Shown here piece after piece: positions 1-64,000 of a stretch of DNA of 64,000 bases (positions within the stretch are counted from its first letter, which is position 1; every line of letters starts with the position of its first letter). The stretch is from Eggerthia catenaformis OT 569 = DSM 20559 (lineage in GTDB: Bacteria; Bacillota_I; Bacilli_A; Erysipelotrichales; Coprobacillaceae), in the NCBI RefSeq assembly GCF_000340375.1, contig NZ_KB446647.1, positions 384,166 through 448,165 on the forward strand, written 5' to 3'. Position numbers and translations under genes: made by a program. The notes beneath the pieces are model-generated. The model made no database searches. It saw only the letters and a list, made by a program, of their open reading frames with translations, and was not told the DNA's origin.

Positions 1-1
1 T

Positions 2-304
2 CAAAATAAGATTATGCTGATTAAAAATAAATCAGGATTATTAGAAAATATGTACGGTCTCCTTCAATATGAAGCAGAAAGTCCTTATACATTTATAGAA
101 TATTTTTACAATGAATACCATGCTGATTTAACTGTTAATGCATTTATCAAAGATTTTAAACATATCTTTACTCATCGTACATGGTATATGCATGTTTATC
201 ATTTTACCCTAAACAAAGATATTCCTGCACTTTTTTCTTCATATGATACTCTCACTATCCCTACTGCTCATAAAAAAATATTAGATTATATAAATAAAAC
301 ATAA
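2..304 (+). CDS. mutY: A/G-specific adenine glycosylase MutY, C-terminal part (5' end outside window)
   Basis: The reading frame is open from the first bases of the window, so this is the 3' end of a longer gene. The translation matches the C-terminal Nudix-like 8-oxoG recognition domain of MutY: a KNKSGLLENMYGLLQ segment (the family's GLLxGLWxFP), then FTHRTWYMHVYHF (family FTHxxWxMxVY) and an LTIPTAHKKIL tail. MutY removes adenine mispaired with 8-oxoguanine in base-excision repair. The catalytic helix-hairpin-helix and FeS regions lie upstream of the window and cannot be assessed. It is convergent with phoH and shares a terminator with it. Identification rests on these C-terminal motifs only. 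Confidence 0.8.
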   Translation, partial: QNKIMLIKNKSGLLENMYGLLQYEAESPYTFIEYFYNEYHADLTVNAFIKDFKHIFTHRTWYMHVYHFTLNKDIPALFSSYDTLTIPTAHKKILDYINKT

Positions 305-330
305 AACAGGATTACAATCAATCCTGTTTT
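303..330. terminator. bidirectional terminator mutY/phoH
   Basis: An 11-bp inverted repeat (AAAACAGGATT / AATCCTGTTTT) with a 6-nt loop overlaps both stop codons. The A-run on one side and the T-run on the other let it terminate both convergent genes. Confidence 0.85.
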
Positions 331-1265
331 TCATTATTGTATTTTTCAATAATTCTTGCTACTACCGGATGTCTAATAACATCTGCTGCATTTAAATAGA
401 CAAACTGTATACCTTTTACATCAGTCAATAAACAAGAAGCTTTCTTTAATCCCGATTCAGACTGATGAGGTAAATCTATCTGTGTAATATCACCAGTAAT
501 AATCATTTTTGAATTAAAGCCGAGTCTTGTTAAAAACATCTTCATCTGATTATTTGTTGTATTCTGCGCTTCATCTAAAATAATATAAGCATCTTCTAAT
601 GTGCGTCCTCTCATATAAGCTAGTGGAGCAATTTCAATAATCTCTTTTTCGATCATTCTTTCTGTTTTCTCAGCTCCCAGCATATCATACAAAGCATCAT
701 ATAAAGGTCTTAGATACGGATCAGCTTTCTCTTTTAAATCCCCCGGAAGAAATCCTAAAGACTCTCCTGCTTCAACAGCAGGTCTAGTAAGAATTATCTT
801 TTTGACCTCATTATTTTTTAAAGCCTGGACCGCAAATATTACTGCAAGATATGTCTTTCCTGTCCCGGCAGGTCCAATCGCAAAAACAATATCATTCTTT
901 TTTAACGACTGATAATAGACTTTCTGTCCAATAGTCTTGGGAGTAATCAGCTTTCCTGAATAAGTACGAGCAATATGTATATTATAAAGCTGATCCATAG
1001 CAGCCAGAGATCCGGATCTACCCAAAGAAATAGCATATAAGATTTCTTTATCCGTAATTAAAATATGTTTTTTTGATAGATTCAATAAATGCTCAATAAC
1101 TTGTTCAAGTTCTTTATTACCCTGTTTCAGAATAATCTGATCTCCTCGAACATTAATATCTGTCTGGAATTCATCACCAAGTAAGGTAATATTCTCTTCA
1201 TTGACACCACAAAAAAGCTGTATTTCTTCCATTGTGTAATTATCTAGTTTTATAACTTTCTCCAA
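318..1265 (-). CDS. phoH: PhoH-family ATPase
   Basis: PhoH/YbeZ-type P-loop ATPase of 315 residues, the normal family length. Walker A GPAGTGKT is at 131-138, Walker B with DEAQN at 231-235, and TGDITQID at 257-264. PhoH proteins are associated with RNA metabolism and often sit beside ybeY; the biochemical role is not settled. The start is a TTG preceded by AGAGGTGAG at good spacing, and no in-frame ATG fits better. It lies downstream of rpsU but behind that gene's terminator. The rpsU-phoH proximity resembles the B. subtilis yqe/yqf region. Confidence 0.93.
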   Translation of the reverse strand: MEKVIKLDNYTMEEIQLFCGVNEENITLLGDEFQTDINVRGDQIILKQGNKELEQVIEHLLNLSKKHILITDKEILYAISLGRSGSLAAMDQLYNIHIARTYSGKLITPKTIGQKVYYQSLKKNDIVFAIGPAGTGKTYLAVIFAVQALKNNEVKKIILTRPAVEAGESLGFLPGDLKEKADPYLRPLYDALYDMLGAEKTERMIEKEIIEIAPLAYMRGRTLEDAYIILDEAQNTTNNQMKMFLTRLGFNSKMIITGDITQIDLPHQSESGLKKASCLLTDVKGIQFVYLNAADVIRHPVVARIIEKYNNEKQD

Positions 1266-1283
1266 TTATCTCACCTCTGTATG

Positions 1284-1304
1284 AAAAAAAGAGTCCATAG
1301 ACTC
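1284..1304 (-). terminator. rho-independent terminator after rpsU
   Basis: The stem GAGTC / GACTC (1291-1304) is followed on the minus strand by seven T residues (1290-1284). It lies between rpsU and phoH, so read-through is needed for rpsU-phoH co-transcription. Confidence 0.75.
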
Positions 1305-1310
1305 CTTTCT

Positions 1311-1496
1311 TTATTTTCTTCTTTTACGCTGATTTTTTCTTGCAGCTTCAGATTTCATTTTTCTCTTTAAGCCAGGTTTTACATAAAACTCTCTCTTACG
1401 AGCTTCAGCAAGGGTTCCTGTTCTAGAAACTTGTCTTTTAAAACGACGTAAAGCATCATCTAAAGATTCATTTTCTCTCACTACAGTCTTAGCCAT
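1311..1496 (-). CDS. rpsU: 30S ribosomal protein S21 (bS21)
   Basis: A 61-residue, highly basic protein with the bS21 pattern: an acidic/hydrophobic N-terminus ([16 protein letters not shown]), then a Lys/Arg-rich tail. It is a small-subunit protein near the anti-Shine-Dalgarno region of 16S rRNA and acts in translation initiation. The start is an ATG behind a GGGGGG ribosome binding site, with its own promoter upstream and a terminator downstream. Its position next to mtaB/rsmE genes matches other Firmicutes. Confidence 0.97.
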
Positions 1497-1532
1497 CGGA
1501 CATTCCCCCCTTTGCTTTTAATTTTCTACCTG

Positions 1533-1561
1533 ATTATATATTATTTGTTCAGTAAATGCAA
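1533..1561 (-). promoter_or_regulatory. promoter of rpsU
   Basis: Minus-strand TTGCAT (1561-1556), 17-bp spacer, TATAAT (1538-1533), about 37 nt upstream of the rpsU start codon. The same TTGCAT-N17-TATAAT arrangement occurs upstream of ald. Confidence 0.7.
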
Positions 1562-1584
1562 CCATGTTTTTAAAATTAGAAATC

Positions 1585-2223
1585 TTAGTCTAATAAAGCA
1601 ACACCGGCACTGGCTCCAATTCTTGAAGCCCCTGCTTCAATCATTGCTATCATTTCTTCATGAGTATGAATACCGCCACTTGCTTTTACTAAAGCCTTAT
1701 TAGCTACTGTATCTTTCATAAGCTTCACATCAGCAATTGTTGCTCCGCCATTAGAAAAGCCGGTAGATGTTTTAACAAAATCCGCTCCTGCCTCAACAGA
1801 AAGCTGACAGGCTCTGATTTTTTCTTCATCAGTTAAAAGACATGCTTCTATGATAACCTTTGTTAGAGCACCTTTAGCAGCTTCAACAACTGCTTTAATA
1901 TCCTCAAGAACAAGCTGATTATTGCCATCTTTTAAAGCACCTACATTAATAACCATATCTACCTCAACTGCTCCATTATCGACAGCATTTTTAGCTTCAT
2001 ATGCCTTTGAAGCAGAAGTTGTAGCACCTAACGGAAACCCGATAACAGTACAAACATTAACATTACTGTTCTGAAGCTCTTTTGCACAAAATTTTACCCA
2101 CGCAGGATTTACACAGACAGAAGCAAAATCATATTCTTTTGCTTCATCACAAAGCTTTTTAATATCTTTTTCTGTAGCATCCTGTTTTAAGTTTGTATGA
2201 TCGATATATTTATTATATTTCAT
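1585..2223 (-). CDS. deoC: deoxyribose-phosphate aldolase
   Basis: A class I aldolase that splits 2-deoxyribose-5-phosphate into acetaldehyde and glyceraldehyde-3-phosphate in deoxynucleoside catabolism. At 212 residues it is normal size. The Schiff-base Lys is K151 in FVKTSTGF, the proton-relay Asp is D89 in VEVDM, and the second active-site Lys is K180 in VKASGG. The start chosen is the ATG 8 nt after AGGAGG; an upstream in-frame ATG at 2229 is too close to that ribosome binding site. It overlaps the 3' end of the murE-like gene by 11 nt, implying translational coupling although the functions are unrelated. Confidence 0.95.
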
Positions 2224-3682
2224 ATACATTACCTCCTTTAAATACATCTTTGATCGCTTGTTTAACAACAAATTTATCACCTGGATAAGGGATGTTTCCC
2301 ATTGATGATATCATAAACTGTTCATGACCTTTACCCAACACTAGTATTATATCATTTTTACAAGCCAATTCAACTGCCTGTCTAATCGCAATGCGACGAT
2401 TAGTAAGAATAACAGAAACAGGTCTTGTAATATATTGCTGAAGCTGTATACAGTTCTCTTCAATATCATCTTCATCAGCATCCTGCTGAGTCAAAATTAC
2501 CTGATCACAGTACTTATCAGCTAATAATCCCAGCTTTCTAATTTTTTCCTGATCATCTCTGCTACCGGGACCAAAAACCGCAATAATACGTCCATTACCT
2601 TTCACTTCTCTAGCAAACAAAAAAGCATCTTCATAATTATGTAAATAACTGCAATAATCTACAATTACATGAAAATCATCAATGTCTTCTATAAGTTCCA
2701 TTCTGCCATCAATAGGAATGATATAGCCAATAGATTCAATAATCTGCTCCGTTGTCATCTCCAATGCAATTAAAGAACTGATTACAGCCAATACATGAGG
2801 AACGTTAAATCTTCCTAAAATTGGCACAGAAACATGAAAAAAGCCGCCAGGCAGATATAAATCAAATTCTGTATGATCAAAAAATACACTAATATTTCTA
2901 GCCATAACATCTGCATGATGTTCAATACCATAAGTGATTTTTTGAGCATTTATTTTACCATTCTGTTCGATAAAATGCATAAATCTTACCTGATCAGCAT
3001 TTAATACAGCATATCCCTTATCACTTACAAGTTCTAAAAGCTTTAGTTTTGCTTTCATTAAATTTTCCATAGTTCCATGAAAATCTAAATGCTCCTCATA
3101 GATATTTGTCATAACTGCAATATCAAAATCTACACTATCTACACGCTTTAAAACCAGTCCATAAGATGACACCTCAAGTGAAACACCTTTAACTCCTTCT
3201 TCAACCATTCTAGCAAATGTTTTATGTAGAAAAATTGTTTCCGGTGTTGTAAAAGCAGTATGAATAGATGATGAGCCAAACTGAGAATCATTTGTACCAA
3301 TATATCCCATTTTAATATAATGATTCAAAACATCTTTGACCATTAATGAAACAAGGGTCTTACCGCTTGTCCCTGTCACCCCAATGATAGTCATCTTATA
3401 AGATGGATAATCATAAAAGATATTTGCAACTCTATTGAGCTCATCCAACACATTATTAACCTTAATATAAAGAACACCCGGATATTCTCTTTTAAAAGGC
3501 TTTGAATGGACTATGCATTTTGCTCCCTGAAAAACAGCATCATCTGCATACTTATGACCATCCGTACTTAATCCTTCAATACAGAAAAAGACAGAATCTT
3601 TTCCGACATATCTAGAATCACTATGTAAGGATACAATTTTAAAATCCTCTTTAACATCAAAAAGCTCATTGATTTTTTTCAT
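2213..3682 (-). CDS. murE: divergent MurE-like UDP-MurNAc-tripeptide ligase
   Basis: A Mur ligase of 489 residues, closest by architecture to MurE, which adds the third residue to the peptidoglycan stem. Visible motifs: an SDSR region (21-24), P-loop GVTGTSGKT (101-109), TTPE (145-148), EVSSYGL (170-176) and the C-terminal GKGHE (450-454). Several signatures are altered: the usual VDYAHTPD is VDYCSYLH (341-348), the GGDRD..KR segment is GSRDDQEKI (373-381), and the DNPR amino-acid specificity motif is replaced by QQDADE (399-404). The added amino acid therefore cannot be predicted. It overlaps mtaB by 17 nt and deoC by 11 nt. Confidence 0.8.
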
Positions 3683-4973
3683 TTCTTTCTCCTATTAAAT
3701 CAACACCGTTCTGTTCTTTAATATGAATAGAATAAATCTGATTAAGAATAATATCTTGATCTCTAACTTTAACCTTTAAATAGTTAGAAGCATGACCTAT
3801 TTTATAACCATCCTTCTCTTCTTCAAATAAGACATCCAAATATTTTCCTATCTGCCATGAAGCAAATTCAGCTTTCAGGCTATCAGAAAGCTGAAGCAGT
3901 CTTTTTACTCTCTTCTTCTTAATATCACCAGGTATCTGATAAGGCATACGAGCAGCGGGTGTTCCGGTTCTGGCGGAATAAGGAAAGACATGTAATTGAT
4001 TAAAGTGATTCTTCTTAATCCATTGATAAGTACTTTCAAAATCTTCTTCCGTTTCCCCGGGAAATCCTACAATAACATCTGTAGTAACACTCAAATTAGG
4101 GAGTGCTTCTTTAAGTTTATTAAGTTTTTCTTCAAATTCAGATGTTGTATAATGTCTTGCCATTTTCTTTAATATTTTATCATTGCCCGACTGAATAGGG
4201 ATATGAAGATGATCTACAATAATAGAACTATGAGCCATTAAATTAATAATATCCGGAGTAACTTGACTCATCTCAATAGAAGATATCCTCAGTCTTTTTA
4301 ATCCCTTCACTTTATTAGTCAGATCTTTCAATAAATCATAAAAACTATAATCTTCTAAATCTATACCATATCCCGCAGTATGAATACCTGTCAAAACAAT
4401 CTCTACAAAGCCTTTATCAACAAGCTCCTGTGCCTGTCTAATAACATCCTCTTTGTCTCTTGAACGGATAGCTCCTCTGGCATAAGGAATAATACAGAAA
4501 GTACAAAAATTATTACAGCCATCCTGTATTTTCATAAATGCTCTTGTACGATTCTCAAATGAAGCAATATTTAAATCTTCAAATGACTTTAATTTCATAA
4601 CATCATGAACATCAATAATCTGCTGCTTATTTTTTAAATAATCCTCTACATACTCTACTATCTTATTTTTATTCTGTGTTCCTATAACAATATCAACACC
4701 ATCAATATCAGCAACCGCAGCACTTGCAATCTGGGCATAGCACCCTACTACCGCAATAATACTATTAGGATTCCTCTTCCTTGCTCGTCTGATCATCTGC
4801 CGACTCTTAGCATCACCGGTATTAGTCACTGTACATGTATTTATAACATAGATATCTGATTTTTCTTTAAAATCTACGCTTTCATATCCTTTTTTTTTAA
4901 ATAATTCTAACATTCCTTCAGATTCATAGCTGTTAACCTTACAGCCCAGTGTTTGAAAAGCTACCTTTGACAT
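3666..4973 (-). CDS. mtaB: tRNA (N6-L-threonylcarbamoyladenosine37-C2)-methylthiotransferase MtaB
   Basis: A radical-SAM methylthiotransferase that makes ms2t6A37 in ANN-decoding tRNAs. It has 435 residues: an N-terminal UPF0004 domain with cluster cysteines C11, C47 and C78, a radical-SAM CxxxCxxC at C153/C157/C160 (CNNFCTFC), and a C-terminal TRAM-like region. The opening FQTLGCKVNSYE is typical of MtaB rather than MiaB. The start ATG follows AAAGGATG. It belongs to a compact cluster with rsmE and rpsU nearby, as in B. subtilis (yqeU-yqeV-rpsU). Confidence 0.93.
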   Translation of the reverse strand: MSKVAFQTLGCKVNSYESEGMLELFKKKGYESVDFKEKSDIYVINTCTVTNTGDAKSRQMIRRARKRNPNSIIAVVGCYAQIASAAVADIDGVDIVIGTQNKNKIVEYVEDYLKNKQQIIDVHDVMKLKSFEDLNIASFENRTRAFMKIQDGCNNFCTFCIIPYARGAIRSRDKEDVIRQAQELVDKGFVEIVLTGIHTAGYGIDLEDYSFYDLLKDLTNKVKGLKRLRISSIEMSQVTPDIINLMAHSSIIVDHLHIPIQSGNDKILKKMARHYTTSEFEEKLNKLKEALPNLSVTTDVIVGFPGETEEDFESTYQWIKKNHFNQLHVFPYSARTGTPAARMPYQIPGDIKKKRVKRLLQLSDSLKAEFASWQIGKYLDVLFEEEKDGYKIGHASNYLKVKVRDQDIILNQIYSIHIKEQNGVDLIGERNEKNQ

Positions 4974-4977
4974 GTAT

Positions 4978-5718
4978 TCATCCTTTCTTTAATAATTTCT
5001 TATATATTTTTTCATCAATGCATCCCTTATTCTTTAAACAAGAAATAAAAGCTATATCATCTTCACTCAATAAATATCCTATGAGTTCTTTAGCATCTTC
5101 TTTTTTTAATACAGCATCGGATTTTAATGTTTTTAAATAATATGTTTCTAAAATTTTATGTTCCTTAATCAAATAAAGGGTATTAAGATCTTTTGAAAAA
5201 TAATAATTTTCTTTAATATTAATTAAAGATGAAAAATCTGTATTAAATAAATCTCCATAATTTTTTAAAGGCAAATCTAAAGTAATTTTCTGATTCGATA
5301 AATAATATCTATGATTTTTTAATCTTGTAATACTATAATCCATAATATACCAATCATTCACAAAGCTTTCAAAATGAGGCATATAAATCATATGACCATG
5401 TGACTGAATATGAGGAAGAACCTCTAATAATGGCTTCAGATCATTATTAAACATATTTCTTTTCTCTTCATAACTTAAATAAGCAAAAGCATCAGAATAT
5501 AATCCGCTAAATTCATCATAAAAATGTCTGATTGCCCACTCATTATATAAAGAATGAAGAAGTATTTCATAATCAAATAGATCTAAATCTGATTTTATTT
5601 TTATTTTTAAATGATTATCCTCAAATAATTGATGATATTCTAAAAGCTTATCATAAATACTATTTTTTTCTAAATTAATCTTATTGTATTTCTTTAATAG
5701 CTGACTTAATTTTTTCAT
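4978..5718 (-). CDS. unknown 246-residue protein between rsmE and mtaB
   Basis: I do not recognise a family. The protein is soluble-looking, Lys/Tyr/Leu-rich, has no signal peptide or clear membrane segment, and has only scattered cysteines. The N-terminal ~50 residues look helical, the middle contains HIQSHGHMIYMPHF, and the C-terminus (about 205-245) is a Lys-rich helical tail. Its ATG overlaps the rsmE TGA (ATGA), and mtaB starts 4 nt after its stop, so it is translated within the rsmE-mtaB unit. Base composition resembles the neighbours. A role in RNA modification is only a guess from context. Confidence 0.75.
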   Translation of the reverse strand: MKKLSQLLKKYNKINLEKNSIYDKLLEYHQLFEDNHLKIKIKSDLDLFDYEILLHSLYNEWAIRHFYDEFSGLYSDAFAYLSYEEKRNMFNNDLKPLLEVLPHIQSHGHMIYMPHFESFVNDWYIMDYSITRLKNHRYYLSNQKITLDLPLKNYGDLFNTDFSSLINIKENYYFSKDLNTLYLIKEHKILETYYLKTLKSDAVLKKEDAKELIGYLLSEDDIAFISCLKNKGCIDEKIYKKLLKKG

Positions 5719-6449
5719 TTACTAAGCTCTCTTTCAAATCCGATAACACTCAGCATATACAATGGTGCAGTTTCTGTACGCAATATTCGCTTTCCTAAAG
5801 AACATGATTCAAAACCTAATTTATTCATCTCTTTAATTTCTAACGGATCAAATCCTCCTTCAGGACCTACCACAATCGTGATAGAGGTTTTTATTCTATC
5901 TAAAGCCTTCTTTAGTACACTTTTTTCTCCTTCTCTTGAAGATTCTTCATAAGCCACTAGATTAACATCACTTCTATATTGACCAAGCTTGCTAATAACT
6001 GTTAGCGGTTCTAAGATCGGCTTAGTCTCTCTTTCACATTGTTCACAGGCTTCTGTAATAATACGATTATATCGTTCATACTTTTTTAAAAATCTTTTAT
6101 CATCAATACGAATAATACTCCTTTTTGTACGTAAAGGCACTATTCTCTTAACACCTAGTTCTGTAGCTTTTTGTAGAATAAACTCAAATTTATCACCTTT
6201 AGGAAGTCCATAAACCAATGTTACATCAACATCTAATTCATTATACTCCTGCAGTCCTTTTTCACGAATGAGAATCCCCTTATCAATGTCTGCAATCGTA
6301 CATAAATAAACATTTGCATTCTCATCAACACAGATAACCTGATCACCATTACTATATCTCAAAACTTTTTTCATATGTCTAATCATATTATCAGTTGACT
6401 GAATAACACCATCTTTATGGCTATCGTTTTTAATAAAATATCTCTGCAT
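5715..6449 (-). CDS. rsmE: 16S rRNA m3U1498 methyltransferase RsmE
   Basis: A SPOUT-class methyltransferase that methylates N3 of U1498 in 16S rRNA. It has 244 residues from the chosen start. The knotted C-terminal domain shows VVGPEGGFDPLEI and LGKRILRTETAPL, both RsmE signatures; the N-terminal PUA-like part begins QRYFIKND. The ATG at 6449 lies 7 nt after AAAGGG. A TTG further upstream (6476) would add nine residues and is less likely. It is the first gene of the rsmE-unknown-mtaB-murE-deoC cluster. Confidence 0.93.
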   Translation of the reverse strand: MQRYFIKNDSHKDGVIQSTDNMIRHMKKVLRYSNGDQVICVDENANVYLCTIADIDKGILIREKGLQEYNELDVDVTLVYGLPKGDKFEFILQKATELGVKRIVPLRTKRSIIRIDDKRFLKKYERYNRIITEACEQCERETKPILEPLTVISKLGQYRSDVNLVAYEESSREGEKSVLKKALDRIKTSITIVVGPEGGFDPLEIKEMNKLGFESCSLGKRILRTETAPLYMLSVIGFERELSK

Positions 6450-6511
6450 TTTAAAACCCTTTAATTCTTTCTTCAAATATTATAATCTATTTCTCTTTTG
6501 CTGCAAGTTAT

Positions 6512-6997
6512 TTAAACTATAAGAAAAGAGAGAAACACACCAAACAAATAGAGAACTAATGCTATTACAGTGAGTAAAACATAACAAATGCCATGAAAAA
6601 TAAATAAATAGCAACCTGTTGTAATACATAATAACACAATAAAAGCAATTGAAAGATACATAAAAATATTTGTTTTCCTTTTCATAGGCTCACTTATAAC
6701 ATTACTATATGTATGAATAAGAGTATGAAGTTTATCACTAAAAATAAGATAACATCCTCCTATTCCTATCATCTCACCAATAATGAAAATAAGTGTTCTG
6801 ATAATTGATGAAAAATAAGTATTATGAAGATTAATCTGAATAATACTTACAATAATCATACAATAAAGAAAAGATAAGATAAATAAAGGAATCATTGCTT
6901 TTAAGTATTTATTATTCAATTGTAAAATTCTTTTGTGCTGTGAATCATAATAATAAAGATTCTTCTGATCTTTGTTCACATATATATATTTATTCAT
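6512..6997 (-). CDS. unknown small membrane protein
   Basis: About 161 residues from the ATG at 6997; an upstream GTG at 7012 would add five residues. A polar, Tyr-rich N-terminus (about 30 residues) is followed by four hydrophobic stretches (approximately 38-60, 70-95, 107-130, 135-160), consistent with a four-helix inner-membrane protein. No family is recognised. It lies between the clpB terminator and rsmE, with a TATAAT just upstream of the start, so it may have its own promoter and a very short leader. The ribosome binding site is weak. Confidence 0.6.
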   Translation of the reverse strand: MNKYIYVNKDQKNLYYYDSQHKRILQLNNKYLKAMIPLFILSFLYCMIIVSIIQINLHNTYFSSIIRTLIFIIGEMIGIGGCYLIFSDKLHTLIHTYSNVISEPMKRKTNIFMYLSIAFIVLLCITTGCYLFIFHGICYVLLTVIALVLYLFGVFLSFLIV

Positions 6998-7040
6998 ATC
7001 TCTATTATACACAAAAAGCTAAAGAATAACATTTAATAAA

Positions 7041-7070
7041 ATAAGAAAGGATGAAGAATATTCTTCATCC
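7041..7070 (-). terminator. rho-independent terminator after clpB
   Basis: A perfect 22-nt inverted repeat (7049-7070, arms GGATGAAGAAT / ATTCTTCATCC) directly follows the clpB stop. It is followed on the minus strand by the T-rich run CTTTCTTATTTT. Confidence 0.85.
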
Positions 7071-9640
7071 TAATTCAATCCATCATGAATCACAAACCCA
7101 TGATCATAATCAACAATAATATGACTATTTGCTTTAATAGTACCTTTAATAATTTCTTTAGCCAGCATAGTTTCGATATGAGACTGAATATATCTCTTAA
7201 TAGGTCTTGCTCCAAAGGTTATATCAAAGGCATCATTAGCAATCTGACTTTTAGCCTGTTCAGTAATTTCAACAGTTATCTTCTGTTCTTCCAATCTATT
7301 CTCTAATTCTTTTATAAACTTATCAATAATTTTATAAATAACTCTGTTATCAAGAGAATTAAACATAATAATTTCATCAATTCGATTTAAAAATTCCGGT
7401 TTAAAATGCGCTTTCAAATCATTTTCTGCCATTGTTCTTGTCTCATCATTATTACCTTGAAGAAGATACTGTGAGCCGATATTAGATGTCATAATAATAA
7501 TTGTATTTTTAAATGAAACAACATTTCCCTTTGAATCAGTTAAACGTCCATCATCTAATAATTGAAGCAGAATATTGAAAACATCCGGATGAGCTTTTTC
7601 TATTTCATCTAAAAGAACAATAGAATAAGGAGCTCTTCTTACTGCTTCAGTAAGCTGACCGCCTTGATCATATCCAACATATCCTGGCGGTGCACCAATA
7701 AGCCTTGAGACACTGAATTTTTCCATGTATTCGCTCATATCAATACGTACAATATTCTTTTCACTGTCAAAAAGCTGTTCTGCAAGACTCTTAGCTACTT
7801 CAGTTTTACCAACACCGGTAGGACCGAGGAATAAGAAAGAACCAATTGGTCTATTCACATCATTAATTCCTGCTCTGCTCCTTAAAATAGCATCAGCAAC
7901 TTTACTTACAGCCATATCCTGACCAATTACTCGTTCTTTAATAGCCGCTTCCAGTCCTAAAAGCTTCTCTTTTTCTGATTGAACAAGCTTTGATACCGGA
8001 ATATGTGTCCATCTGGAAATAACTTCGCTGATTGTATCAGCAGTTACTTTTTCCTGTAATAATGCATCCTCTTTTTCCTGTGCCTGCAATGTTTCTATTT
8101 CCTTGCTTATATGAGGAAGAGTCTCATATTTTATACGAGAAGCTATTTCTAGATTACCTTCTGTTTCAGCCTGAGCCATTTCCTGCTCCAATCTTTGTTT
8201 CTGATGCTTTAATTCTTTAACATGATCTAATGAAGATTTCTCTGTTTTCCACTTATCAGTAAGACCCTGAATTTTTTCATCCAATGAAGCAATATGAGCT
8301 CTAATATCTTCTAATCGATTTCTTGTTTCATTAGTCTGATCCTCTTTTTCAATAGAAATTCTTTCCATTTCAAGTCTATTCTTATCACGTGTTAAAGTAT
8401 CCAGTTCTTCCGGCAAAGAGTCAATTTCCATTCTAATAGAAGCACAGGCTTCATCGATCAAATCAATAGCCTTATCAGGTAAAAAACGATCAGTAATATA
8501 ACGATCACTCATATGAGCAGCTGCAATAATAGCATTATCAGTAATCTGTACGCCATGGTGTGTTTCAAAAGATTCTTTTAGCCCTCTTAAAATTGCGATT
8601 GTATCATCAATATCCGGCTGAGCAACTAAAACCTTTTGAAAACGTCTTTCTAAGGCAGCATCCTTCTCAATATATTCACGATATTCATTAAGTGTCGTTG
8701 CGCCAATACAATGTAACTCACCACGAGCAAGCATTGGCTTCAACAGATTGGCTGCATCCATTGCTCCATCAGTTTTACCGGCACCAACAAGCTGATGGAT
8801 TTCATCAATAAACAAAATAATATGTCCTTCTGATTTATTAATTTCATTTAAAACAGCTTTTAATCTTTCCTCAAATTCCCCGCGATATTTTGCTCCGGCA
8901 ACAAGTGATCCAAGATCTAATTCAAATAATGTTTTATCCTTTAAAGTTTCAGGAACATCATTCTTATAGATACGCCATGCCAAACCCTCAACAATTGCGG
9001 TTTTACCAACCCCCGGTTCACCAATTAAGATAGGATTATTTTTTGTTTTACGAGAAAGTATCTGAATAACTCTTCTGATCTCATCATCTCTGCCAATTAT
9101 TGGATCAAGCTTTCCATCTCTTACGTCTTTAATAAGATCACGTCCATATTTTTCCAGTACTTCATAATTGTTTTCCGGTGTTGGATTATCGATAGTATGA
9201 CCGCCTCTCATTGTATCAATAATATCTTTGATTTGTTTCTTATCCAAATGAAAGTGATTATTAAACTCTTTAAGAAAAGCACTATTTGTATCAAACAAAG
9301 AAAGAATCAAATGTTCAACAGATAAATAGCTATCTTTATAATCATTCATAATCTTACGAGCATTAGAAAGTAATGTATTAAGGTCATAGCTGATTCTTAA
9401 TTCTTCTTCATTGACATGAGAAACTGAAGGTTTCTGATTAATATGAGCATTTAAATAATCTCTTACATCATTGATACTTATATTCAATTTCGTAAGAATC
9501 CGATAAAATATTCCCGAAGAATCTTCAAGACAGGCATAAAGCAGATCATCAATATCAATAACTTGATGGTTAAGATTCATTGCCTGACTGGCAGCCTGAC
9601 TAAAAGCTTTCTGCATAGCTTCTGTAAATTTATCATTCAT
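7070..9640 (-). CDS. clpB: ATP-dependent disaggregase ClpB
   Basis: A full-length Hsp100 disaggregase of 856 residues that works with DnaK to recover aggregated protein. In order: N-terminal Clp-N repeat domain (1-145), first AAA+ with Walker A GEPGVGKT (207-214) and IDEIHQL, a coiled-coil middle domain (about 400-525) that separates ClpB from ClpA/C, second AAA+ with GPTGVGKT (606-613), and a C-terminal small domain. The ATG at 9640 is 8 nt after GGAG. Two CIRCE operators flank the promoter, indicating HrcA repression. It is monocistronic. Confidence 0.97.
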
Positions 9641-9653
9641 AAACATCACTCCT

Positions 9654-9680
9654 TTAGCACTCCTTTAATCTTTGTGCTAA
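9654..9680. promoter_or_regulatory. CIRCE operator 1 (HrcA site) in the clpB leader
   Basis: Arms TTAGCACTC and TTGTGCTAA separated by 9 nt, giving the 27-nt CIRCE geometry (consensus TTAGCACTC-N9-GAGTGCTAA). The right arm has two mismatches. It lies between the clpB -10 box and the ribosome binding site. Confidence 0.85.
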
Positions 9681-9684
9681 AACC

Positions 9685-9712
9685 AGTATATCATTATTTC
9701 TAGCACTGTCAA
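9685..9712 (-). promoter_or_regulatory. clpB promoter
   Basis: Minus-strand TTGACA (9712-9707), 16-bp spacer, TATACT (9690-9685). The -35 hexamer lies inside CIRCE operator 2, so HrcA binding should block RNA polymerase directly. Confidence 0.8.
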
Positions 9713-9726
9713 TAGATGAGTGCTAA
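9700..9726. promoter_or_regulatory. CIRCE operator 2 (HrcA site) over the clpB -35
   Basis: Arms CTAGCACTG and GAGTGCTAA separated by 9 nt (27-nt CIRCE). The left arm has two mismatches and the right arm is perfect. It overlaps the clpB -35 hexamer and also lies 65 nt upstream of the divergent membrane-protein gene at 9791. Confidence 0.87.
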
Positions 9727-9790
9727 TTATTTATGTTTATCATAGATTTTTTTAATAATCAATGTTAATATAGATCACAGGTGAATAATT

Positions 9791-10630
9791 ATGAAAAAAA
9801 TACTTTCTTTACTTATTGGATTTTTTATTTTCTCAGTCTCTTTAATCCTTGGATTAAGTCTCTCCATTCGCCCTATTATAACTCAGATTATCTCCGAAGG
9901 AATTATTGGGCAGGTAACTACACAAGGTGTTCTGACAGTGATTGAAAACGATCTTCCTGATATGAGTAATGATGACATGATTCTATTTCAAAAAGAATTA
10001 ACACAGTCTAAAATAATCTATAATTTTACTGATCATACACTTTATAAAATAAGTGATTCCTTGCTATTCAATAAGGCTGTCACAAAAATTTCTATGCAAC
10101 AGGAAATCAAAGAATATGCTGATGAAGTTATATCATTAATTGAGAAATATAGTGCTCCTTTATTGCTGACTCAAAAAGAAAAAATCATAACTGACATATA
10201 TACATGGGGAACTATTCTTAATAATCAGATAGGAACAGCTATTGACTATGCTTTACAGGAAAATTCACAATTAAAATTGCTTATATTGATATACGGTATA
10301 CTGATTAGATATTTAAGTCTTATTTGTATTGTTTTCATTTTACTTTTTAGTTTTATCTTATTTATGATTTCTAAAAAACTTAGCATTCTTTTAAAAAATG
10401 AAGGTTTTCTATTATTAATAAGCGGTATGATTCAGGCATTATTATTTCCATTTCTTATCAGTCATTATAGTGATATATATACTAATATGTATATAGGAAT
10501 GACACCTGATCTTAATATCTCTAAAACACAGATGATTGGCTTACAATTTATAATATGTGGAATAATATTTCTGAGTATATCTTTTATTAATTATTTTTAT
10601 AAGCAAAGAAAAGGGCATCAGCTGAACTGA
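9791..10630 (+). CDS. unknown membrane protein divergent to clpB
   Basis: A protein of 279 residues. It has an N-terminal hydrophobic segment (5-30), a roughly 130-residue extracytoplasmic or soluble section, then four hydrophobic stretches (about 160-180, 184-196, 205-228, 250-268). The family is not recognised. The ATG follows AGGTG at 7 nt. It is transcribed away from clpB from a shared 150-bp region that holds the CIRCE sites, so HrcA or heat could affect it, but no clear plus-strand promoter is visible. It ends in a bidirectional terminator shared with the DAHP synthase gene. Confidence 0.7.
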   Translation: MKKILSLLIGFFIFSVSLILGLSLSIRPIITQIISEGIIGQVTTQGVLTVIENDLPDMSNDDMILFQKELTQSKIIYNFTDHTLYKISDSLLFNKAVTKISMQQEIKEYADEVISLIEKYSAPLLLTQKEKIITDIYTWGTILNNQIGTAIDYALQENSQLKLLILIYGILIRYLSLICIVFILLFSFILFMISKKLSILLKNEGFLLLISGMIQALLFPFLISHYSDIYTNMYIGMTPDLNISKTQMIGLQFIICGIIFLSISFINYFYKQRKGHQLN

Positions 10631-10639
10631 TGCCCTTTT
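10611..10639. terminator. bidirectional terminator
   Basis: An 11-bp stem AAGGGCATCAG / CTGATGCCCTT with a 5-nt loop, flanked by A- and T-runs. It overlaps the 3' ends of the convergent genes at 9791 (+) and 10638 (-). Confidence 0.88.
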
Positions 10640-11675
10640 AATCTATCTGATTGGCAAGATCAAAGATAAGCTTTTCTGTTTTTTCCCAGCCAAGACATGG
10701 ATCAGTAATAGACTTGCCGTAAATTCCTTCATCAATTTTTTGACATCCATCAACCAAATAAGACTCTATCATTAAACCTTTTACAAGACTGCGGATTCTT
10801 CTTGACTGATGTCTTGAATGCATAATATCTTTAGCTATTCTAATCTGTTCCTGATATTTCTTTCCTGAATTATTATGATTGCAGTCAACAATAGCTGCCG
10901 GATTCTGTAAACCCAGTTTCTGATAAAGATTATAGACAATTTTTAAATCTTCATAATGATAATTAGGATGTGAATTCCCAAATTTATCTACATAGCCACG
11001 TAAAATCGCATGAGCATATGGATTTCCCGGTGATTTAACTTCCCATCCTCGGTAAATAAAAGTTGACGGAGACTGTGCTGCTATAATAGAATTCATCATA
11101 ACACTTAGATCACCACCAGTTGGATTTTTCATACCGGCCGGTATGCCTATTCCACCGGCAACCAAACGATGCTCTTGGTTTTCTACTGACCTTGCTCCTA
11201 CTGCCACATAAGAAAGCAGATCAGATAAATAACGATGATTTTCAGGATAGAGCATTTCTTCCGCACATGTAAATCCTGTTTCCCTAATGACTCTTGTATG
11301 CATATGCCTGATAGCCAGTAAACCTGAAAGCATATCCTCCGGTTTTTCGGGATCCGGCTGATGTAACATTCCTTTATAGCCTTTACCAATAGTTCTTGGC
11401 TTATTAGTATAGACTCTTGGCACAATAAATATTTTATCCTTTACTAAATCAGCTACTTTTCTTAAACGATGCATATACTCTAATACAGCATCTTCATTAT
11501 CCGCTGAACATGGTCCAATAATTAATAAAAGCTTATTGCTTTTTCCAGTTAAAATATCTATAATTTCCTGATCATTTCTTTCTTTGATAGTTTTTAAATG
11601 ATCATCTAAAGGAAATTGTTTTTTTACTTCTGCCGGTATAGGCAGTTTTCTAATGAATTCCATTTGCATTTCCAT
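10638..11675 (-). CDS. class I 3-deoxy-7-phosphoheptulonate (DAHP) synthase
   Basis: Condenses phosphoenolpyruvate and erythrose-4-phosphate, the first step of the shikimate pathway. At 345 residues it is the AroF/G/H (type I-alpha) length. Visible motifs: IIGPCSADNEDAV (about 52-64), KPRTIGKGYKG around residue 92, a KNPTGGDL segment in the middle, and DCNHNNSGK carrying a metal-ligand His. The ATG is 8 nt after GGGGG. No other shikimate gene is nearby. Which aromatic amino acid inhibits it cannot be read from the sequence. Confidence 0.93.
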   Translation of the reverse strand: MEMQMEFIRKLPIPAEVKKQFPLDDHLKTIKERNDQEIIDILTGKSNKLLLIIGPCSADNEDAVLEYMHRLRKVADLVKDKIFIVPRVYTNKPRTIGKGYKGMLHQPDPEKPEDMLSGLLAIRHMHTRVIRETGFTCAEEMLYPENHRYLSDLLSYVAVGARSVENQEHRLVAGGIGIPAGMKNPTGGDLSVMMNSIIAAQSPSTFIYRGWEVKSPGNPYAHAILRGYVDKFGNSHPNYHYEDLKIVYNLYQKLGLQNPAAIVDCNHNNSGKKYQEQIRIAKDIMHSRHQSRRIRSLVKGLMIESYLVDGCQKIDEGIYGKSITDPCLGWEKTEKLIFDLANQID

Positions 11676-11743
11676 ATATAGATCCCCCTAAAGTATAATT
11701 TTCCTATATAATACCTTAAATCCTTAAAATATCAATAAAATAT

Positions 11744-12922
11744 TTAAAAAGCAGTATCTTTTTGTCTCTTAACTGCAATAATTATTATCATCAATAAAAC
11801 ACCAATCACCGTTAATACTAAGGCAAAAGCAAGCATCACAGGAAGACCGAAACAATCCTGAAGATAACCTCCTAAAAAATTTCCAATAGTTGCTCCCATT
11901 CCTGTCGTCAGAACACCAATCATTGTCTGTCCCATCATCGTATCCTTTTCTTCAACCGCTTCATTCACATAATAAGTAATAGCAGCAGTAAAAAGACCAT
12001 AAGAGATACCTTGAAAAGCTAATCCTATCAGTAAGACAGATAATGATGGAGCAAAACATATCAAAAAATTTCTAAAGATATACATCAATGAAGCAAATAG
12101 TAATATTGATTCTGTTCTTATTCTTTTCATTAGAGAATGAGCAATTGCCATAAAAGGCATTTCACTGGCTGCCATACAAAAGATGGCTATACCATAAACA
12201 GATGTATTTCCTCCCAATTTTTTTACAATATTAACCAGAAAAGTAGCCAAGGTTGAAGAAGCACCGAAAAGAAATCCAAAAGCCAATAAAATCATAAAAA
12301 ATCTCTTATATTTTAGAATAAAATGATACATAGAAATAGAATCCTTCTGATTATCTTTAGCAGAAGAAATACTGATATCAGGCATCGTAAAAAGATCAGT
12401 GAATAAAAATATAGCACCTATTGTATGAGCAATAGCTAATACCGATGGATTCAGCAAATCAATAAATTGTCCCAACAGGACTGCAGAAACAGCATAAGAT
12501 ACAGAACCCGCCCCTCTAGCCAGCCCAAAGTTTAAGTAATGTCCTGATTTTAAATAATCCATACAAATCATTGATAATAAAGGAACATTGGAAACAATCA
12601 TATTAATAATCAGAATAAATAATCCTATTAATACATATGAAGGTAAAGGAACAACAATCATTATAATCCATATACAGAACATAATAATATACGTAACAAG
12701 CATTAGTTTTCTGATTGTCAGCATTTTAATTCTTGTAACTAATGATGAAATATATGGACTGCTAAAAATAGATAGAAATGCACCTAATCCAGTCACTATT
12801 CCTATCTGTGTATTGTTTAATCCTTTATACTGTAAAAAAACAGCAGTATATCCATAAATAGTACATGAAGTCAGCCAATAAAAAATTTGCAACAGATTAT
12901 AACGTAATTGTAAATGTTTCAT
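11744..12922 (-). CDS. MFS transporter (MFS_1-like family)
   Basis: A polytopic protein of 392 residues with about twelve hydrophobic segments and no signal peptide. The N-terminal half has the MFS layout (YGYTAVFLQYKGLNNTQIGIVTGLGAF) seen in LacY/nucleoside-type 'MFS_1_like' proteins. A charged loop at about 190-200 links the two six-helix bundles. The substrate is unknown. The start has GGAGGAAATT. It is 68 nt upstream of the DAHP synthase gene in the same direction, with no obvious terminator between them, so co-transcription is possible. Confidence 0.8.
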   Translation of the reverse strand: MKHLQLRYNLLQIFYWLTSCTIYGYTAVFLQYKGLNNTQIGIVTGLGAFLSIFSSPYISSLVTRIKMLTIRKLMLVTYIIMFCIWIIMIVVPLPSYVLIGLFILIINMIVSNVPLLSMICMDYLKSGHYLNFGLARGAGSVSYAVSAVLLGQFIDLLNPSVLAIAHTIGAIFLFTDLFTMPDISISSAKDNQKDSISMYHFILKYKRFFMILLAFGFLFGASSTLATFLVNIVKKLGGNTSVYGIAIFCMAASEMPFMAIAHSLMKRIRTESILLFASLMYIFRNFLICFAPSLSVLLIGLAFQGISYGLFTAAITYYVNEAVEEKDTMMGQTMIGVLTTGMGATIGNFLGGYLQDCFGLPVMLAFALVLTVIGVLLMIIIIAVKRQKDTAF

Positions 12923-12988
12923 AATTTCCTCCGGAAATCATCTTATCATGAAAAATGTTTTCTAAAATAAATATTCTGTTTATGAAAA

Positions 12989-13933
12989 TTATTTTGCATA
13001 GCCACTTTTTAAATCAACCACACTGATAAACTCACCTTCGCCAAGCCATGCCTTAATATTGTGTTTTGTGATATCAGTAATCTTATTAACAGTAAAATCA
13101 AGCTGATAGCCTCCTGTAATATGAGGAGTAATATAAATATTTTTTATAGACCATAATAGATCATCTGATTTTAACGGTTCATTTTCTTCAACATCCAAAT
13201 AAACACCCTTAAAGCGTGATGCATTCTTTACCAAAGCACCTCTATCAATAATATTTCCTCTTCCTGCATTCATTAAAATACTTCCCTGCTTACATGATGA
13301 AAGAATATGATCATCAAACAAATGATATGTTTCTTTAGTCCCAGGCAATACAATAACAATCACATCTGCTTTACTTACTTCTTCTTTTAAATTTTTAATA
13401 GAGTGAACCTCATCAAAGTATTCAAGATGACCGCTTCGTCTTCGCATACCTACTAAATAGCCGCCTAAAGACTTTGCTCGTATCGCAAATTCCTTGCCAA
13501 TATTACCCGTTCCTAAGACAAGTATTCTTTTTCCTATCGGTGAAATGACAGTTCCTTCATTATGCCACAGACCTTCTCTTTGATTATCCATATAAGAAGG
13601 GATTTTCTTCATAATCATCAACATATAAGTAATCAGATACTCTGCAACTGCAACACCATATGCTCCTGACATACAGGTTAAAATCGTATGTTCAGGAATT
13701 ATACCGTCCATATACTGATGGACTCCGGCACTGACTAATTGTATCCATTCTAAATTTGGGCATGATTGAAGCTACGAAGGATTAACATTCCCCACTAAAG
13801 CCTGAATATTCTGTAAATCTTCTAAGCTGATTTCATCTCTTTTTTTAGATATAAACTCTGTATTTGAATCCAAAGCTTTAATTTCCGCTTGGATTTTTTC
13901 ATCAAATGGTCCTTCTATTAATACTCTTTTCAT
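12989..13933 (-). pseudogene. 2-hydroxyacid dehydrogenase interrupted by an in-frame TAG
   Basis: The reading frame runs from an ATG at 13933 to 12989 with one internal stop: TAG at 13774-13772, codon 54. The first part encodes MKRVLIEGPFDEKIQAE... and the rest continues in the same frame through SCPNLEWIQLVSAGVHQY into an NAD-binding Rossmann domain (GTGNIGKEFAIRAKSLG), NAGRGNIIDRGAL and DVEENEPL...ITPHITGG. These are the hallmarks of the D-isomer 2-hydroxyacid dehydrogenase family (about 315 residues). Without the stop the gene would be full length. An internal ATG (13711) could give a 240-residue truncated protein lacking part of the catalytic domain. Confidence 0.85.
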
Positions 13934-13970
13934 GGTTTTCTCCTCTTATAAAATATAAAAAAGATTATTG

Positions 13971-14531
13971 TTAAATAATCTTCCACTCCTCAAGAATCGC
14001 CTTCACTTTCTTTACAGGAAGACCAATAACTGTATCAATATCTCCCTCTATCTCATCAATAAAAATTGAAGCAATGCCTTGAATAGCATAAGCTCCTGCT
14101 TTTCCTTCCCATTCATAGGAATGAATATAGTCCGGTATCATTGTTTCTATATTCTTAAATGTTACTGATGTTTCATCAGTAAAGACTGTATATCTATCTT
14201 TTGACCAGATAGAAACAGCTGTATATACAATATGAGTTTCATCAGATAATTCATTAAGTATTTTTATAGCTTCACTGGAATCTTTAGGTTTTCCAATAAC
14301 TTTTCCATGGTGATAAACTACAGTATCAGCAGATATAACAGTATCTAAAGGATATTTTTGATGAATGGGGTTACCTTTTTCAAAAGCCAGTTTCTCAAGT
14401 CTTTTTTTTATTTCTAAAGACTCATCAAGAACTTCATCAAGACAAGAAGCATCGATTATAAAGTCGATGCTTTCTCTTTCTAATAATTCTTTTCTTCTTG
14501 GAGATGTACTGGCAAGAATAATCTTACTCAC
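13971..14531 (-). CDS. maf: Maf-type nucleoside triphosphate pyrophosphatase
   Basis: A Maf/YhdE-family house-cleaning pyrophosphatase (dTTP/UTP or modified-nucleotide hydrolysis; the B. subtilis homologue influences septation). It has 186 residues. The signature [13 protein letters not shown] opens the protein, and [17 protein letters not shown] carries the conserved catalytic Asp region. The start is a GTG inside the end of pnp (8-nt overlap), so it depends on pnp translation. It is the last gene of an rpsO-pnp-maf group. Confidence 0.92.
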
Positions 14532-16656
14532 CTTTATCTTCTTCTTTTTTTATAACCGGTTTAGGAAGTAAGGCTTTTCTAGATACATTGACTCCTTTAT
14601 CCGTAATCTGTGTAACTTTAACTTTTACAATATCTCCTAATTTAATTACATCAGATACTTTATTAGTATGATCCCAGGCAATATCCTTAATATGCAGGAA
14701 TCCATTAGTACCGGGGAATAACTCTACAAAAGCATATTTATCTTCTACGCGAACCGCTTTTGCATCATAAATCTGACCGACTTCTGCTTTTCTAGTAATA
14801 GCCTTAATGATTTCAATAGCCTTATCAATGACTTCCTGATTGAAATGGTAAATAGCAACATTCCCCTCATCATCAATATCAATCTTAATATTATCACACT
14901 GAGCAATAATATCATTGATCGTTTCTCCGCCTTTACCAATTACATCTTTAATCTGATCCGGTTCAATCTTTAGTGTTGCATATTTAGGCGCATACTCACT
15001 TAAATGATCTCTTGGCTCACTGATAGCTCCTAGCATAACACTCATAATCTCAGCTCTTGCTTTTTTAGCCTGTGTCAGAGCTTCACTTAAAATCTCTTCT
15101 GTAATACCATCAATTTTAATATCCATCTGTAAAGCACAGATTCCTTTAGGCGTACCGGCTACCTTAAAATCCATATCTCCTAAATGGTCTTCCATTCCCT
15201 GAATATCAGTTAAAATCGTATAATTATCACCTTTTTTAACTAATCCCATAGCTACTCCGGCAACAGGTGCAGAAATAGGAACACCGGCAGCCATTAAAGC
15301 CATACAAGATGCACAAATTGAAGCTTGTGAAGAAGATCCATTTGATTCTAATACTTCAGCAACAGCTCTGATTGTATATGGAAAATCAGTTTCTGAAGGA
15401 AGCACCTGCTTTAAGGCTCTTTCTCCTAAAGCACCATGTCCAATCTCTCTACGTCCGGGTGCCCCCATTCTTCCTGTTTCACCAACACTATATGGCGGAA
15501 AATTATAATGATGCATCCATCTCTTTTCTGTTGTATCATCCAGTCCGTCTATTTTTTGTACTTCACCCAGTGCACCTAAGGTTACTGCTGACATAACCTG
15601 TGTTTCTCCACGTGTAAATAAGGCGCTGCCATGAACTCTAGGAAGTAAGTCTACCTGAGCATCCAATGGTCTGATCTCATCAACTTGACGCCCATCAGGT
15701 CTAATCTTTTCATCAGTAATAAGTCTTCTGACTTCATTTCTTTCCAAATCATCCAGAACCATCTTTACTTCTTTAAGCGTCTGATCATGCTGCCCTAAAT
15801 CATCATATTCCTTTTCTTCGTAGCTGTTTACAACTTCCTCTTTGATAGCATCAATTGCAGCATATCTTTCCAATTTGCCGGGAATAGAGATAGCTGCTTT
15901 CATTTTTTCATCAGCTGTCTCTGTAACTGCATCTACAATATTCTGATCAATCTCAAATAAAGGAATTTCCATTTTTTCTTTACCACAGGCAGCTACAATA
16001 GTTTCCTGGAAAGCAATTAATTCTTTAATCTTTTCATGGCCAAACATTAATGCCTTTAGCATAGTTTCTTCATCCACTTCTTTAGCATCTGCTTCTACCA
16101 TATTAATAGCATCTTTTGTGCCTGCAACCTCTAAATTAATTAAAGATTTTTCTTTATCTTCAGGTCCGGGATTAATCACAAACTCACCATCAATAAGTCC
16201 TACATTAACCCCTGCAATAGGTCCGTTAAATGGAATATCTGAAATACATAAAGCAATAGATGCACCCAGCATTGCTGTCATCTCCGGTGTAGCCTGCTGA
16301 TCTACTGACATAACTGTATTAACAACCTGTACTTCATTTCTAAACCCATCTGCAAATAATGGTCTGATTGGTCTATCAATCATACGAGCAGTTAATGTCC
16401 CATGCTCTGACGGTCTGCCCTCTCTCTTTAAGAAACCGCCCGGTATCTTTCCTACTGAATAAAGCTTTTCTTCATAAGTGACTGTTAACGGGAAAAAATC
16501 AACATCTTTTGGTGTCTTTCCAGCACAAACGGTTGATAAGACAACAGTATCATCATATCTAATCAAAGCACTGCCATTAGCCTGTTTAGCAAGTTCTCCC
16601 GTCTCAACAGAAAGATGTCTCCCATAAAAATCCATTTCAAAAACTTGTTTTACCAT
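14524..16656 (-). CDS. pnp: polynucleotide phosphorylase
   Basis: A 3'-to-5' phosphorolytic exoribonuclease of the degradosome, with 710 residues. It has two RNase PH domains (the second contains [15 protein letters not shown] and [15 protein letters not shown]), a KH domain with [10 protein letters not shown] (about 570-580) and a C-terminal S1 domain ending in a Lys/Glu-rich tail. The ATG is 7 nt after AGGAG. It follows rpsO, as in most bacteria; a hairpin at 16695-16721 separates the two genes and may be both an attenuator and a processing site. Confidence 0.97.
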
Positions 16657-16694
16657 TTTTTCACTCCTACCTGTATATTTATTTTATAATGATA

Positions 16695-16721
16695 AAGGAA
16701 CATTGAAAATCAATGTTCCTT
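16695..16721 (-). terminator. hairpin between rpsO and pnp
   Basis: A 12-bp perfect stem (AAGGAACATTGA / TCAATGTTCCTT) with a 3-nt loop just after rpsO. The T-run downstream is weak (TTATCATTAT), so it is probably a leaky terminator or an RNase III-type processing element. Confidence 0.65.
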
Positions 16722-16726
16722 AGTCA

Positions 16727-16993
16727 TTATCTTCTTAAGCCTAATGATTCTACTAAAGCAGAATATCTTTCAAGATTTTCTCTTCTTAAATATCTTAATA
16801 AATCTCTTCTTCTACCGATTTTCATTAATAATCCGCGGTTAGAATGATTATCCTTTGGATGAGCCTTGAAATGATCATTTAACTTATTAATGTCTGCTGT
16901 CAGTAAAGCAATCTGTACTTCCGGAGATCCTGTATCATTTTCTCCGCGTGCATATTTCTTCATGATAGCTGCTTTTTCTTCTTTAGTTAACAT
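16727..16993 (-). CDS. rpsO: 30S ribosomal protein S15 (uS15)
   Basis: An 88-residue primary binder of the 16S rRNA central domain. The conserved parts are [30 protein letters not shown] and [13 protein letters not shown]. The ATG is 10 nt after GGAGG. A consensus promoter sits in the 3' end of ribF, giving an 80-nt leader that can fold into two hairpins and may be the S15 autoregulatory site. Confidence 0.98.
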
Positions 16994-17073
16994 CTTTTAT
17001 TTTCCTCCTAAATCCTAACTTAGCAAAAACCAAGAAAGCTGTAAGAGGTACAAACCTCCTAGTACTTGCCGCA
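16994..17073 (-). promoter_or_regulatory. rpsO leader, candidate S15 autoregulatory RNA
   Basis: An 80-nt leader from the predicted start site to the rpsO ATG. Visible pairings: GGAGG with CCUCU around a UUUGUA loop (about 17045-17060), and CUUGG with CUAAG around a U-rich loop, close to the AGGAGG of rpsO. S15 represses its own translation in several bacteria through leader structures. The exact fold here is inferred and was not computed. Confidence 0.45.
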
Positions 17074-17079
17074 AACTCT

Positions 17080-17107
17080 ATTATAAAAGTTTATATGTAT
17101 TTGTCAA
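17080..17107 (-). promoter_or_regulatory. rpsO promoter inside ribF 3' end
   Basis: A fully consensus TTGACA (17107-17102), 16-bp spacer, TATAAT (17085-17080). It overlaps the last codons and stop of ribF and should give strong transcription of rpsO-pnp. Confidence 0.85.
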
Positions 17108-18022
17108 ACTATTTTTAAGTTTTCCACTGATTTCTTCTTTATCCTGATGCATCTTTTTAATCAGATCATCCAATGATTTAAAAGTTATTTCCGGTCTTGT
17201 AAAAAATAAAAAGTTTACTTTAACAGTCTTATTATATATATTTTTATCAAAATCAAAAATATAAACCTCTAAGGAATCAGATAATAAATCATTAAAAGTA
17301 GGATTAACACCTATATTAGCCATTCCATAATAAGCTTTATGATCCATCTCTAAAACAACTCCATAAACACCTCTTTGTGGAATTAAATATTTATCTATAT
17401 TAATATTAGCTGTAGGAAAACCTAAAACTGTCCCTCGATGTTTTCCATGAATAACCTTTCCTCTAATGCTGTAGGGTCTGCCTAAAAGACATGAAGCTTC
17501 TTCTATTTTTCCATTCTTCAATAAATTTCTAATAAGCGTAGAAGATATCTTCTGATGCTGATTATATAATACAGGAGCAATAATGCTTAATGAGAACATG
17601 TCATTCTTTAAAGTATCAATATCACCGCTATTTTTATATCCAAAATGAAAATCATATCCCGCAACTACATGTTTTATCTGATTAGCTATAATATATTCTC
17701 TAATAAAATCTTCAGGATTTAACCTTGATACAACTTCAGTAAACTCTATTTCAAAGATAGTCTCTATTCCCATCTTTTCTAATAAAAAATTACGTTCTTT
17801 TTTTGATAATAGATAAGTTTCAGAGACTCCTTTTATAACCGATAATGGGTAATGATCAAAAGTCATAATTGCCGGAATAAGATTTGTTTCTTTAGAAATT
17901 TTAACAGTTTCCTTAACTAAAGCCTGATGTCCTAAATGTAATCCATCAAAAAATCCTATTCCTATAACATATTTTCCTTTAAGCAAAAGCTTCTCATTAT
18001 GCTTTAATAGATAAGTATTCAT
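17081..18022 (-). CDS. ribF: bifunctional riboflavin kinase / FAD synthetase
   Basis: Makes FMN then FAD from riboflavin. It has 313 residues. The N-terminal adenylyltransferase domain shows GFFDGLHLGHQALV (22-35) and SSTLIRNLLKNG; the C-terminal flavokinase domain shows GTVLGFPTANI, GVYGVV and GMANIGVNPTF. The ATG overlaps the truB stop by one base (TAATG). The truB-ribF order is widely conserved. No FMN riboswitch is visible. Confidence 0.96.
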   Translation of the reverse strand: MNTYLLKHNEKLLLKGKYVIGIGFFDGLHLGHQALVKETVKISKETNLIPAIMTFDHYPLSVIKGVSETYLLSKKERNFLLEKMGIETIFEIEFTEVVSRLNPEDFIREYIIANQIKHVVAGYDFHFGYKNSGDIDTLKNDMFSLSIIAPVLYNQHQKISSTLIRNLLKNGKIEEASCLLGRPYSIRGKVIHGKHRGTVLGFPTANINIDKYLIPQRGVYGVVLEMDHKAYYGMANIGVNPTFNDLLSDSLEVYIFDFDKNIYNKTVKVNFLFFTRPEITFKSLDDLIKKMHQDKEEISGKLKNSLTNTYKLL

Positions 18023-18870
18023 TAAAAAAGCCCCCTTAAGCTTTTTAAGTGCCCCTCTCCATCAGGCCCATAAATAGCGAGTAAATGATGAGATGTATCA
18101 TAAACAGCAACATTATGATCTATTGTACTTAAGATCTTCTTTCCATGAATTGCGATAGATCTATCCTCTAATATAAGCGAATCCATAGAGCTGAAAGCAT
18201 CTTCTAAAGATATTAACTGAAAATCATTATTTTTAAGCTGTTCAATACTGCATGCCTGAGCAATAGTAAAATGACCTGAACATGTTCTTTCCAGAGCATA
18301 CATGTGTCCCGGATAGCCAAGCTTTTTAGCAATATCAAAACATAAAGAACGTATATATGTTCCTTTAGAACAAAGAACTCTTAATTCTATATAATGATCA
18401 TATGTCTTAAGAATCTCTATTTCATATATTTTAATAGGTCTTGGCTCTATTCTAACATATTCATTATTTCTGGCATATTCATAAAGCTTTTTTCCATTGA
18501 CTTTAATAGCAGAATAAATAGGCGGCATCTGCATAGAATCCCCTTTAAAACTTTTAATAGTTTTCTCTAAATTCGTATATCCGATAAATTCTTTCTGATC
18601 AATAATTCTACCGGACCTATCATAGCTGTCAGTTGCTATACCAAGCGATAATACCGCCTTATATTCTTTAATATCTGCTGCTAAAAACTGTAATGCCTTA
18701 GTAGCTTTATTAACTGCTAAAACCAAAACTCCGGTAGCATCAGGATCTAAAGTTCCTGCATGCCCTACTTTTTTAGTATGCAAAGCTTTTCTTGCAATAT
18801 TAACAACATCGTGACTAGTCATTCCCTTTTCTTTATTAACAACAATTATTCCATCCATTTTCATCACCAT
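18022..18870 (-). CDS. truB: tRNA pseudouridine-55 synthase
   Basis: Forms pseudouridine 55 in the T-loop of tRNAs. It has 282 residues. The catalytic Asp is D42 in GHAGTLDPDATGVL; other family segments are KGMTSHDVV and KGTYIRSL. The N-terminus has three closely spaced ATG/GTG codons. The ATG at 18870 is 5 nt after AAGG; starts at 18864 or 18858 (MDGIIVV) are also possible. It is coupled to ribF through a one-base overlap. Confidence 0.96.
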   Translation of the reverse strand: MVMKMDGIIVVNKEKGMTSHDVVNIARKALHTKKVGHAGTLDPDATGVLVLAVNKATKALQFLAADIKEYKAVLSLGIATDSYDRSGRIIDQKEFIGYTNLEKTIKSFKGDSMQMPPIYSAIKVNGKKLYEYARNNEYVRIEPRPIKIYEIEILKTYDHYIELRVLCSKGTYIRSLCFDIAKKLGYPGHMYALERTCSGHFTIAQACSIEQLKNNDFQLISLEDAFSSMDSLILEDRSIAIHGKKILSTIDHNVAVYDTSHHLLAIYGPDGEGHLKSLRGLF

Positions 18871-18909
18871 CTTTACCTTATCAGATTATCAGTTTAAGCA
18901 CCATAAGAA

Positions 18910-18929
18910 AAGGTATCTGATGATACCTT
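18910..18929 (-). terminator. terminator after tyrS
   Basis: An 8-bp stem AAGGTATC / GATACCTT with a 4-nt loop overlaps the tyrS stop codon. The minus-strand tail is TTCTTAT, so strength is moderate. Confidence 0.65.
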
Positions 18930-20154
18930 ACTTATGATTAATAACAAAATATTTTTTCTTTCCTCTTCTGATAACAGTTGCTTTATGACCATAGGCATTC
19001 TTTTTAGAAACAAGGAACTTTTCATCGGTAATCTTAACTCCATTCACAAGTACAGATCCACCCTTCACAAACTGTCTTGCCTCTCTATTGGATGAAGCTG
19101 CTCCAGCTTTAACTAGAGCATTTAAAATCTGAAGATCTTCATCAGTATCAATAGACTCAACACCATTAAAACATGCTTTAACTTGTTCATAAGTCAAATT
19201 CTCAATATGACCACTAAAAAGCATTTCTGATATTTCAAGAGCTTCATCATAAGCCTCTTTACCATGAAGGAAGGTAATAACTTCTCTCGCAAGCGCTTTA
19301 TGAGCTTTTCTTAAATGAGGTTCATTTCTATTAGATTCTTCCAATTCTTCTATTTCTTCTTTTGATAAGAATGTCAGAAATTTAAGATAATCTATAACTT
19401 TACTGTCTTCGCTATTTAAGAAGAATTGATACATCTCATATGGAGATGTTTTTTCTCGATCAAGCCAGATAGCTTTTCCTTCACTTTTACCAAACTTTGT
19501 CCCATCGGACTTAGTAAGTAAAGGCATTGTAATGCCATAAAGCTCTTCTCCGCTCTTCTTTCTTGTTAATTCTATACCGGCAGTAATATTGCCCCACTGA
19601 TCCTGTCCTGCAACCTGTAAATTAACACCTTTATTTTGATGAAGAACATAGAAATCCATAGCTTGCATAATCATATAAGAAAATTCACAGTAAGTAATTC
19701 CTTCATCAAGTCTTCTTCTTACTACATCCTTATTTAACATATAATTAATATTAAAATACTTACCGTAGTCTCTTAAATAATCAATAAAATTCATATCCTT
19801 ATACCAGTCATAATTATTTACGACTTCAAAACCGAATATTCTTTCTGCCTGTGCTTTTAAGCATTCAAAATTATGATTAACCTGTTCATAAGTAATCATA
19901 GGTCTTTCAGCAGTTGGTTTAGGATCACCAATTAATCCTGTCCCTCCGCCAACCAGCAGTATCGGATAATGTCCGGCATCTTTTAATCTCTTAGAAATTA
20001 AAAATGATGAAAAATGACCAATATGCAGACTATCCCCAGTTGGATCAGTGCCAATATAAAAAGTCATTCCTCCATTATTCAGTTTATCTTTTAATTCCGG
20101 AGAAGAAATATCCTTAATCAAGCCTCTCCATTCTAATTCTTCATAAATACCCAT
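18928..20154 (-). CDS. tyrS: tyrosyl-tRNA synthetase
   Basis: A class I synthetase of 408 residues. The HIGH motif is at 44-47 (DSLHIGHF), the KMSKS-equivalent is KFGKS, and the tRNA-binding S4 domain is at the C-terminus (NREARQFVKGGSVLVNG). The ATG is 8 nt after GGAGG. A T-box leader with a UAC (Tyr) specifier precedes it, so expression rises when tRNA-Tyr is uncharged. Confidence 0.97.
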   Translation of the reverse strand: MGIYEELEWRGLIKDISSPELKDKLNNGGMTFYIGTDPTGDSLHIGHFSSFLISKRLKDAGHYPILLVGGGTGLIGDPKPTAERPMITYEQVNHNFECLKAQAERIFGFEVVNNYDWYKDMNFIDYLRDYGKYFNINYMLNKDVVRRRLDEGITYCEFSYMIMQAMDFYVLHQNKGVNLQVAGQDQWGNITAGIELTRKKSGEELYGITMPLLTKSDGTKFGKSEGKAIWLDREKTSPYEMYQFFLNSEDSKVIDYLKFLTFLSKEEIEELEESNRNEPHLRKAHKALAREVITFLHGKEAYDEALEISEMLFSGHIENLTYEQVKACFNGVESIDTDEDLQILNALVKAGAASSNREARQFVKGGSVLVNGVKITDEKFLVSKKNAYGHKATVIRRGKKKYFVINHK

Positions 20155-20170
20155 TCATATATCCTCCTAC

Positions 20171-20396
20171 AAAAAAAGAATCCATCACTAAAGGACGAAT
20201 TCTCGCGGTACCACCTTTATTTGTATATTTCTATACACACTCATTATTTTAACGATGTGATGCACCGTCTAAGCTTTGCACTTAGCTGCTCCAAAGTGTA
20301 TTCATTATTATCTTTTAAATTCTTTCCACCAATCAGAATCTCTCTTTATAAAACATAATAATTACTTATCTTCTTCAACGCTTTACTATAAACTAC
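20171..20396 (-). ncRNA. T-box riboswitch, Tyr specifier UAC (tyrS leader)
   Basis: The T-box core GGTGGTACCGCG is at about 20215-20204. It is followed by a terminator with the 9-bp stem GAATTCGTC / GATGGATTC (20202-20178) and seven T residues (20177-20171). Upstream are an AG-rich AAGAGAGA, the Stem I element GGTGGAAAGA, and GAATACACTTTGGAG. The codon just before ACUUUGGAG is the specifier UAC (20300-20298). The same register reads GGC in the well-known glyQS leader. The 5' end is approximate. Confidence 0.93.
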
Positions 20397-20418
20397 ATGA
20401 TTCATTTTAAGTTGTCAA
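20390..20418 (-). promoter_or_regulatory. possible promoter of the tyrS leader
   Basis: A perfect minus-strand TTGACA (20418-20413) lies at the end of the deoxynucleoside kinase gene. At 17 bp the -10 is only TAGTTT (20395-20390); a better TATAGT is too far away. The promoter is therefore tentative. Confidence 0.4.
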
Positions 20419-21094
20419 GCTTAATCATTAATTCATCATAATCACTTTGAGTAAGTTTACCTATCTCCCGTAACTTATCATCTATCTGTTTCAATACCTT
20501 CTTACGATCTTCAATATCATTTACAAAATCTGCAGAATCACCATCTATTTTAATCTTTGGTGAAACATCATACGCTTCATACCAAGGTATGTAATGATCA
20601 ATCAGATTCTGATAATAAGCAATCAATGACGGATCCTGATCCACCTGTTCATAGCTTCTTCCTCTTTTTGAGATATGATCTAGCATAGTATCAATAGACA
20701 CTTCAATATGTATTAATAAATCCGGTGCCTTCTTATGTGCTGCATAAGGCAGCTCCTCCATCATATTCTTAAACAAATCATCATAGACCTGAACTTCCTG
20801 CATATTAGCACGTCCCATCTCTGCATTCATATGAAAGAATAAACTATCCTCATAAATAGAACGATCCAAGACATTATTATCATCCTGCATAGCTTGTTTG
20901 ATAGACTTAAATCTCTTATTTAAGAAATAAATCTGTAGCAAGAAAGCATATCTATTAGGATCTTTATAAAATAAAGGCAGAATAGGATTTTCTTCAACCG
21001 GTTCATAGAAAGGAACTGTTCCCAAATGATCAGCTACTATTTTTGTTAGTTCAGATTTTCCGGCGCCAATACTTCCACTCATTATAATCATCAT
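20402..21094 (-). CDS. deoxynucleoside kinase
   Basis: A dNK-family kinase that phosphorylates deoxyadenosine, deoxyguanosine or deoxycytidine for nucleotide salvage. It has 230 residues. The P-loop is GSIGAGKS (7-14). EPVEENPILPLFYKD is the family's EP-x-NP region, DRSIYEDSLFF carries the DRS motif, and KRGRSYE holds the lid arginines. The start has AGGAG 6 nt upstream. Substrate specificity cannot be fixed from the motifs. It lies alone upstream of the tyrS leader. Confidence 0.9.
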   Translation of the reverse strand: MMIIMSGSIGAGKSELTKIVADHLGTVPFYEPVEENPILPLFYKDPNRYAFLLQIYFLNKRFKSIKQAMQDDNNVLDRSIYEDSLFFHMNAEMGRANMQEVQVYDDLFKNMMEELPYAAHKKAPDLLIHIEVSIDTMLDHISKRGRSYEQVDQDPSLIAYYQNLIDHYIPWYEAYDVSPKIKIDGDSADFVNDIEDRKKVLKQIDDKLREIGKLTQSDYDELMIKLDNLK

Positions 21095-21143
21095 TGTTTT
21101 CTCCTTTTAGCTTTAAAATCATAACATATATAATATAAAAGAT

Positions 21144-22427
21144 TTATCTTTTATTTTCACTTTCATGATAATGATTAGGATGAGCATCAATCTGTTCAAT
21201 ACCTAATTTTGAATAAACAATTTTCTGACTTGAATAAAGACCAGAATAACCGGAAAATAAATAGCAAATAATACTGACAACAGCAAAATATAAAAATCCT
21301 GCTGACTGAAAGACTTCCACTGATAGAAATAACGGTGAAAGAAAACTGTTTGTAGCTCCACCAAAAACACCAATCATACCGATAGCAGCACCAAATCCTG
21401 CAGGAATACCAAGCAGAGGTGCAATCCAGCAGCCAAAGGTTGCTCCAATAAAGAATGAAGGAACAACTTCTCCACCTTTAAATCCTGCTTCTAAAGTAAT
21501 CGCAGTGAAAAGAATTTTGATAAGAAAAGCAAAAGGGTTAGCCTGCCCATGCTCAATCGCCCTTTCAATGACATTAACACCTGCCCCATTGTAATCTCCT
21601 GTCTGCAATATTATCGTTAGTATAATAATCAAAAATCCACCAAAGATAACCTTATAGTAGGCATTATTAAAATATTTCTTATATAATTCTCCAACAAAAT
21701 GGAGAATATTAATAAATAATACAGAAACCACAGCACATAAAACACTTAATACTGCAACTTTTAATAGCATAACATGAGAAAATACAGGAGCAGCTACATG
21801 AAATCTTTCTGGAGAAGCACCTAAAAAAGCAGCAAGATCAGCACTGATAATAGAAGCTAAAAGACCGGGGAAAATTGCACTATAAGGAATGGTTCCGACA
21901 TTAACAACCATTGTTCCAAAAGCAGTGGCTGCTACCGGTGTTCCGAATAGAGCACTAAAAAAAGCTGCCATGCCTACACGAGTTAGAATCTTAGTATCAT
22001 TCTGATTAAGTTTTAGAATCCTGCTAAGCTTATTTGCAATGCCTCCCCCTATCTGTAGAGCTGCTCCTTCTCGACCGGCAGAACCGCCACATAAATGTGT
22101 CAAAATCGTACCAATAAAAATAGCCGGAACCTGTAAAAATTGCATATTACTGCCTTCTCTTGCAGCTACAATAACTTCATCTGTTCCTAACCCTGATACA
22201 TTAAACTTCTTATAAATAAAAACAATTGTTATACCGGCTAATGGAAGCATATATAACAGATACGGATAGCTTATACGTAAAACAGTAACCTTTGAAATAG
22301 AAATAGAGAATACTGCTCCTACAGCTCCGCATATTATCCCTATCAATAAAGCAATCAGACTCCATTTAAAAGCCGTTTTTATATACCATTTAGAACTGGC
22401 AGCTTGTCTTTTTACAGTCTCAATCAT
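21144..22427 (-). CDS. ClC-family anion channel/antiporter, possibly the fluoride-exporting clade
   Basis: A membrane protein of 427 residues with about ten hydrophobic segments. The gating-Glu motif is GREGAALQIG with E120. Where chloride-type members have GSGIP this protein has GTDEVI (81-86), which resembles the GNNLI-type variation of CLC-F fluoride exporters; that assignment is tentative. The C-terminus is short, without CBS domains. The ATG has AGGAGGAG, with an extended -10 promoter upstream. I saw no fluoride riboswitch in the 50-nt leader. Confidence 0.85.
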   Translation of the reverse strand: MIETVKRQAASSKWYIKTAFKWSLIALLIGIICGAVGAVFSISISKVTVLRISYPYLLYMLPLAGITIVFIYKKFNVSGLGTDEVIVAAREGSNMQFLQVPAIFIGTILTHLCGGSAGREGAALQIGGGIANKLSRILKLNQNDTKILTRVGMAAFFSALFGTPVAATAFGTMVVNVGTIPYSAIFPGLLASIISADLAAFLGASPERFHVAAPVFSHVMLLKVAVLSVLCAVVSVLFINILHFVGELYKKYFNNAYYKVIFGGFLIIILTIILQTGDYNGAGVNVIERAIEHGQANPFAFLIKILFTAITLEAGFKGGEVVPSFFIGATFGCWIAPLLGIPAGFGAAIGMIGVFGGATNSFLSPLFLSVEVFQSAGFLYFAVVSIICYLFSGYSGLYSSQKIVYSKLGIEQIDAHPNHYHESENKR

Positions 22428-22446
22428 AAATTCTCCTCCTTTAGCT

Positions 22447-22457
22447 ATTATAGCATA
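22447..22457 (-). promoter_or_regulatory. extended -10 promoter of the ClC gene
   Basis: Minus-strand TATGC followed by TATAAT (22457-22447), a TRTGN extended -10. No good -35 is visible. It lies directly after the ccpA terminator. Confidence 0.6.
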
Positions 22458-22484
22458 AAAATAGAGGTCAATTAAGACCTCTAT
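22457..22484 (-). terminator. terminator after ccpA
   Basis: A 9-bp stem ATAGAGGTC / GACCTCTAT with a 6-nt loop overlaps the ccpA stop, followed by TTTTTAT on the minus strand. Confidence 0.8.
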
Positions 22485-23488
22485 AATAGTTTTGTAGTAT
22501 TTCTAATATTGATACTATACTGCATATTGACTTCACGATTATCAATGCCTTCTCCATTCAGCATTTTAGTGATCAGTCTAACAGCAATAGCTCCCATATC
22601 ATATACAGGCAGATAAACCGATGTCAATGATGGTCTAGCCATCTTAGCATAAGTTGTATCAACCATACCAATAATTTCTATATCATCAGGAACACTTAAA
22701 TGTGAATCCTGAGCAGCATACATCATAGAAACAGCTTCTTTATCATATCCTGCTATAACAACTCTAGGCTTATTTTCCTTCAAATAGTCCATAAAGAAAG
22801 GATAATTCTGAGAAAAATGTGTTGATACGCTTAATACCTTCTTATCATCAAACTTCTTACCTGCATCTTTAAAAGCATCCTTAATACCGCTGATAGCATC
22901 ATCAAGACTTAAAAGATTCTGTCTTGGCTTTAAGAAAACAATATCATCTATCCCTTTATCAAGATAATTCTTTGTTAGAGTATATCCGATATTATGTGCA
23001 TCTACAAAAACACTGCAAAGATGTTCATCTGATGCTTTATAGCCAATTACAGCTGTAGGCATGTTATATTTTTTCATCAGTTCTAATTCCTGGATGATCT
23101 TATCATTATTAAACAATATGACTCCATCTGCCCTTGCTTTAACAACTCTTTCAATAACATCATCAACCGGGTCTTCATCCCCCAGTTCATCCGTTGTATA
23201 CATCATCAGATTATAATCTAATGTTCTCCCGGTATCTCCAATACCGCTAATCATATCTTTCACTCTGGCAAAGATAGACTGTGGGAAAATAACTGCAATC
23301 GTAGTTGATTTGCTGGTAGCCAAACCTCTGGCTACCTGATTAGGCTTAAAATCCAATCTGGCAATAGCTGCTAGAACTCTTTCTCTAGTTTCTTTTTTGA
23401 CGACGTTTGAATTATTAATTACTCTTGATACAGTTGCCAGTGAAACTTCCGCTTCTTCAGCAACATCATAAATAGTGGTCTTTTTCAT
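22481..23488 (-). CDS. ccpA: LacI-family regulator, catabolite control protein A
   Basis: A protein of 335 residues. The N-terminal helix-turn-helix reads TIYDVAEEAEVSLATVSRVINN with hinge NQVARGLATSKSTTIAVIFP, almost the CcpA consensus. A periplasmic-binding-like effector domain follows. CcpA binds cre sites with HPr(Ser-P) and controls carbon catabolite genes. It is the last gene of murC-ytxG-ytxH-ccpA, a block conserved in Bacillus. The ribosome binding site is poor and the start is 1 nt after the ytxH stop, so it probably depends on coupling. Another LacI-type regulator is possible but less likely given the synteny. Confidence 0.85.
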   Translation of the reverse strand: MKKTTIYDVAEEAEVSLATVSRVINNSNVVKKETRERVLAAIARLDFKPNQVARGLATSKSTTIAVIFPQSIFARVKDMISGIGDTGRTLDYNLMMYTTDELGDEDPVDDVIERVVKARADGVILFNNDKIIQELELMKKYNMPTAVIGYKASDEHLCSVFVDAHNIGYTLTKNYLDKGIDDIVFLKPRQNLLSLDDAISGIKDAFKDAGKKFDDKKVLSVSTHFSQNYPFFMDYLKENKPRVVIAGYDKEAVSMMYAAQDSHLSVPDDIEIIGMVDTTYAKMARPSLTSVYLPVYDMGAIAVRLITKMLNGEGIDNREVNMQYSINIRNTTKLL

Positions 23489-23489
23489 A

Positions 23490-23963
23490 TTAATCGCTTA
23501 TTTCATCAATCATTTCATCAAGTTCATTTTCAACATCATCAATTTCAGCTTCAATCTTATCAGAGTTTGTTGTCTTATTATTTAAGCTTTTTCTAACGTC
23601 CTCAATTTTGGCATTTAAAGTATCAGCTGCCTGAGTTACACTTTCAGCTACTTTCTCATATTGTTCTGATTCTTTAACTTTATTAGCCAAAACAGTCAGC
23701 TTCTCCTGTAGCTGAACGATCTTCTCTTTAGTAGAAGCTTTAAAAGCTTCGCTGTCAAATTCGTCAACAGTTTTCTTTACATTTTCGATTGTTTCACCAA
23801 TCATTGCCTGAACATCTTCTTTTGACATATTCTTTACTTTTTCATATGTCTTTGTAGCAGTGTTTTTAATATCTTCTCTTGTTTCACTGCCTTTCTTTGG
23901 TGCCATTAAAACACCGGCTAATGCTCCTAATCCTAAGCCAAAAATAAACTTTCCTAATTTCAT
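23490..23963 (-). CDS. ytxH: YtxH-like general stress protein
   Basis: A protein of 157 residues. The short N-terminal hydrophobic segment FIFGLGLGALAGVLMAPKKGSETREDI is the YtxH signature, followed by a long, highly charged helical region. Such proteins are membrane-anchored and linked to general stress, with unknown mechanism. It lies between ytxG and ccpA as in B. subtilis. The start has AGGAGGAG. Confidence 0.88.
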   Translation of the reverse strand: MKLGKFIFGLGLGALAGVLMAPKKGSETREDIKNTATKTYEKVKNMSKEDVQAMIGETIENVKKTVDEFDSEAFKASTKEKIVQLQEKLTVLANKVKESEQYEKVAESVTQAADTLNAKIEDVRKSLNNKTTNSDKIEAEIDDVENELDEMIDEISD

Positions 23964-23977
23964 TGTCTGCTCTCCTC

Positions 23978-24274
23978 CTATTTGTTCTTTCTTAATCCTA
24001 ATAATTTTGTAATAAAACCTAAAATACCACCTGATGTATGTCTTTTAGAAAATGTTCTATTGATAAGCTCAACAGGTGCATTGAGCTGATCCAGCTTATA
24101 ATTTACATCATCAATAGTTGAATTAATCTTCGTAATTGTCTCATCAACACGCGGAAATAAAACATTGACCTCCTTTAATGTCCCGGCAATTCTAATAAAC
24201 AGAACACCAAGACTGATTAAAGCAAATGCTCCAGAAACAGTTAAAAAACAAAGACAAATATCTATTGCTTTCAT
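23978..24274 (-). CDS. ytxG: DUF948 protein YtxG
   Basis: A 98-residue protein with one N-terminal membrane helix (6-27), then a coiled-coil-like stretch (NVLFPRVDETITKINSTIDDVNYKLDQL) typical of DUF948. Function unknown, possibly envelope stress. It starts 1 nt after the murC stop and is followed by ytxH after 14 nt. Confidence 0.85.
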   Translation of the reverse strand: MKAIDICLCFLTVSGAFALISLGVLFIRIAGTLKEVNVLFPRVDETITKINSTIDDVNYKLDQLNAPVELINRTFSKRHTSGGILGFITKLLGLRKNK

Positions 24275-24275
24275 A

Positions 24276-25592
24276 TTATTTTTTATCTCCTTTCGCTTTA
24301 ATTACTAAATCTTTTAACTTATATATATCTTTAGGACTCATAAAGACATAAACAACATGATCATATTCAGCTAAAAGCTGCGCTCCCTGTAAATCCTCTT
24401 TAATAACATTTGCTCTAGGTATATATTGCGTAATTTCAGTAACATCAATATCTATTCCTTTCTCTTTATGAGCATTCTCAGGGAAGTCCACAAAGAATGG
24501 ATAATCAGCTAAATTCATAACTTCAGCAAATTCTTTCGCAAATCTCTTAGCTCTAGAAAAGCGATCGGGTTGATAAACCGCTACAATCTTTTTATGAGGA
24601 TAACGAATACGTGTCTCCTCCAATACATACTTAATAGCTGTTGGATGATGAGCATAGTCATCTACATAAATATTATTGCCTATCTCCTGAACAGTATACC
24701 TTCTCTTAACACCCTCAAAACTGCTCATTCTTTCTTCAATATAAGAAGCATTCATACCTTCCAGATAACCTAATGTAATAACACCAAGAAGGTTATAAAG
24801 AGTATGCATACCATATAACGGTAACGAAAAATGACCAAATAAATCATTATGAATATAAACATCAAATGATAAGCCCTTTTCACTATTGATTACATTTCTA
24901 GCCTGTATATCATTATCATCATTCAAGCCAAACTTATAAACAGGCTTATTATAGTGTAGTTTAGAAAGACGTTTATCATCTCCCCATACAACAACAGCCT
25001 TTTTAGCATGATTGGCATATTCTTCAAATGAGTGATCATAATCCTGCTGACTTTTAAAATAATCAACATGATCTAATTCAATATTATTAATATAGGCATA
25101 ATCAGGATAATAAGATAGGAAATGATCCATATATTCATCGCTTTCAAAAATAAAATAGTGAGCATCTTTTACAGCAAAGCCGGTACCATCACCAATAAGT
25201 ACAGATGTAGGCTTATACTCTTTAAATAAATGATAAGCCATCCCCGTTGTAGTCGTTTTACCATGTGTACCGGCAATCCCCATAGATATAAACTTATTCA
25301 TAAATTCACCTAAGAATCCAAAATATGTATGTGTTTTAACATTGGGATTATCTAAAGCAGCAGCTACCTCTTCATTTGTTTCTCTATGAAAATCATTTCC
25401 AATAATAACATCATAGCCATCTTTAATATTATTCGGATTCCAAGAATAAATAGGAATCCCTCTTTGTCTTAGTCCATCTTCTACAAATATGTATTTATCA
25501 ATATCACTGCCGGCTACTTCATACCCTAAATCATAAAGTATTCTAGCTAAGCTTGACATTCCGGATCCTTTAATTCCAATAAAATAATACAT
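24276..25592 (-). CDS. murC: UDP-N-acetylmuramate-L-alanine ligase
   Basis: Adds L-Ala to UDP-MurNAc, the first stem-peptide step. It has 438 residues. Opening Rossmann motif GIKGSGMSSLARIL, P-loop AGTHGKTTT (107-115), then the conserved ESDEYMDHF, NIELDHVDYF and VDDYAHHPTAIK segments. The ATG is at 25592. It is the first gene of murC-ytxG-ytxH-ccpA. Its motifs are fully canonical, in contrast to the MurE-like protein elsewhere in this window. Confidence 0.96.
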   Translation of the reverse strand: MYYFIGIKGSGMSSLARILYDLGYEVAGSDIDKYIFVEDGLRQRGIPIYSWNPNNIKDGYDVIIGNDFHRETNEEVAAALDNPNVKTHTYFGFLGEFMNKFISMGIAGTHGKTTTTGMAYHLFKEYKPTSVLIGDGTGFAVKDAHYFIFESDEYMDHFLSYYPDYAYINNIELDHVDYFKSQQDYDHSFEEYANHAKKAVVVWGDDKRLSKLHYNKPVYKFGLNDDNDIQARNVINSEKGLSFDVYIHNDLFGHFSLPLYGMHTLYNLLGVITLGYLEGMNASYIEERMSSFEGVKRRYTVQEIGNNIYVDDYAHHPTAIKYVLEETRIRYPHKKIVAVYQPDRFSRAKRFAKEFAEVMNLADYPFFVDFPENAHKEKGIDIDVTEITQYIPRANVIKEDLQGAQLLAEYDHVVYVFMSPKDIYKLKDLVIKAKGDKK

Positions 25593-25700
25593 AAGCTTTC
25601 ACCTCTTGTACTATTCTAACATATTCTTCACAAGTATTCATTTATTTTCATACATTTTGAAAATATTTTCATAAATATAAGAAAAATGATATTCTTTTTT

Positions 25701-25726
25701 AAAAAACAGCTTAATAGCTGTTTTTT
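25701..25726 (-). terminator. terminator after ald
   Basis: An 11-bp stem AAAAAACAGCT / AGCTGTTTTTT with a 4-nt loop, followed by a T-run on the minus strand. A- and T-runs on both sides could let it work in either direction. Confidence 0.85.
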
Positions 25727-25730
25727 CATC

Positions 25731-26849
25731 CTATAAAATTAATTCTTTGATATCATGATAGTTATAATCATCAAAGCTATTTGCGACATTAAGACAAGTT
25801 AATTCGCCATTATATGTATTGATTGCTGAATAAATAACATCATTCTCTTGACACGCTTGAGAAAATCCCTTGTTAGCAATCTGTAAGCCATAATGGATAG
25901 TCGCACTTGTTAGTGCAATTGTTGATGTTCTTGAGACAGCACCAGGCATATTACCTACACAATAGTGAACAACTCCTTCTTCTACATAGATCGGATCATC
26001 ATGAGTTGTTACTCGTGTTGATTCACCGCATCCTCCCTGATCTACTGCTACATCTACATAAACTGAACCTTTTTTCATGATTTTTAAATATTCTCTTTTA
26101 AAAATCTTAGGTGTTGATTTACCGGGAATTAAAACAGCACCTATTACCAAGTCTGCTTCTCTGACTGATTTTTCGATATTAATATTATTAGAAACTAATG
26201 TCTGTACCTGTGTTCCATATAATTCATCAATATATTCTAATCGCTTTAAATTAATATCTAGAATAGTCACATTTGCTCCCATACCTACTGCAATTTTGCA
26301 GGCATTAAGTCCTACTGTTCCGCCTCCTAAAATAACAACATGGCCTCTAACTGTCCCGGGTACTCCGGCTAAAAGAATTCCTTCACCACCATATTTCTTT
26401 TCAAGATATTTAGCACCTTCCTGAACTGATAAGCGACCGGCAATCTGACTCATTGGAGCAAGCAAAGGAATGCTGCCATCTTTTTCAATCAGCGTCTCAT
26501 AAGCAACTGCTGTTACTTTTGCCTTTAAAAGAGCATCTATTAAAGGTTTATCAGCTGCTAAATGAAAATAAGTATATAAGATCAATCCTTCATGGAAATA
26601 ATTATATTCTTCTTCTAAAGGTTCTTTAACTTTTACCATCATTTCTGATTTTTCCCAAATTAATGAGGCATCCTCAATAATTTGTGCTCCAGCACTATTA
26701 TATTCTTCATTGCTGAATCCCGAACCTATTCCGGCATCCTTTTGAATATAAACAATATGGCCTTTGCTGACATACTCTTTAACATTATCAGGTGTTAATC
26801 CTACTCTGTATTCATTATTTTTTATTTCTTTAACACATCCTATAATCAT
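25731..26849 (-). CDS. ald: alanine dehydrogenase
   Basis: NAD-dependent, reversible deamination of L-alanine to pyruvate and ammonia. It has 372 residues, the standard size. The opening KEIKNNEYRVGLTPDNV carries the substrate-binding Arg; other segments are ALLAPMSQIAGRLSVQEGA, the NAD-binding GGGTVGLNACKIAVGMGANV and the late GNMPGAVSRTSTIALT. It has its own promoter (TTGCAT-N17-TATAAT) and a terminator, so it is monocistronic. It could link amino-acid use to the adjacent lactate dehydrogenase at the level of pyruvate. Confidence 0.96.
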   Translation of the reverse strand: MIIGCVKEIKNNEYRVGLTPDNVKEYVSKGHIVYIQKDAGIGSGFSNEEYNSAGAQIIEDASLIWEKSEMMVKVKEPLEEEYNYFHEGLILYTYFHLAADKPLIDALLKAKVTAVAYETLIEKDGSIPLLAPMSQIAGRLSVQEGAKYLEKKYGGEGILLAGVPGTVRGHVVILGGGTVGLNACKIAVGMGANVTILDINLKRLEYIDELYGTQVQTLVSNNINIEKSVREADLVIGAVLIPGKSTPKIFKREYLKIMKKGSVYVDVAVDQGGCGESTRVTTHDDPIYVEEGVVHYCVGNMPGAVSRTSTIALTSATIHYGLQIANKGFSQACQENDVIYSAINTYNGELTCLNVANSFDDYNYHDIKELIL

Positions 26850-26893
26850 TATATTTCCTCCATTTTTCTTTTTTATACAAAAAATATGATCAT

Positions 26894-26922
26894 ATTATAA
26901 AATAAAATGAATATGAATGCAA
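26894..26922 (-). promoter_or_regulatory. ald promoter
   Basis: Minus-strand TTGCAT (26922-26917), 17-bp spacer, TATAAT (26899-26894), 45 nt upstream of the ald start. Confidence 0.7.
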
Positions 26923-26949
26923 ACATAATTCATTTGATTATATAAGCAT

Positions 26950-26978
26950 AAAAGAGAGATGATACTCACCTCTCTTTT
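26950..26978 (-). terminator. terminator after the HPr-LdhA fusion gene
   Basis: A 9-bp stem AAAAGAGAG / CTCTCTTTT with an 11-nt loop just past the stop codon. The T-run is short. Confidence 0.7.
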
Positions 26979-26985
26979 ACTCTTA

Positions 26986-28287
26986 TTATGCTTTTACCTC
27001 AGCAAATCCTAAGTCATTTCCTTCATTAAAATTACGAGCATTTTCCATTGTAACAACTGCAATAGCCTGTAAAGCTTCTCTTGTAAAGAAAGCCTGATGT
27101 GAAGTTAAGACTAAATTAGGGAACATTTGTAAACGAGCTGTAATAGAACTATGAAGTGCTTCATCAGATCTATCAGTATAGACATTCTCATCTTCTCCTT
27201 CATAAACATCTAAAGCTACTGCATGGAACTTATCAGCTCTTAAGCCGGCAATTAATGCTTCTGCATCAATTAATGGACCACGTGCTGTATTAACCAGCAT
27301 AACATTATTTTTCATCTTAGAAATAGCTTCACTATCAATTAAATGATAAGTTCCACCTTCTCCCATAATTAATGGTGCATGTAAAGAAATAAGATCAGCT
27401 TTTTCTAGTAATTCATCTTTGCTTACATAAGTTAATAAACCTTCATCAACTAAAGACTGATTAGGATAAGCATCCCATCCAATAACAGTCATGCCATATC
27501 CCTTAGCAATTCTAGCAAAGCACTGACCAATCTTACCGGTCCCCATAACACCACAAACCTTATTATGTAAGTCTAAGCCAAGCAACCCAGATAAAGCAAA
27601 GTTATTATCTCTTACTTTATTATAAGCTTTTCCAAGTCTTCTGTTTGCTTCCTGAATAATTGCCATTGCATGTTCAGCTACTGCATATGGAGAATAAGCA
27701 GGTACACGAGCCACTTTAATATTGCATTCCTTAGCAGCCTGTAAATCAACATTATTAAATCCGGCACAGCGTAATAAGATCAACTTAACCCCGCCTCTTG
27801 CTAATTCCTCTACAACACTTCTAGGTGCTTCATCATTTACAAAGATACATACGGCATCATATCCTTTAGCTAATGAAGCTGTTTCTGGAGTTAATCTTAC
27901 TGTAAAATATCTAATATCTGAATTATATGTGCCAGGACCTTTATCCTTTACTAATTCACTAAAGAATGTACGATCATAATCCTTTGTTCCAAAGAAAGCA
28001 ATCTTTAATATCTTTGTAGGAGCTTTCTCAGCAAATTCTCCTTTTAGTAATTCTTCTACTTTTACAATTGCTTCTTCTTCATCAGCACCTTCAGCTGTTA
28101 CAATAAGTGTATCACCTTTCTGAGCCCCCAAAGCTAAAATTTGTAATACATTATTACCGGCAGCAGTCTTATCACCTAATTTGATAGAAACTGCACTCCT
28201 AAAATTAACACATAAATTGGCTAGTAAACCGGCTGGACGTGCATGAATCCCCATTTGATTCTCAACAACATAACTAATTTCTTTCAT
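26986..28287 (-). CDS. HPr-domain / D-lactate dehydrogenase (LdhA-type) fusion
   Basis: A single protein of 433 residues. Residues 1-85 are a complete HPr phosphocarrier fold: GIHARPAG with the phosphorylatable His15, and the NNVLQILALGAQKGD helix region, where regulatory Ser46 is replaced by Asn46. Residues 93-433 are a D-lactate dehydrogenase very like E. coli LdhA: CIFVNDEAPR, LRCAGFNNVDL, VPAYSPYAVAEHAM, the NAD motif GTGKIG, NTARGPLIDAEALI, ALDVYEGE and the catalytic His in TSHQAFFTREAL. The family reduces pyruvate to D-lactate with NADH. PTS phosphorylation at His15 may regulate it (inference). Confidence 0.93.
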   Translation of the reverse strand: MKEISYVVENQMGIHARPAGLLANLCVNFRSAVSIKLGDKTAAGNNVLQILALGAQKGDTLIVTAEGADEEEAIVKVEELLKGEFAEKAPTKILKIAFFGTKDYDRTFFSELVKDKGPGTYNSDIRYFTVRLTPETASLAKGYDAVCIFVNDEAPRSVVEELARGGVKLILLRCAGFNNVDLQAAKECNIKVARVPAYSPYAVAEHAMAIIQEANRRLGKAYNKVRDNNFALSGLLGLDLHNKVCGVMGTGKIGQCFARIAKGYGMTVIGWDAYPNQSLVDEGLLTYVSKDELLEKADLISLHAPLIMGEGGTYHLIDSEAISKMKNNVMLVNTARGPLIDAEALIAGLRADKFHAVALDVYEGEDENVYTDRSDEALHSSITARLQMFPNLVLTSHQAFFTREALQAIAVVTMENARNFNEGNDLGFAEVKA

Positions 28288-28312
28288 TTCTAATCATTCC
28301 TCCTCATTTATA

Positions 28313-28341
28313 ATTATAGTCTATCACAAAATCACTGAATA
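28313..28341 (-). promoter_or_regulatory. promoter of the HPr-LdhA gene
   Basis: Minus-strand TATTCA (28341-28336), 17-bp spacer, TATAAT (28318-28313), 25 nt upstream of the start codon. The -35 is weak. No clear cre or Rex site is seen. Confidence 0.5.
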
Positions 28342-28375
28342 TATGTAAAAATATGATTGTTTTCTAAAAAATTAT

Positions 28376-29455
28376 TTAATCTATAACCGTCAATTCTTTA
28401 GGATAAGAATTTAAAACCCGGCAGCCATCTCTTGTAACCATCACAAGATCTTCAATTCTTACACCAAATTCACCTTTAATATAAATTCCTGGTTCAATAG
28501 AAAAAATCATACCTTCTTTAGCAATAATCTCAGAAGAGCCGGATACTTCTCCTGCTTCATGACATAATCGTCCAATAAAATGACCAAGTCTATGATTAAA
28601 TTCAGCACCATATCCGCCCTCAGTAATAATATCTCTTGCTATCTGATCAATATCTTTTAATTTTATTCCCGGTCTAACAGCAGCTTCTGCTGCTGTTTGT
28701 GCTTTTAAAACAAGCTCATAAACTTCTCTTTGCTTATCGGATACTTCTTTATAAAAGAATGTTCTTGTCATATCAGAACAATATCCTTTATAAATACAGC
28801 CCATATCTACAATAATAGAATCTCCTGCTTTTAAATGTGTATCATCTCCTATATGATGAGGATCAGCTCCATTCTTGCCATATCCAAATATCGGCTCAAA
28901 AGAATGACCGGAAGCTCCCATTGATAGATAAGTATCAAGCAAAAGAGGCTCCATTTCTTTTTCTGAATAATTTAGTGATAAACAATGCTTCATCTGATCC
29001 ATAGCCTTATCATTAATTTTTGATGACTGAATCATTAATTTCTGCTCTTCATGATCCTTTATTCCTCTTACTTCATCAAGTATATAACTACCAACAATAA
29101 AATGTGATAATTGACAAGTATTCATTAATGGAATCAGCCATCTTGCCGGCATATTCTTGTCTACACCAATTAACTTTCCTTCTTTAATAAAATCAGCAAT
29201 CATTCCTAAAGAATCATCTGTATCACTAAACCATTCAATTGATAGATCTAAATCTTCTTTTAGATAAAACAGTTTGTTTAAAAAAAGTTTGTGATGATGA
29301 TTTTTAGCAAGAACCATCATATAGGTTCTTTCATGAGGGTCATTATAATAATCTAATAAATAATCAATAGAAGCAGGATCTGTGATTAATAAATAATCAC
29401 AGCCTGACTTTATCATTTTATCAGTGATTTTTTCTATTCTATTCCTGTGAAGCAT
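28376..29455 (-). CDS. M24-family Xaa-Pro aminopeptidase/dipeptidase
   Basis: A metalloaminopeptidase of 359 residues. A creatinase-like N-terminal domain (1-125) is followed by the pita-bread domain with metal ligands D217, D228, H292, E321 and E335. The usual HGxGHGxG motif is HRLGHFIGRLCHEAG, slightly divergent but with the ligand His kept. It probably trims N-terminal residues before proline. The ATG overlaps aspS by 17 nt with AGAGG upstream, so it is the third gene of an hisS-aspS operon. Confidence 0.88.
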   Translation of the reverse strand: MLHRNRIEKITDKMIKSGCDYLLITDPASIDYLLDYYNDPHERTYMMVLAKNHHHKLFLNKLFYLKEDLDLSIEWFSDTDDSLGMIADFIKEGKLIGVDKNMPARWLIPLMNTCQLSHFIVGSYILDEVRGIKDHEEQKLMIQSSKINDKAMDQMKHCLSLNYSEKEMEPLLLDTYLSMGASGHSFEPIFGYGKNGADPHHIGDDTHLKAGDSIIVDMGCIYKGYCSDMTRTFFYKEVSDKQREVYELVLKAQTAAEAAVRPGIKLKDIDQIARDIITEGGYGAEFNHRLGHFIGRLCHEAGEVSGSSEIIAKEGMIFSIEPGIYIKGEFGVRIEDLVMVTRDGCRVLNSYPKELTVID

Positions 29456-31199
29456 TATCTTTTACCTCTATTCCCAGCTCATCCAGCTGTTTTACATAAA
29501 CAGTGCCGGGTGCATCCGTTACAGGATCAGACGCACTGGTATTCTTAGGAAAAGCAATAACATCTCTTAATGAATCACTTTCAGTGAGAATCATAACAAT
29601 ACGATCAAGTCCTAAAGCAAAGCCGCCATGAGGAGGAGCACCATATTGGAATGCATCAACAAACCATCCAAACTGACTTCTGATAGCTTCTTTAGTAAAT
29701 CCTAATGCATTGAAAGCACGTTCCTGCAGCTTTTCATCATATATTCTCTGACTTCCTCCGCCAAGTTCAAAACCATTTAAAACAATATCATATGCATCAG
29801 CAAGACAATGTGCCGGATCTGTATCAATCTTATCTAAATCTGATTCTCTTGGTCTTGTGAATGGATGATGCATAGCATAGTATCGCCCTTCTTCTTCATC
29901 ATATTCAAACATTGGAAAATCAATAACCCATAAGAAATCAAATGTAGAAGGATCATACAAATGCAATTCCTTACCTAAATAATTTCTAATTGCTGATAAT
30001 GCATTGCAGACAATCATATAATGAGAATCCGCTGCAAATAACAGTAAATCACCATTATGAGCATCCATTACCTTTAATAAAGTTTCACTTTGCTGATCAT
30101 CAAAAAATTTAGCAATCGGACCCTGAATACCTTCTTCATTCACTTTTAACCAAGATAATCCTTTTGCTTTATACTTCTTAGCTATCTCAGTTAATGCATC
30201 TATTTTCTTTCTAGAAAAATAGTCTGCTTTATTTCTCACATTTATTCCTTTGACATATCCATTAGTTTCTAAAACATTCTTGAATACTGCAAAATCGACA
30301 TCTTTAACTGTTTCATTCAAATTAACAAGTTTTAAGTCAAAGCGTGTATCCGGCTTATCAGTTCCATATGTTTCCATAGCATCATGCCATGTTAAGCGAC
30401 GCAATGGTAGAGTAATATCAATGTTTTTTACATCTTTCATTATCTTTGCAGCTAATCTCTCGCCAAGAGAAAGAATCTGATCAGTTGACATAAATGACAT
30501 CTCAACATCTACCTGTGTGAATTCAGGCTGTCTGTCTGCACGTAAATCTTCATCTCTAAAACATCGGGCAATCTGATAATATTTTTCAAATCCTGAAATC
30601 ATTAATAACTGCTTAAAAAGCTGAGGAGATTGAGGAAGAGCATAAAATTTACCACGATGAACTCTTGATGGAACCAAGAAATCTCTTGCTCCTTCCGGTG
30701 TTGATCTATTTAAGTACGGTGTTTCTATCTCAATAAAATCTTCATTATCCAAGAATTCATGAATTGCCTTAACAATCTTTGCACGAGTTATTATTTTATT
30801 CTGTAAAACAGGTCTTCTTAAATCAAGATATCGATACTTTAATCTTGTCTCTTCGCTAGCATCTGTTTCATCAGCAATGATAATAGGAGGAATTTTAGCT
30901 GTATTAATAACTTTAAAAGATTCTGCATTGATTTCAATGTCCCCTGTTGGCATTTTAGGATTCTTGGAGCTTCTTTCAGCAACTTCCCCTTTTATTTGTA
31001 AAATATACTCATTTTTAACATCTTTTAAGCTCTCAGCAAATTGATCATTAAAAACAATCTGAGTCATGCCATAACGATCTCTTAAGTCTATAAATACAAT
31101 AGCTCCCATATTTCTTTTTTTAGCGACCCATCCTATTAATGTAACCTTCTTGCCGACATCCGTTAATCTCAATTCTCCATTATTATGCGTTCTTTCCAT
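29439..31199 (-). CDS. aspS: aspartyl-tRNA synthetase
   Basis: A class II synthetase of 586 residues with bacterial architecture: N-terminal OB fold (15-105), motif 2 FRDEDLRADRQPEFTQ, the bacterial GAD insertion and motif 3 GGFALGLDRIVM. The start has AGGAG overlapping the hisS stop, so the two are coupled. Whether it is Asp-specific or also charges tRNA-Asn cannot be told here; no gatCAB is present in the window. Confidence 0.96.
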   Translation of the reverse strand: MERTHNNGELRLTDVGKKVTLIGWVAKKRNMGAIVFIDLRDRYGMTQIVFNDQFAESLKDVKNEYILQIKGEVAERSSKNPKMPTGDIEINAESFKVINTAKIPPIIIADETDASEETRLKYRYLDLRRPVLQNKIITRAKIVKAIHEFLDNEDFIEIETPYLNRSTPEGARDFLVPSRVHRGKFYALPQSPQLFKQLLMISGFEKYYQIARCFRDEDLRADRQPEFTQVDVEMSFMSTDQILSLGERLAAKIMKDVKNIDITLPLRRLTWHDAMETYGTDKPDTRFDLKLVNLNETVKDVDFAVFKNVLETNGYVKGINVRNKADYFSRKKIDALTEIAKKYKAKGLSWLKVNEEGIQGPIAKFFDDQQSETLLKVMDAHNGDLLLFAADSHYMIVCNALSAIRNYLGKELHLYDPSTFDFLWVIDFPMFEYDEEEGRYYAMHHPFTRPRESDLDKIDTDPAHCLADAYDIVLNGFELGGGSQRIYDEKLQERAFNALGFTKEAIRSQFGWFVDAFQYGAPPHGGFALGLDRIVMILTESDSLRDVIAFPKNTSASDPVTDAPGTVYVKQLDELGIEVKDNASQE

Positions 31200-31200
31200 T

Positions 31201-32469
31201 TTATCTTACTCCTAATTTACTATCTAAAAAATCAATAATTTCTTCTACTTTTATTTGTTTTTGTTCCTTTGTTATATTATCCTTTACAGTAATTGTTTCA
31301 TTTTCTACTTCATCTTCACCAATAATAAATGAGAAGCGGGCAACAAAACGATCAGCAGATTTAAATTGTCCTTTTAATCCTCGATCAGCAAAATCCATAT
31401 CTGCACAATAGCCATTTGCTCGTAAAGCCGCCATCAGCTGCATAGAATAATCTTTTGACTCTTCTCCCAAAGGCATAACATAAACATCTATATGCTGACT
31501 CTCTAAATGATTATTGTTCATTGCAATGATCAGTCTTTCCATACCAAATGCAAATCCGACACCGGGAGTAGCAGGTCCTCCCAGTTCTTCTACTAAGCCA
31601 TTATAACGACCACCGCCACCGATAGTACTTCCGGCACCAAGCACGGAAGCGTCAGATATAAGTTCAAATATCGTATGTGAATAATAGTCAAGTCCTCTAA
31701 CCATATTAGGGTCTATTACATATTTGACTTCCAAAGCATCTAATAATTCACACACTTTATCAAAATGTGCTTTTGCTGTTTCTGTCAGATAGTCAATTGT
31801 ACATGGTGCACTTTTCATAGCAGGATGATCCTTATCAGTCTTGCAATCAAGAATACGTAAAGGATTCTTCTCAAATCGTGTATTACAGTCATAACATAAT
31901 TCCTTTAGATGAGGTCTAAAATGGTCTTTCAAAGCTTCTCTATATGCATCTCTTGATGCTTCATCACCTAATGAGTTAATATGTAGTGTAACATCTCTAA
32001 TATTTAATGCCTGAACAATATTTAATGCCATCATCATACATTCTACATCAACATACGGTGATTCAATACCAAGCATTTCTACTCCAAACTGATGAAACTG
32101 TCTTTGCCGTCCGCTTTGCGGTCTTTCGTATCTGAACATTGGTCCCATATAAAAAACTTTCTGAAGCTTTTCAGGTAAGGCGTACATCTTATTTTCCACA
32201 TAACTCCTAGCTATGCCGGCTGTTCCTTCAGGTCTTAAAGTTATACTTCTTCCCTTTTTATCTTCAAAAGAATACATTTCTTTGGAAACAACATCTGTAG
32301 TATCACCAACCGCCCTGTTAAATAGTTCTGTATGTTCAAAAATTGGTGTTCTCATCTCTTTTACATTATAATTTTCAGCAATTGTACGTAAAATATTCTC
32401 CAATCCGATCCATCCATCAATCTTATCCGGAAGAATATCTACAGTTCCTCTTGGTGCAATATATTTCAT
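31201..32469 (-). CDS. hisS: histidyl-tRNA synthetase
   Basis: A class II synthetase of 422 residues. Motif 1 region PIFEHTELFNRAVGDTTDVV, motif 2 RYERPQSGRQRQFHQFGVE and the histidine-specific LVRGLDYYSHTIFE (as MVRGLDYYSH). The ATG at 32469 is 6 nt after AGGAGG; an in-frame ATG at 32520 lies inside the riboswitch terminator and is rejected. It heads an hisS-aspS-M24 peptidase operon preceded by a T-box whose specifier is Asp. Confidence 0.96.
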   Translation of the reverse strand: MKYIAPRGTVDILPDKIDGWIGLENILRTIAENYNVKEMRTPIFEHTELFNRAVGDTTDVVSKEMYSFEDKKGRSITLRPEGTAGIARSYVENKMYALPEKLQKVFYMGPMFRYERPQSGRQRQFHQFGVEMLGIESPYVDVECMMMALNIVQALNIRDVTLHINSLGDEASRDAYREALKDHFRPHLKELCYDCNTRFEKNPLRILDCKTDKDHPAMKSAPCTIDYLTETAKAHFDKVCELLDALEVKYVIDPNMVRGLDYYSHTIFELISDASVLGAGSTIGGGGRYNGLVEELGGPATPGVGFAFGMERLIIAMNNNHLESQHIDVYVMPLGEESKDYSMQLMAALRANGYCADMDFADRGLKGQFKSADRFVARFSFIIGEDEVENETITVKDNITKEQKQIKVEEIIDFLDSKLGVR

Positions 32470-32492
32470 ATACTTCCTCCTTATTTTTAAAT

Positions 32493-32700
32493 AAAAAAAG
32501 ACATCCTCTAAGGACGTCATTCACGCGGTACCACCTTAGTTTGTATTTTTCAATACACACTTTATTCTCTTAACGCGAGATAACGTGCTTGTTTAGAGCA
32601 TTCTCCAAAGTGTCCCATAGTATTTCTATCATTATTTCCACCAGCCATAATGTCTCTATAAAAGATTTACTATTTAATCTTTTTCACTGAATATGATGTG
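32493..32700 (-). ncRNA. T-box riboswitch, Asp specifier GAC (hisS-aspS leader)
   Basis: The core GGTGGTACCGCG (about 32535-32524) is followed by a terminator with stem GACGTCCT / AGGATGTC (32518-32500) and seven T residues. Upstream are AGAGACA, GGTGGAAATAATG and GGGACACTTTGGAG. The triplet before ACUUUGGAG is GAC (32614-32612), aspartate. The operon starts with hisS, yet the codon is Asp, as described for other Firmicutes hisS-aspS operons. A CAC (His) overlaps two bases downstream. Confidence 0.93.
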
Positions 32701-32729
32701 ATTATAAATCAAAATACGAAATATTTCAA
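32701..32729 (-). promoter_or_regulatory. promoter of the hisS-aspS T-box leader
   Basis: Minus-strand TTGAAA (32729-32724), exact 17-bp spacer, TATAAT (32706-32701), just after the rsh terminator. Confidence 0.8.
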
Positions 32730-32735
32730 GCTATA

Positions 32736-32762
32736 AAAGAGAGTTAATGAATAACTCTCTTT
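32736..32762 (-). terminator. terminator after rsh
   Basis: An 11-bp stem AAAGAGAGTTA / TAACTCTCTTT with a 5-nt loop overlaps the rsh 3' end, followed by TTATAG on the minus strand. Confidence 0.7.
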
Positions 32763-34960
32763 ACATTTGATATTCCTTGAATCTTATTTAAATTATCAAT
32801 CGTTACTTGAAGTATTTCAGCATTTTCAACAGATACACTTACCTTAATATCTGCATCCAGATCATTAACAGAGGCATTAATATTTAAAATACTAACATTA
32901 CTTGTTCCAAGTATTGTTACAACATCATTTAATAAATTAGGCCTATCCAATCCCAGTATCTGTAAATCAACAGTATAACGCTTATTATCAAGATTTGTAT
33001 AATCCCAATAGACATCTATCAGTCTAGCCGGATCAGCATTCACTATATTGGGACAATCAATACGATGAACTTTAATTCCCTGTCCTTTAGATACAAAGCC
33101 TGCCACCTGATCACCCGGTATTGGTGAACAGCATTTAGAAATGGACATTTTTAATCCTGAAACATTCTTTACGCTTATGCCAATACTCTTTTTCTTATTC
33201 TGATGAGCAATCGCATTATTATTTTTCTTTAACATTTTTGATAGATTATCAAAAATACTTTTCTTTTGAGGAATAACCTTGTCAAGCAAAGCAGATGGTG
33301 TCGCTGATTTCTTACCGATAACCATCAGAATCTCATCAAAATTTTTAACTCCTAAAGTATTAAAGAACGGTTTATAAACTTCACTATCTAAGTAAACTTT
33401 TTCATCAAGACTGCGTCTTGTCACTTCCGCCTTCAAAATACGATATCCTTCTTCAATAATTTCCTTATTGTTTTCATTTTCTTTTTTAGTAAGATAAGCT
33501 TTAATCTTATTTCTAGCACTTCCTGTACGGACAAACTTCAGCCAGTCTTCACTAGGATGTGCATTATTCTGAGTCAGAATCTTACAGACATCTCCTGTTT
33601 TCAGTTTTGTATCAATAGGCACCATGACATTATTAACAATTGCTCCGGTAGCATGATGTCCTACTTCAGTATGAATGCGGTAAGCAAAATCAATTGGTGT
33701 AGATCCATTAGGAAGTTCTACTATTTTGCCCTGCGGAGTTAAAATATAAACATTAGCTTCAAAGATATCTCTTTTTAAAGTGTCATAGTATTCCTGAGCT
33801 TTTTCATCCTTAACCTCATCAGAAATAGTAATAAAATCAGAAAGCCATTGTAACTTCTCGCCAATTTCTCTTTGTTCTTCTTTAGCTGAATACTTACTGC
33901 CTTCTTTATAACGCCAGTGAGAGGCAACACCTCTTTCAGCAAGTTCATCCATCTCCTCAGTACGTATCTGTATTTCAAAGATCTGTCCGCCTTCACCAAT
34001 AACTGCGGTATGCAAAGACTGGTACATATTAGGTTTAGGCATCGCAATATAATCTTTAAAACGTCCTGGCAATGGACGATATTTTTCATGAATAATACCC
34101 AATACTTCATAGCATTCCACTTTATTTTTCAAAATAATTCTTAAAGCATTTAAGTCATACAATTCATCAAATCTCTTATGCTTAATAACCATTTTCTTAT
34201 ATATAGAATAAATATGCTTTGCTCTTCCTTTAATACGATATTCAATATGATGTTCCTGTAATAGTTTTTCAACTGATTCACGCATATGATCAACAGCTTC
34301 TTTTCTTTCGCTTCTTTTCTGTTCCAGTAAATCAGCTATTTCTTTATAAGCTTTTGGATCTAAATAAGAAAGACATAAATCTTCTAATTCAATACGTATA
34401 TCATTTATACCTAATCTATGAGCAATAGGAGCATAGACTTCCAGTGTTTCACGAGAAATTCTCTGCTGCTTTTCAGAAGGCATAAACTGAAGAGTTCTCA
34501 TATTATGAAGCCTGTCAGCAAGCTTAATCAGAATCACACGAATATCCTTAGCCATCGCAATATAAATCTTACGATGATTTTCAGCATAAATTTCACTTTC
34601 TTCCATATAAGGCATCTTATTAATTTTAGTAACACCTTCTACTAAAGTTGTGATTTCTTCACCAAACCGTTCCACCATCTCATCATGAGGAACATTACAG
34701 TCTTCCATTACATCATGTAAGAAGCCGGCAGCTATAGTTTTAGGACCAGTCTGTAAGGTTGCAAGAATATAAGCCACCCAGATTAAATGAACAGTATAAG
34801 GTTCTCCGCTTCTTCTTTTCTGAGTCGCATGTTTTATCATAATAAAATCATAAGCGCCTCTCATTAGATCCAAATCATCTTTATTTGTGATATATTGTTT
34901 AGCAAGCATTAATACGTCTTCATAGCTTACCTGGTCATGTGCACCTTTAATAGTATCCAT
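32744..34960 (-). CDS. rsh: bifunctional (p)ppGpp synthetase/hydrolase, RelA/SpoT family
   Basis: A full-length RSH protein of 738 residues. The HD hydrolase domain has H44 and H82-D83 (GFLHDVMED) and KLADRLHNMRTL. The synthetase domain has YDLNALRI and the RFKD form of the RXKD loop, which marks enzymes with both activities. Then come TGS (ILTPQGKIVELPNGSTPIDFAY), a zinc-finger-like region with KCCSPIPGD, and a C-terminal ACT domain. The start has GGAGG. It lies between apt and hisS as in Bacillus relatives and integrates the starvation signals that the local T-boxes also sense. Confidence 0.96.
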   Translation of the reverse strand: MDTIKGAHDQVSYEDVLMLAKQYITNKDDLDLMRGAYDFIMIKHATQKRRSGEPYTVHLIWVAYILATLQTGPKTIAAGFLHDVMEDCNVPHDEMVERFGEEITTLVEGVTKINKMPYMEESEIYAENHRKIYIAMAKDIRVILIKLADRLHNMRTLQFMPSEKQQRISRETLEVYAPIAHRLGINDIRIELEDLCLSYLDPKAYKEIADLLEQKRSERKEAVDHMRESVEKLLQEHHIEYRIKGRAKHIYSIYKKMVIKHKRFDELYDLNALRIILKNKVECYEVLGIIHEKYRPLPGRFKDYIAMPKPNMYQSLHTAVIGEGGQIFEIQIRTEEMDELAERGVASHWRYKEGSKYSAKEEQREIGEKLQWLSDFITISDEVKDEKAQEYYDTLKRDIFEANVYILTPQGKIVELPNGSTPIDFAYRIHTEVGHHATGAIVNNVMVPIDTKLKTGDVCKILTQNNAHPSEDWLKFVRTGSARNKIKAYLTKKENENNKEIIEEGYRILKAEVTRRSLDEKVYLDSEVYKPFFNTLGVKNFDEILMVIGKKSATPSALLDKVIPQKKSIFDNLSKMLKKNNNAIAHQNKKKSIGISVKNVSGLKMSISKCCSPIPGDQVAGFVSKGQGIKVHRIDCPNIVNADPARLIDVYWDYTNLDNKRYTVDLQILGLDRPNLLNDVVTILGTSNVSILNINASVNDLDADIKVSVSVENAEILQVTIDNLNKIQGISNVKRVIH

Positions 34961-35092
34961 ATCTATAGCACCTCCTTTACATAATTTATTTATAACAAAT
35001 ATTATAATACTATTTAAAAAGAAATTCTATTTTACTACACTAAATAAATTTTTTGATGTTATACCTGAGGAATAATCTTAAGTCATTTAAGA

Positions 35093-35116
35093 AAAAAGAG
35101 ACAGGTGTCTCTTTTT
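35093..35116 (-). terminator. terminator after apt
   Basis: A 10-bp stem AAAAAGAGAC / GTCTCTTTTT with a tight AGGT loop, followed by TTCTT on the minus strand, overlapping the apt stop. Confidence 0.8.
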
Positions 35117-35627
35117 AATAAGTTAAAATAGAAAAAATGTCGTAGCCTTCTAAAAGATCTCTGCCATGTAAATCTAGCAATTCAATCACAAAAGCACAGC
35201 CAGCAACTTCTCCGCCCATTTCTTCAACAAGTTCAATTGCCGCTTTAACAGTTCCGCCGGTAGCAAGTAAATCATCTACCAGTAAAACTTTCTGTCCCGG
35301 TTTAATTGAATCTTTATGCATAAATATTTCATTTGAACCATATTCTAAATCATAAGTACGACTTACTGTTTCTCTAGGCAGCTTACCGGGTTTTCTGACA
35401 GGAGCAAAGCCGGCATTTAAGCTAATAGCCGTAGGACAGCCATACAAAAAGCCTCTAGCTTCAGGTCCAACAACAATATCAATATTTTTATTTTTCGCAA
35501 AGTCAGTAATCTGACGAATAGATTCAGCAAAAGCTTCTCCATCCTGTAGCATCGGCGTTACATCTCTGAATATAATTCCTTTCTGTGGGAAATCAGGAAT
35601 ATCTGCTACATATTTTTTTAAATCCAT
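35115..35627 (-). CDS. apt: adenine phosphoribosyltransferase
   Basis: Salvages adenine to AMP with PRPP. It has 170 residues from the chosen start. [16 protein letters not shown] opens the fold and [21 protein letters not shown] is the PRPP-binding loop. The ATG at 35627 is 7 nt after GGAGG; an upstream in-frame ATG (35654) would place the ribosome binding site inside the gene. It sits next to rsh, as in many Firmicutes. Confidence 0.97.
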
Positions 35628-35672
35628 AACGATTCCTCCTATAACATAAGTCATTATATCAAATTTTATTTA

Positions 35673-35713
35673 TAAAAAAAAGATATCTTTATAGGAAGTC
35701 TATAAAGATATCT
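35673..35713 (-). terminator. strong terminator after the GH13 gene
   Basis: A 14-bp stem AGATATCTTTATAG / CTATAAAGATATCT with a 5-nt loop, followed by eight T residues on the minus strand (35680-35673). Confidence 0.92.
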
Positions 35714-35718
35714 GTATT

Positions 35719-37218
35719 TTATAAAATATGAGTTGAATAAGCAGAAAGCTTAATATTTTTATTATCAATTTCAATACTCTTTTCTTTATCAGAAAGATTA
35801 TGGACAACTAAAGATTTTTTATCTTTGTACTGTCTATAAAATGCCAGTACTTGGTCATCTTTTGTCTCAGCAATTAAAAAATCACCATATTTTAAAGCGC
35901 TATTTGATTTTCTCAATTGAATCATTTTTTTATAATGATTATATAATGACTGGGCATTCTTTTTCTGTGCTAATAAAGAGGTTGTCTGCTTATTATATAA
36001 AGAAGCCTGCCATTTAGTCTGGTACTTATTCCCCCATACATATCCTTCTCTAATATTTTCATCAGGCTTCTGCCCTTTCATACCTAATTCTTCACCATAA
36101 TAAATAAAAGGATTGCCGGGTAATGTCAGCAGTATTGAAGCTGCAAGTTTTTGTTGAGAAAGACTCTCTAATGTTTGGGCAATTCTATTCTGATCATGAT
36201 TACTTAAAAACGGAGCATCAATATAATTCTTTGTTTCTTGTTTATAGCTATCATAAATGAGTGGTATCTTTGTTGAAAGACCGCCGGCACTTTGCATTAG
36301 AATAGCTTTAGTAATACCATTTTCTGATAAATCAAAATTAAAATTAGAATCAAAAACTTTATAATATTGTGAGACAATATTACTGTTCATCCATACTTCG
36401 CCTACAAGATATACATCCTTATTTGTCTTCCTCATAGCTTCTCTATATTCAGCCCACCAGTTAATATTCTCTTTTGATGAATCAATTTCACTGGAATATT
36501 CAGCTTTTCCATAGATATGTGCTGCTGCATCTAATCTGTATCCATCCAGTCCTGTCTCCTTAAGCCAATACTGCCCTATTTTTTTCATCTCATCTCTAAC
36601 TTTCTGATTGCTGAAGTTCAGATCGGGCATACTTTCAGAAAATAAAGCATAATAGAGCTCTTGATCATTAAGCTTATTCCATGATTTATGTCCCATCTCA
36701 ATAGACTTTGTATTAATCTTCTTATTATCTTTATCAGTAATACGATAATATGACTTATACTGGCTATCTTTATTTTTTAAAACATCTTTAAACCATGAAT
36801 GCTGATGACTGGTATGATTAATAGGCATATCAATAATAACCTTAATCTTTTTATCATGAGCCTCTTTAACAAGATTTTTAAGATCTTCTATAGTTCCATA
36901 TTCCTTATCTATTTTATAATAATCAGTTACATCATATTTATGATAGCTTGGTGATTGAAAAATAGGTGTCAGCCATATGCCTTCAACTCCTAATTCTGAA
37001 AGCTCCTTAAGATTTTCTCTGATCCCATTAAGATCACCAATACCATCTCCATCACTGTCAGCATAAGATCTTACAAATATCTCATAGTATGTTCCCGACT
37101 TCTTTAGTTTTGTTTCCTCAGTATTTTCATAAAATGAGACTTCTTTTGGCTTAGTTTCTGATGTACATCCTATTAATATAAAAGAACTGAGTAAAAAAAC
37201 AATAATTTTCCTTTTCAT
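35719..37218 (-). CDS. lipoprotein alpha-amylase (GH13)
   Basis: A surface lipoprotein glucosidase of 499 residues. A signal peptide ends in the lipobox LIGC (Cys18). The GH13 barrel shows DMPINH, the nucleophile D230 in GYRLDAAAH, the acid/base E274 in LVGEVW, and D342 in FLSNHDQNR. DSDGDGIGD is the calcium-type loop. It probably cleaves maltodextrins or starch outside the cell; the exact bond specificity is not visible. The ATG at 37218 is 8 nt after AAAGGAG. It is flanked by terminators and breaks the usual apt-recJ proximity. Confidence 0.92.
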   Translation of the reverse strand: MKRKIIVFLLSSFILIGCTSETKPKEVSFYENTEETKLKKSGTYYEIFVRSYADSDGDGIGDLNGIRENLKELSELGVEGIWLTPIFQSPSYHKYDVTDYYKIDKEYGTIEDLKNLVKEAHDKKIKVIIDMPINHTSHQHSWFKDVLKNKDSQYKSYYRITDKDNKKINTKSIEMGHKSWNKLNDQELYYALFSESMPDLNFSNQKVRDEMKKIGQYWLKETGLDGYRLDAAAHIYGKAEYSSEIDSSKENINWWAEYREAMRKTNKDVYLVGEVWMNSNIVSQYYKVFDSNFNFDLSENGITKAILMQSAGGLSTKIPLIYDSYKQETKNYIDAPFLSNHDQNRIAQTLESLSQQKLAASILLTLPGNPFIYYGEELGMKGQKPDENIREGYVWGNKYQTKWQASLYNKQTTSLLAQKKNAQSLYNHYKKMIQLRKSNSALKYGDFLIAETKDDQVLAFYRQYKDKKSLVVHNLSDKEKSIEIDNKNIKLSAYSTHIL

Positions 37219-37305
37219 TGACAATACTCCTTTCATATCTATTTTATCAAATATCGGATTATTAAAAAGATAAGATCCTTTCGTTTTATTTCACATTTAT
37301 TAAAA

Positions 37306-37334
37306 AATAACCGATACAAAATATATCGGTTATT
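37306..37334 (-). terminator. terminator after the SPFH/zinc-ribbon pair
   Basis: An 11-bp stem AATAACCGATA / TATCGGTTATT with a 7-nt loop, followed by a T-run on the minus strand, overlapping the last codon. Confidence 0.85.
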
Positions 37335-38796
37335 CATCTAAGCGTTTTGCTTGTTCTTGAAGAAAATCAATTGGTAATCCATTATCCTTTAAATGCTCAA
37401 TAACACTATTTGTAAGTGAAGTATTTGTACCCTTTAATGAAGTATTATTCATTCCTTCAATTGTGGAGCTTCTCAGTCTTCTACGATGCTCCATAAAATT
37501 ATCATATCCCTTGATATCTGACATCTGATGCATAGTTTCACTTTCATAAGTATGTCTTGCCCCGGCATTACGATATCTGGCATACATAATACCAAAGAAC
37601 ACAATACCAGGTAATAAAAGAAGCCATTTAATATGAGAATGAACACGATCATTCACAAACATCAGCAGCAATGCTCCAAATAATTCAACTAAAATGGAAA
37701 CAAGAATCAGCTTCGTCATATTAATAGGAATACTTCCCATTGTTTCTCTAGTACGAGCATTGACTGCTACATAATGAAGCTGCTTTTTACCCCCGCTTGT
37801 CTGAAGATAACTATAAAGCCATACCGGAAGATAAGCAGAAATCCATTTTGATCCCTTAATTTCAAAATTTTCATTTTGCCAAGCGACCCCTCTATCATAA
37901 TTAGTAAGAGTTTTATTAATAGCTATTCTAGAAATATCAGCTGCCTGTACATTCACAATAGACTGAATATCTTTAATATCAATATCTCTTTTCTGAGATG
38001 TATACCCTCTAAGATAATTGGCATTAAATTTGACACAGTTCTTTGTATCAAAAGGCATGATGGAATTTATAATATTCGTCGTCTTTGTAGTATTAGAAAC
38101 ATCTAATTTATCAGCACTTGCTTCAATTGTGAGATCATCAATTATAATATCAAAATCTCTTCCTACATAATAGGCATCTGCATCATAATAAGTCTCTGAG
38201 TCTTTACCGTTTTTTTCTGTATAGCTATGTACAAGATGTTCTCCAATACCTGTTAAATTATGATGTGCATTAATATCTACAATCATATAAGGAAAATAAA
38301 CACCACAAATATTTTCTGTTGTAAATTCTCTAACAAATGTTGGATGGGCAAAAAATTTCCTTTTATTAACAAAATCTTCAATTGCACTTCTGGCATCATC
38401 CTTAGACAAATGAAATGGTAAAACCGCATCACATACTGCACCATTAGGAATCTTCCTGTTAATAGATAAAATATTACGACACCACGGACAGCGTGATTGT
38501 GTTGCTGCTTCAGTATTAACAACAACTTCAGCTCCACAACTCTCACATTTTAAAGTTACAGTATTATCAGCTTCTCTGTCTATATCAGCGGCTCCGGTAG
38601 CTGCCTTAACGCCTTCTAACTGACTGATATCTTCATCATCTTCAATCACATCTAATAAAAATTCATGACGACAAAACTGACAAATCAGTTTACCGGTTTT
38701 AGGATTTGATACAATATCAGTAGCTCCACATTTAGGACATTTTATTTGTCCATCTTTAGCATCCTTATAAATTTCAAAAAGTGATACGTCATCCAT
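37330..38796 (-). CDS. double zinc-ribbon membrane protein (YdjG-like)
   Basis: A protein of 488 residues. It has two N-terminal TFIIB-type zinc ribbons, C20/C23/C39/C42 and C84/C87/C103/C106, then a large mixed region and two membrane helices (about 360-378 and 388-405), with a charged C-terminal tail. This matches YdjG, which in B. subtilis is encoded with PspA-like and SPFH (YdjI) proteins. It starts one base after the SPFH gene stop, so the two are one unit. A role in envelope stress is inferred from the YdjG/YdjI parallel. Confidence 0.78.
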   Translation of the reverse strand: MDDVSLFEIYKDAKDGQIKCPKCGATDIVSNPKTGKLICQFCRHEFLLDVIEDDEDISQLEGVKAATGAADIDREADNTVTLKCESCGAEVVVNTEAATQSRCPWCRNILSINRKIPNGAVCDAVLPFHLSKDDARSAIEDFVNKRKFFAHPTFVREFTTENICGVYFPYMIVDINAHHNLTGIGEHLVHSYTEKNGKDSETYYDADAYYVGRDFDIIIDDLTIEASADKLDVSNTTKTTNIINSIMPFDTKNCVKFNANYLRGYTSQKRDIDIKDIQSIVNVQAADISRIAINKTLTNYDRGVAWQNENFEIKGSKWISAYLPVWLYSYLQTSGGKKQLHYVAVNARTRETMGSIPINMTKLILVSILVELFGALLLMFVNDRVHSHIKWLLLLPGIVFFGIMYARYRNAGARHTYESETMHQMSDIKGYDNFMEHRRRLRSSTIEGMNNTSLKGTNTSLTNSVIEHLKDNGLPIDFLQEQAKRLDE

Positions 38797-38797
38797 A

Positions 38798-39991
38798 CTA
38801 CAACCCTAACAGATTCTTCTTCATCTGATCAAATTCTTCCTGTGTGATAACACCGGCATCAAGCAATTTTTTAGCATTTAATAATTTTTCTGTCGGATCT
38901 TCAGTGCTTTGCTGAGCAGTCTGTTGTTGATTAAAATTAGGTGTATAAGCACCCTGAACATTTGGTTGTTGCATTCCCTGCATCATACCGCCGGCAGCAT
39001 TCATGCCCATTCCCATGAAAGCCATTCCTGTACCGCCTCCATTTTCACCAGCCGCTTGCATGCCTCGAGCTACTGACTGCTGGAAGAAAGCATTTCCTCT
39101 GGCACCGGAAAGAGCATCTGCTTTTTTGACATCGCTCATTAATACCTTTGTATCTTCATCATATTCAATTGATAAAATAGCTGTTTTAACAATTTCTAAT
39201 CCTCTAGAAGTTTTCCACTGATAAGCTGTTTCTACAGCCTGTGAAAGACAGGCAGCAAAACCAATCTGATCAGACTGAATCTTAGACATTCTATTGCCTT
39301 TTGATGGATCATTTGTATATTGTGAGAAAGCTGCTGAAAGACAGCCAACAACTTCATTAAAAAGCTGCTCTCCTGCTGAATTATCCATATCAGCAAAATC
39401 AAATTGAGGAGCATTTGCTGATACATACTTTACTGGTACAAAATTTTTAATAAACATAATCGGATCAGTAATCTGTAAAGTATAAGTTCCTCTGGTAAGT
39501 GCGCCTACCTGTGTTCCAAAATAAGCATCATCCCAATAAATTTCTGATTGTGTTCCAAATCTGTTATTTGGAATTTCTTTCAAATTCACATAGAAAATAA
39601 GCTGCTGAGCAGCTGGAATTCCACCATATTTGAATCTCTCCCAAGACTGTTTTACAAGAGAATCAATAAGACCGCCGCCTGTAAAGATAGATTGTGAATG
39701 AGGATCATTACTACGATATTCATATCCTCCCGGCTGAGTAATAATACCGGTAATAGCTCCCTCCTGAATTGTTACTAAAGCAGTACCTTCAGGAACAATT
39801 ATTTTACTTCCATTTGTAATAATATTCTGACTTCCACGTACATTTGATCCTCTCCCGCTATTCTGTCCCATCAGAACACCTGGAAAAATGGCTGCTGTAG
39901 GAGAAACATTCCCTACAGGAGCATAAAAATCAACCCATTGATCAGCTAAAGTGCCACCTATTGCACCAGCTGCTGCTTGAATAAAACCCAT
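38798..39991 (-). CDS. SPFH-domain protein with C-terminal SHOCT motif (YdjI-like)
   Basis: A protein of 397 residues, with an SPFH/'virion core protein' domain through about residue 290, a Gly/Met/Gln-rich linker (about 300-355), and a C-terminal SHOCT helix-hairpin (EKLLNAKKLLDAGVITQEEFDQMKKNLLG). B. subtilis YdjI recruits the PspA homologue to the membrane. No PspA gene is adjacent here. A 17-nt palindrome sits between promoter and start. It forms an operon with the zinc-ribbon gene. Confidence 0.85.
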   Translation of the reverse strand: MGFIQAAAGAIGGTLADQWVDFYAPVGNVSPTAAIFPGVLMGQNSGRGSNVRGSQNIITNGSKIIVPEGTALVTIQEGAITGIITQPGGYEYRSNDPHSQSIFTGGGLIDSLVKQSWERFKYGGIPAAQQLIFYVNLKEIPNNRFGTQSEIYWDDAYFGTQVGALTRGTYTLQITDPIMFIKNFVPVKYVSANAPQFDFADMDNSAGEQLFNEVVGCLSAAFSQYTNDPSKGNRMSKIQSDQIGFAACLSQAVETAYQWKTSRGLEIVKTAILSIEYDEDTKVLMSDVKKADALSGARGNAFFQQSVARGMQAAGENGGGTGMAFMGMGMNAAGGMMQGMQQPNVQGAYTPNFNQQQTAQQSTEDPTEKLLNAKKLLDAGVITQEEFDQMKKNLLGL

Positions 39992-40003
39992 AGTTTCCCT
40001 TCA

Positions 40004-40020
40004 TTGAACAATTTGTTCAA
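40004..40020. promoter_or_regulatory. palindromic operator upstream of the SPFH gene
   Basis: Perfect inverted repeat TTGAACAATTTGTTCAA, 12 nt upstream of the SPFH start codon and just before its GAAGGG ribosome binding site. It has the geometry of a repressor operator or of a leader hairpin. Confidence 0.6.
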
Positions 40021-40100
40021 TTTTCCTTTCTTGGCATAACTGCCTATTTTATAGTATAAGTTTATCATGTCTTTAAACCATGAGTCAATATTTTCACAAT

Positions 40101-40126
40101 ATAAAAGACATCATAAGATATCTTTT
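40101..40126 (-). terminator. terminator after recJ
   Basis: A 10-bp stem AAAAGATATC / GATGTCTTTT (one G-U pair) with a UUAU loop, overlapping the recJ stop codon. Confidence 0.65.
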
Positions 40127-41727
40127 ATAATCATATTTATACTCTTAACACCTCTAAATTCATTAATAGAAAGAGTGCCGACAAATGTATGTGTAGGAGA
40201 AGAAGCAATAATAGATTTCTTATCACCATTAAAAAAGTAAAGTAATGATAAATTACCGACAGTCATTTTTAAATGCTTGCCTCCGCTTAATTCAATAAAA
40301 TGATCAATTGTTAGATTTTCAATCATAAATAGGGGTTCTTCATTAGACTTTCCATAAGGTTCAAGCTGAGAAAGTGATTCTACATTATCTATTGTCAGAT
40401 CTTCTTTCTGAATCACAATAACATCCTGTGAAGAATTAAATTCCTGATCTTTAAGTTCTTCCAATAAAGCCTGATGAAGTGATTTAAAATGCTCTTTTGA
40501 TACGCTAAATCCTCCTGCCATAGCATGACCGCCAAACTGTTCTAAAAGATTATCATGTTTCAAAAAAAATTTATAAATATTAAAGCCTTCAATACCTCTG
40601 GCACTGCCCCGATAGATTTGTTTTGTTTCATCATAATGCATTACTAAAGCAGGTCTTTCATATTCCCTGGTATATTTGCCCGCAATTAGTCCGATAATAC
40701 CTTCATGAACATCTTTAGATGCATAATAAAGACATTTTTCATGTTCAATCTCTAATGCTTTACGATAAGCCTGATCACTCATTGTCTGACGAAGACTATT
40801 GATTTTAGAAGCATAGGCAGCTATTTTATTCTGATAAGATGGATCTGTATCCTTCAGGAAATACTTAACTAAATGATTAGGATTAACATTCTCCGGAAGC
40901 CTGCCAAATGAATTAATCTTAGGAGCTATGGTAAATCCTATTGTTGTAACATTATATGGCTGTTTTTCTCCTTTTAATAATTCTATAGAGCGATAATGAT
41001 TCTCAGACATAAATTCCAATCCTTTTTCAACAATACTTCTATTCTCATCTAATAAAGGCATCATATCTGAAATTGTTGTTATGGCAGCAAGTGAATAAAG
41101 ATATTTATCATTCATACCGGTTAAAGCGCTTGCCAGCTTAAAAGCTACAAATCCTCCACATATTTCTTTAAAAGGATAATCAGCAGATAGCTTGGTATGA
41201 ATAATACTGGCAGCATCAGGGAGATCCTCTTCTTCATTAAAGGTATGATGATCAGTAATAATAACATCTATTCCTAAACGATTGGCTTCTTCCACTGCTT
41301 CATGAGCTTTAACCCCATTATCTACAGTAATAATTAGTGTATATCCTTTTTCAGCCATCTGTTTGACACGCATACTATTAAGACCATAGCCATCTATAAA
41401 ACGATTAGGAATGTGATAACCGACATCTTTGCCTAAATCTTTAAACGCTTGTACCATAATTGCTGTTGCTAGTATGCCATCGCAGTCATAATCACCATAT
41501 ATACATATTTTTTCATCATTATCCAATGCTTCATGGATACGTTCTAAAGCCATTTCTGCTTCAGAAAATAAATCATACTGATGATAAATCAGCCGATGAC
41601 TGATCATCTGCTGATAGGTATCAATATCCATTTTTTTTGCTTCTATTACTTTTGCAAGTAATGGATTCACATGATAGTCATGCATAATATCATCAGTATG
41701 TTCCAAATATATTTTATGATATAACAT
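40111..41727 (-). CDS. recJ: single-stranded-DNA-specific exonuclease RecJ
   Basis: A DHH-family 5'-to-3' ssDNA exonuclease used in recombination and repair. It has 538 residues, shorter than the B. subtilis protein (about 780) but similar to E. coli. Motifs: GDYDCDG (78-84), DNG (136-138), TDHH (158-161), and the DHHA1 part GGHAMAGGFSV, followed by an OB-like C-terminus. The ATG follows AAGGAG. It lies just downstream of comN, as in Bacillus, where secDF separates them. Confidence 0.94.
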   Translation of the reverse strand: MLYHKIYLEHTDDIMHDYHVNPLLAKVIEAKKMDIDTYQQMISHRLIYHQYDLFSEAEMALERIHEALDNDEKICIYGDYDCDGILATAIMVQAFKDLGKDVGYHIPNRFIDGYGLNSMRVKQMAEKGYTLIITVDNGVKAHEAVEEANRLGIDVIITDHHTFNEEEDLPDAASIIHTKLSADYPFKEICGGFVAFKLASALTGMNDKYLYSLAAITTISDMMPLLDENRSIVEKGLEFMSENHYRSIELLKGEKQPYNVTTIGFTIAPKINSFGRLPENVNPNHLVKYFLKDTDPSYQNKIAAYASKINSLRQTMSDQAYRKALEIEHEKCLYYASKDVHEGIIGLIAGKYTREYERPALVMHYDETKQIYRGSARGIEGFNIYKFFLKHDNLLEQFGGHAMAGGFSVSKEHFKSLHQALLEELKDQEFNSSQDVIVIQKEDLTIDNVESLSQLEPYGKSNEEPLFMIENLTIDHFIELSGGKHLKMTVGNLSLLYFFNGDKKSIIASSPTHTFVGTLSINEFRGVKSINMIIKDIL

Positions 41728-41744
41728 ATTTTCTCCTTAATAAA

Positions 41745-41766
41745 AAATAACTGGAATCAGTTATTT
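41745..41766 (-). terminator. terminator after comN
   Basis: A 9-bp stem AAATAACTG / CAGTTATTT with a 4-nt loop, followed by a short T-run, overlapping the comN stop. Confidence 0.7.
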
Positions 41767-42063
41767 AAAAATCAGATCATTAAAATCAGATATATTCTTA
41801 TTTTTTGCCTCAATAATAACTTTTGTCTTTAAATAGTCAAACACAACAGAAAAACTTAATGACATAATATCATCAATTATATCACAGTATTCAAGTTCTG
41901 ATTTATTCTTCCAAGTCACGTTATATAAATAATCTTTAATATCCTGAGCATCAATTTTCTGAATACCTTCATTGCCAAATTCAAAAGCTTTAGAATGAAT
42001 CAAAAAATGAATATCTTTTGGTAATCGATTAATACTATACATATTCTCACACTTCTCTTTCAT
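41761..42063 (-). CDS. comN: ComN-like post-transcriptional regulator
   Basis: About 100 residues. The central segment (helical, then WKNKSELEYCDIIDDIMSLSFSVVFDYL) matches the ComN/YrzD domain, whose hallmark is a W-K-K..DI..DILSLS pattern. In B. subtilis ComN promotes comE mRNA accumulation and binds DivIVA. Position next to recJ fits. The ATG at 42063 would be almost at the predicted transcription start; the next Met codon (42042, MYSINRLP) may be the true start. Confidence 0.7.
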   Translation of the reverse strand: MKEKCENMYSINRLPKDIHFLIHSKAFEFGNEGIQKIDAQDIKDYLYNVTWKNKSELEYCDIIDDIMSLSFSVVFDYLKTKVIIEAKNKNISDFNDLIFK

Positions 42064-42069
42064 TTACTC

Positions 42070-42098
42070 ATTATATAGGAGTATGCGATAAATGAAAA
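42070..42098 (-). promoter_or_regulatory. promoter of comN
   Basis: Minus-strand TTTTCA (42098-42093), 17-bp spacer, TATAAT (42075-42070). Initiation about 7 nt downstream would leave almost no leader before the first ATG. Confidence 0.6.
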
Positions 42099-42121
42099 GA
42101 TAAAATTCTTTAAATTATATC

Positions 42122-42144
42122 AAAAAAGTCTCATAGTGAGACTT
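42122..42144 (-). terminator. terminator of the arginine-type transport operon
   Basis: An 8-bp stem AAGTCTCA / TGAGACTT with a 3-nt loop, followed by TTTT on the minus strand, right after the aminotransferase gene. Confidence 0.8.
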
Positions 42145-43247
42145 CAAAAATTAAACTTATTAAAATATTTACTTAATAATTCCAAACCTTTTTTGGTTTT
42201 CTCCGGAGAGCCGGTAAAAGTCATTCTTAAATGATAATCACACCCAAAAGCTTCACCCGGAACAAAGAATACACCATATTCCTTTTGCAGTCCTTCACAT
42301 AACTGAATACTATGAATAGGCAAATAATATTTTAAAAAAGAAACAGTTCCATCTTTAGGAATAATACAGCTGACTCTTTTTTCTTTTTTTAAATAATCAG
42401 CTAAAATTTTCTTATTAGCCTCACAGATCTTTCTTGATCTCTCAATAATCAGTTCTTTATGTTCTAATATAAAAGATGCCAGATAATCATCTATCATGCC
42501 TGTTGAAATCAGTGTATAATCCCTCCACTTATCAATAATTTGAATAACATCCTTAGATGCTTTGATCCATCCTAATCTTAATCCTGCACAGGCATAAATC
42601 TTAGATAATGAAGATGTACTGATACCATATTCATAAAGGTCACTAATACTGTTTATTTCATATAATCCCTGATAAATCTCATCTATTAATATATAAATAT
42701 GACGTTCTTTACATACATCTATGAGTTTTAATAGAAAATTCTTGTCTAACAAAGTTCCTGTCGGGTTATTAGGAGAATTCATGATAATCATTTTTGTTTC
42801 TGGAACAATATGAGAAACAATCTCATCAACAGAAGTCTGCCAACGATTTTCTTCTTTAAGTTCAATTAAATCACATTTACATTCCAACATTTCAGGATAG
42901 CTATAAAACTGCTGATAGGAAGGAAAAAAAGTGATGATATGATCATTGGAAGAAAGTAAAGCTTTCATGACATGTTCATTGGCGCTTGAGGCTCCATTAG
43001 TAATAGAGATATTCTCCATATCACCCTGCTGATAAAGAGAAAGAATAGCTCTTTTTAATCTGATACTTCCAGTAATTGGTCCATAATCAAGCTTAATCTG
43101 ACTTAACTCACCGATAATATCTGTTTGACTTATTTCCTCTATCTGCTTAATAGTAAGAGGAGATATACATGTATCTGTAAGATTATAAAGACAATCATTT
43201 TCATGATTTGTCATCCATTTTTCTACTATAAACTCTTTAATATTCAT
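42144..43247 (-). CDS. PLP-dependent class I/II aminotransferase-fold enzyme
   Basis: A fold-type I PLP enzyme of 367 residues. Schiff-base Lys216 is in STSSLSKIYACAGLRLGW; NSPNNPTG (157-164), DEIY (189-192) and carboxylate-binding Arg near the C-terminus (LRMTFTG) are present. The start overlaps the stop of the ATPase gene by one base, so it is the fourth gene of the T-box-controlled amino-acid importer operon. The predicted Arg specifier suggests it acts on arginine or a derivative, but the substrate is not readable from the sequence. Confidence 0.85.
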   Translation of the reverse strand: MNIKEFIVEKWMTNHENDCLYNLTDTCISPLTIKQIEEISQTDIIGELSQIKLDYGPITGSIRLKRAILSLYQQGDMENISITNGASSANEHVMKALLSSNDHIITFFPSYQQFYSYPEMLECKCDLIELKEENRWQTSVDEIVSHIVPETKMIIMNSPNNPTGTLLDKNFLLKLIDVCKERHIYILIDEIYQGLYEINSISDLYEYGISTSSLSKIYACAGLRLGWIKASKDVIQIIDKWRDYTLISTGMIDDYLASFILEHKELIIERSRKICEANKKILADYLKKEKRVSCIIPKDGTVSFLKYYLPIHSIQLCEGLQKEYGVFFVPGEAFGCDYHLRMTFTGSPEKTKKGLELLSKYFNKFNF

Positions 43248-43993
43248 TAGTGCATTACTTTGCTTAAGAATAGCTTTGCTCGATCTGTTTTAGGATGATC
43301 AAAGAATTCTTCAGAACTATTTTCCTCTACTATTTTTCCATCTTCTAAAAAAACAACACGATCAGCTACCGTTTTAGCAAATCCCATTTCATGAGTAACA
43401 ATAATCATTGTCATTCCCTCTTTAGCTAATCTTTGCATGACCAGTAAAACCTCTTCAACCATTTCCGGATCAAGAGCGCTTGTAGGTTCATCGAAAAGCA
43501 TTACTTCCGGTTCTAGGCATAATGCTCTTGCGATTGCTACTCTTTGTTTCTGTCCGCCTGAAAGATTATTAGGATATTCATCTTTTTTATCTTCCAAACC
43601 AACAATCTTTAAATATTTAATAGCGTGTTCCTTTGCCTCTTCTTCACTCTTTTTTAAGACATTAACAGGAGCTAGAGTAAGATTTTTTAATACTGTCATA
43701 TTAGGAAAAAGATTGAAATGCTGAAATACAAATCCCATTTTTCTTCTTAATAATGCATAGTTTTCTTTATCCTTCTTATCCAGCTTAACTCCTTCAATAT
43801 AAATATCTCCCTTTTCAGGCTTTTCTAAGCCGTCAAGACAGCGAATAAAAGTTGACTTACCCGATCCTGACGGTCCTATCAGACAAACTATTTCACCTTT
43901 TTTTATTTCCAATGAAACGTCATTACAAGCTTTTAAGCTTCCGAATTTTTTTGTGACATGATCAGCCTTGATCATAAGTTCTTGATTAATCAC
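43247..43993 (-). CDS. amino-acid ABC transporter ATP-binding protein
   Basis: A polar amino-acid-type ABC ATPase of 248 residues (GlnQ/ArtM class). Walker A GPSGSGKS is at 40-47, then the Q-loop [11 protein letters not shown], signature LSGGQKQR, and Walker [14 protein letters not shown]. The start is a GTG at 43993 that overlaps the permease gene by 8 nt with AAGGAAG upstream; an ATG at 43975 is the alternative. It powers the importer formed with the two genes upstream. Confidence 0.95.
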
Positions 43994-44669
43994 TGCTTGC
44001 TAACTTCCTTTCTAGCTTTTTATCTAAGTATGAGATAGTTAAAGTCATAATAAGATAAAAAACTGCCGCTAATGTATAGGCTGACATATAATCATAATTC
44101 TCATTTCCAAGCTGACTGGCAGCGAATAATAATTCACTGGCACCAATAGTCGAAATAAGAGAAGAATCTTTAATAAGAGTGACAAACTCACTGACAACAG
44201 TAGGAACAATTAATTTAAATGCCTGTGGCAAAATAACAAATTTCATCATCTGCCATCTTGATAAGCCTAAGGCAGCTGATGCTTCCCATTGTCCCTTGTC
44301 AACTCCATTAATTCCACCTCGAATATATTCAGCCTGATATGCTCCGCTATTCATGCTCATTGCAATAATACCAATCAGATAATAATCCGGTCTTACGACA
44401 AAGCCTACTATCCTGCTAATAAACATTGGTATAACCGTAAAGATAATCATAATCTGTAGTAACATTGGTGTACCACGTACTAATTCAATATAGATATTAG
44501 CTATAATTCTTAAAATTTTTGACTGAGATATTTTAAAAGATGCAAAGATTACACCAATAACCAAGCCCAGTAAAAGAGATACACCTGCCAGACCTAATGA
44601 TACAATTGCAAATTTTAATAGAAATAAGAGATTCTCTGCTGTCAGTATTTTATTTAAACCTGCATACAT
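43986..44669 (-). CDS. amino-acid ABC transporter permease
   Basis: A His/Glu/Gln/Arg/opine-type permease of 227 residues with five hydrophobic segments. The EAA loop [22 protein letters not shown] (about 132-153) contacts the ATPase. [13 protein letters not shown] is the family's N-terminal signature. It lies 18 nt after the binding-protein gene. A single permease gene implies a homodimer. Confidence 0.94.
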
Positions 44670-44687
44670 ATGTACCCCTCCTAAACA

Positions 44688-45455
44688 TTATTTTTCTAAC
44701 TTCTTTAATCCATATTTATCAGTTAATTTTTTATAATCATCACTAGCTAAGAACTTTTCCAATGCCTTATTAACAAGGTCAATCATTTCTTTGTTTCCTT
44801 TTTTAGCAATAATATAATTCTTCTCATCTAATAATGATTCACTTAGTACTTTAAATCCCTGTGCTTTTGCATAATTATTAGCAACTGCTAAATCAACAAT
44901 GACAGCATCATACTGTTTTGCTGTTAATGCCGAGAAAATCTGCTGAACATTTTTAACTGTTGTTACATTAGCATTCTTTACCGCCTTAGCTGCCGCTTCA
45001 CCGGTTGCTCCACTTTGTGCCAACAGTTTCTTTCCCTCTAAATCTTTAACAGTTTTAATATTACTATCTTTATTAACAACAGCAACCTGTGCTGATGCAG
45101 TATAAGGCTTAGACCACTCTACTTGTCTCTTCTCATCATAAGTAAAGCCAGAAATTCCTAAATCTACCTGTCCTGCCTGGACCTGAGTTACAATATTGTC
45201 AAAAGACATAGAATTCCATTTAAACTTATATGTTGTTGTATCAGTATTTAAATAAGATGGGAATAACTTCACCATATCAGCATCAAAACCAATAATGTTT
45301 CCGTCTTTATCCTTAGATTCATAAGGTGCATAATCCGGTGAAACCGCAACATTGATTTCTACAACTTTCTTGCCATCTTTTTTTGTGTTGCTGCCACATC
45401 CTGCTAACCCTACTGCCACAATGCCTGCTAGAACCATACTTAAAAATTTCTTCAT
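44688..45455 (-). CDS. amino-acid ABC transporter substrate-binding lipoprotein, predicted arginine
   Basis: A family 3 solute-binding lipoprotein of 255 residues. The signal ends in the lipobox LAGC (Cys20). It continues with VAVSPDYAPYESKDKDGNIIGFDADMV (the APYE pocket motif) and QAGQVDLGISGFTYDEKR, where the Arg usually holds the ligand carboxylate. It is the first gene of binding protein-permease-ATPase-PLP enzyme. The upstream T-box has a CGC specifier, so arginine is the predicted ligand, as for yqiXYZ/artPQM-type systems. Confidence 0.92.
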   Translation of the reverse strand: MKKFLSMVLAGIVAVGLAGCGSNTKKDGKKVVEINVAVSPDYAPYESKDKDGNIIGFDADMVKLFPSYLNTDTTTYKFKWNSMSFDNIVTQVQAGQVDLGISGFTYDEKRQVEWSKPYTASAQVAVVNKDSNIKTVKDLEGKKLLAQSGATGEAAAKAVKNANVTTVKNVQQIFSALTAKQYDAVIVDLAVANNYAKAQGFKVLSESLLDEKNYIIAKKGNKEMIDLVNKALEKFLASDDYKKLTDKYGLKKLEK

Positions 45456-45485
45456 AATCCATTCCTCCTTTTATAACATCTTGAA

Positions 45486-45729
45486 AACAAAAACGTCTCT
45501 TGCATATGCAAGAGACGTATATTTACGCGGTACCACTCTTCTTGATAATAGAATTACCCTCTCTCATCCTTAAGGCGGATCCAACCTTTTGTCCTATGAA
45601 TTCAGACAATCCTCTCGAAAGTGCGCTTCATCTTATCTTCTTTGCTAAACTTTCACCATTCTTTCAGCTCGCTTCTTGAAATCTGATAAGACTACTCTCT
45701 TTGTCATCAAGTTTATGTTATTGACAAAT
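45486..45729 (-). ncRNA. T-box riboswitch, predicted Arg specifier CGC (amino-acid importer leader)
   Basis: The T-box core GTGGTACCGCG (about 45536-45526) is followed by a terminator that is a perfect 26-nt inverted repeat (45518-45493, arms starting ACGTCTCTTGC) plus TTTTTGTTTT. Upstream are AAAGAGAGTAG, AATGGTGAAAG and GAAGCGCACTTTCGAG. In the register that gives UAC for tyrS and GAC for hisS, the codon before ACUUUCGAG is CGC (45625-45623), arginine. Confidence 0.88.
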
Positions 45730-45758
45730 ATATTAATATGTATTTCTGCAATTGTCAA
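45730..45758 (-). promoter_or_regulatory. promoter of the Arg T-box operon
   Basis: Minus-strand TTGACA (45758-45753), 17-bp spacer, TAATAT (45735-45730). The promoter lies between the arms of an inverted repeat TATTGACAA / TTGTCAATA. Confidence 0.75.
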
Positions 45759-45759
45759 T

Positions 45760-45873
45760 ATTTTTTAAAAAAATATATAAAAAAATAAATTATATTTCCC
45801 AAATAGTAATTTTATCTTTTCTCACCTATATCTTCTAATTTTCTTTATTCCGATTTTTAATATCATCTTGATA
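45760..45873. other. AT-rich gene-free stretch
   Basis: Between the Arg T-box promoter and the transposase remnant. It is very AT-rich with A/T homopolymer runs. I see no gene, hairpin with T-run or clear promoter; it is probably the junction left by an old insertion. Confidence 0.5.
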
Positions 45874-45893
45874 TGTACCCGGAATCCTGGACA
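45874..45893. repeat. putative terminal inverted repeat of an IS3-type element
   Basis: TGTACCCGGAATCCTGGACA begins with TG and ends with CA, and lies just past the 3' end of the transposase remnant, where an IS3-family right end would be. Only one end is visible. Confidence 0.45.
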
Positions 45894-45907
45894 CATTCAT
45901 TAGCGAA

Positions 45908-46090
45908 TTAAGCTGAACACATGGATGCTATCCTGTACTTTACAGGTGGCATCCATTTTGTTTTGCTCTGAATTCTTTCATTGTTGTAATAACTTATATA
46001 TTCATCAATGGCATTGGAGAAATTCTCAAATGAATCATAATCCTTCTCGCAACCATAATACATCTCATTCTTTTTTTCCAATAAACCCAC
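45908..46090 (-). pseudogene. IS3-family transposase OrfB remnant (C-terminal end)
   Basis: Only the last 60 residues of an IS3/IS150-type integrase-like transposase remain: GLLEKKNEMYYG (family FFGxLKxExxY), then AIDEYISYYNNERIQSKTKWMPPVKYR (family I..YI.YYN..R...KL..MSP..YR). The DDE core and OrfA are missing, so the element is inactive. There is no ribosome binding site at the apparent GTG start. It lies between the small orphan gene at 46106 and the amino-acid importer operon. Confidence 0.8.
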
Positions 46091-46105
46091 AATAAATGTC
46101 TCTTT

Positions 46106-46363
46106 TTAATTATTATATTTATTAAAAAATGACAAGATTTTCTCACTCGTTTTATGAAGAGCTTTTATTGCTGATTCACTTTTAGTCAGTGTCTGTCTGA
46201 ATTGTTCTACTAATCCATTAATCTGATCTATCTGATTATTCAGATTAAACATTGTCTGTTTCTTTTTTAGATTAATCTCCTGCATCACAAATATTATTTT
46301 AACTGCTACGAAAAGACATAATAACCCGGCTAGTATAAAAATAATACACCTTACTGTATCCAT
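46106..46363 (-). CDS. small membrane-anchored coiled-coil protein, unknown
   Basis: 85 residues: one N-terminal hydrophobic helix (6-27), then a charged helical part with heptad-like pattern (MFNLNNQIDQINGLVEQFRQTLTKSE). No recognised family; the layout recalls DUF948-type proteins such as the ytxG product of this window. The ATG follows AAGGAG. It starts 15 nt after the 91-residue acidic protein, probably in the same transcript. Confidence 0.6.
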   Translation of the reverse strand: MDTVRCIIFILAGLLCLFVAVKIIFVMQEINLKKKQTMFNLNNQIDQINGLVEQFRQTLTKSESAIKALHKTSEKILSFFNKYNN

Positions 46364-46378
46364 TATTTTACCACTCCT

Positions 46379-46654
46379 TTAGTTAAATAATTCATTTTCT
46401 TCATCAAGATATGATGAAAAATCATCAACAAATTCGGAAACATCTAAATAAAAGCTCAGGAAGTCGGGATCATTATTTATTTTCTTTAAGAAATCTTCAT
46501 AAAGAGCATCCGGATTATCTTTAAATTCAGCATTTTCTAAATTGTTAAAAATAAAGTCATACATCGCTGATGCACCCATAACAAAACCTATTTCTTTACC
46601 CTCTTCCCTTGCAAAATCATAAATTTCATCATCAAATCTATCTAAACCACTCAT
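46379..46654 (-). CDS. small acidic protein, unknown
   Basis: 91 residues, strongly acidic (many Asp/Glu, especially the C-terminal half), with no membrane segment and no cysteines. The N-terminal SGLDRFDDEIYDFAREEGKEIGFVMGASAMYDFIF looks helical. Unknown family. The ATG has GAGGAG at 5 nt. It pairs with the 85-residue membrane protein downstream. Confidence 0.6.
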   Translation of the reverse strand: MSGLDRFDDEIYDFAREEGKEIGFVMGASAMYDFIFNNLENAEFKDNPDALYEDFLKKINNDPDFLSFYLDVSEFVDDFSSYLDEENELFN

Positions 46655-46697
46655 AATTGCTCCTCTTTCTCATTATACAAAATAAAAAGCTATTTGA

Positions 46698-47558
46698 CTA
46701 ATTTTTATTCCTCTTTTTTAATAATTTAAGAAGACTAAGATTTTCAGTATCAATAAAATGATGATTCTTATTTAAAGTCCCTAATTCAATATTTTTTGTT
46801 TGTCCATGATAGTCACTGCCTCCGCTTATCAAAAGATGATATTTTAAAGCAAGATCTGATAAATATTTCTGTTCATTATCATCATAACGTGAATAATAGA
46901 CTTCTAAACCTTGTATACCGGCATTTAAAAGATAATGAAATTGTTTCATAAAGTCCTCTTCTGACAGTCTTTTAACATTTTCTCCTCCTAAGGGATGTGC
47001 CCATATTGCAATGCCTCCGGATTCTTTAATAGCCTCAATAGCCGCTTTAGCATCTATTCGTTCAGTTTCTCCCGGAATTCCATTGATATATTTTTCAATA
47101 GCTTCACTGATTGTAGAAGCATAGCCTTTTTTAACAATTAAAGAAGCAAGATGTGGCTTAGCAACACTGTTTAATGAATAAAGATAGTTTAATTCATAAT
47201 TATTAAAGATAATATGATGAATATCCTTAAGATAATCTAATCTTTGAAGCATTTTATTTTTTCTTAAAATATTACCCTCTTTGATTATAGCTTGAAACAA
47301 AGCATTATTCTCATCATAGTCATAACCTAGAATGTGAGCTTGTCTAATAGGAGTAATTGTAGAAAATTCTATCCCTTTTATAAATGTTAAATCTTTTGGT
47401 ATCTGATCCTTAACTTGCATAACACCTTGAATAGTATCGTGATCAGTAATTGAAAAGATATGAATATGAGCATTCTTTATTCTTTCAATTAATTCTAGAG
47501 GTTGATCTGTTCCATCACTGGCCGCTGTATGAATATGCAAATCAATATCTGAATTCAT
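46698..47558 (-). CDS. PHP-domain phosphoesterase (YciV/RNase AM type)
   Basis: A metal-dependent phosphoesterase of 286 residues. The PHP motif DLHIHTAASDGTDQP opens the protein, SITDHDTIQG is the second metal motif, and later IWAHPLGG and SGGSDYHG complete the site. Relatives hydrolyse 3',5'-nucleoside bisphosphates or trim RNA 5' ends. Its ATG overlaps the degV stop by one base (TAATG), indicating coupling. Confidence 0.88.
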   Translation of the reverse strand: MNSDIDLHIHTAASDGTDQPLELIERIKNAHIHIFSITDHDTIQGVMQVKDQIPKDLTFIKGIEFSTITPIRQAHILGYDYDENNALFQAIIKEGNILRKNKMLQRLDYLKDIHHIIFNNYELNYLYSLNSVAKPHLASLIVKKGYASTISEAIEKYINGIPGETERIDAKAAIEAIKESGGIAIWAHPLGGENVKRLSEEDFMKQFHYLLNAGIQGLEVYYSRYDDNEQKYLSDLALKYHLLISGGSDYHGQTKNIELGTLNKNHHFIDTENLSLLKLLKKRNKN

Positions 47559-48445
47559 TACAATTTCCTCAAAAAAGCAATACCAATAGGATATGGTCCT
47601 GTATGAACCGCAATTGTAGCTCCAATCTGTCCTGTAGTAATTGTAATATTATGATTGAGTTCAGATAAGAAAGCATCATGTACAAAAGAGCAGTAATCTT
47701 CTCCTTCTTTGATATCATAACCATATCCTATAATAAACAAATAGTCATCAGTATTCAGGTTCTCTTTTTTAAAATACTCAATGCATTGTTTTAAAGCTTT
47801 ATTCATTGAACCTTTTCTTCCTCTGGCAATTCCGGTAAGACTTAGCTTACCGCTGTTTAAATGAAGCATAGGCTTAATAGATAATCCGTTGGCTGCCTTT
47901 CCTACAGTTTTATTCAGTCTGCCGCCGGCAATTAAATAATCCATATTACCGGCTGTAAAATAAATATGACCTGTAGGCAGGGCAATCTTTATTCTATCGA
48001 TCAATTCATCATAATCTGTATTTTCATTTCTTAATCTAACCACTTCTTCTAAAAGTAAACGATGACAAACAGTATTAAAAGTAGCATCAATAACTTCAAT
48101 CCTTCTATCAGGATATTCTTCTAAAGCCATTTCTCCAGCTAATCTGGCCGCATTATAAGAGCCTGAAAATTGAGCATTGGTACAGATACAAATAATATCC
48201 ATATTCTGATCTAGCACTTCTTTAAAAGCACTATAATAATCATCAGTACTTGGCATAGATGTGGTTGGAAAAATACGAGGATGGTCCACCATAAATTGAT
48301 AAAAATCTCTAACTGCCCATTCTCGGACTTCTTTTTTATAATCTTTCTTATTTGCCGACATATAAAAGCTTATCAATTCTATATTTCTTTCTTGTGCTTG
48401 TGCTAATGTCATTTCACATGACGTATCGCTCATAATCTTATACAT
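47558..48445 (-). CDS. DegV family fatty-acid-binding protein
   Basis: 295 residues from the chosen start. The opening YKIMSDTSCEM fits the DegV D-S/T-x-C/D pattern. TTSMPSTDDYYSAFKEVL, CTNAQFSGSYNAARLA and the AGGRL segment are family hallmarks. DegV/FakB proteins bind acyl chains and may present fatty acids to a FakA kinase. The ATG at 48445 is 6 nt after GGAGG. It overlaps the dCMP deaminase gene by 8 nt. Confidence 0.9.
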   Translation of the reverse strand: MYKIMSDTSCEMTLAQAQERNIELISFYMSANKKDYKKEVREWAVRDFYQFMVDHPRIFPTTSMPSTDDYYSAFKEVLDQNMDIICICTNAQFSGSYNAARLAGEMALEEYPDRRIEVIDATFNTVCHRLLLEEVVRLRNENTDYDELIDRIKIALPTGHIYFTAGNMDYLIAGGRLNKTVGKAANGLSIKPMLHLNSGKLSLTGIARGRKGSMNKALKQCIEYFKKENLNTDDYLFIIGYGYDIKEGEDYCSFVHDAFLSELNHNITITTGQIGATIAVHTGPYPIGIAFLRKL

Positions 48446-48914
48446 GTTCATCCTCCACTTTAATCCCAAAATATGGTACTTTCCTGTAAGTTACTCCCGC
48501 AGCATGCAAAATACGCTTGCTGGCAATATCCATTGCTGTTCCCTTATATTTATCATCCTCATAGATAATTTCTTTAATGCCTGACTGAACAATGGCTTTA
48601 GCACATTCATTGCAAGGAAATAATGAAACATAAATACGACAATTATCTAATGAAGCTGTTGAATTTAAAATAGCATTAAGTTCTGCATGTACTACATAAG
48701 CATATTTTGTTTCATTTAATTCTCCTGTTCTTTGCTGCCAGGGAAACTGATTATCTTGACATCCCCAAGGCATTCCATTATATCCTACACCAACAATTTT
48801 ATTTTCCTTATTAACTATACAGGCCCCGACTTGTGTATTAGGATCTTTAGAACGATAAGAAGAAAGCTTTGCTACTCCCATAAAATACTGATCCCAACTA
48901 ATTATTCTATTCAT
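48438..48914 (-). CDS. dCMP deaminase (ComEB-like)
   Basis: A zinc-dependent deaminase of 158 residues that converts dCMP to dUMP for dTTP synthesis. Zinc site: H76-A-E78 in VVHAELNAI, and C101/C104 in SLFPCNECAK. GVGYNGMPWGCQDN is the substrate loop of dCMP deaminases. It overlaps degV by 8 nt. In B. subtilis this enzyme is encoded by comEB in the competence operon, but no comEA/comEC neighbours are here. Confidence 0.94.
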   Translation of the reverse strand: MNRIISWDQYFMGVAKLSSYRSKDPNTQVGACIVNKENKIVGVGYNGMPWGCQDNQFPWQQRTGELNETKYAYVVHAELNAILNSTASLDNCRIYVSLFPCNECAKAIVQSGIKEIIYEDDKYKGTAMDIASKRILHAAGVTYRKVPYFGIKVEDEHV

Positions 48915-48923
48915 TTAACCTAT

Positions 48924-49832
48924 CTATCCTCTCAATTCATTGAGTTTATTCTCAAACCAGTCAGGAAGCTTACATTCAAATAATAATTCTTTTCCTGTAA
49001 CCGGATGCTTAAAACCTAATAGTTTTGCATGCAAATACTGACCATGAGATATATCATCATTTCTGTATCCATACTTAGGATCACCATAAACCGGATAACC
49101 AATATAATTCATATGAACACGAATCTGATGTGTACGTCCGGTTTCTAAACGACATTCTACCAATGTCATATTTTTAAACCGCTCCAATACAGTAAAATTA
49201 GTAATAGCCTCTTTTCCATTATGAGATGTTACATTCATCTTCTGGCGATCACGTTGATCTCTGCCGATAGGTGCAACAATACGACCTTTAGTATGAGGAA
49301 TCTCACCATGGACTAAAGCTATATATCTCCTGATAACAGTATGTTCTTCAAGCTGTTTTGATAAAGATTGATGAGATAAATCATTTTTAGCAGCCATAAT
49401 CAGTCCGCTGGTCTCTTTATCAATACGATGAACAATTCCGGGTCTTGTCACGCCATTAATGGCTGATAAATCATGACAATGATAAAGAAGAGCATTGACT
49501 AATGTTCCACTATAAATACCGGATGACGGATGAACAATCATTCCTGATGGCTTATTAACCACAATAACATCTTTATCTTCATAAACAATATCTAAAGGGA
49601 TATCTTCAGGAAGAATATCAGTATTTACCGGCTTAGGATATTCAACTCTAATATAATCACCGGGCTGCACCTTATAGCTTGATTTTTCATTTTTATCATT
49701 CACAAATACACAACCGGCTTTTATCCATCCTTGAACAGATGTTCTGCTTTCATTCTCATGATGATTTAAAATCACCTTGTCAAGACGCTGATAAAAATCT
49801 TGTTCTATGAGTTCAATTGATTGAATTTCCAC
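48924..49832 (-). CDS. rluD: 23S rRNA/tRNA pseudouridine synthase, RluD family
   Basis: 302 residues. N-terminal S4 domain (about 14-65, RTSVQGWIKAGCVFVN), then the RluA/RluD catalytic domain with D138 in HRIDKETSGL and the RTHQIRVHM motif. The start is a GTG at 49832, overlapping lspA by 28 nt, with AGGAG 10 nt upstream. The lspA-rluD pair is conserved in Firmicutes (lspA-ylyB). The target uridine cannot be fixed from the sequence. Confidence 0.95.
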   Translation of the reverse strand: MEIQSIELIEQDFYQRLDKVILNHHENESRTSVQGWIKAGCVFVNDKNEKSSYKVQPGDYIRVEYPKPVNTDILPEDIPLDIVYEDKDVIVVNKPSGMIVHPSSGIYSGTLVNALLYHCHDLSAINGVTRPGIVHRIDKETSGLIMAAKNDLSHQSLSKQLEEHTVIRRYIALVHGEIPHTKGRIVAPIGRDQRDRQKMNVTSHNGKEAITNFTVLERFKNMTLVECRLETGRTHQIRVHMNYIGYPVYGDPKYGYRNDDISHGQYLHAKLLGFKHPVTGKELLFECKLPDWFENKLNELRG

Positions 49833-50311
49833 TGTTTATACTCTCCTATTCCCACTTCGGCTATAATGCAAAACATACCAATCACTACTCCCATATCCGC
49901 AATATTAAAAATGGGGAAATCATAACCCAATATAATAAAATCAATAAAATCTCTCACATACTGAAAAACAGCACGGTCATACACATTCCCCAGCATTCCT
50001 GCAAAGACCAGAACAAGACCAAACCTTAATAGCTGTTCTTCCGGCTTTGAACGGACAAAATAATAAATAATAACACCTCCTGCAAGTAAAGCAACAAACA
50101 AAAACAATTCTATATGTCCCGACAATAATCCCCAGGCTGCCCCGGTGTTATGAACATTGGTAAAATTAAAAAATCCCGGGATAATTTCATAACTGCTGCC
50201 TAGCTGCATTTGAGTATTTATAATTTCTTTGGTAAGCAGATCTCCTGCTATCACCACTATAAAAGTAATGATATAAAATAATAGATATTTAATAGATATT
50301 TTCAATTTCAT
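49805..50311 (-). CDS. lspA: lipoprotein signal peptidase II
   Basis: A membrane aspartyl protease of 168 residues that cleaves prolipoproteins before the lipidated Cys. Four hydrophobic helices. The catalytic Asp pair is D124 (DFIDF) and D139 (FNIAD), with NxxDR at 109-113. It would process the lipoproteins encoded in this window (GH13, arginine-type and tryptophan-type binding proteins). The start has AGAGG. Confidence 0.96.
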   Translation of the reverse strand: MKLKISIKYLLFYIITFIVVIAGDLLTKEIINTQMQLGSSYEIIPGFFNFTNVHNTGAAWGLLSGHIELFLFVALLAGGVIIYYFVRSKPEEQLLRFGLVLVFAGMLGNVYDRAVFQYVRDFIDFIILGYDFPIFNIADMGVVIGMFCIIAEVGIGEYKQWKFNQLNS

Positions 50312-50346
50312 ATATTAACCTCTATGTGCTATTATACCCATAAAAC

Positions 50347-50376
50347 AGAAAAAACTCAATTCATTGAATTGAGTTT
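50347..50376 (-). terminator. terminator after the hemolysin-III gene
   Basis: A 12-bp stem AAACTCAATTCA / TGAATTGAGTTT with a one-base loop (effectively a 4-nt loop), followed by TTTTTT on the minus strand. Confidence 0.85.
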
Positions 50377-51047
50377 ATAACATAAAGAAAAATACAAAGA
50401 AAATGCAGAATGCTGCCAACAAGAATCCATATGTGCCAGATTGAATGCATATATCTATATTTATCCTCTAGTTTGTAAAAAATCGTTCCTATTGTATAAG
50501 CAATTCCACCACCAACAAGCAGTAAAACACCTTTCATTCCTACTGTTCCGGGAAGCAGATTAAATTTAAAGATAATACACCATCCCAATGTTAAATATAA
50601 AAACATGGATAATTTAGAAAATGAGGAAATATCAATTGCATTTAAGATAATGCCAACTATACATACTCCCCAAACAATTCCAAATAAAGTCCAAGCCCAT
50701 ATCGGTGAAACAGGTCTAATAGAGCATAATAAAATAGGTGTATATGTACCGGCAATTAAAATAAAAATTGTACAATGATCCATAATCTGGAAAATTTTCT
50801 TGGCTTTGTCAAAGCGCGGCGATAAGCCATGATAAAGACTACTCATTGTATATAAGAGAATCATTGAAATACCATATACAATAGAAGAAGCTAAAGCATA
50901 GCCATTATGATGCATAGCACTAAAGACAATGCATAAAACTAATGCTGCAACCCCTAAAGCACCGCCAATAATATGAGTTACCATATTAAATATTTCTTCA
51001 CCTTTAGTATAATGAGGCAGCTCTCTGTCAGATAATTTCGTTCGCAT
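50361..51047 (-). CDS. hemolysin III family membrane protein (TrhA/PAQR-like)
   Basis: About 228 residues with seven hydrophobic segments. Metal-site motifs of the PAQR superfamily are visible: SSLYHG early, DHCTIFILIAGTYTP in the middle and a SIWHIWILVGSILHFL helix at the end. Relatives influence membrane lipid homeostasis; hemolytic activity is historical. The ATG at 51047 is 8 nt after GGAGG. Confidence 0.9.
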   Translation of the reverse strand: MRTKLSDRELPHYTKGEEIFNMVTHIIGGALGVAALVLCIVFSAMHHNGYALASSIVYGISMILLYTMSSLYHGLSPRFDKAKKIFQIMDHCTIFILIAGTYTPILLCSIRPVSPIWAWTLFGIVWGVCIVGIILNAIDISSFSKLSMFLYLTLGWCIIFKFNLLPGTVGMKGVLLLVGGGIAYTIGTIFYKLEDKYRYMHSIWHIWILVGSILHFLCIFLYVINSIQ

Positions 51048-51068
51048 ATTAGACACCTCCATAACCAA

Positions 51069-51097
51069 AAGGTAACATTATTAGTTACAAATGTCAA
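51069..51097 (-). promoter_or_regulatory. promoter/operator region upstream of the hemolysin-III gene
   Basis: A perfect TTGACA (51097-51092) is followed by a 17-nt inverted repeat GTAAC-N7-GTTAC (51088-51072) and a poor -10 TACCTT. The repeat occupies the spacer, as an operator would. Function is inferred. Confidence 0.4.
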
Positions 51098-51128
51098 TAT
51101 ATTTAGTTTTTGATACTAGATCATTATA

Positions 51129-52487
51129 CTATTTTATAATACCTATTATAAAAACAATAAAAATAATAATCGGTAAAATATATTTCAAATAAGGATACAT
51201 CCATTTTTTAAATTGAAGTCCTTCCCCTGTATTGACTTCTTTAATAAAATTCTTCCATCCCCAGCCATACCTTGAAACACAAAAAATTAAGAATATCATT
51301 GATCCTATAGGAAGAATCAGATGACTTACAATGAAATCTTCTAAATCCAAAATACTGCTTTCTGCTCCTAAAGGATGAATTCCTGATAAGATGTTAAAAC
51401 CTAATAAACAAGGCAATGCTAATAAAATCATTAAAATAATATTCATCATACAGGCCTTCTTCCGATTTAAATGAAATAAATCCATACAACAGGCTGTAAT
51501 AGTTTCAAAAACGGCTAAAACTGTTGAAAAAGCTGCAAAAAGCATAAATAAAAAGAATAAACTTCCCCAGATATTTCCTAGTGGAAGGTGATTAAAAACA
51601 TTCGGCAGTGTTATAAACAATAAGCCGGGTCCGCTATCTACATCAACACCATAAGCTGCACAGGCAGGAAAAATAATTAATCCTGAACATAAAGCAACAA
51701 AAGTATCTAAAAATGCCACATTAATAGATTCTCCTAATAATGTATGTTCCTTATTAATATAACTTCCAAAAATAGCCATTGAACCCATACCTATACTTAA
51801 TGTAAAAAACGCTTGTGTTAACGCACCAATAACAACATTTCCAATACCAATTTCGGCTAATTTTTTAAAATCCGGCTTTAAATAAAAGGCGAGTCCTTTC
51901 ATTCCGCCTTTTAAGAACAGACTATGAATAGCTAGAATAATAATTAAAACAATCAAAAAAAGCATCATAATCTTTGTTACTTTTTCAAGTCCATTCTCCA
52001 ATCCAATAGAAAGAATAAAAAAGCCGGAAATAATAATTGTACATGTACAGATAAATAGAATCATCGGATTATTTAGTAATCCCTTAAATACATCTACAAT
52101 CTGCTTATTATTCATACTATGATATAGACCGGTTATCGAAGCATAGACATAATAAAGCATCCAGCCGGCAACAACAGTATAAAACATCATTAAAAGGTAA
52201 TTACCAAGCATACAGATATATCCATGAAAATGCCAGAATGTTCCCTTCTTTTCTAGTTTCTGAAACATTTTTACAGGACTCTTCCGAGCAGCACGCCCCA
52301 CTGAAAATTCCATAGCCATAATGGGTACACCAAATAATACTAAAAAAAGCAGATAAAACAGGACAAAGAAGCCCCCACCATTCTGTCCTGTCATATATGG
52401 AAATTTCCAGACATTTCCTATTCCTATCGCACATCCTGCACTCAGCAGAATAAAGCCTAATCTAGACCCAAGTTTTTCTCTTTCCAT
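51129..52487 (-). CDS. sodium-dependent transporter, NSS/SNF family
   Basis: A LeuT-like secondary transporter of 452 residues. The first helix GCAIGIGNVWKFPYMTGQNGGGFF forms the Na1/substrate site, and about eleven hydrophobic segments follow. It probably imports an amino acid with Na+; the substrate is not predictable. The start has GAGGGGG, with an extended -10 promoter inside an inverted repeat upstream. Confidence 0.93.
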   Translation of the reverse strand: MEREKLGSRLGFILLSAGCAIGIGNVWKFPYMTGQNGGGFFVLFYLLFLVLFGVPIMAMEFSVGRAARKSPVKMFQKLEKKGTFWHFHGYICMLGNYLLMMFYTVVAGWMLYYVYASITGLYHSMNNKQIVDVFKGLLNNPMILFICTCTIIISGFFILSIGLENGLEKVTKIMMLFLIVLIIILAIHSLFLKGGMKGLAFYLKPDFKKLAEIGIGNVVIGALTQAFFTLSIGMGSMAIFGSYINKEHTLLGESINVAFLDTFVALCSGLIIFPACAAYGVDVDSGPGLLFITLPNVFNHLPLGNIWGSLFFLFMLFAAFSTVLAVFETITACCMDLFHLNRKKACMMNIILMILLALPCLLGFNILSGIHPLGAESSILDLEDFIVSHLILPIGSMIFLIFCVSRYGWGWKNFIKEVNTGEGLQFKKWMYPYLKYILPIIIFIVFIIGIIK

Positions 52488-52501
52488 AAATCCCCCTCAT
52501 A

Positions 52502-52540
52502 AAATTTGTTAAACGAAGTATATTATATCACAACAAATTT
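52502..52540 (-). promoter_or_regulatory. extended -10 promoter inside an inverted repeat (NSS transporter)
   Basis: Minus-strand TGTGA followed by TATAAT (-10 at 52527-52522). It is framed by arms AAATTTGTT (52502-52510) and AACAAATTT (52532-52540). The arms flank the -10, suggesting a repressor site. Confidence 0.5.
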
Positions 52541-52556
52541 AAAAAGGTAGTGTTTC

Positions 52557-53684
52557 TTAGTGTTTTCTTAAAACTGTTATGCTTTCTATTCCATTTGTAA
52601 AGGGAAACATATCTACGCTATAAATATCCCTAAAATAATATCCATAATTTTTAAAATTTTTTAAGTCTCTTATCTGTGTTTCAGGATTACATGAAATATA
52701 GAGTATTTCTCTTGGTCCCAATTGACAGGAAGCCTGAATAAACTCTAAAGAAGAACCGCTTCGTGGCGGATCCATAATGATTATATCTGCAGAAACATTT
52801 TGTTTTATTTGATGAATCATATATTCACCAGCATCATCCTGAATCAGATATACATTTATCAGATTATTAAAAGCCTGATTGATTTTCGCATCTTTGACTG
52901 CTTGTTTATTTTTTTCAATAGAATAAACCCGTTTAGCATATTTTGCAGCAATCATACCAATTGTTCCAATTCCGGAATAAGTATCATAGATAATATCCTC
53001 TTTTCTAATAGAAAGAAGGGATAAAGCCTTCTTATAAAGTATCTCACATTGCTCATGATTAATCTGATAAAAAGATTTTGCTGAAATCTTAAAAGACAAA
53101 TCGCATAGATAATCAATAATAAATCCTTTTCCATAAAGCACTGTTTCTTTTTCTCCCAATACAACAACAGTATCTCTTGTATTAGTATTTAAAACAATCG
53201 TTTTGACTTGAGGAAACTCTTTAACAATCTCTCTAGAAAAATTTCTTGAGCCTTTCAACATAGTCTTTGTTGAAACAAGGACAATCATATATTGCTTTGT
53301 AGTATACGATCGTCTTATTAAAACATGTCTGATTTCACCTTTACATGTTCGAGGATCATAAATAGATACACGATATTTCTTCAATAATAAAGCAATCTTA
53401 TGAATGATAGAATCAGTTAATTCATCATGTAAGAGACAATAACTATAAGGGACTATATGATGAGAATGTTCTTGATATAAGCCATATTCATAATTCTTGT
53501 TGAATGCTACGATAACTTTATTACGATATCCATAAGGATTATGCATGCCGATAATTGGATGAATAGCTACATGAAAGTCTTTAAATAAAGCTTTCATGTA
53601 GCTATTTTTATATTCTAAAGATTTCTGATAGTCTTGATTGATAAACTGACAGCCGCCACATTTTTTACTTATTTCACATATCAT
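52557..53684 (-). CDS. 23S rRNA uracil-5 methyltransferase, RumA/RlmD family
   Basis: A TrmA/RumA-family m5U methyltransferase of 375 residues. CxxCGGCQ near the N-terminus (C9, C12) with C3 suggests the FeS cluster. Later come the SAM motif YDTYSGIGTIGM, MDPPRSGSS and the nucleophilic Cys in YISCNPET. The usual N-terminal TRAM domain is missing; the protein begins directly at the FeS region. The exact target (U747/U1939-type) is unknown. It overlaps pepD by one base. Confidence 0.88.
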   Translation of the reverse strand: MICEISKKCGGCQFINQDYQKSLEYKNSYMKALFKDFHVAIHPIIGMHNPYGYRNKVIVAFNKNYEYGLYQEHSHHIVPYSYCLLHDELTDSIIHKIALLLKKYRVSIYDPRTCKGEIRHVLIRRSYTTKQYMIVLVSTKTMLKGSRNFSREIVKEFPQVKTIVLNTNTRDTVVVLGEKETVLYGKGFIIDYLCDLSFKISAKSFYQINHEQCEILYKKALSLLSIRKEDIIYDTYSGIGTIGMIAAKYAKRVYSIEKNKQAVKDAKINQAFNNLINVYLIQDDAGEYMIHQIKQNVSADIIIMDPPRSGSSLEFIQASCQLGPREILYISCNPETQIRDLKNFKNYGYYFRDIYSVDMFPFTNGIESITVLRKH

Positions 53685-55099
53685 TATAATTTACCTAGAA
53701 AATGTTTCAGGAAATGATATAGTTCAACTAGTGAATCAATATCAAGATGTTCATGAGAAGTATGAATAGCTACTGCGGTTGCCCCTAAAGTAATAATATC
53801 CAGAGCCGGATTATATCCTTTAAATATTCCTGTCTCTAAACCTCCATGGGTTGCACTTTCAATAATATCCTCATCATAAACAGCCTTAAATTCTTTCTTA
53901 AGTATTTTTCTTAGAGGTGATTGTATATTATAATCCCAGCCATCAAAATCTCCTTCTTCAAAACAATTAAAATTCCATACCATAGCAAGTGTACGAAGAT
54001 AAGAAGCCATATAATCTCTTTGCGATTTCAAAACAGCACGTGTACTGAAAGTCATTGATAAAACATCATCAGAGATTTCCATAATACCTAGATTCAATGA
54101 CATAACAGGTAAATGTTCAATTGCTGTAGAATAAGATAAGACACCATGCGGTGCTAAAAATAACATATTAACAATATCCCATGTCTCTTCTCTAGTGTAG
54201 CTATACGATGATTCAATTTGTTTCATAGCTATTCTTAAATCAGGATCACTATTTTGATATTCCTTTCTTAAATCATTTTCTATCTCTAACATAAAATCAG
54301 CAATATAAGATTCAGTAGCAATAGATACATATGCATTTCTTGTGATCGCATTAGCCTTCTTACCGCCGGAGATATCAGTAATAGAATAACGTATGCCTTC
54401 ATCTACTAAACGTTTAAGAATTCTGCCAATTAATATTGAAGCATTCCCTCTCTCTTTATTAATTTCATCACCGCTATGTCCTCCTAAAAGTCCGGATACT
54501 TCTATCTGATAAACCGGTAGCTCATTTCTTTTTTTATGGAGCTTCCTTTTCACAATAACATCTCTTCCTCCACAAGAAGAAACAATTGTTTCACCAAACA
54601 TTTCTCCATCAAGAGAAATCATTCGATTGGCTTTCAGCCATTCCGGATTAATGCCTTTAGCACCATATAATCCTGTTTCTTCCTGAACAGTAAAAACACA
54701 GACTAAATCAGGATGACTGAATGATGAATCCAAGAGAGCCAGCATTGTGGCTACACCTAATCCGTCATCAGCACCTAATGTTGTCTTATTAGCATAAAGC
54801 CATCCATCTTTTTCAATAAATTCTATTGGATCAGTTAAAAAGTTATGATTACTTTCAGGATCTTTTTCACAGACCATATCCATATGTGCCTGGAGCATAA
54901 CACTGGAGTGATGCTCTAAGCCATGACTGGCAGGCTTATAAATAACCACATTCCCCATTGCATCTCTTTTATAGCTAAGATCTCTTTTTATTGCGAAAGA
55001 AACGATATAATCCGCTATTCCTTCTTCATTTTCAGATCCTCTGGGAATCTGTGATATTTCTTCAAAATATTTTAATACAGGTTCTCTATTTTCAAACAT
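53684..55099 (-). CDS. pepD: aminoacyl-histidine dipeptidase (PepD, M20)
   Basis: A zinc dipeptidase of 471 residues that hydrolyses carnosine-type and other dipeptides. M20 motifs: MLQAHMDMVCEKD, the bridging Asp in LGADDGLGVA, and EETGLYGAKG with the catalytic Glu. GGHSGDEINKERGNA is typical of PepD. The ATG is 7 nt after GGAGG. It is co-transcribed with rsuA upstream and the RNA methyltransferase downstream by spacing. Confidence 0.94.
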   Translation of the reverse strand: MFENREPVLKYFEEISQIPRGSENEEGIADYIVSFAIKRDLSYKRDAMGNVVIYKPASHGLEHHSSVMLQAHMDMVCEKDPESNHNFLTDPIEFIEKDGWLYANKTTLGADDGLGVATMLALLDSSFSHPDLVCVFTVQEETGLYGAKGINPEWLKANRMISLDGEMFGETIVSSCGGRDVIVKRKLHKKRNELPVYQIEVSGLLGGHSGDEINKERGNASILIGRILKRLVDEGIRYSITDISGGKKANAITRNAYVSIATESYIADFMLEIENDLRKEYQNSDPDLRIAMKQIESSYSYTREETWDIVNMLFLAPHGVLSYSTAIEHLPVMSLNLGIMEISDDVLSMTFSTRAVLKSQRDYMASYLRTLAMVWNFNCFEEGDFDGWDYNIQSPLRKILKKEFKAVYDEDIIESATHGGLETGIFKGYNPALDIITLGATAVAIHTSHEHLDIDSLVELYHFLKHFLGKL

Positions 55100-55114
55100 A
55101 CCTTTACCTCCTCT

Positions 55115-55795
55115 TTAATGATTGACTAAATCATAAAGATGTTTTATTTCATCCTTATGAAGTTCTCTGTACTTTCCCTCTTTTAAATCCTCTAATAATA
55201 TATCACCATATTCAATTCTTTTTAAATATGTAATCTGATTATTTAAAGAAAGAAAAATTTTTCTTATTTCATGATATTTCCCTTCTCTTAAAATCAATGT
55301 ACCTTTCTTTCTTGTATAAAGAGTTAAAGATTCCGGATAAGTCATAACATTTTTATCTATTATAACTCCATAGTTTAATCTATTTACATCTCCATCTGAT
55401 AATTCATATAAACATTCAAAATAATAGGTTCGGGTAATCTTAAATTCAGGAAGCATAAGTTTTTTTCTCAGTTTTTTATCATTTGTCATAATCATAAGAC
55501 CACAAGTTGCTCTATCTAGTCTGCCAACATAATGAAGGTGATAATCAGGAAGCAGATCAATAAGGCATTTTTCTTTACTCTTATGAGAACATAAATATCC
55601 TAAAGGCTTATTAATAAGATAATATTTTAATGGTTTCATATCCAATTTTCTATCAAGATAAAATATCTGTTCAATAGCTTCTCTATCTTCTCTGATTATT
55701 TCTTTCAAAGAAGATATCTGACCATTTCGTATGAGTTTTCTTACTTGTTTCTTTGTTCCTAAATGATTAAGAATTAATATTTCACTTATTTTCAT
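55115..55795 (-). CDS. rsuA: 16S rRNA pseudouridine synthase, RsuA family
   Basis: 226 residues. Short N-terminal S4 domain (about 1-50), then the RsuA/RluB/E/F catalytic domain with D94 in GRLDRATCGL and the C-terminal EGKYHEIRKIF motif. It likely modifies U516 of 16S rRNA. Its ATG overlaps the stop of the ParB-like mini-gene (TGATG), so the two are translationally coupled. Confidence 0.9.
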   Translation of the reverse strand: MKISEILILNHLGTKKQVRKLIRNGQISSLKEIIREDREAIEQIFYLDRKLDMKPLKYYLINKPLGYLCSHKSKEKCLIDLLPDYHLHYVGRLDRATCGLMIMTNDKKLRKKLMLPEFKITRTYYFECLYELSDGDVNRLNYGVIIDKNVMTYPESLTLYTRKKGTLILREGKYHEIRKIFLSLNNQITYLKRIEYGDILLEDLKEGKYRELHKDEIKHLYDLVNH

Positions 55796-56079
55796 CAGTG
55801 TTTATTTCTGTCATACCATTGATCATTGCTTCTTATATCACCATTGTTGTCAATAATAACCGGTATTTCAGATCCTCTTTTATAATAACTATCGGATAAT
55901 AGAATATCCTCTAAACAACTTAATCTCTTATGTCCATCAATACAGTAATACTGATTGTTAGTTAACCTGACTTTTATTGGAAATGAAAATCCTATTCGTA
56001 GTATACTTTCTTTTAAATTTTGACTATAATTTTTTCTAATATAATGAATATCGGATAAATTTAATTTTCTTATTCTCAT
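55795..56079 (-). CDS. ParB-like mini-protein
   Basis: 94 residues resembling the N-terminal ParB/Srx fold: NLKESILRIGFSFPIKVRLTNNQYYCIDGHKRLSCLEDI matches the box pattern of ParB (S-I...G...PI.V....YY.IDGH.R). There is no HTH or dimerisation domain, so it is not a chromosome-partition ParB. Standalone domains of this kind can bind nucleotides. It is the first gene of an rsuA-pepD-methyltransferase unit, with promoter TTTTCA-N17-TATAAT and AGGGGTG ribosome binding site. Confidence 0.7.
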   Translation of the reverse strand: MRIRKLNLSDIHYIRKNYSQNLKESILRIGFSFPIKVRLTNNQYYCIDGHKRLSCLEDILLSDSYYKRGSEIPVIIDNNGDIRSNDQWYDRNKH

Positions 56080-56094
56080 ATAATCACCCCTCTT

Positions 56095-56123
56095 ATTATA
56101 AACAATTTTACATCTTTTGAAAA
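56095..56123 (-). promoter_or_regulatory. promoter of the ParB-like/rsuA operon
   Basis: Minus-strand TTTTCA (56123-56118), 17-bp spacer, TATAAT (56100-56095). The short leader contains the AGGGGTG ribosome binding site. The comN promoter uses the same hexamers. Confidence 0.6.
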
Positions 56124-56138
56124 TGATTCAAGTATCAA

Positions 56139-56155
56139 AACTATTATGTTATAAT
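56139..56155 (+). promoter_or_regulatory. extended -10 promoter of the RpiR-type gene
   Basis: TATGT immediately before TATAAT (56150-56155), a TRTGN extended -10; the -35 region is weak. It is divergent from the ParB-like/rsuA promoter within 100 bp. Confidence 0.6.
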
Positions 56156-56176
56156 TTTGCCAGAGGAGTGATCAAG

Positions 56177-56941
56177 ATGGCACGGAAAAATCAGAATTTA
56201 TTATTAAGCCGTATTCTTACTTATATGAACGGAACATTATTCAATGATTATTATTTTAAGATAGGTATGTTTATTATCTTTAATTATATTAATATTGAAA
56301 ACATGAGTAAAATAGATTTTCTAGAAGCTGGCCCATTTAAAAACGAAGAACTGGATAGTTTTATTGGTGCATTCGGTTTTGATAACTATGAAGATTTTCA
56401 ATTTACATTGTATAACGATTATCAAATCAGACTCAATCAAATAAGAGTTCGTTTGATTGATGTAAAACCTCAACAGTTTCTAGAAAAGATGGATATGCCC
56501 ATCGGAAACAAAGAACTGAGTGATTTAATTAAAGAAATGTGTGAAAAGTTTTATCATGCTAAAAGAATTGTGATTTTTGGAGCTCTCTACCCTATTTCAC
56601 TAGCGGTTGAATTGCAAACTGATATGATTACTTTTGGTAAGCCTTTTATTCAGTACCATATTTATAATCCTATTCATCTGGATCATGATGATGTTGCGAT
56701 TATTGTCAGTGGTACGGGAAGAGCCTTAAATAATATGAAAAAAAATATGAAAGATGTTCATATTGAAAAAGCTTATTCTGTACTGTTTACTCAAAATAAA
56801 ATATATCTGAATCAAAACGATAGCGATGCAACAAAAACTCTTGTCTTACCGGGAAAATTTGAAAGCGTTGATTTTAACTATCAGCTAATGGCTATCTATG
56901 ATTTATTAAGACTTAATTATTTTCAGCAGTATTATCTGTAA
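56177..56941 (+). CDS. MurR/RpiR-type regulator with SIS domain
   Basis: 254 residues from the ATG 8 nt after GGAG. The N-terminal part (KIGMFIIFNYINIENMSKIDFLEAG...FIGAFGFDNYEDFQ) has the HTH_6 layout with the typical GF-x-NY-x-x-F ending. The C-terminal half (about 130-245) is SIS-like (AKRIVIFGALYPISLAVELQTDM, VAIIVSGTGRALNNM). Such regulators sense phosphosugars. The signature residues of the SIS sugar site look eroded, so the ligand is unknown. It heads a plus-strand four-gene cluster. Confidence 0.72.
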   Translation: MARKNQNLLLSRILTYMNGTLFNDYYFKIGMFIIFNYINIENMSKIDFLEAGPFKNEELDSFIGAFGFDNYEDFQFTLYNDYQIRLNQIRVRLIDVKPQQFLEKMDMPIGNKELSDLIKEMCEKFYHAKRIVIFGALYPISLAVELQTDMITFGKPFIQYHIYNPIHLDHDDVAIIVSGTGRALNNMKKNMKDVHIEKAYSVLFTQNKIYLNQNDSDATKTLVLPGKFESVDFNYQLMAIYDLLRLNYFQQYYL

Positions 56942-56958
56942 TTAAAGGAGGTATGCTT

Positions 56959-57189
56959 ATGATTATAGCACTTATTACCGGAGCCTTAGCCGGCTGGATG
57001 GCAGGGAATCTCATGGATAGTGATGGTTCTCTTTTAAGAAATATAATATTGGGATTGCTTGGCGGTATCGTTGGCAGATTTATTCTAAAAGCAGTAGGTA
57101 TTTATTCGTATGGATTTATTGGCGATATAATTGTAGCAGTAATTGGTGCCTGTCTGCTGATCTATTTAGCAAGAAAGTTGGATAATTAA
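56959..57189 (+). CDS. GlsB/YeaQ/YmgE-family membrane protein
   Basis: 76 residues with three hydrophobic, glycine-rich segments: GALAGWMAGNLM, IILGLLGGIVGRFIL and GDIIVAVIGACLLIYLA. This is the 'transglycosylase-associated' family linked to stress responses; no enzyme activity is expected. The ATG at 56959 is 7 nt after GGAGG; the ATG at 56953 is too close. It is followed 1 nt later by the ArsC-like gene. Confidence 0.88.
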   Translation: MIIALITGALAGWMAGNLMDSDGSLLRNIILGLLGGIVGRFILKAVGIYSYGFIGDIIVAVIGACLLIYLARKLDN

Positions 57190-57190
57190 A

Positions 57191-57541
57191 ATGATAGTAC
57201 TTTGTTATAGGGGATGTTCTACATGCAAAAAAGCATTAAAATGGCTTAATAATCATCATATTAATTATACTGAAAGAGAAATTACTGTTGCTCACCCTAA
57301 CTTTGATGAAATAAAAAAATGGCATGAACTCAGTCAGTTACCTATTCAAAAATTCTTTAATACAAATGGCAGATCATATAAAGAAAAAAACTTAAAAAAT
57401 ATACTTCCTAATCTCTCTTTAGAAGAGACCTACCGATTATTATCCGATGATGGTATGCTTATTAAAAGACCATTAGTTATTAATGATAATAAAATACTTA
57501 TAGGATTTAAAGAAGAAGAATGGGAAGATAAACTCTTATAA
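57191..57541 (+). CDS. ArsC/Spx-family protein
   Basis: 116 residues with the thioredoxin-like fold of ArsC/Spx/YffB: CSTC at 9-12 (CYRGCSTCKKALKWL), the ITVAHPNFDEI spacer and KRPLVI near the C-terminus. It may be a redox-sensing transcriptional regulator (Spx/MgsR) or a glutaredoxin-like reductase; the sequence does not decide. The gene lies between the GlsB-like and SMI1-like genes with spacers of 1-2 nt. Confidence 0.85.
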   Translation: MIVLCYRGCSTCKKALKWLNNHHINYTEREITVAHPNFDEIKKWHELSQLPIQKFFNTNGRSYKEKNLKNILPNLSLEETYRLLSDDGMLIKRPLVINDNKILIGFKEEEWEDKLL

Positions 57542-57543
57542 GG

Positions 57544-58149
57544 ATGATACAAACAATGATAAATCAGATTAAAAAAATAGAAAACTACATATGTTATCAT
57601 TTTGAAGAATGGGACTTAGATAATCCTATTGAGGAAGAATATTTAGATGATTACAAAAATATTAATGGAGCATCATTAGATGAGCTTTTATTATTTGAAA
57701 AGAACTTTAATATAATATTACCGGATGATTTTAAAACACTTTATCAATATAAAAATGGCAGTCAGTTTTTCTGCCTTTTTCCTTTAAGCATTAACAATAT
57801 AGATATGACATTCTGTTTAATGAGTTTACAGGAAATAAAAAATTCTAAGACTTATTTTCAAAACAGAAATGCCTTGCTTACTGATTTTCCTGATTACTTT
57901 ACAAATGAAGATATCAATAAAATGAAAAACAATAAAATAAAGCCTTTTCTTTTTAATAAAAAATGGTTTCCCTTTGCTCAGTACTGCAATAGCTGTTATT
58001 TGATGCTAGATTTAGATCCTAATAAAGAAGGACAAATTGGTCAAATTATTCTTTATTGTCATGATCCGGATCAGATTATTTATGTCACATCAAGCATTTC
58101 AGAATTAATTACTAAAATATTGAAACAATCTAATAATAAAAAAGCTTAA
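57544..58149 (+). CDS. SMI1/KNR4 family protein
   Basis: 201 residues. The SMI1/KNR4 (SUKH) pattern appears around FEKNFNIILPDDFKTLYQYKNGSQF and later WFPFAQYCNSCYLMLDLDP. SUKH proteins are often immunity proteins of contact-dependent toxins, but many are housekeeping and here no toxin gene is adjacent. The ATG lies 2 nt after the ArsC-like stop. A bidirectional terminator follows. Confidence 0.8.
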   Translation: MIQTMINQIKKIENYICYHFEEWDLDNPIEEEYLDDYKNINGASLDELLLFEKNFNIILPDDFKTLYQYKNGSQFFCLFPLSINNIDMTFCLMSLQEIKNSKTYFQNRNALLTDFPDYFTNEDINKMKNNKIKPFLFNKKWFPFAQYCNSCYLMLDLDPNKEGQIGQIILYCHDPDQIIYVTSSISELITKILKQSNNKKA

Positions 58150-58169
58150 ATAAAGCTTTTTTATTATTA
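58131..58169. terminator. bidirectional terminator
   Basis: A long inverted repeat centred at about 58150 (core AAAAAAGCTT / AAGCTTTTTT, extended by ATTATTA arms) with a 5-nt loop. It separates the SMI1-like (+) and GTPase (-) genes. Confidence 0.9.
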
Positions 58170-58184
58170 TCTAATTTTAATATC

Positions 58185-59108
58185 TTATTGCCAGTATTTC
58201 TCAATAAGTTCTTTATTAAGATTCTCACCAATCACAATAATAATCTCCTGCCCCAAGGATACCGGTGATAAGGATAAATGATGTCTATCCGCATTAATCT
58301 GTATCCATTTATTCTCTATAAACAGAAAACCTTTCACCCTGAATACAAATCCGGTTTTATCATCTAGAAAAAGTCTACGGATTCTTTCTTTAAGAAGTTT
58401 AATATTAAGATGAACATCAAGAAAGAATAAAGAACTAAATTTTACAAGTTCTTCATTATAATATTTAGTATAGGCTGAAACTACATAACCGCTATTCATA
58501 ATATTCTCGTAATCCCTATCATTCCATTGTTCCCAGTTTTTATCAATAATATCGTTATGAATATCTCTAGGGCATGAGACAAGTGATAAAACACTTGATA
58601 GATATCTGACTGTATTATAAATAGTTTCTTTTGAATAGAACTGTGTCTTAGATAGAATAATCTTTCCAGCATTTGCGATTTCACCTGCTAATATATAATT
58701 AGCCTGTATAGAAAGAGTATCTATTTCACTATCAACAATCGCAAGAACATTGCCTATTTCATACCACTGATTTAATGGTGATTCCATAAGAACATCAAAA
58801 AATTCATCCGGATCATAAATACCTGAAGGTTCAACAACAACACGATCATATCCAAACAGATGCATAGAAATAAGCTTCGTTTTAAATCGTCTGCGACGAC
58901 AGTCTGGATCTCCACCTATAACCATTTCAATATCACAGATATCTTTCAATTCATCTTCTAAAAGCATACGATCAATATTAACTGCTCCATAGTCATTCTC
59001 TATAACCGCAATTTTTTGATTTTGACCAGATAGATATTTAATATATTTTTTTATAAAAGTTGTTTTACCGGAGCCTAAAAACCCGGTAATTAAATCAATT
59101 TTAATCAT
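58185..59108 (-). CDS. COG0523/CobW-type GTPase lacking the CxCC motif
   Basis: A G3E P-loop GTPase of 307 residues. Walker A GFLGSGKTT is at 9-17, the base motif ENDYGAVNID at 37-46, and SGIYDPDE in the middle. Family metallochaperones carry a conserved CxCC (GCICC) after switch I; here the position reads GGDPDCRRRR (65-74) with a single Cys. The C-terminal CobW domain is present (VFRVKGFLF). Without CxCC, zinc delivery is doubtful. It lies alone between terminators. Confidence 0.85.
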   Translation of the reverse strand: MIKIDLITGFLGSGKTTFIKKYIKYLSGQNQKIAVIENDYGAVNIDRMLLEDELKDICDIEMVIGGDPDCRRRRFKTKLISMHLFGYDRVVVEPSGIYDPDEFFDVLMESPLNQWYEIGNVLAIVDSEIDTLSIQANYILAGEIANAGKIILSKTQFYSKETIYNTVRYLSSVLSLVSCPRDIHNDIIDKNWEQWNDRDYENIMNSGYVVSAYTKYYNEELVKFSSLFFLDVHLNIKLLKERIRRLFLDDKTGFVFRVKGFLFIENKWIQINADRHHLSLSPVSLGQEIIIVIGENLNKELIEKYWQ

Positions 59109-59165
59109 ATAAGGACCTCTTTAAACATTATATAAAGTGAATTTTAATTATGCAAGATTGTTACA

Positions 59166-59192
59166 AAAAAAGCGCCTTCACAGGCGTTTTTA
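59166..59192 (-). terminator. terminator after trpXYZ
   Basis: A hairpin of AAAAACGCCT with AGGCGCTTTTT around a GTGA loop, followed by TTTT on the minus strand. Confidence 0.85.
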
Positions 59193-59975
59193 GTTACGAA
59201 GAAGGATTCTGTCATTACTCTCAGATGACTGTGTAAACCGTTTAATAAGATCTTCTACAGTCATCTTTTTCTTTTCTTCCTGATTAATATCAGCAATAAT
59301 ATTTCCCTCTTTCATAATAAGAATACGATTACCATACTTTAAAGCATCTTCCATATTATGAGTAATCATCATTGTAGTAATATGATGTTCACTGGCTATT
59401 CTTTCTGAAATATTCATAACCTTTAATGATGTTTGAGGGTCTAAGGCTGCTGTGTGTTCATCTAGAAGTAAAAGCTTTGGTTTTACAAAAGTAGCCATTA
59501 AAAGAGTTAAAGCCTGTCTTTGCCCCCCTGAAAGTGTCCCTACTTTTGTATAAAGCCTTTCTTCTAAACCTATATTTAATGCTTCTAAAGCTTTTATAAA
59601 TGCTTTTCTATCTTTATGACCTATTGGTCTTAAAGAATAGTGTTTGCCTCTCGAAGAAGCTAGTGTGAGATTTTCTTCAATTGTCATTGAAGGGGCTGTT
59701 CCTTTTAATGGATCCTGAAACAATCTACCTATCTGACGAGAACGAATATACTCTTTAGTATAAGTAATATCTTTATTATCTAAAAGGATACTCCCTTCAT
59801 TAACATCAGCACCACCGGCAATCGCCTGAAAAAGCGTTGACTTACCGGCACCGTTGCTACCAATAATTGTAACAAAGTCCCCTTCATTTAAATGAAGATT
59901 CAAATGATTAAGAGCTGTCTTTTCATTGACAGTGCCTTCATTAAAAATAACGGATAAGTTCATAATATCAAGCAT
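59190..59975 (-). CDS. trpZ: tryptophan-type ABC transporter ATP-binding protein
   Basis: 261 residues. Walker A GSNGAGKST (39-47), signature LSGGQRQ (about 148-154), Walker B LLLLDEHTAALDP. EH replaces the common EP in the D-loop region, as often in this family. It overlaps the permease gene by 8 nt. Together with the next two genes it forms a trpXYZ-type importer, and the upstream T-box reads UGG (Trp). Confidence 0.9.
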   Translation of the reverse strand: MLDIMNLSVIFNEGTVNEKTALNHLNLHLNEGDFVTIIGSNGAGKSTLFQAIAGGADVNEGSILLDNKDITYTKEYIRSRQIGRLFQDPLKGTAPSMTIEENLTLASSRGKHYSLRPIGHKDRKAFIKALEALNIGLEERLYTKVGTLSGGQRQALTLLMATFVKPKLLLLDEHTAALDPQTSLKVMNISERIASEHHITTMMITHNMEDALKYGNRILIMKEGNIIADINQEEKKKMTVEDLIKRFTQSSESNDRILLRN

Positions 59976-60834
59976 TTTTCTTTTTCCTCCTTGACAAATT
60001 TGCTGATGCTATCGCAGCAATCACAATAGCTGCTGAAAGAATCTTTAAATCTCCAGAAGGTAAACCTATCTGTAAAGCAAAAGTCAGTACAAAACGATAG
60101 AATATTGCTCCAATAACTGTAGCCGCTAATTGTATAGATATACGACTGCTTCTAATAAATGTAGTTCCAATAATAATAGATGCTAAGCCAATAACCATCA
60201 TTCCTATTCCGGCAGTAATATCAGCATACATCTGCTGCTGAGTATAAAGAGCACCAGATAATCCTACTAATCCATTTGCCAGTCCTAAACCAATAATTTT
60301 CATTTTATCAGTATCAATAGAACTTGCTCTTACCATATCTTCATTATCACCGCAAGCACGTAATGCAAGTCCTAATTGTGTCTTTAGTAAATAGCTAAGC
60401 AAACCGACAATAATAAAAACTATAAAATAGATTAAAATTATTTTACCAATACCATTTTCTGATTCAAAAGGAGTAAAGATAGTTGATTTATCTAATAACG
60501 AGATGTTGGGTGTCTGATTCATAATTCTAAGATTTAAGGAATATAGAGCTGTCTGAGTTAATATTCCTGAAAGAATAGGATTGATTTTTAATTTAGTAAT
60601 TAATAATCCTGTAAACACACCTGCTATCACACCGGAAATAAAAGCAAACAATATTCCTAATAAAGGTGATAAAGATAATGTCGTTACTGCCGAAACAGCA
60701 CATCCTACTGTAAAAGATCCATCAACTGTCAAGTCCGGTATATTTAAAACCTTAAAACTGATAAAGAGTCCTAAAGAAAGTAAAGCAAATATGCCTCCCA
60801 ATTCTAACGCTCCACTAATAATAATAAAATTCAT
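59968..60834 (-). CDS. trpY: tryptophan-type ABC transporter permease
   Basis: 288 residues with eight to nine hydrophobic helices, of the branched-chain/ABC_sub_bind-linked permease class. ALRACGDNEDMVRASSIDTDKMKIIGL is the coupling helix region and FTVGCAVSAVTTLSLSP lies early. The gene is 12 nt downstream of trpX and overlaps trpZ, so the three are one operon. Confidence 0.88.
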   Translation of the reverse strand: MNFIIISGALELGGIFALLSLGLFISFKVLNIPDLTVDGSFTVGCAVSAVTTLSLSPLLGILFAFISGVIAGVFTGLLITKLKINPILSGILTQTALYSLNLRIMNQTPNISLLDKSTIFTPFESENGIGKIILIYFIVFIIVGLLSYLLKTQLGLALRACGDNEDMVRASSIDTDKMKIIGLGLANGLVGLSGALYTQQQMYADITAGIGMMVIGLASIIIGTTFIRSSRISIQLAATVIGAIFYRFVLTFALQIGLPSGDLKILSAAIVIAAIASANLSRRKKKNA

Positions 60835-60846
60835 AACATTCTCTAC

Positions 60847-61818
60847 TTATAATTCCTTATATTTTTTATTCTGTATAATTGATTCCGGTAATTTTATTTC
60901 TAATGCATCAGCAGTTTTCTTATTAACATAAATATTTAGATCTGTTTTAAAAACTTTAACCGGTAATTCACTAATCTTTTTCCCTTTTAATATCTGATCC
61001 GTCATTCTTGCTGTTTCTTTTCCTAATTCTTCATAATCAATACCTACTGTTAGAAAACCTCCATCTTTAACCATTGAATCAGCTCCAGTATAAAATGGTA
61101 TTTTAGCTTTAATAGCAGCTTTACCGGCTGCTGCCATAGCAGAAGCTACAGTATTATCGTTTGGTGAAAAAATTGCTTCACATTTTGATGATAAGACATT
61201 CACTGCACTTTGTACTTCATTGACAGATGAAACAGCTGCTTCTTCTACTTGAATATTTTTCTTTAAAAGATAGGCTTTAGCATTCTTAATATTTGTAACC
61301 GAATTAGCTTCTCCTTTATTATAAAGCAAACCTATTTTCTTAAGCTTAGGCTGAACCTCCAATGCCTTTTCCAGAATCTGATCAACTTGCACTTCATCAC
61401 TGGTTCCTGTCATATTCTTATTAGGATGAGTAAGAGAAGATGTTAATTTAGCGCCTATCGGATCACTGACAGCACTAAAAATAACCGGTGTTTTATTTGC
61501 TAGTTTAGCTACACTCTGAGCAGCAGGAGTTGCGATTGCTACTACAGCATTCAAATTTTTCCCCTGAAACTCATTCGCAATAGATGCTAAAGTATTTGTA
61601 TCGCCATTCCCATTTTTAAAACTATATTCAATATTCTTATCATTATATCCCAACTTTTCCATTTCCTTATCAAAAGCATTTTTGATTGTATTAAGGGATG
61701 TATGATCCATAAGCTGAATAATGCCTACTTTCTTTTTAGTGCCTGTAGACTGACTGCATCCTGCAAGCATACTAAGAGTTAAAGCGATTAATAAGACTGT
61801 TCCTGTGATTCTTTTCAT
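60847..61818 (-). CDS. trpX: tryptophan-type ABC substrate-binding lipoprotein
   Basis: 323 residues. The signal peptide ends in lipobox MLAGC (Cys21). The body is the ABC_sub_bind family: VGIIQLMDHTSLNTIKNAF, NAVVAIATPAAQSVA, VIFSAVSDPIGAKL and PFYTGADSMVKDGGFLTVGIDYEELGKETA. TrpX-type proteins with Trp T-boxes are known in streptococci. The start has AGGAGG. Tryptophan as ligand rests on the UGG specifier upstream. Confidence 0.9.
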   Translation of the reverse strand: MKRITGTVLLIALTLSMLAGCSQSTGTKKKVGIIQLMDHTSLNTIKNAFDKEMEKLGYNDKNIEYSFKNGNGDTNTLASIANEFQGKNLNAVVAIATPAAQSVAKLANKTPVIFSAVSDPIGAKLTSSLTHPNKNMTGTSDEVQVDQILEKALEVQPKLKKIGLLYNKGEANSVTNIKNAKAYLLKKNIQVEEAAVSSVNEVQSAVNVLSSKCEAIFSPNDNTVASAMAAAGKAAIKAKIPFYTGADSMVKDGGFLTVGIDYEELGKETARMTDQILKGKKISELPVKVFKTDLNIYVNKKTADALEIKLPESIIQNKKYKEL

Positions 61819-61839
61819 ATTGTTTTCCTCCTATCTCCC

Positions 61840-62084
61840 TTAAAACAAAAACATCTGTCCTGAAAAAGGACAGATGTTAAAAATCTGCTATACCACCTTT
61901 TGGTGTAAGGGAATGCTATCACATTCTTACATGTAACGTATGTATTACGTCAAAGGATACTCATTACTTTTCCCCTTTGCCCTCACAGGTCCATTTGCTT
62001 ATACGTATTTATCAGGCTTCCACCTTTTCCTGATTCTCTGTAAAATCGTTTATAAACGTTATCTCCTGCTCTCAGGTTTTCTTA
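61840..62084 (-). ncRNA. T-box riboswitch, Trp specifier UGG (trpXYZ leader)
   Basis: The T-box core is GGTGGTATAGC, a variant of GGTGGTACCGC (about 61903-61893). It is followed by a terminator with stem ACATCTGTCC / GGACAGATGT (61877-61851) and TTTTTG. Stem I shows AGGTGGAAGCC and AAATGGACCTGTGAGG. The specifier is UGG (61993-61991), Trp, in the same register as the glyQS leader (codon followed by A). The 5' end is approximate. Confidence 0.9.
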
Positions 62085-62113
62085 AATATACCACCATAAT
62101 ATTTTTAGGTCAA
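62085..62113 (-). promoter_or_regulatory. promoter of the trpXYZ leader
   Basis: Minus-strand TTGACC (62113-62108), 17-bp spacer, TATATT (62090-62085). It lies between the AarF gene and the T-box. Confidence 0.75.
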
Positions 62114-62144
62114 TATATTTTCTAGAAAAAATAAATATTTAATA

Positions 62145-63722
62145 TTATTTTTCCATTTTCCATAATAATAAGATCATTAAAATAGTAGCAATTAAATATC
62201 CTAAAAAAGACAGAAATGGTAGACCGAGAATAACTTTAGGAAGTGGTGAAAGAACTAAAATAGAACTGCTGATATAAATAAATCCTATCAGTAAAGCAAC
62301 TACAATATGATTGTAATTATGCCTTTGAGCCGTTAAGTCTTTCTCACTTTGAGAAGTACTATGATTAATAGTCAGATGCCCGTTCTTTAAAAGTTTTAAG
62401 ACATCATAGAAAATAGATGGAGATGCTATACCTTTCTTTAAAGAAGTATAAATATCACGTAGAATATGAATGGTCTGTGTTTTCCAACTTAATTCTCTTT
62501 GCCACTTAATCCTCATATGATTAGCTAACACTTCCAGTAAATTAATACTTGGCTCTACTTTACCTAATGTCCCTTCCATAGTAATCAGACTGCGGCAAAG
62601 TATTGTCAGATCACTCGGTACAGCAATCTTATTGCTTTTCACTATGACCAATAATCCTTCAATAAGAGGTCCAAAATTAAAATCACCAAAATCAATCTGT
62701 TTGTATTTTTCTACAATATTATTTAACTGACTGATAAGCTGAGTTTCATTAATCTGTTGATTTGTTTTAACAAGCATTAAAAATGCATCCTGTAAATCAT
62801 AAATATCATCATCTAAAATAGCTTTAATACCCTTAGTTAAAATCTGCTGAGTTACCGGTGTTACAGTACCCATCATTCCAAAATCAATAAAAGCAATTTT
62901 TCCATCAATAATATGAATATTACCGGGATGAGGATCCGCATGAAATAATCCATCATCAAGAACCTGCTTACAATAATTCTCTGCTGTATTCTTGGCAATT
63001 TCTCTCATATCATAACCATTCAATAATAATTCATTATGATTATCTATCTGAATACTACCTACATCATCCATTGTTAATAATCTATGTGTTGTATATTCAT
63101 GATAAACACGAGGGACAAGAATATAAGCAATATCCTGCTGATTCTCCCTGAAACGATCAATATTTTCTGCTTCCTTAATAAAATCCATTTCAAGCTGAGA
63201 AGTCCTCCACAATTCCTCAACAACTGCTTTAAAATCTAAGAGATTCCCGGTTCCGGCAGCTAATTTTATAATCGAACATGCTTTTCTAATAAGCTTGATG
63301 TCAGCTTCCATTGTTTCATAAATATGAGGTCTCTGAATTTTTAAAACAACCTTCTCACCGGAAACTAGCACTGCTCTATGTACCTGTGCAATAGAAGCAC
63401 TTCCTAACGGTTCTTTATCAACAGAAAGAAAAACTTCATTGATTGATGTTGCTAGTTCTTCTTCAATACAATATCTAATTGTCTGATAATCTAATGGAGC
63501 AACATCAGTACGAAGTTTTTCTAATTCTTGACAGTATTCATTAGGAAGGATATCACTTCTCATACTCATAATCTGTCCAAATTTTACATATGTCGGTCCT
63601 AAGTCTTCTAATATTTCTCTCAATGTTACAGGTGTCAGACCGGTTATAATACGATGCTTATTTAGTACAGATATTATTTCACTTAATCTTTTAGAAGCAT
63701 GTTTTTCATTAACTTCACCCAT
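62145..63722 (-). CDS. AarF/ABC1/UbiB-family atypical kinase
   Basis: 525 residues from the ATG at 63722 (AGAGG upstream). An alternative start at 63809 would overlap the upstream gene by 86 nt. It has the UbiB-type N-terminal KxGQ equivalent (GPTYVKFGQIMSMRSDILP), VVLKIQRPHI with the ATP-binding Lys, DPHPGNIHI and IDFGMMG, then two C-terminal membrane helices. Family members support isoprenoid/quinone biosynthesis by an uncertain mechanism. It follows the phasin-like gene by 1 nt. Confidence 0.9.
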   Translation of the reverse strand: MGEVNEKHASKRLSEIISVLNKHRIITGLTPVTLREILEDLGPTYVKFGQIMSMRSDILPNEYCQELEKLRTDVAPLDYQTIRYCIEEELATSINEVFLSVDKEPLGSASIAQVHRAVLVSGEKVVLKIQRPHIYETMEADIKLIRKACSIIKLAAGTGNLLDFKAVVEELWRTSQLEMDFIKEAENIDRFRENQQDIAYILVPRVYHEYTTHRLLTMDDVGSIQIDNHNELLLNGYDMREIAKNTAENYCKQVLDDGLFHADPHPGNIHIIDGKIAFIDFGMMGTVTPVTQQILTKGIKAILDDDIYDLQDAFLMLVKTNQQINETQLISQLNNIVEKYKQIDFGDFNFGPLIEGLLVIVKSNKIAVPSDLTILCRSLITMEGTLGKVEPSINLLEVLANHMRIKWQRELSWKTQTIHILRDIYTSLKKGIASPSIFYDVLKLLKNGHLTINHSTSQSEKDLTAQRHNYNHIVVALLIGFIYISSSILVLSPLPKVILGLPFLSFLGYLIATILMILLLWKMEK

Positions 63723-63723
63723 T

Positions 63724-63999
63724 CTATTCCTCTGAATGTTCTTCTTGATCCAATTCGGATAGTTTCCGGCGAAGAATATCCCTTTCTTCTTTAGAAAGTT
63801 TTTCAACACGATTAATCATTGCATCAGCGACTTTCTCTGATGCTTTATGCTTTAATTCTTCATTAAGAACTTTTCCCTGATCTACAGTAAGCTCTCCTTT
63901 TTTGACAAGCTCGTCAATCATTTCTTTAGATTTTTCAGCTGTTAAAGCTGCTGCTCCAATACCTAATAATAAAAGCTTCTTAATATTATCACTTAACTG
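63724..63999 (-). CDS. phasin-like coiled-coil protein (5' end outside window)
   Basis: Open to the right edge of the window, so the N-terminus is missing. It reads LLLLGIGAAALTAEKSKEMIDELVKKGELT and continues as a highly charged helical protein ending LRRKLSELDQEEHSEE. The layout (small hydrophobic/Ala part, LVKKGELT, amphipathic helix) is that of the PHA-synthesis-regulator/phasin-like family, often encoded just upstream of AarF kinases. It is 1 nt from the AarF start and probably translated with it. Function unknown. Confidence 0.75.
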   Translation of the reverse strand, partial: QLSDNIKKLLLLGIGAAALTAEKSKEMIDELVKKGELTVDQGKVLNEELKHKASEKVADAMINRVEKLSKEERDILRRKLSELDQEEHSEE

Positions 64000-64000
64000 A

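What the first reader, a model, noticed from the sequence alone, without database searches (positions are those of the whole stretch)
26986..28287. HPr phosphocarrier fused to D-lactate dehydrogenase, with Ser46 replaced by Asn
Seen directly: one continuous 433-residue frame with an intact HPr domain (His15 in GIHARPAG) and a complete LdhA-type D-lactate dehydrogenase. Known: HPr is phosphorylated at His15 by enzyme I and at Ser46 by HPr kinase to control CcpA. Here residue 46 is Asn, so the HPrK route appears lost while the PTS route is kept. Inference: glycolytic or PTS flux could directly gate fermentation to D-lactate, a built-in sensor not acting through CcpA. The fusion is separate from the ccpA gene in the same region.
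Basis: partly seen in the sequence, partly recalled or inferred. Interest (0 to 1): 0.8.

Follow-up and report, generated by a model that had tools for sequence, protein, structure and literature searches.

The report
Sugar-uptake phosphocarrier fused to lactate enzyme
A gut bacterium makes D-lactate with an enzyme that has a complete sugar-transport phosphocarrier (HPr) built into its front end; the same fused protein turns up in many gut and rumen Firmicutes, always with the phosphate-accepting histidine, so sugar-uptake status may control lactate production directly, although nobody has tested this.

Summary
One 433-codon ORF (minus strand, 28287-26986) encodes an HPr domain (residues 3-82), a short linker and a complete D-lactate dehydrogenase, with His15 intact and Asn at position 46. 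It is not an assembly error: 97 distinct full-length copies came from gut and rumen Firmicutes (Erysipelotrichaceae, Lachnospiraceae, Oscillospiraceae, Selenomonadaceae). In all 97, Gly13, His15, Ala16 and Arg17 are invariant. Residue 46 is Asn 78, Asp 17, Glu 1, Ser 1, so loss of the HPr-kinase site is a family trait. The LDH domains form a separate clade: no stand-alone LDH exceeds about 52% identity to this one in the genomes searched. The genome also has enzyme I, HPr kinase and an ordinary Ser46 HPr, but no L-LDH, so the fusion is probably its main lactate-forming enzyme. Best reading: enzyme I phosphorylates His15 according to PEP/pyruvate, and this (or the dephospho-HPr surface) tunes D-lactate formation without HPr kinase or CcpA. 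Phosphorylation, its effect and its sign are inference. The 17 Asp46 copies are a tension, because S46D cripples phosphorylation of E. coli HPr. I found no paper describing the fusion in an open-access library.

The parts
26986..28287 (-). whole HPr-D-LDH fusion gene (433 aa + stop)
28036..28287 (-). HPr domain, residues 1-84 (beta-alpha-beta-beta-alpha-beta-alpha in the AlphaFold model)
28243..28245 (-). His15 codon, predicted enzyme I phosphorylation site; invariant 97/97
28150..28152 (-). Asn46 codon, in place of the HPr-kinase Ser46 (N 78, D 17, E 1, S 1 of 97)
28009..28035 (-). linker, residues 85-93, variable sequence, low confidence in the model
26989..28008 (-). D-lactate dehydrogenase domain, residues 94-433; Arg336, Glu363 and His397 match the catalytic triad of D-LDHs
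26944..26984 (-). strong stem-loop right after the stop codon (whole 66-nt stretch folded: -21.6 kcal/mol, z -5.2), probable transcription terminator, so the gene is probably the end of its transcript

Best explanation
A D-lactate dehydrogenase that carries its own PTS-responsive regulatory domain. Shown: the fused protein, its conservation, and the intact phosphorylation motif and catalytic residues. Inferred: enzyme I transfers phosphate from PEP to His15 of the HPr domain. Because that reaction yields pyruvate, the LDH's own substrate, the phosphorylation state reads the PEP/pyruvate ratio and PTS sugar flux. When PTS sugar flows and pyruvate is high, the domain is dephosphorylated and the LDH is active or has higher pyruvate affinity; when sugar is scarce, phospho-His15 restrains it. 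With Asn or Asp at 46, HPr kinase cannot act on it, so this control is separate from CcpA-type catabolite control. The direction of the effect is my guess from metabolic logic.
For: His15, Arg17, Gly13, Ala16 invariant in 97/97 copies, while 6 of 46 stand-alone HPr-like proteins sampled lack His15. Positions facing enzyme I/EIIA in known HPrs (set chosen by analogy) are more conserved than the rest of the domain (3.52 vs 2.67 bits; permutation p 0.002), which favours PTS-partner binding over a mere spacer. HPr domain under purifying selection, median dN/dS 0.07 (LDH 0.035). Enzyme I in the own genome and in 45 of 50 other fusion-bearing genomes. Own genome has no L-LDH and no other D-LDH-type protein. 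Among relatives L-LDH is in 11/27 fusion genomes vs 92/121 without the fusion (Fisher p 8e-4, not corrected for kinship). The nearest characterised relatives are tetrameric D-LDHs with allosteric behaviour toward pyruvate, FBP or Mg2+ (PMC4230899). HPr is known to regulate other proteins by binding, e.g. MtlR in E. coli (PMC5320558, PMC6763467), and pyruvate kinase A in Vibrio vulnificus (title cited there; paper not read).
Against: No phosphorylation or activity data. Asp46 in 17 and Glu46 in 1 of 97 copies: S46D lowers phosphoacceptor activity of E. coli HPr from enzyme I about 2000-fold (cited in PMC5320558). Five fusion-bearing genomes showed no enzyme I N-terminal domain; these are draft metagenome bins that still hold other HPr-family genes, so incompleteness is likely but not proven. 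The HPr domain evolves about twice as fast as the LDH domain. The chosen interface set also overlaps generally conserved residues. No conserved genomic neighbour ties the gene to the PTS.
Confidence: 0.5

Rival explanations
1. Docking/channelling: the HPr domain brings the LDH to enzyme I or to EII complexes so that pyruvate released by enzyme I is reduced on the spot; phosphorylation is a by-product of docking, not an allosteric switch.
For: Invariant partner-binding face; variable linker with low model confidence; enzyme I makes the LDH's substrate (established PTS chemistry).
Against: Would not by itself require invariant His15, although His15 also lies in the docking face; no co-localisation data.
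Confidence: 0.17
2. Dephospho-HPr as a binding ligand: the fused domain acts by contacting its own LDH or other enzymes, and phosphorylation matters little, as in the Asp46 copies.
For: Asp46/Glu46 copies would be poor enzyme I substrates by analogy with S46D; HPr-MtlR precedent for regulation by direct binding (PMC5320558, PMC6763467); fusion-specific invariant residues such as Cys26.
Against: His15 and Arg17 are kept in all 97 copies, the Asp46 ones included.
Confidence: 0.15
3. Extra phosphocarrier: the domain simply works as another HPr feeding EIIs, and the LDH is a carried partner.
For: Intact His15 motif; several of these genomes have multiple HPr paralogues.
Against: A separate HPr is present alongside it in the own genome and in all fusion-bearing relatives tallied except one fragmented assembly, G028; a carrier would not need to stay fused to one LDH lineage.
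Confidence: 0.08
4. Structural only: the HPr domain serves folding or oligomerisation of this LDH lineage.
For: Fusion LDHs form a separate clade; every LDH found at 65% identity or more to this one is fused.
Against: Conservation concentrates on the phosphorylation site and partner face rather than elsewhere.
Confidence: 0.1

Closest known systems
Tetrameric D-LDHs of Fusobacterium nucleatum, Pseudomonas aeruginosa and E. coli (PDB 5z21, 5z20, 5z1z)
   Same: LDH domain aligns over its full length at roughly 43-46% identity in the structure comparison; catalytic residues conserved.
   Different: None of them has an HPr domain; no stand-alone LDH found is more than about 52% identical to the window's LDH domain.
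HPr (PtsH) of Firmicutes
   Same: Fold, GIHARPA site, enzyme I facing surface.
   Different: Asn/Asp at 46 instead of Ser; fusion-specific Cys26, Ala42 and other residues; covalently joined to an enzyme.
Multiphosphoryl transfer proteins with HPr domains (FPr/FruB, DhaM, IIAMan-HPr)
   Same: HPr as a module of a larger polypeptide (PMC2405797).
   Different: In those the partner domains are other PTS domains; here the partner is a metabolic oxidoreductase.
HPr regulation of enzymes and repressors by binding (MtlR in E. coli; pyruvate kinase A in Vibrio vulnificus)
   Same: Proposed logic: HPr phosphorylation state reports sugar flux to a non-PTS target (PMC5320558, PMC6763467).
   Different: Those are separate proteins that meet by diffusion; here the sensor is built in.

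Membership tests
HPr family phosphocarrier | matches the family model above the curated cut-off | tested here: met
   PF00381 76.6 bits (cut-off 23); TIGR01003 69.4 bits (cut-off 47.9)
HPr family phosphocarrier | His15 with Arg17 in the active-site loop | tested here: met
   97/97 fusions
HPr family phosphocarrier | phosphorylated by enzyme I | not testable with these tools
   enzyme I gene present; no biochemistry
Ser46-regulated Gram-positive HPr | Ser46 target of HPr kinase | tested here: not met
   Asn46 here; Ser in 1 of 97 fusions
NAD-dependent D-lactate dehydrogenase | both 2-hydroxyacid dehydrogenase domains present | tested here: met
   PF00389 and PF02826
NAD-dependent D-lactate dehydrogenase | catalytic Arg/Glu/His and the GxGxxG NAD motif | tested here: met
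   Arg336, Glu363 invariant, His397 in 96 and gap in 1; GTGKIG motif; triad assigned from knowledge of the family
NAD-dependent D-lactate dehydrogenase | reduces pyruvate to D-lactate | not testable with these tools
   closest solved relatives are D-LDHs; NCBIfam D-LDH models match only below their cut-offs, so substrate specificity is inferred

The most novel reading that the evidence does not exclude
A widespread, previously undescribed class of fermentation enzyme in gut and rumen Firmicutes whose activity is set directly by PTS phosphorylation of a built-in HPr, so that PEP/pyruvate and sugar influx gate D-lactate output without CcpA or HPr kinase.
Probability: 0.42. Interest if true: 0.8.

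Novelty: new variant of a known kind. Interest (0 to 1): 0.62.

Why it matters
D-lactate from rumen and gut bacteria matters for acidosis and for methane yield. In low-methane sheep the Sharpea azabuensis D-LDH transcript was 12-fold higher (PMC5069950). In the Sharpea porci genome examined here the fusion is the only close D-LDH match, so that transcript is plausibly this protein, although the S. azabuensis gene itself was not checked. A direct PTS-to-LDH link would explain rapid, transcription-independent switching of sugar flux into lactate and is testable with simple biochemistry. It would also show HPr used as a built-in sensor domain of a metabolic enzyme outside the PTS.

Tried and rejected
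Assembly artefact or frameshift: rejected, since many independent genomes share the join. Recent one-off fusion: rejected, given 65-88% full-length identity across two families of the order and further copies in other families. Neighbourhood guilt-by-association: no recurrent partner gene (largest real-looking groups in about 10 of 80 loci; the larger groups overlap the fusion itself and are antisense or alternative frames). Promoter scan near the gene: no more sites than shuffles. Literature: ten searches found no description of an HPr-LDH fusion; the library is open access only, so absence is weak evidence. LDH tree was a quick tree with many weak branches and only two stand-alone outgroup rows; it shows clustering by family with some mixing, compatible with transfer between families but not proof of it. 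AlphaFold model (pLDDT 83, pTM 0.71) gives both domain folds but I drew no conclusion on their relative placement. The set of HPr interface positions was chosen by analogy, not from a complex with this protein.

Full report
Observation. The gene lies on the minus strand, 28287 to 26986, 433 codons, ATG start, uninterrupted. Pfam places HPr at residues 3-82 and the two 2-hydroxyacid dehydrogenase domains at 103-425 and 209-399; NCBIfam TIGR01003 (HPr family) is above its cut-off, while the D-LDH models match below theirs. His15 is CAT at 28245-28243 and residue 46 is AAT (Asn) at 28152-28150. The best solved relatives are Fusobacterium, E. coli, Salmonella and Pseudomonas D-LDHs for the C-terminal part and ordinary HPrs for the N-terminal part. 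None of the PDB matches listed covers both domains.

Is it more than a chance join? Full-length copies were found in 27 of 148 genomes searched (this one included) at 65-100% identity. I did not inspect the remaining 483, so the total number of fusions is unknown. Titles of the 80 name Erysipelotrichaceae, Lachnospiraceae, Oscillospiraceae and Selenomonadaceae, mostly gut and rumen bins. After removing duplicates there are 97 distinct fusions.

Conservation. Gly13, His15, Ala16 and Arg17 are identical in 97 of 97, Pro18 in 96. Residue 46 is Asn 78, Asp 17, Glu 1, Ser 1. Ser, Asn and Asp are all good helix caps (general knowledge), so the substitution can keep the fold while removing the kinase target. 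In 46 stand-alone HPr-like proteins sampled, 46 is Ser in 39, Lys in 5 and Leu in 2; the Lys46 proteins include Lachnospiraceae HPrs next to an enzyme I gene, so lacking Ser46 is not special to the fusion. Positions facing enzyme I and EIIA in known HPrs are more conserved than the rest (permutation p 0.002). Median dN/dS is 0.07 for HPr and 0.035 for LDH over closely related pairs. LDH residues Arg336 and Glu363 are invariant and His397 is present in all but one gapped row.

Lineage. Between the fusions (65% identity and up) and the best stand-alone LDHs (52% and below) there is an empty gap in 148 relatives and 392 genomes of the phylum. In a quick LDH tree the fusions lie on one long branch apart from two stand-alone outgroup LDHs. 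Fusion HPr domains share residues that are absent or uncommon in the stand-alone sample: Ala20, Gln24, Cys26, Ala42, Gly44. This is consistent with one origin and later spread, but stand-alone sampling was mostly from the same order.

Genome setting. The genome (1.94 Mb, 8 contigs, 100% complete by the tool's figure) holds enzyme I, HPr kinase, a canonical Ser46 HPr and a third, divergent HPr. It has no member of the L-LDH/malate dehydrogenase family PF00056 or of TIGR01771, with working controls. The other 2-hydroxyacid dehydrogenases are a SerA-type protein next to serC, a 463-aa D-2-hydroxyacid dehydrogenase and a 240-aa partial protein. So the fusion is probably the main NAD-dependent lactate-forming enzyme. 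Among relatives L-LDH is present in 11 of 27 fusion genomes against 92 of 121 others; the test ignores kinship. Enzyme I is found in 45 of 50 more distant fusion genomes; the five without are draft bins that still carry other HPr-family genes. Downstream, a strong hairpin follows the stop codon, then an alanine dehydrogenase gene. Neighbours are not conserved across loci.

Mechanism. The best-supported reading is a D-LDH with a built-in PTS sensor: enzyme I phosphorylates His15 from PEP, releasing pyruvate, the LDH substrate, so the domain reads PEP/pyruvate. I propose that the dephosphorylated form is the more active one. Nothing here shows phosphorylation or its effect. Supporting precedents: the nearest characterised D-LDHs are tetrameric and show cooperative pyruvate kinetics at alkaline pH, with FBP and Mg2+ effects on two of the three (PMC4230899), and HPr controls MtlR in E. 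coli by direct binding (PMC5320558, PMC6763467). The tension is Asp46 in 17 copies: S46D reduces phosphoacceptor activity of E. coli HPr about 2000-fold (cited in PMC5320558). Either the fusion context tolerates it, or those copies act through binding alone.

Verdict. Observation confirmed; interpretation partly supported. The architecture is a new variant of a known kind (HPr as a module; HPr as a regulator). I found no earlier description in the open-access library, which does not exclude one elsewhere.

Noticed in passing
window 26986-28287 (residue 26) and relatives: Cys26 in helix 1 of the HPr domain is invariant in all 97 fusions, while stand-alone HPrs sampled have Ala (44) or Val (2) there. 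By the helix pattern it should face the core; whether it has a redox or domain-contact role is unknown.
   Followed up: partly
L003:1489-1746: Third HPr-like protein of the genome, 85 aa, with His15 but Thr17 in place of Arg17 and Lys at 46; function unclear.
   Followed up: no
window 12989-13711: 240-aa 2-hydroxyacid dehydrogenase ORF that lacks the N-terminal part of the family models; possibly a broken or truncated gene.
   Followed up: no
window 25731-26849: Alanine dehydrogenase (TIGR00518), another pyruvate/NADH enzyme, directly downstream of the fusion.
   Followed up: no
L170, L175: One Selenomonadaceae genome (G190) carries two separate HPr-LDH fusion frames with near-identical HPr domains; the shorter may be cut by a contig end.
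   Followed up: no

Follow-up and report, generated by a model that had tools for sequence, protein, structure and literature searches.

Within the 64,000-nucleotide stretch of Eggerthia catenaformis DNA analyzed here (the window), a gene for an SPFH protein is followed by a gene for a zinc-ribbon membrane protein, and this SPFH/zinc-ribbon pair is strictly kept without detectable PspA in a large bacterial group. Judging from its homologies, the pair probably constitutes a PspA-independent two-gene membrane-scaffold module, a variant of the YdjG/YdjI system in which a SHOCT domain replaces the C-terminal zinc ribbon.

Both genes lie on the minus strand, the SPFH gene at 38798-39991 (397 amino acids) and the zinc-ribbon gene at 37330-38796 (488 amino acids), with an intergenic gap of 1 base from the former to the latter. 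The initial annotation had described YdjI-like and YdjG-like genes in one unit, and this layout bears it out, as both open reading frames exist on the same strand, 1 base apart. The start codon of the SPFH gene is well placed, the N-terminal MGF being invariant across 29 aligned sequences. Upstream, a weak promoter-like site recognized by consensus match alone is located at 40059-40088 on the minus strand (TTGACT-18-TAAACT, with TG before the second hexamer); sites of that quality numbered 27 in the scanned region, compared with a mean of 33 in shuffles. At the other end, a terminator-like hairpin with a trailing U run (37301-37335, minus strand; fold -15 kcal/mol, z -5.2) overlaps the stop codon of the zinc-ribbon gene; it was found by folding and is missing from the output of the promoter/terminator scan. 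The neighboring genes comprise rel, apt, an alpha-amylase gene, recJ, and genes for a post-transcriptional-regulator family protein, an aminotransferase, and an ABC ATPase. Pfam identified DHH, DHHA1, and RecJ_OB in recJ, supported the alpha-amylase and rel assignments, and characterized apt as a phosphoribosyltransferase.

The 397-residue protein is an SPFH protein of the Band_7_1, YdjI type, identified by Pfam, profile comparison, and AlphaFold/Foldseek. It matches SPFH/Band_7_1 (PF13421) at 37.2 bits against a cut-off of 24 and carries SHOCT at its C-terminus at 32.3 bits against a cut-off of 27; both domains were matched at E <= 0.01 in all 29 aligned members. The YdjI-style C-terminal zinc ribbon is absent from window-type SPFH proteins, where SHOCT occupies this position in 29 of 29, and the ribbon is present in two comparators (L105 and L106). 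Comparison by hhalign with the SPFH protein of the pspA operon L105 gave an E-value of 1.7e-7 and a probability of 93.8. The AlphaFold model has a mean pLDDT of 66, and its top PDB matches in Foldseek are stomatin, erlin, HflK/C, flotillin, and prohibitin, with low whole-chain TM-scores of at most 0.30 by query length; the SPFH profile returned no matches against PDB sequences. A hydrophobicity scan found no transmembrane stretch in this protein, N-terminal anchor included.

The 488-residue protein is assigned by profile comparison to the YdjG type, with two zinc ribbons, a beta-rich middle domain, and C-terminal hydrophobic helices. Its zinc-ribbon matches all fall under the Pfam cut-offs, and all 29 aligned sequences retain the eight cysteines of the ribbons without exception. 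In hhalign, the protein matches the YdjG-type protein of operon L105 over most of its length (probability 99.9, E 7e-31, 316 columns). The features of the YdjG type are all found, namely two N-terminal zinc ribbons, a homologous middle domain, and a predicted C-terminal membrane helix, and two hydrophobic segments were detected. The YdjI-like and YdjG-like assignments of the initial annotation are thus upheld by the homology of both proteins with their counterparts in a pspA operon. In structural searches, the zinc-ribbon model returned nothing at E <= 0.001 in Foldseek, and the VIA-align rows mainly covered the hydrophobic helices at 358-412 together with portions of the ribbons, barely reaching the middle domain, with Z of at most 5.3. 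The zinc-ribbon profile gave 22 matches to PDB sequences, all within the ribbons, the best at E 0.0056. A role in anti-phage defense was rejected, PADLOC returning a single weak match, to the zinc-ribbon protein (25.9 bits, residues 10-109, in the ribbons), and none to the SPFH protein.

The linkage of the two genes was examined in 82 loci, consisting of the best 80 of at least 575 relatives from a genome scan, one relative from the same family (G018), and the window itself. In all 82, the zinc-ribbon gene lies downstream of the SPFH gene on the same strand, with a contig end falling inside the zinc-ribbon gene in L082 and L086 and the SPFH gene being cut in L039. A gene for a small multi-helix protein is located between the pair in L021 and L055 alone, both of which branch near the window copy in the tree; elsewhere the two genes are direct neighbors, and no open reading frame of at least 80 amino acids was found between them in any other locus of this set. 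A third obligatory partner gene was sought and rejected, since the commonest extra family is present in only 14 of the 82 loci. This family is a zinc-ribbon protein, of which the one tested member also matches Yip1. In 13 of the 69 loci with enough DNA, a gene for a zinc-ribbon protein with hydrophobic stretches begins no more than 1.2 kb downstream of the pair, and the same class of protein was found in none of 305 upstream open reading frames. The pairing was also counted in a class sample of 296 genomes, requested at a completeness of at least 90%, where the SPFH gene was recognized by PF13421 or the SPFH profile and the zinc ribbon by profile, within 3 kb and under author-set bit-score limits. 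Window-type SPFH genes occur in 11 of these genomes, with the partner within 3 kb in 11 of 11, while any SPFH/zinc-ribbon pair within 3 kb is present in 34 of the 296.

The absence of PspA extends beyond the locus. PF04012 (PspA/LiaH) had no match in the whole genome of the organism, whereas 9 of 14 control genomes were positive, B. subtilis among them; the genome search for PspA/LiaH that had been suggested earlier found none. YdjH-type TPM (PF04536) likewise had no match in this genome and was positive in 8 of 14 controls. Among 40 tested pair-bearing genomes, which carry 40 of the 80 related loci and include many metagenome bins in which a missing gene may represent a gap, PspA exceeded the cut-off in one (Varibaculum). 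PspA was above the cut-off in 9 of the 296 class genomes, and within the 34 of these that bear a pair it lies within 3 kb of the pair in three (G024, G103, and G123) and anywhere in the genome in four. The order pspA-SPFH-zinc ribbon-TPM is present in another genome of the same family (G024) and served as the comparator (operon L105), encoding PspA, an SPFH protein with a C-terminal zinc ribbon, a zinc-ribbon membrane protein, and TPM. In the class sample, the pair consequently occurs as a rule without PspA, and the B. subtilis arrangement is exceptional; for the window-type subfamily, missing PspA is usual and no local oddity. Because genomes as a rule encode the pair but no PspA, the pair acts by itself or together with a different partner, in line with what the initial annotation had proposed.

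An alternative is that the pair continues to assist a PspA-like protein of the ESCRT-III type whose divergence keeps it from being detected by PF04012, a reading prompted by the binding of YdjI to PspA in B. subtilis (PMC8581546) and by sub-threshold PF04012 matches in 2 further genomes of the 40 pair-bearing ones. These matches, however, lie within frames of 787-1667 amino acids, unlike PspA, and the profile detects PspA in control genomes across phyla. Additionally, no third gene accompanies the pair with any regularity, the best candidate reaching the 14 of 82 loci given above, and a hidden PspA relative is accordingly considered quite improbable. An unrelated protein may supply a PspA-like function.

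The second set of alternatives concerns the palindrome upstream of the pair, which the initial annotation had described as perfect and next to the start codon. This is exact: the 17-mer TTGAACAATTTGTTCAA at 40004-40020 extends to a perfect dyad of 19 bases (40003-40021), and 12 bases separate the 17-mer from the ATG. A Shine-Dalgarno-like GAAGGG (39997-40002, minus strand, as deduced from the sequence) starts right after the 19-mer and abuts it, 5 bases 5' of the ATG at 39991. Dyads with arms of at least 9 and at most one central base number 5 in the window, compared with 1.4 (sd 1.2) in 60 shuffles, and 3 of the 5 have longer arms (12-13) than the present one; in a window of 32% GC, the dyad is thus somewhat unexpected but not exceptional. 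The palindrome was proposed to bind a dedicated repressor, and a search for other copies in the genome had been recommended; this search found no second copy at up to 2 mismatches, and a genome-wide operator was therefore rejected. At 3 mismatches, 35 places including the palindrome itself were obtained, a figure not much removed from the 21 for a reversed-pattern control, and 8 of 9 inspected near-matches lie inside open reading frames. The palindrome is absent from the 150 bases preceding each of 80 other SPFH copies (drawn from the best 80 of at least 575 relatives and G018, one of the 82 rows compared having no start in its contig), where the closest word differs by 5 mismatches. Across 43 family genomes, none of the same genus, the only other exact copy (G021) forms part of a longer, terminator-like inverted repeat that separates convergent genes. 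The palindrome is therefore regarded as private to this copy, and it may represent a regulator's site, a leader hairpin, or chance.

Control of the pair by a repressor would be consistent with a perfect 19-base dyad lying between the promoter-like site and the start codon and with the over-representation of dyads of such quality in the window, but the palindrome is missing upstream of the other copies, it has no genomic copy at up to 2 mismatches, its exact counterpart elsewhere is terminator-like, and the neighboring genes tested include no DNA-binding regulator. The earlier proposal of a dedicated repressor is for these reasons not sustained, and this reading is rated unlikely, even if a palindrome-binding protein may be encoded elsewhere in the genome. 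Somewhat better placed, though still short of an even chance, is a functionless palindrome of an AT-rich genome, given that 1.4 such dyads are expected from window shuffles and that relatives do not conserve it; against this, the dyad sits exactly at the ribosome-binding site and the dyad count of the window is above average. Slightly ahead of the functionless reading, and likewise tentative, is an action in the mRNA, in which the stem at the Shine-Dalgarno sequence tunes translation or protects the transcript. An 8-bp stem lies directly 5' of GAAGGG, and the 65-base leader has a z-score of -3.97 in the author's script, the lowest of 81 leaders of the SPFH gene. The folding tool's own z-scores, however, are weaker (z -2.86 for 71 bases, with 2 of 200 shuffles folding as well, and z -2.05 for 41 bases, with 6 of 200), and a perfect DNA dyad always folds as RNA too. 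The mean z-score is -0.28 in both the SPFH leaders and the control leaders (150 of 181 controls folded); because SPFH leaders are on average no more structured than controls, a conserved leader element upstream of this gene was rejected. Words enriched in the leaders are Shine-Dalgarno-like, together with CTATTC, which occurs in 17 of 81 leaders and 4 of 181 controls.

Comparison with characterized systems places the pair-based module close to the pspA-ydjGHI operon of B. subtilis (PMC8581546, PMC11237479, PMC9239133) and to the operons L105-L107, with which it shares the co-encoding of an SPFH protein and a double-zinc-ribbon membrane protein. In contrast to B. subtilis, neither PspA nor YdjH (TPM) is present in the unit or the genome, and the SPFH protein ends in SHOCT where YdjI has a zinc ribbon. 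The gene order, with SPFH before the zinc ribbon, is that of L105 and differs from that reported for B. subtilis, and the zinc-ribbon protein is longer than its counterparts in L105-L107 (488 versus 326-357 amino acids), apparently with an extra hydrophobic helix. YdjG, YdjH, and YdjI have been treated as PspA anchors (PMC8581546, PMC11237479, PMC9239133). According to PMC8581546, PspA is kept at the membrane by the corresponding B. subtilis proteins, which also influence membrane fluidity and the synthesis of the cell wall during stress. YdjI itself is probably soluble and requires YdjG and YdjH for its membrane localization, and its loss lowers membrane fluidity. The same source reports that, under alkaline stress, loss of YdjG or YdjH deregulates wall synthesis, a strong phenotype not seen upon loss of PspA or YdjI. 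This difference suggests that the YdjG branch in B. subtilis has functions independent of PspA, which would suit a pair kept without PspA. In the two-hybrid results reported there, YdjI was bound by YdjH, which is absent here; this observation counts against assuming a direct contact between YdjG and YdjI.

PspA-free neighborhoods have been documented before. Popp et al. 2022 (PMC9239133) and Ravi et al. 2024 (PMC11237479) report band-7 proteins encoded next to pspA as well as several neighborhoods free of PspA, and in the latter paper, as here, Psp partner domains, including band-7 and SHOCT proteins, occur without PspA. The cases given by Ravi et al. 2024 (PMC11237479) are operons of band-7/flotillin with YqiJ/YuaF and a band-7-2TM-SHOCT protein in polyamine operons; the pair of an SPFH-SHOCT and a double-zinc-ribbon protein is not named in the available passages of that paper or of PMC9239133. 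In the literature searched, comprising titles, abstracts, and text passages with few subscription papers, no description of the PspA-free pair was found, nor any experiment on a member of its subfamily. With the flotillins FloA/FloT, stomatin, and HflK/C, the window protein shares a predicted SPFH fold, but it differs from them in having no hydrophobic N-terminal membrane anchor and in having a zinc-ribbon membrane protein as the partner encoded beside it. NfeD and FtsH are partners of SPFH proteins of the flotillin, stomatin, and HflK/C types, and no protease or NfeD-type gene was recognized among the neighbors of the pair.

In the proposed mechanism of the PspA-independent module, the SPFH protein would oligomerize on the inner face of the membrane, where the YdjG-type protein would hold it, with its zinc ribbons in the cytoplasm and its C-terminal hydrophobic helices in the membrane. 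The SHOCT tail, in place of the YdjI zinc ribbon, could serve as an oligomerization or docking element, and the resulting scaffold would perform its membrane job without PspA or YdjH. Scaffold activity and membrane topology are suggested by homology, as is a possible role in envelope stress.

The genomic context further indicates how this copy may have arisen. The pair and the alpha-amylase gene occupy approximately 4.5 kb between recJ (40111-41727) and apt (35115-35654). Among 30 recJ loci of the family, including that of the window itself, 2 were too short for judging; of the 27 family loci with sufficient sequence, 24 have recJ directly beside apt (40-173 bp between match ends), and the other 3, which belong to a single genus, yielded no apt within the 1.5 kb examined. 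In the relative G018, recJ and apt are adjacent and the SPFH/zinc-ribbon pair lies elsewhere. Based on the prevailing adjacency, the block was probably inserted between the two genes. In the tree, the window SPFH protein groups with Varibaculum (100/94, on a long branch) and next with Mogibacterium and Eubacterium infirmum, two Anaerovoracaceae, with which it stays after removal of Varibaculum (91/84). A constraint joining it to L023, L025, and L029 (two of them titled Erysipelotrichaceae and one Bacillales), a group chosen post hoc from the tree, was rejected (AU p 0.0014), while a constraint joining it to G018 was not rejected (p 0.06). The SPFH gene has 39% GC compared with 32% for the window, and its third-position GC resembles that of its neighbors, so that base composition is not decisive as a sign of foreign origin. 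A horizontal origin of this copy is likely.

More broadly, and with rather less confidence than the module itself, the pair can be pictured as a self-sufficient, horizontally spreading scaffold of Firmicutes with small genomes and of at least one actinobacterium, which might replace the PspA response entirely and work with interchangeable zinc-ribbon or multi-helix membrane clients encoded next to it. Some pair-bearing genomes are approximately 1 Mb in size (sizes rounded). Strict pairing in the absence of PspA makes it possible to ask what an SPFH/zinc-ribbon scaffold does alone, and such a module can be tested directly. Under the proposed scaffold reading, host-associated anaerobes, culturable ones among them, would be expected to possess a device for envelope maintenance that works without PspA.

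Within the window, the 17-base palindrome (40004-40020) upstream of the gene for the SPFH-SHOCT protein (38798-39991, minus strand) is exceeded in arm length by three perfect dyads, whose arms measure 12-13 bases, at 7048-7071, 45493-45518 and 50352-50376. The second of these straddles one boundary of a T-box leader (45508-45716, minus strand), one of three such leaders in the window, together with those at 20188-20387 and 32507-32696, all scoring above the Rfam gathering threshold. An exact copy of the 17-mer lies within a longer inverted repeat in G021, a genome of the same family (L118:1490-1530), flanked by genes that by eye resemble those for a histidine kinase and a stomatin-type SPFH protein.

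Among leaders drawn from the best 80 of at least 575 relatives, G018 and the window, the word CTATTC was found upstream of the SPFH gene in 17 of 81 (for example, at loci L028, L045, L052 and L053), compared with 4 of 181 control leaders. CTATTC and its match GAATAG, the latter sometimes seen by eye further upstream, possibly form a lineage-wide leader stem.

A small multi-helix protein is encoded between the SPFH and zinc-ribbon genes at L021:7302-7715 and L055:7357-7761, the former without a Pfam match. In 13 of the 69 loci with sufficient DNA, including L027 (8732-9670), the pair is followed by a zinc-ribbon membrane protein gene, and one such downstream protein matched a Yip1 domain. For the zinc-ribbon protein of the pair itself (37330-38796, minus strand), the predicted model (mccd020d418ce) contains very long beta strands in the middle domain (residues 164-225 and 304-346), mostly with high pLDDT; the whole model, used as the query, had no good PDB match.

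The pair and an adjacent alpha-amylase gene (35719-37236) separate recJ from apt in the region 35115-41727 of the window. Since recJ and apt adjoin in 24 of the 27 testable family loci, this block probably represents an insertion into the gene string recJ-apt-rel.
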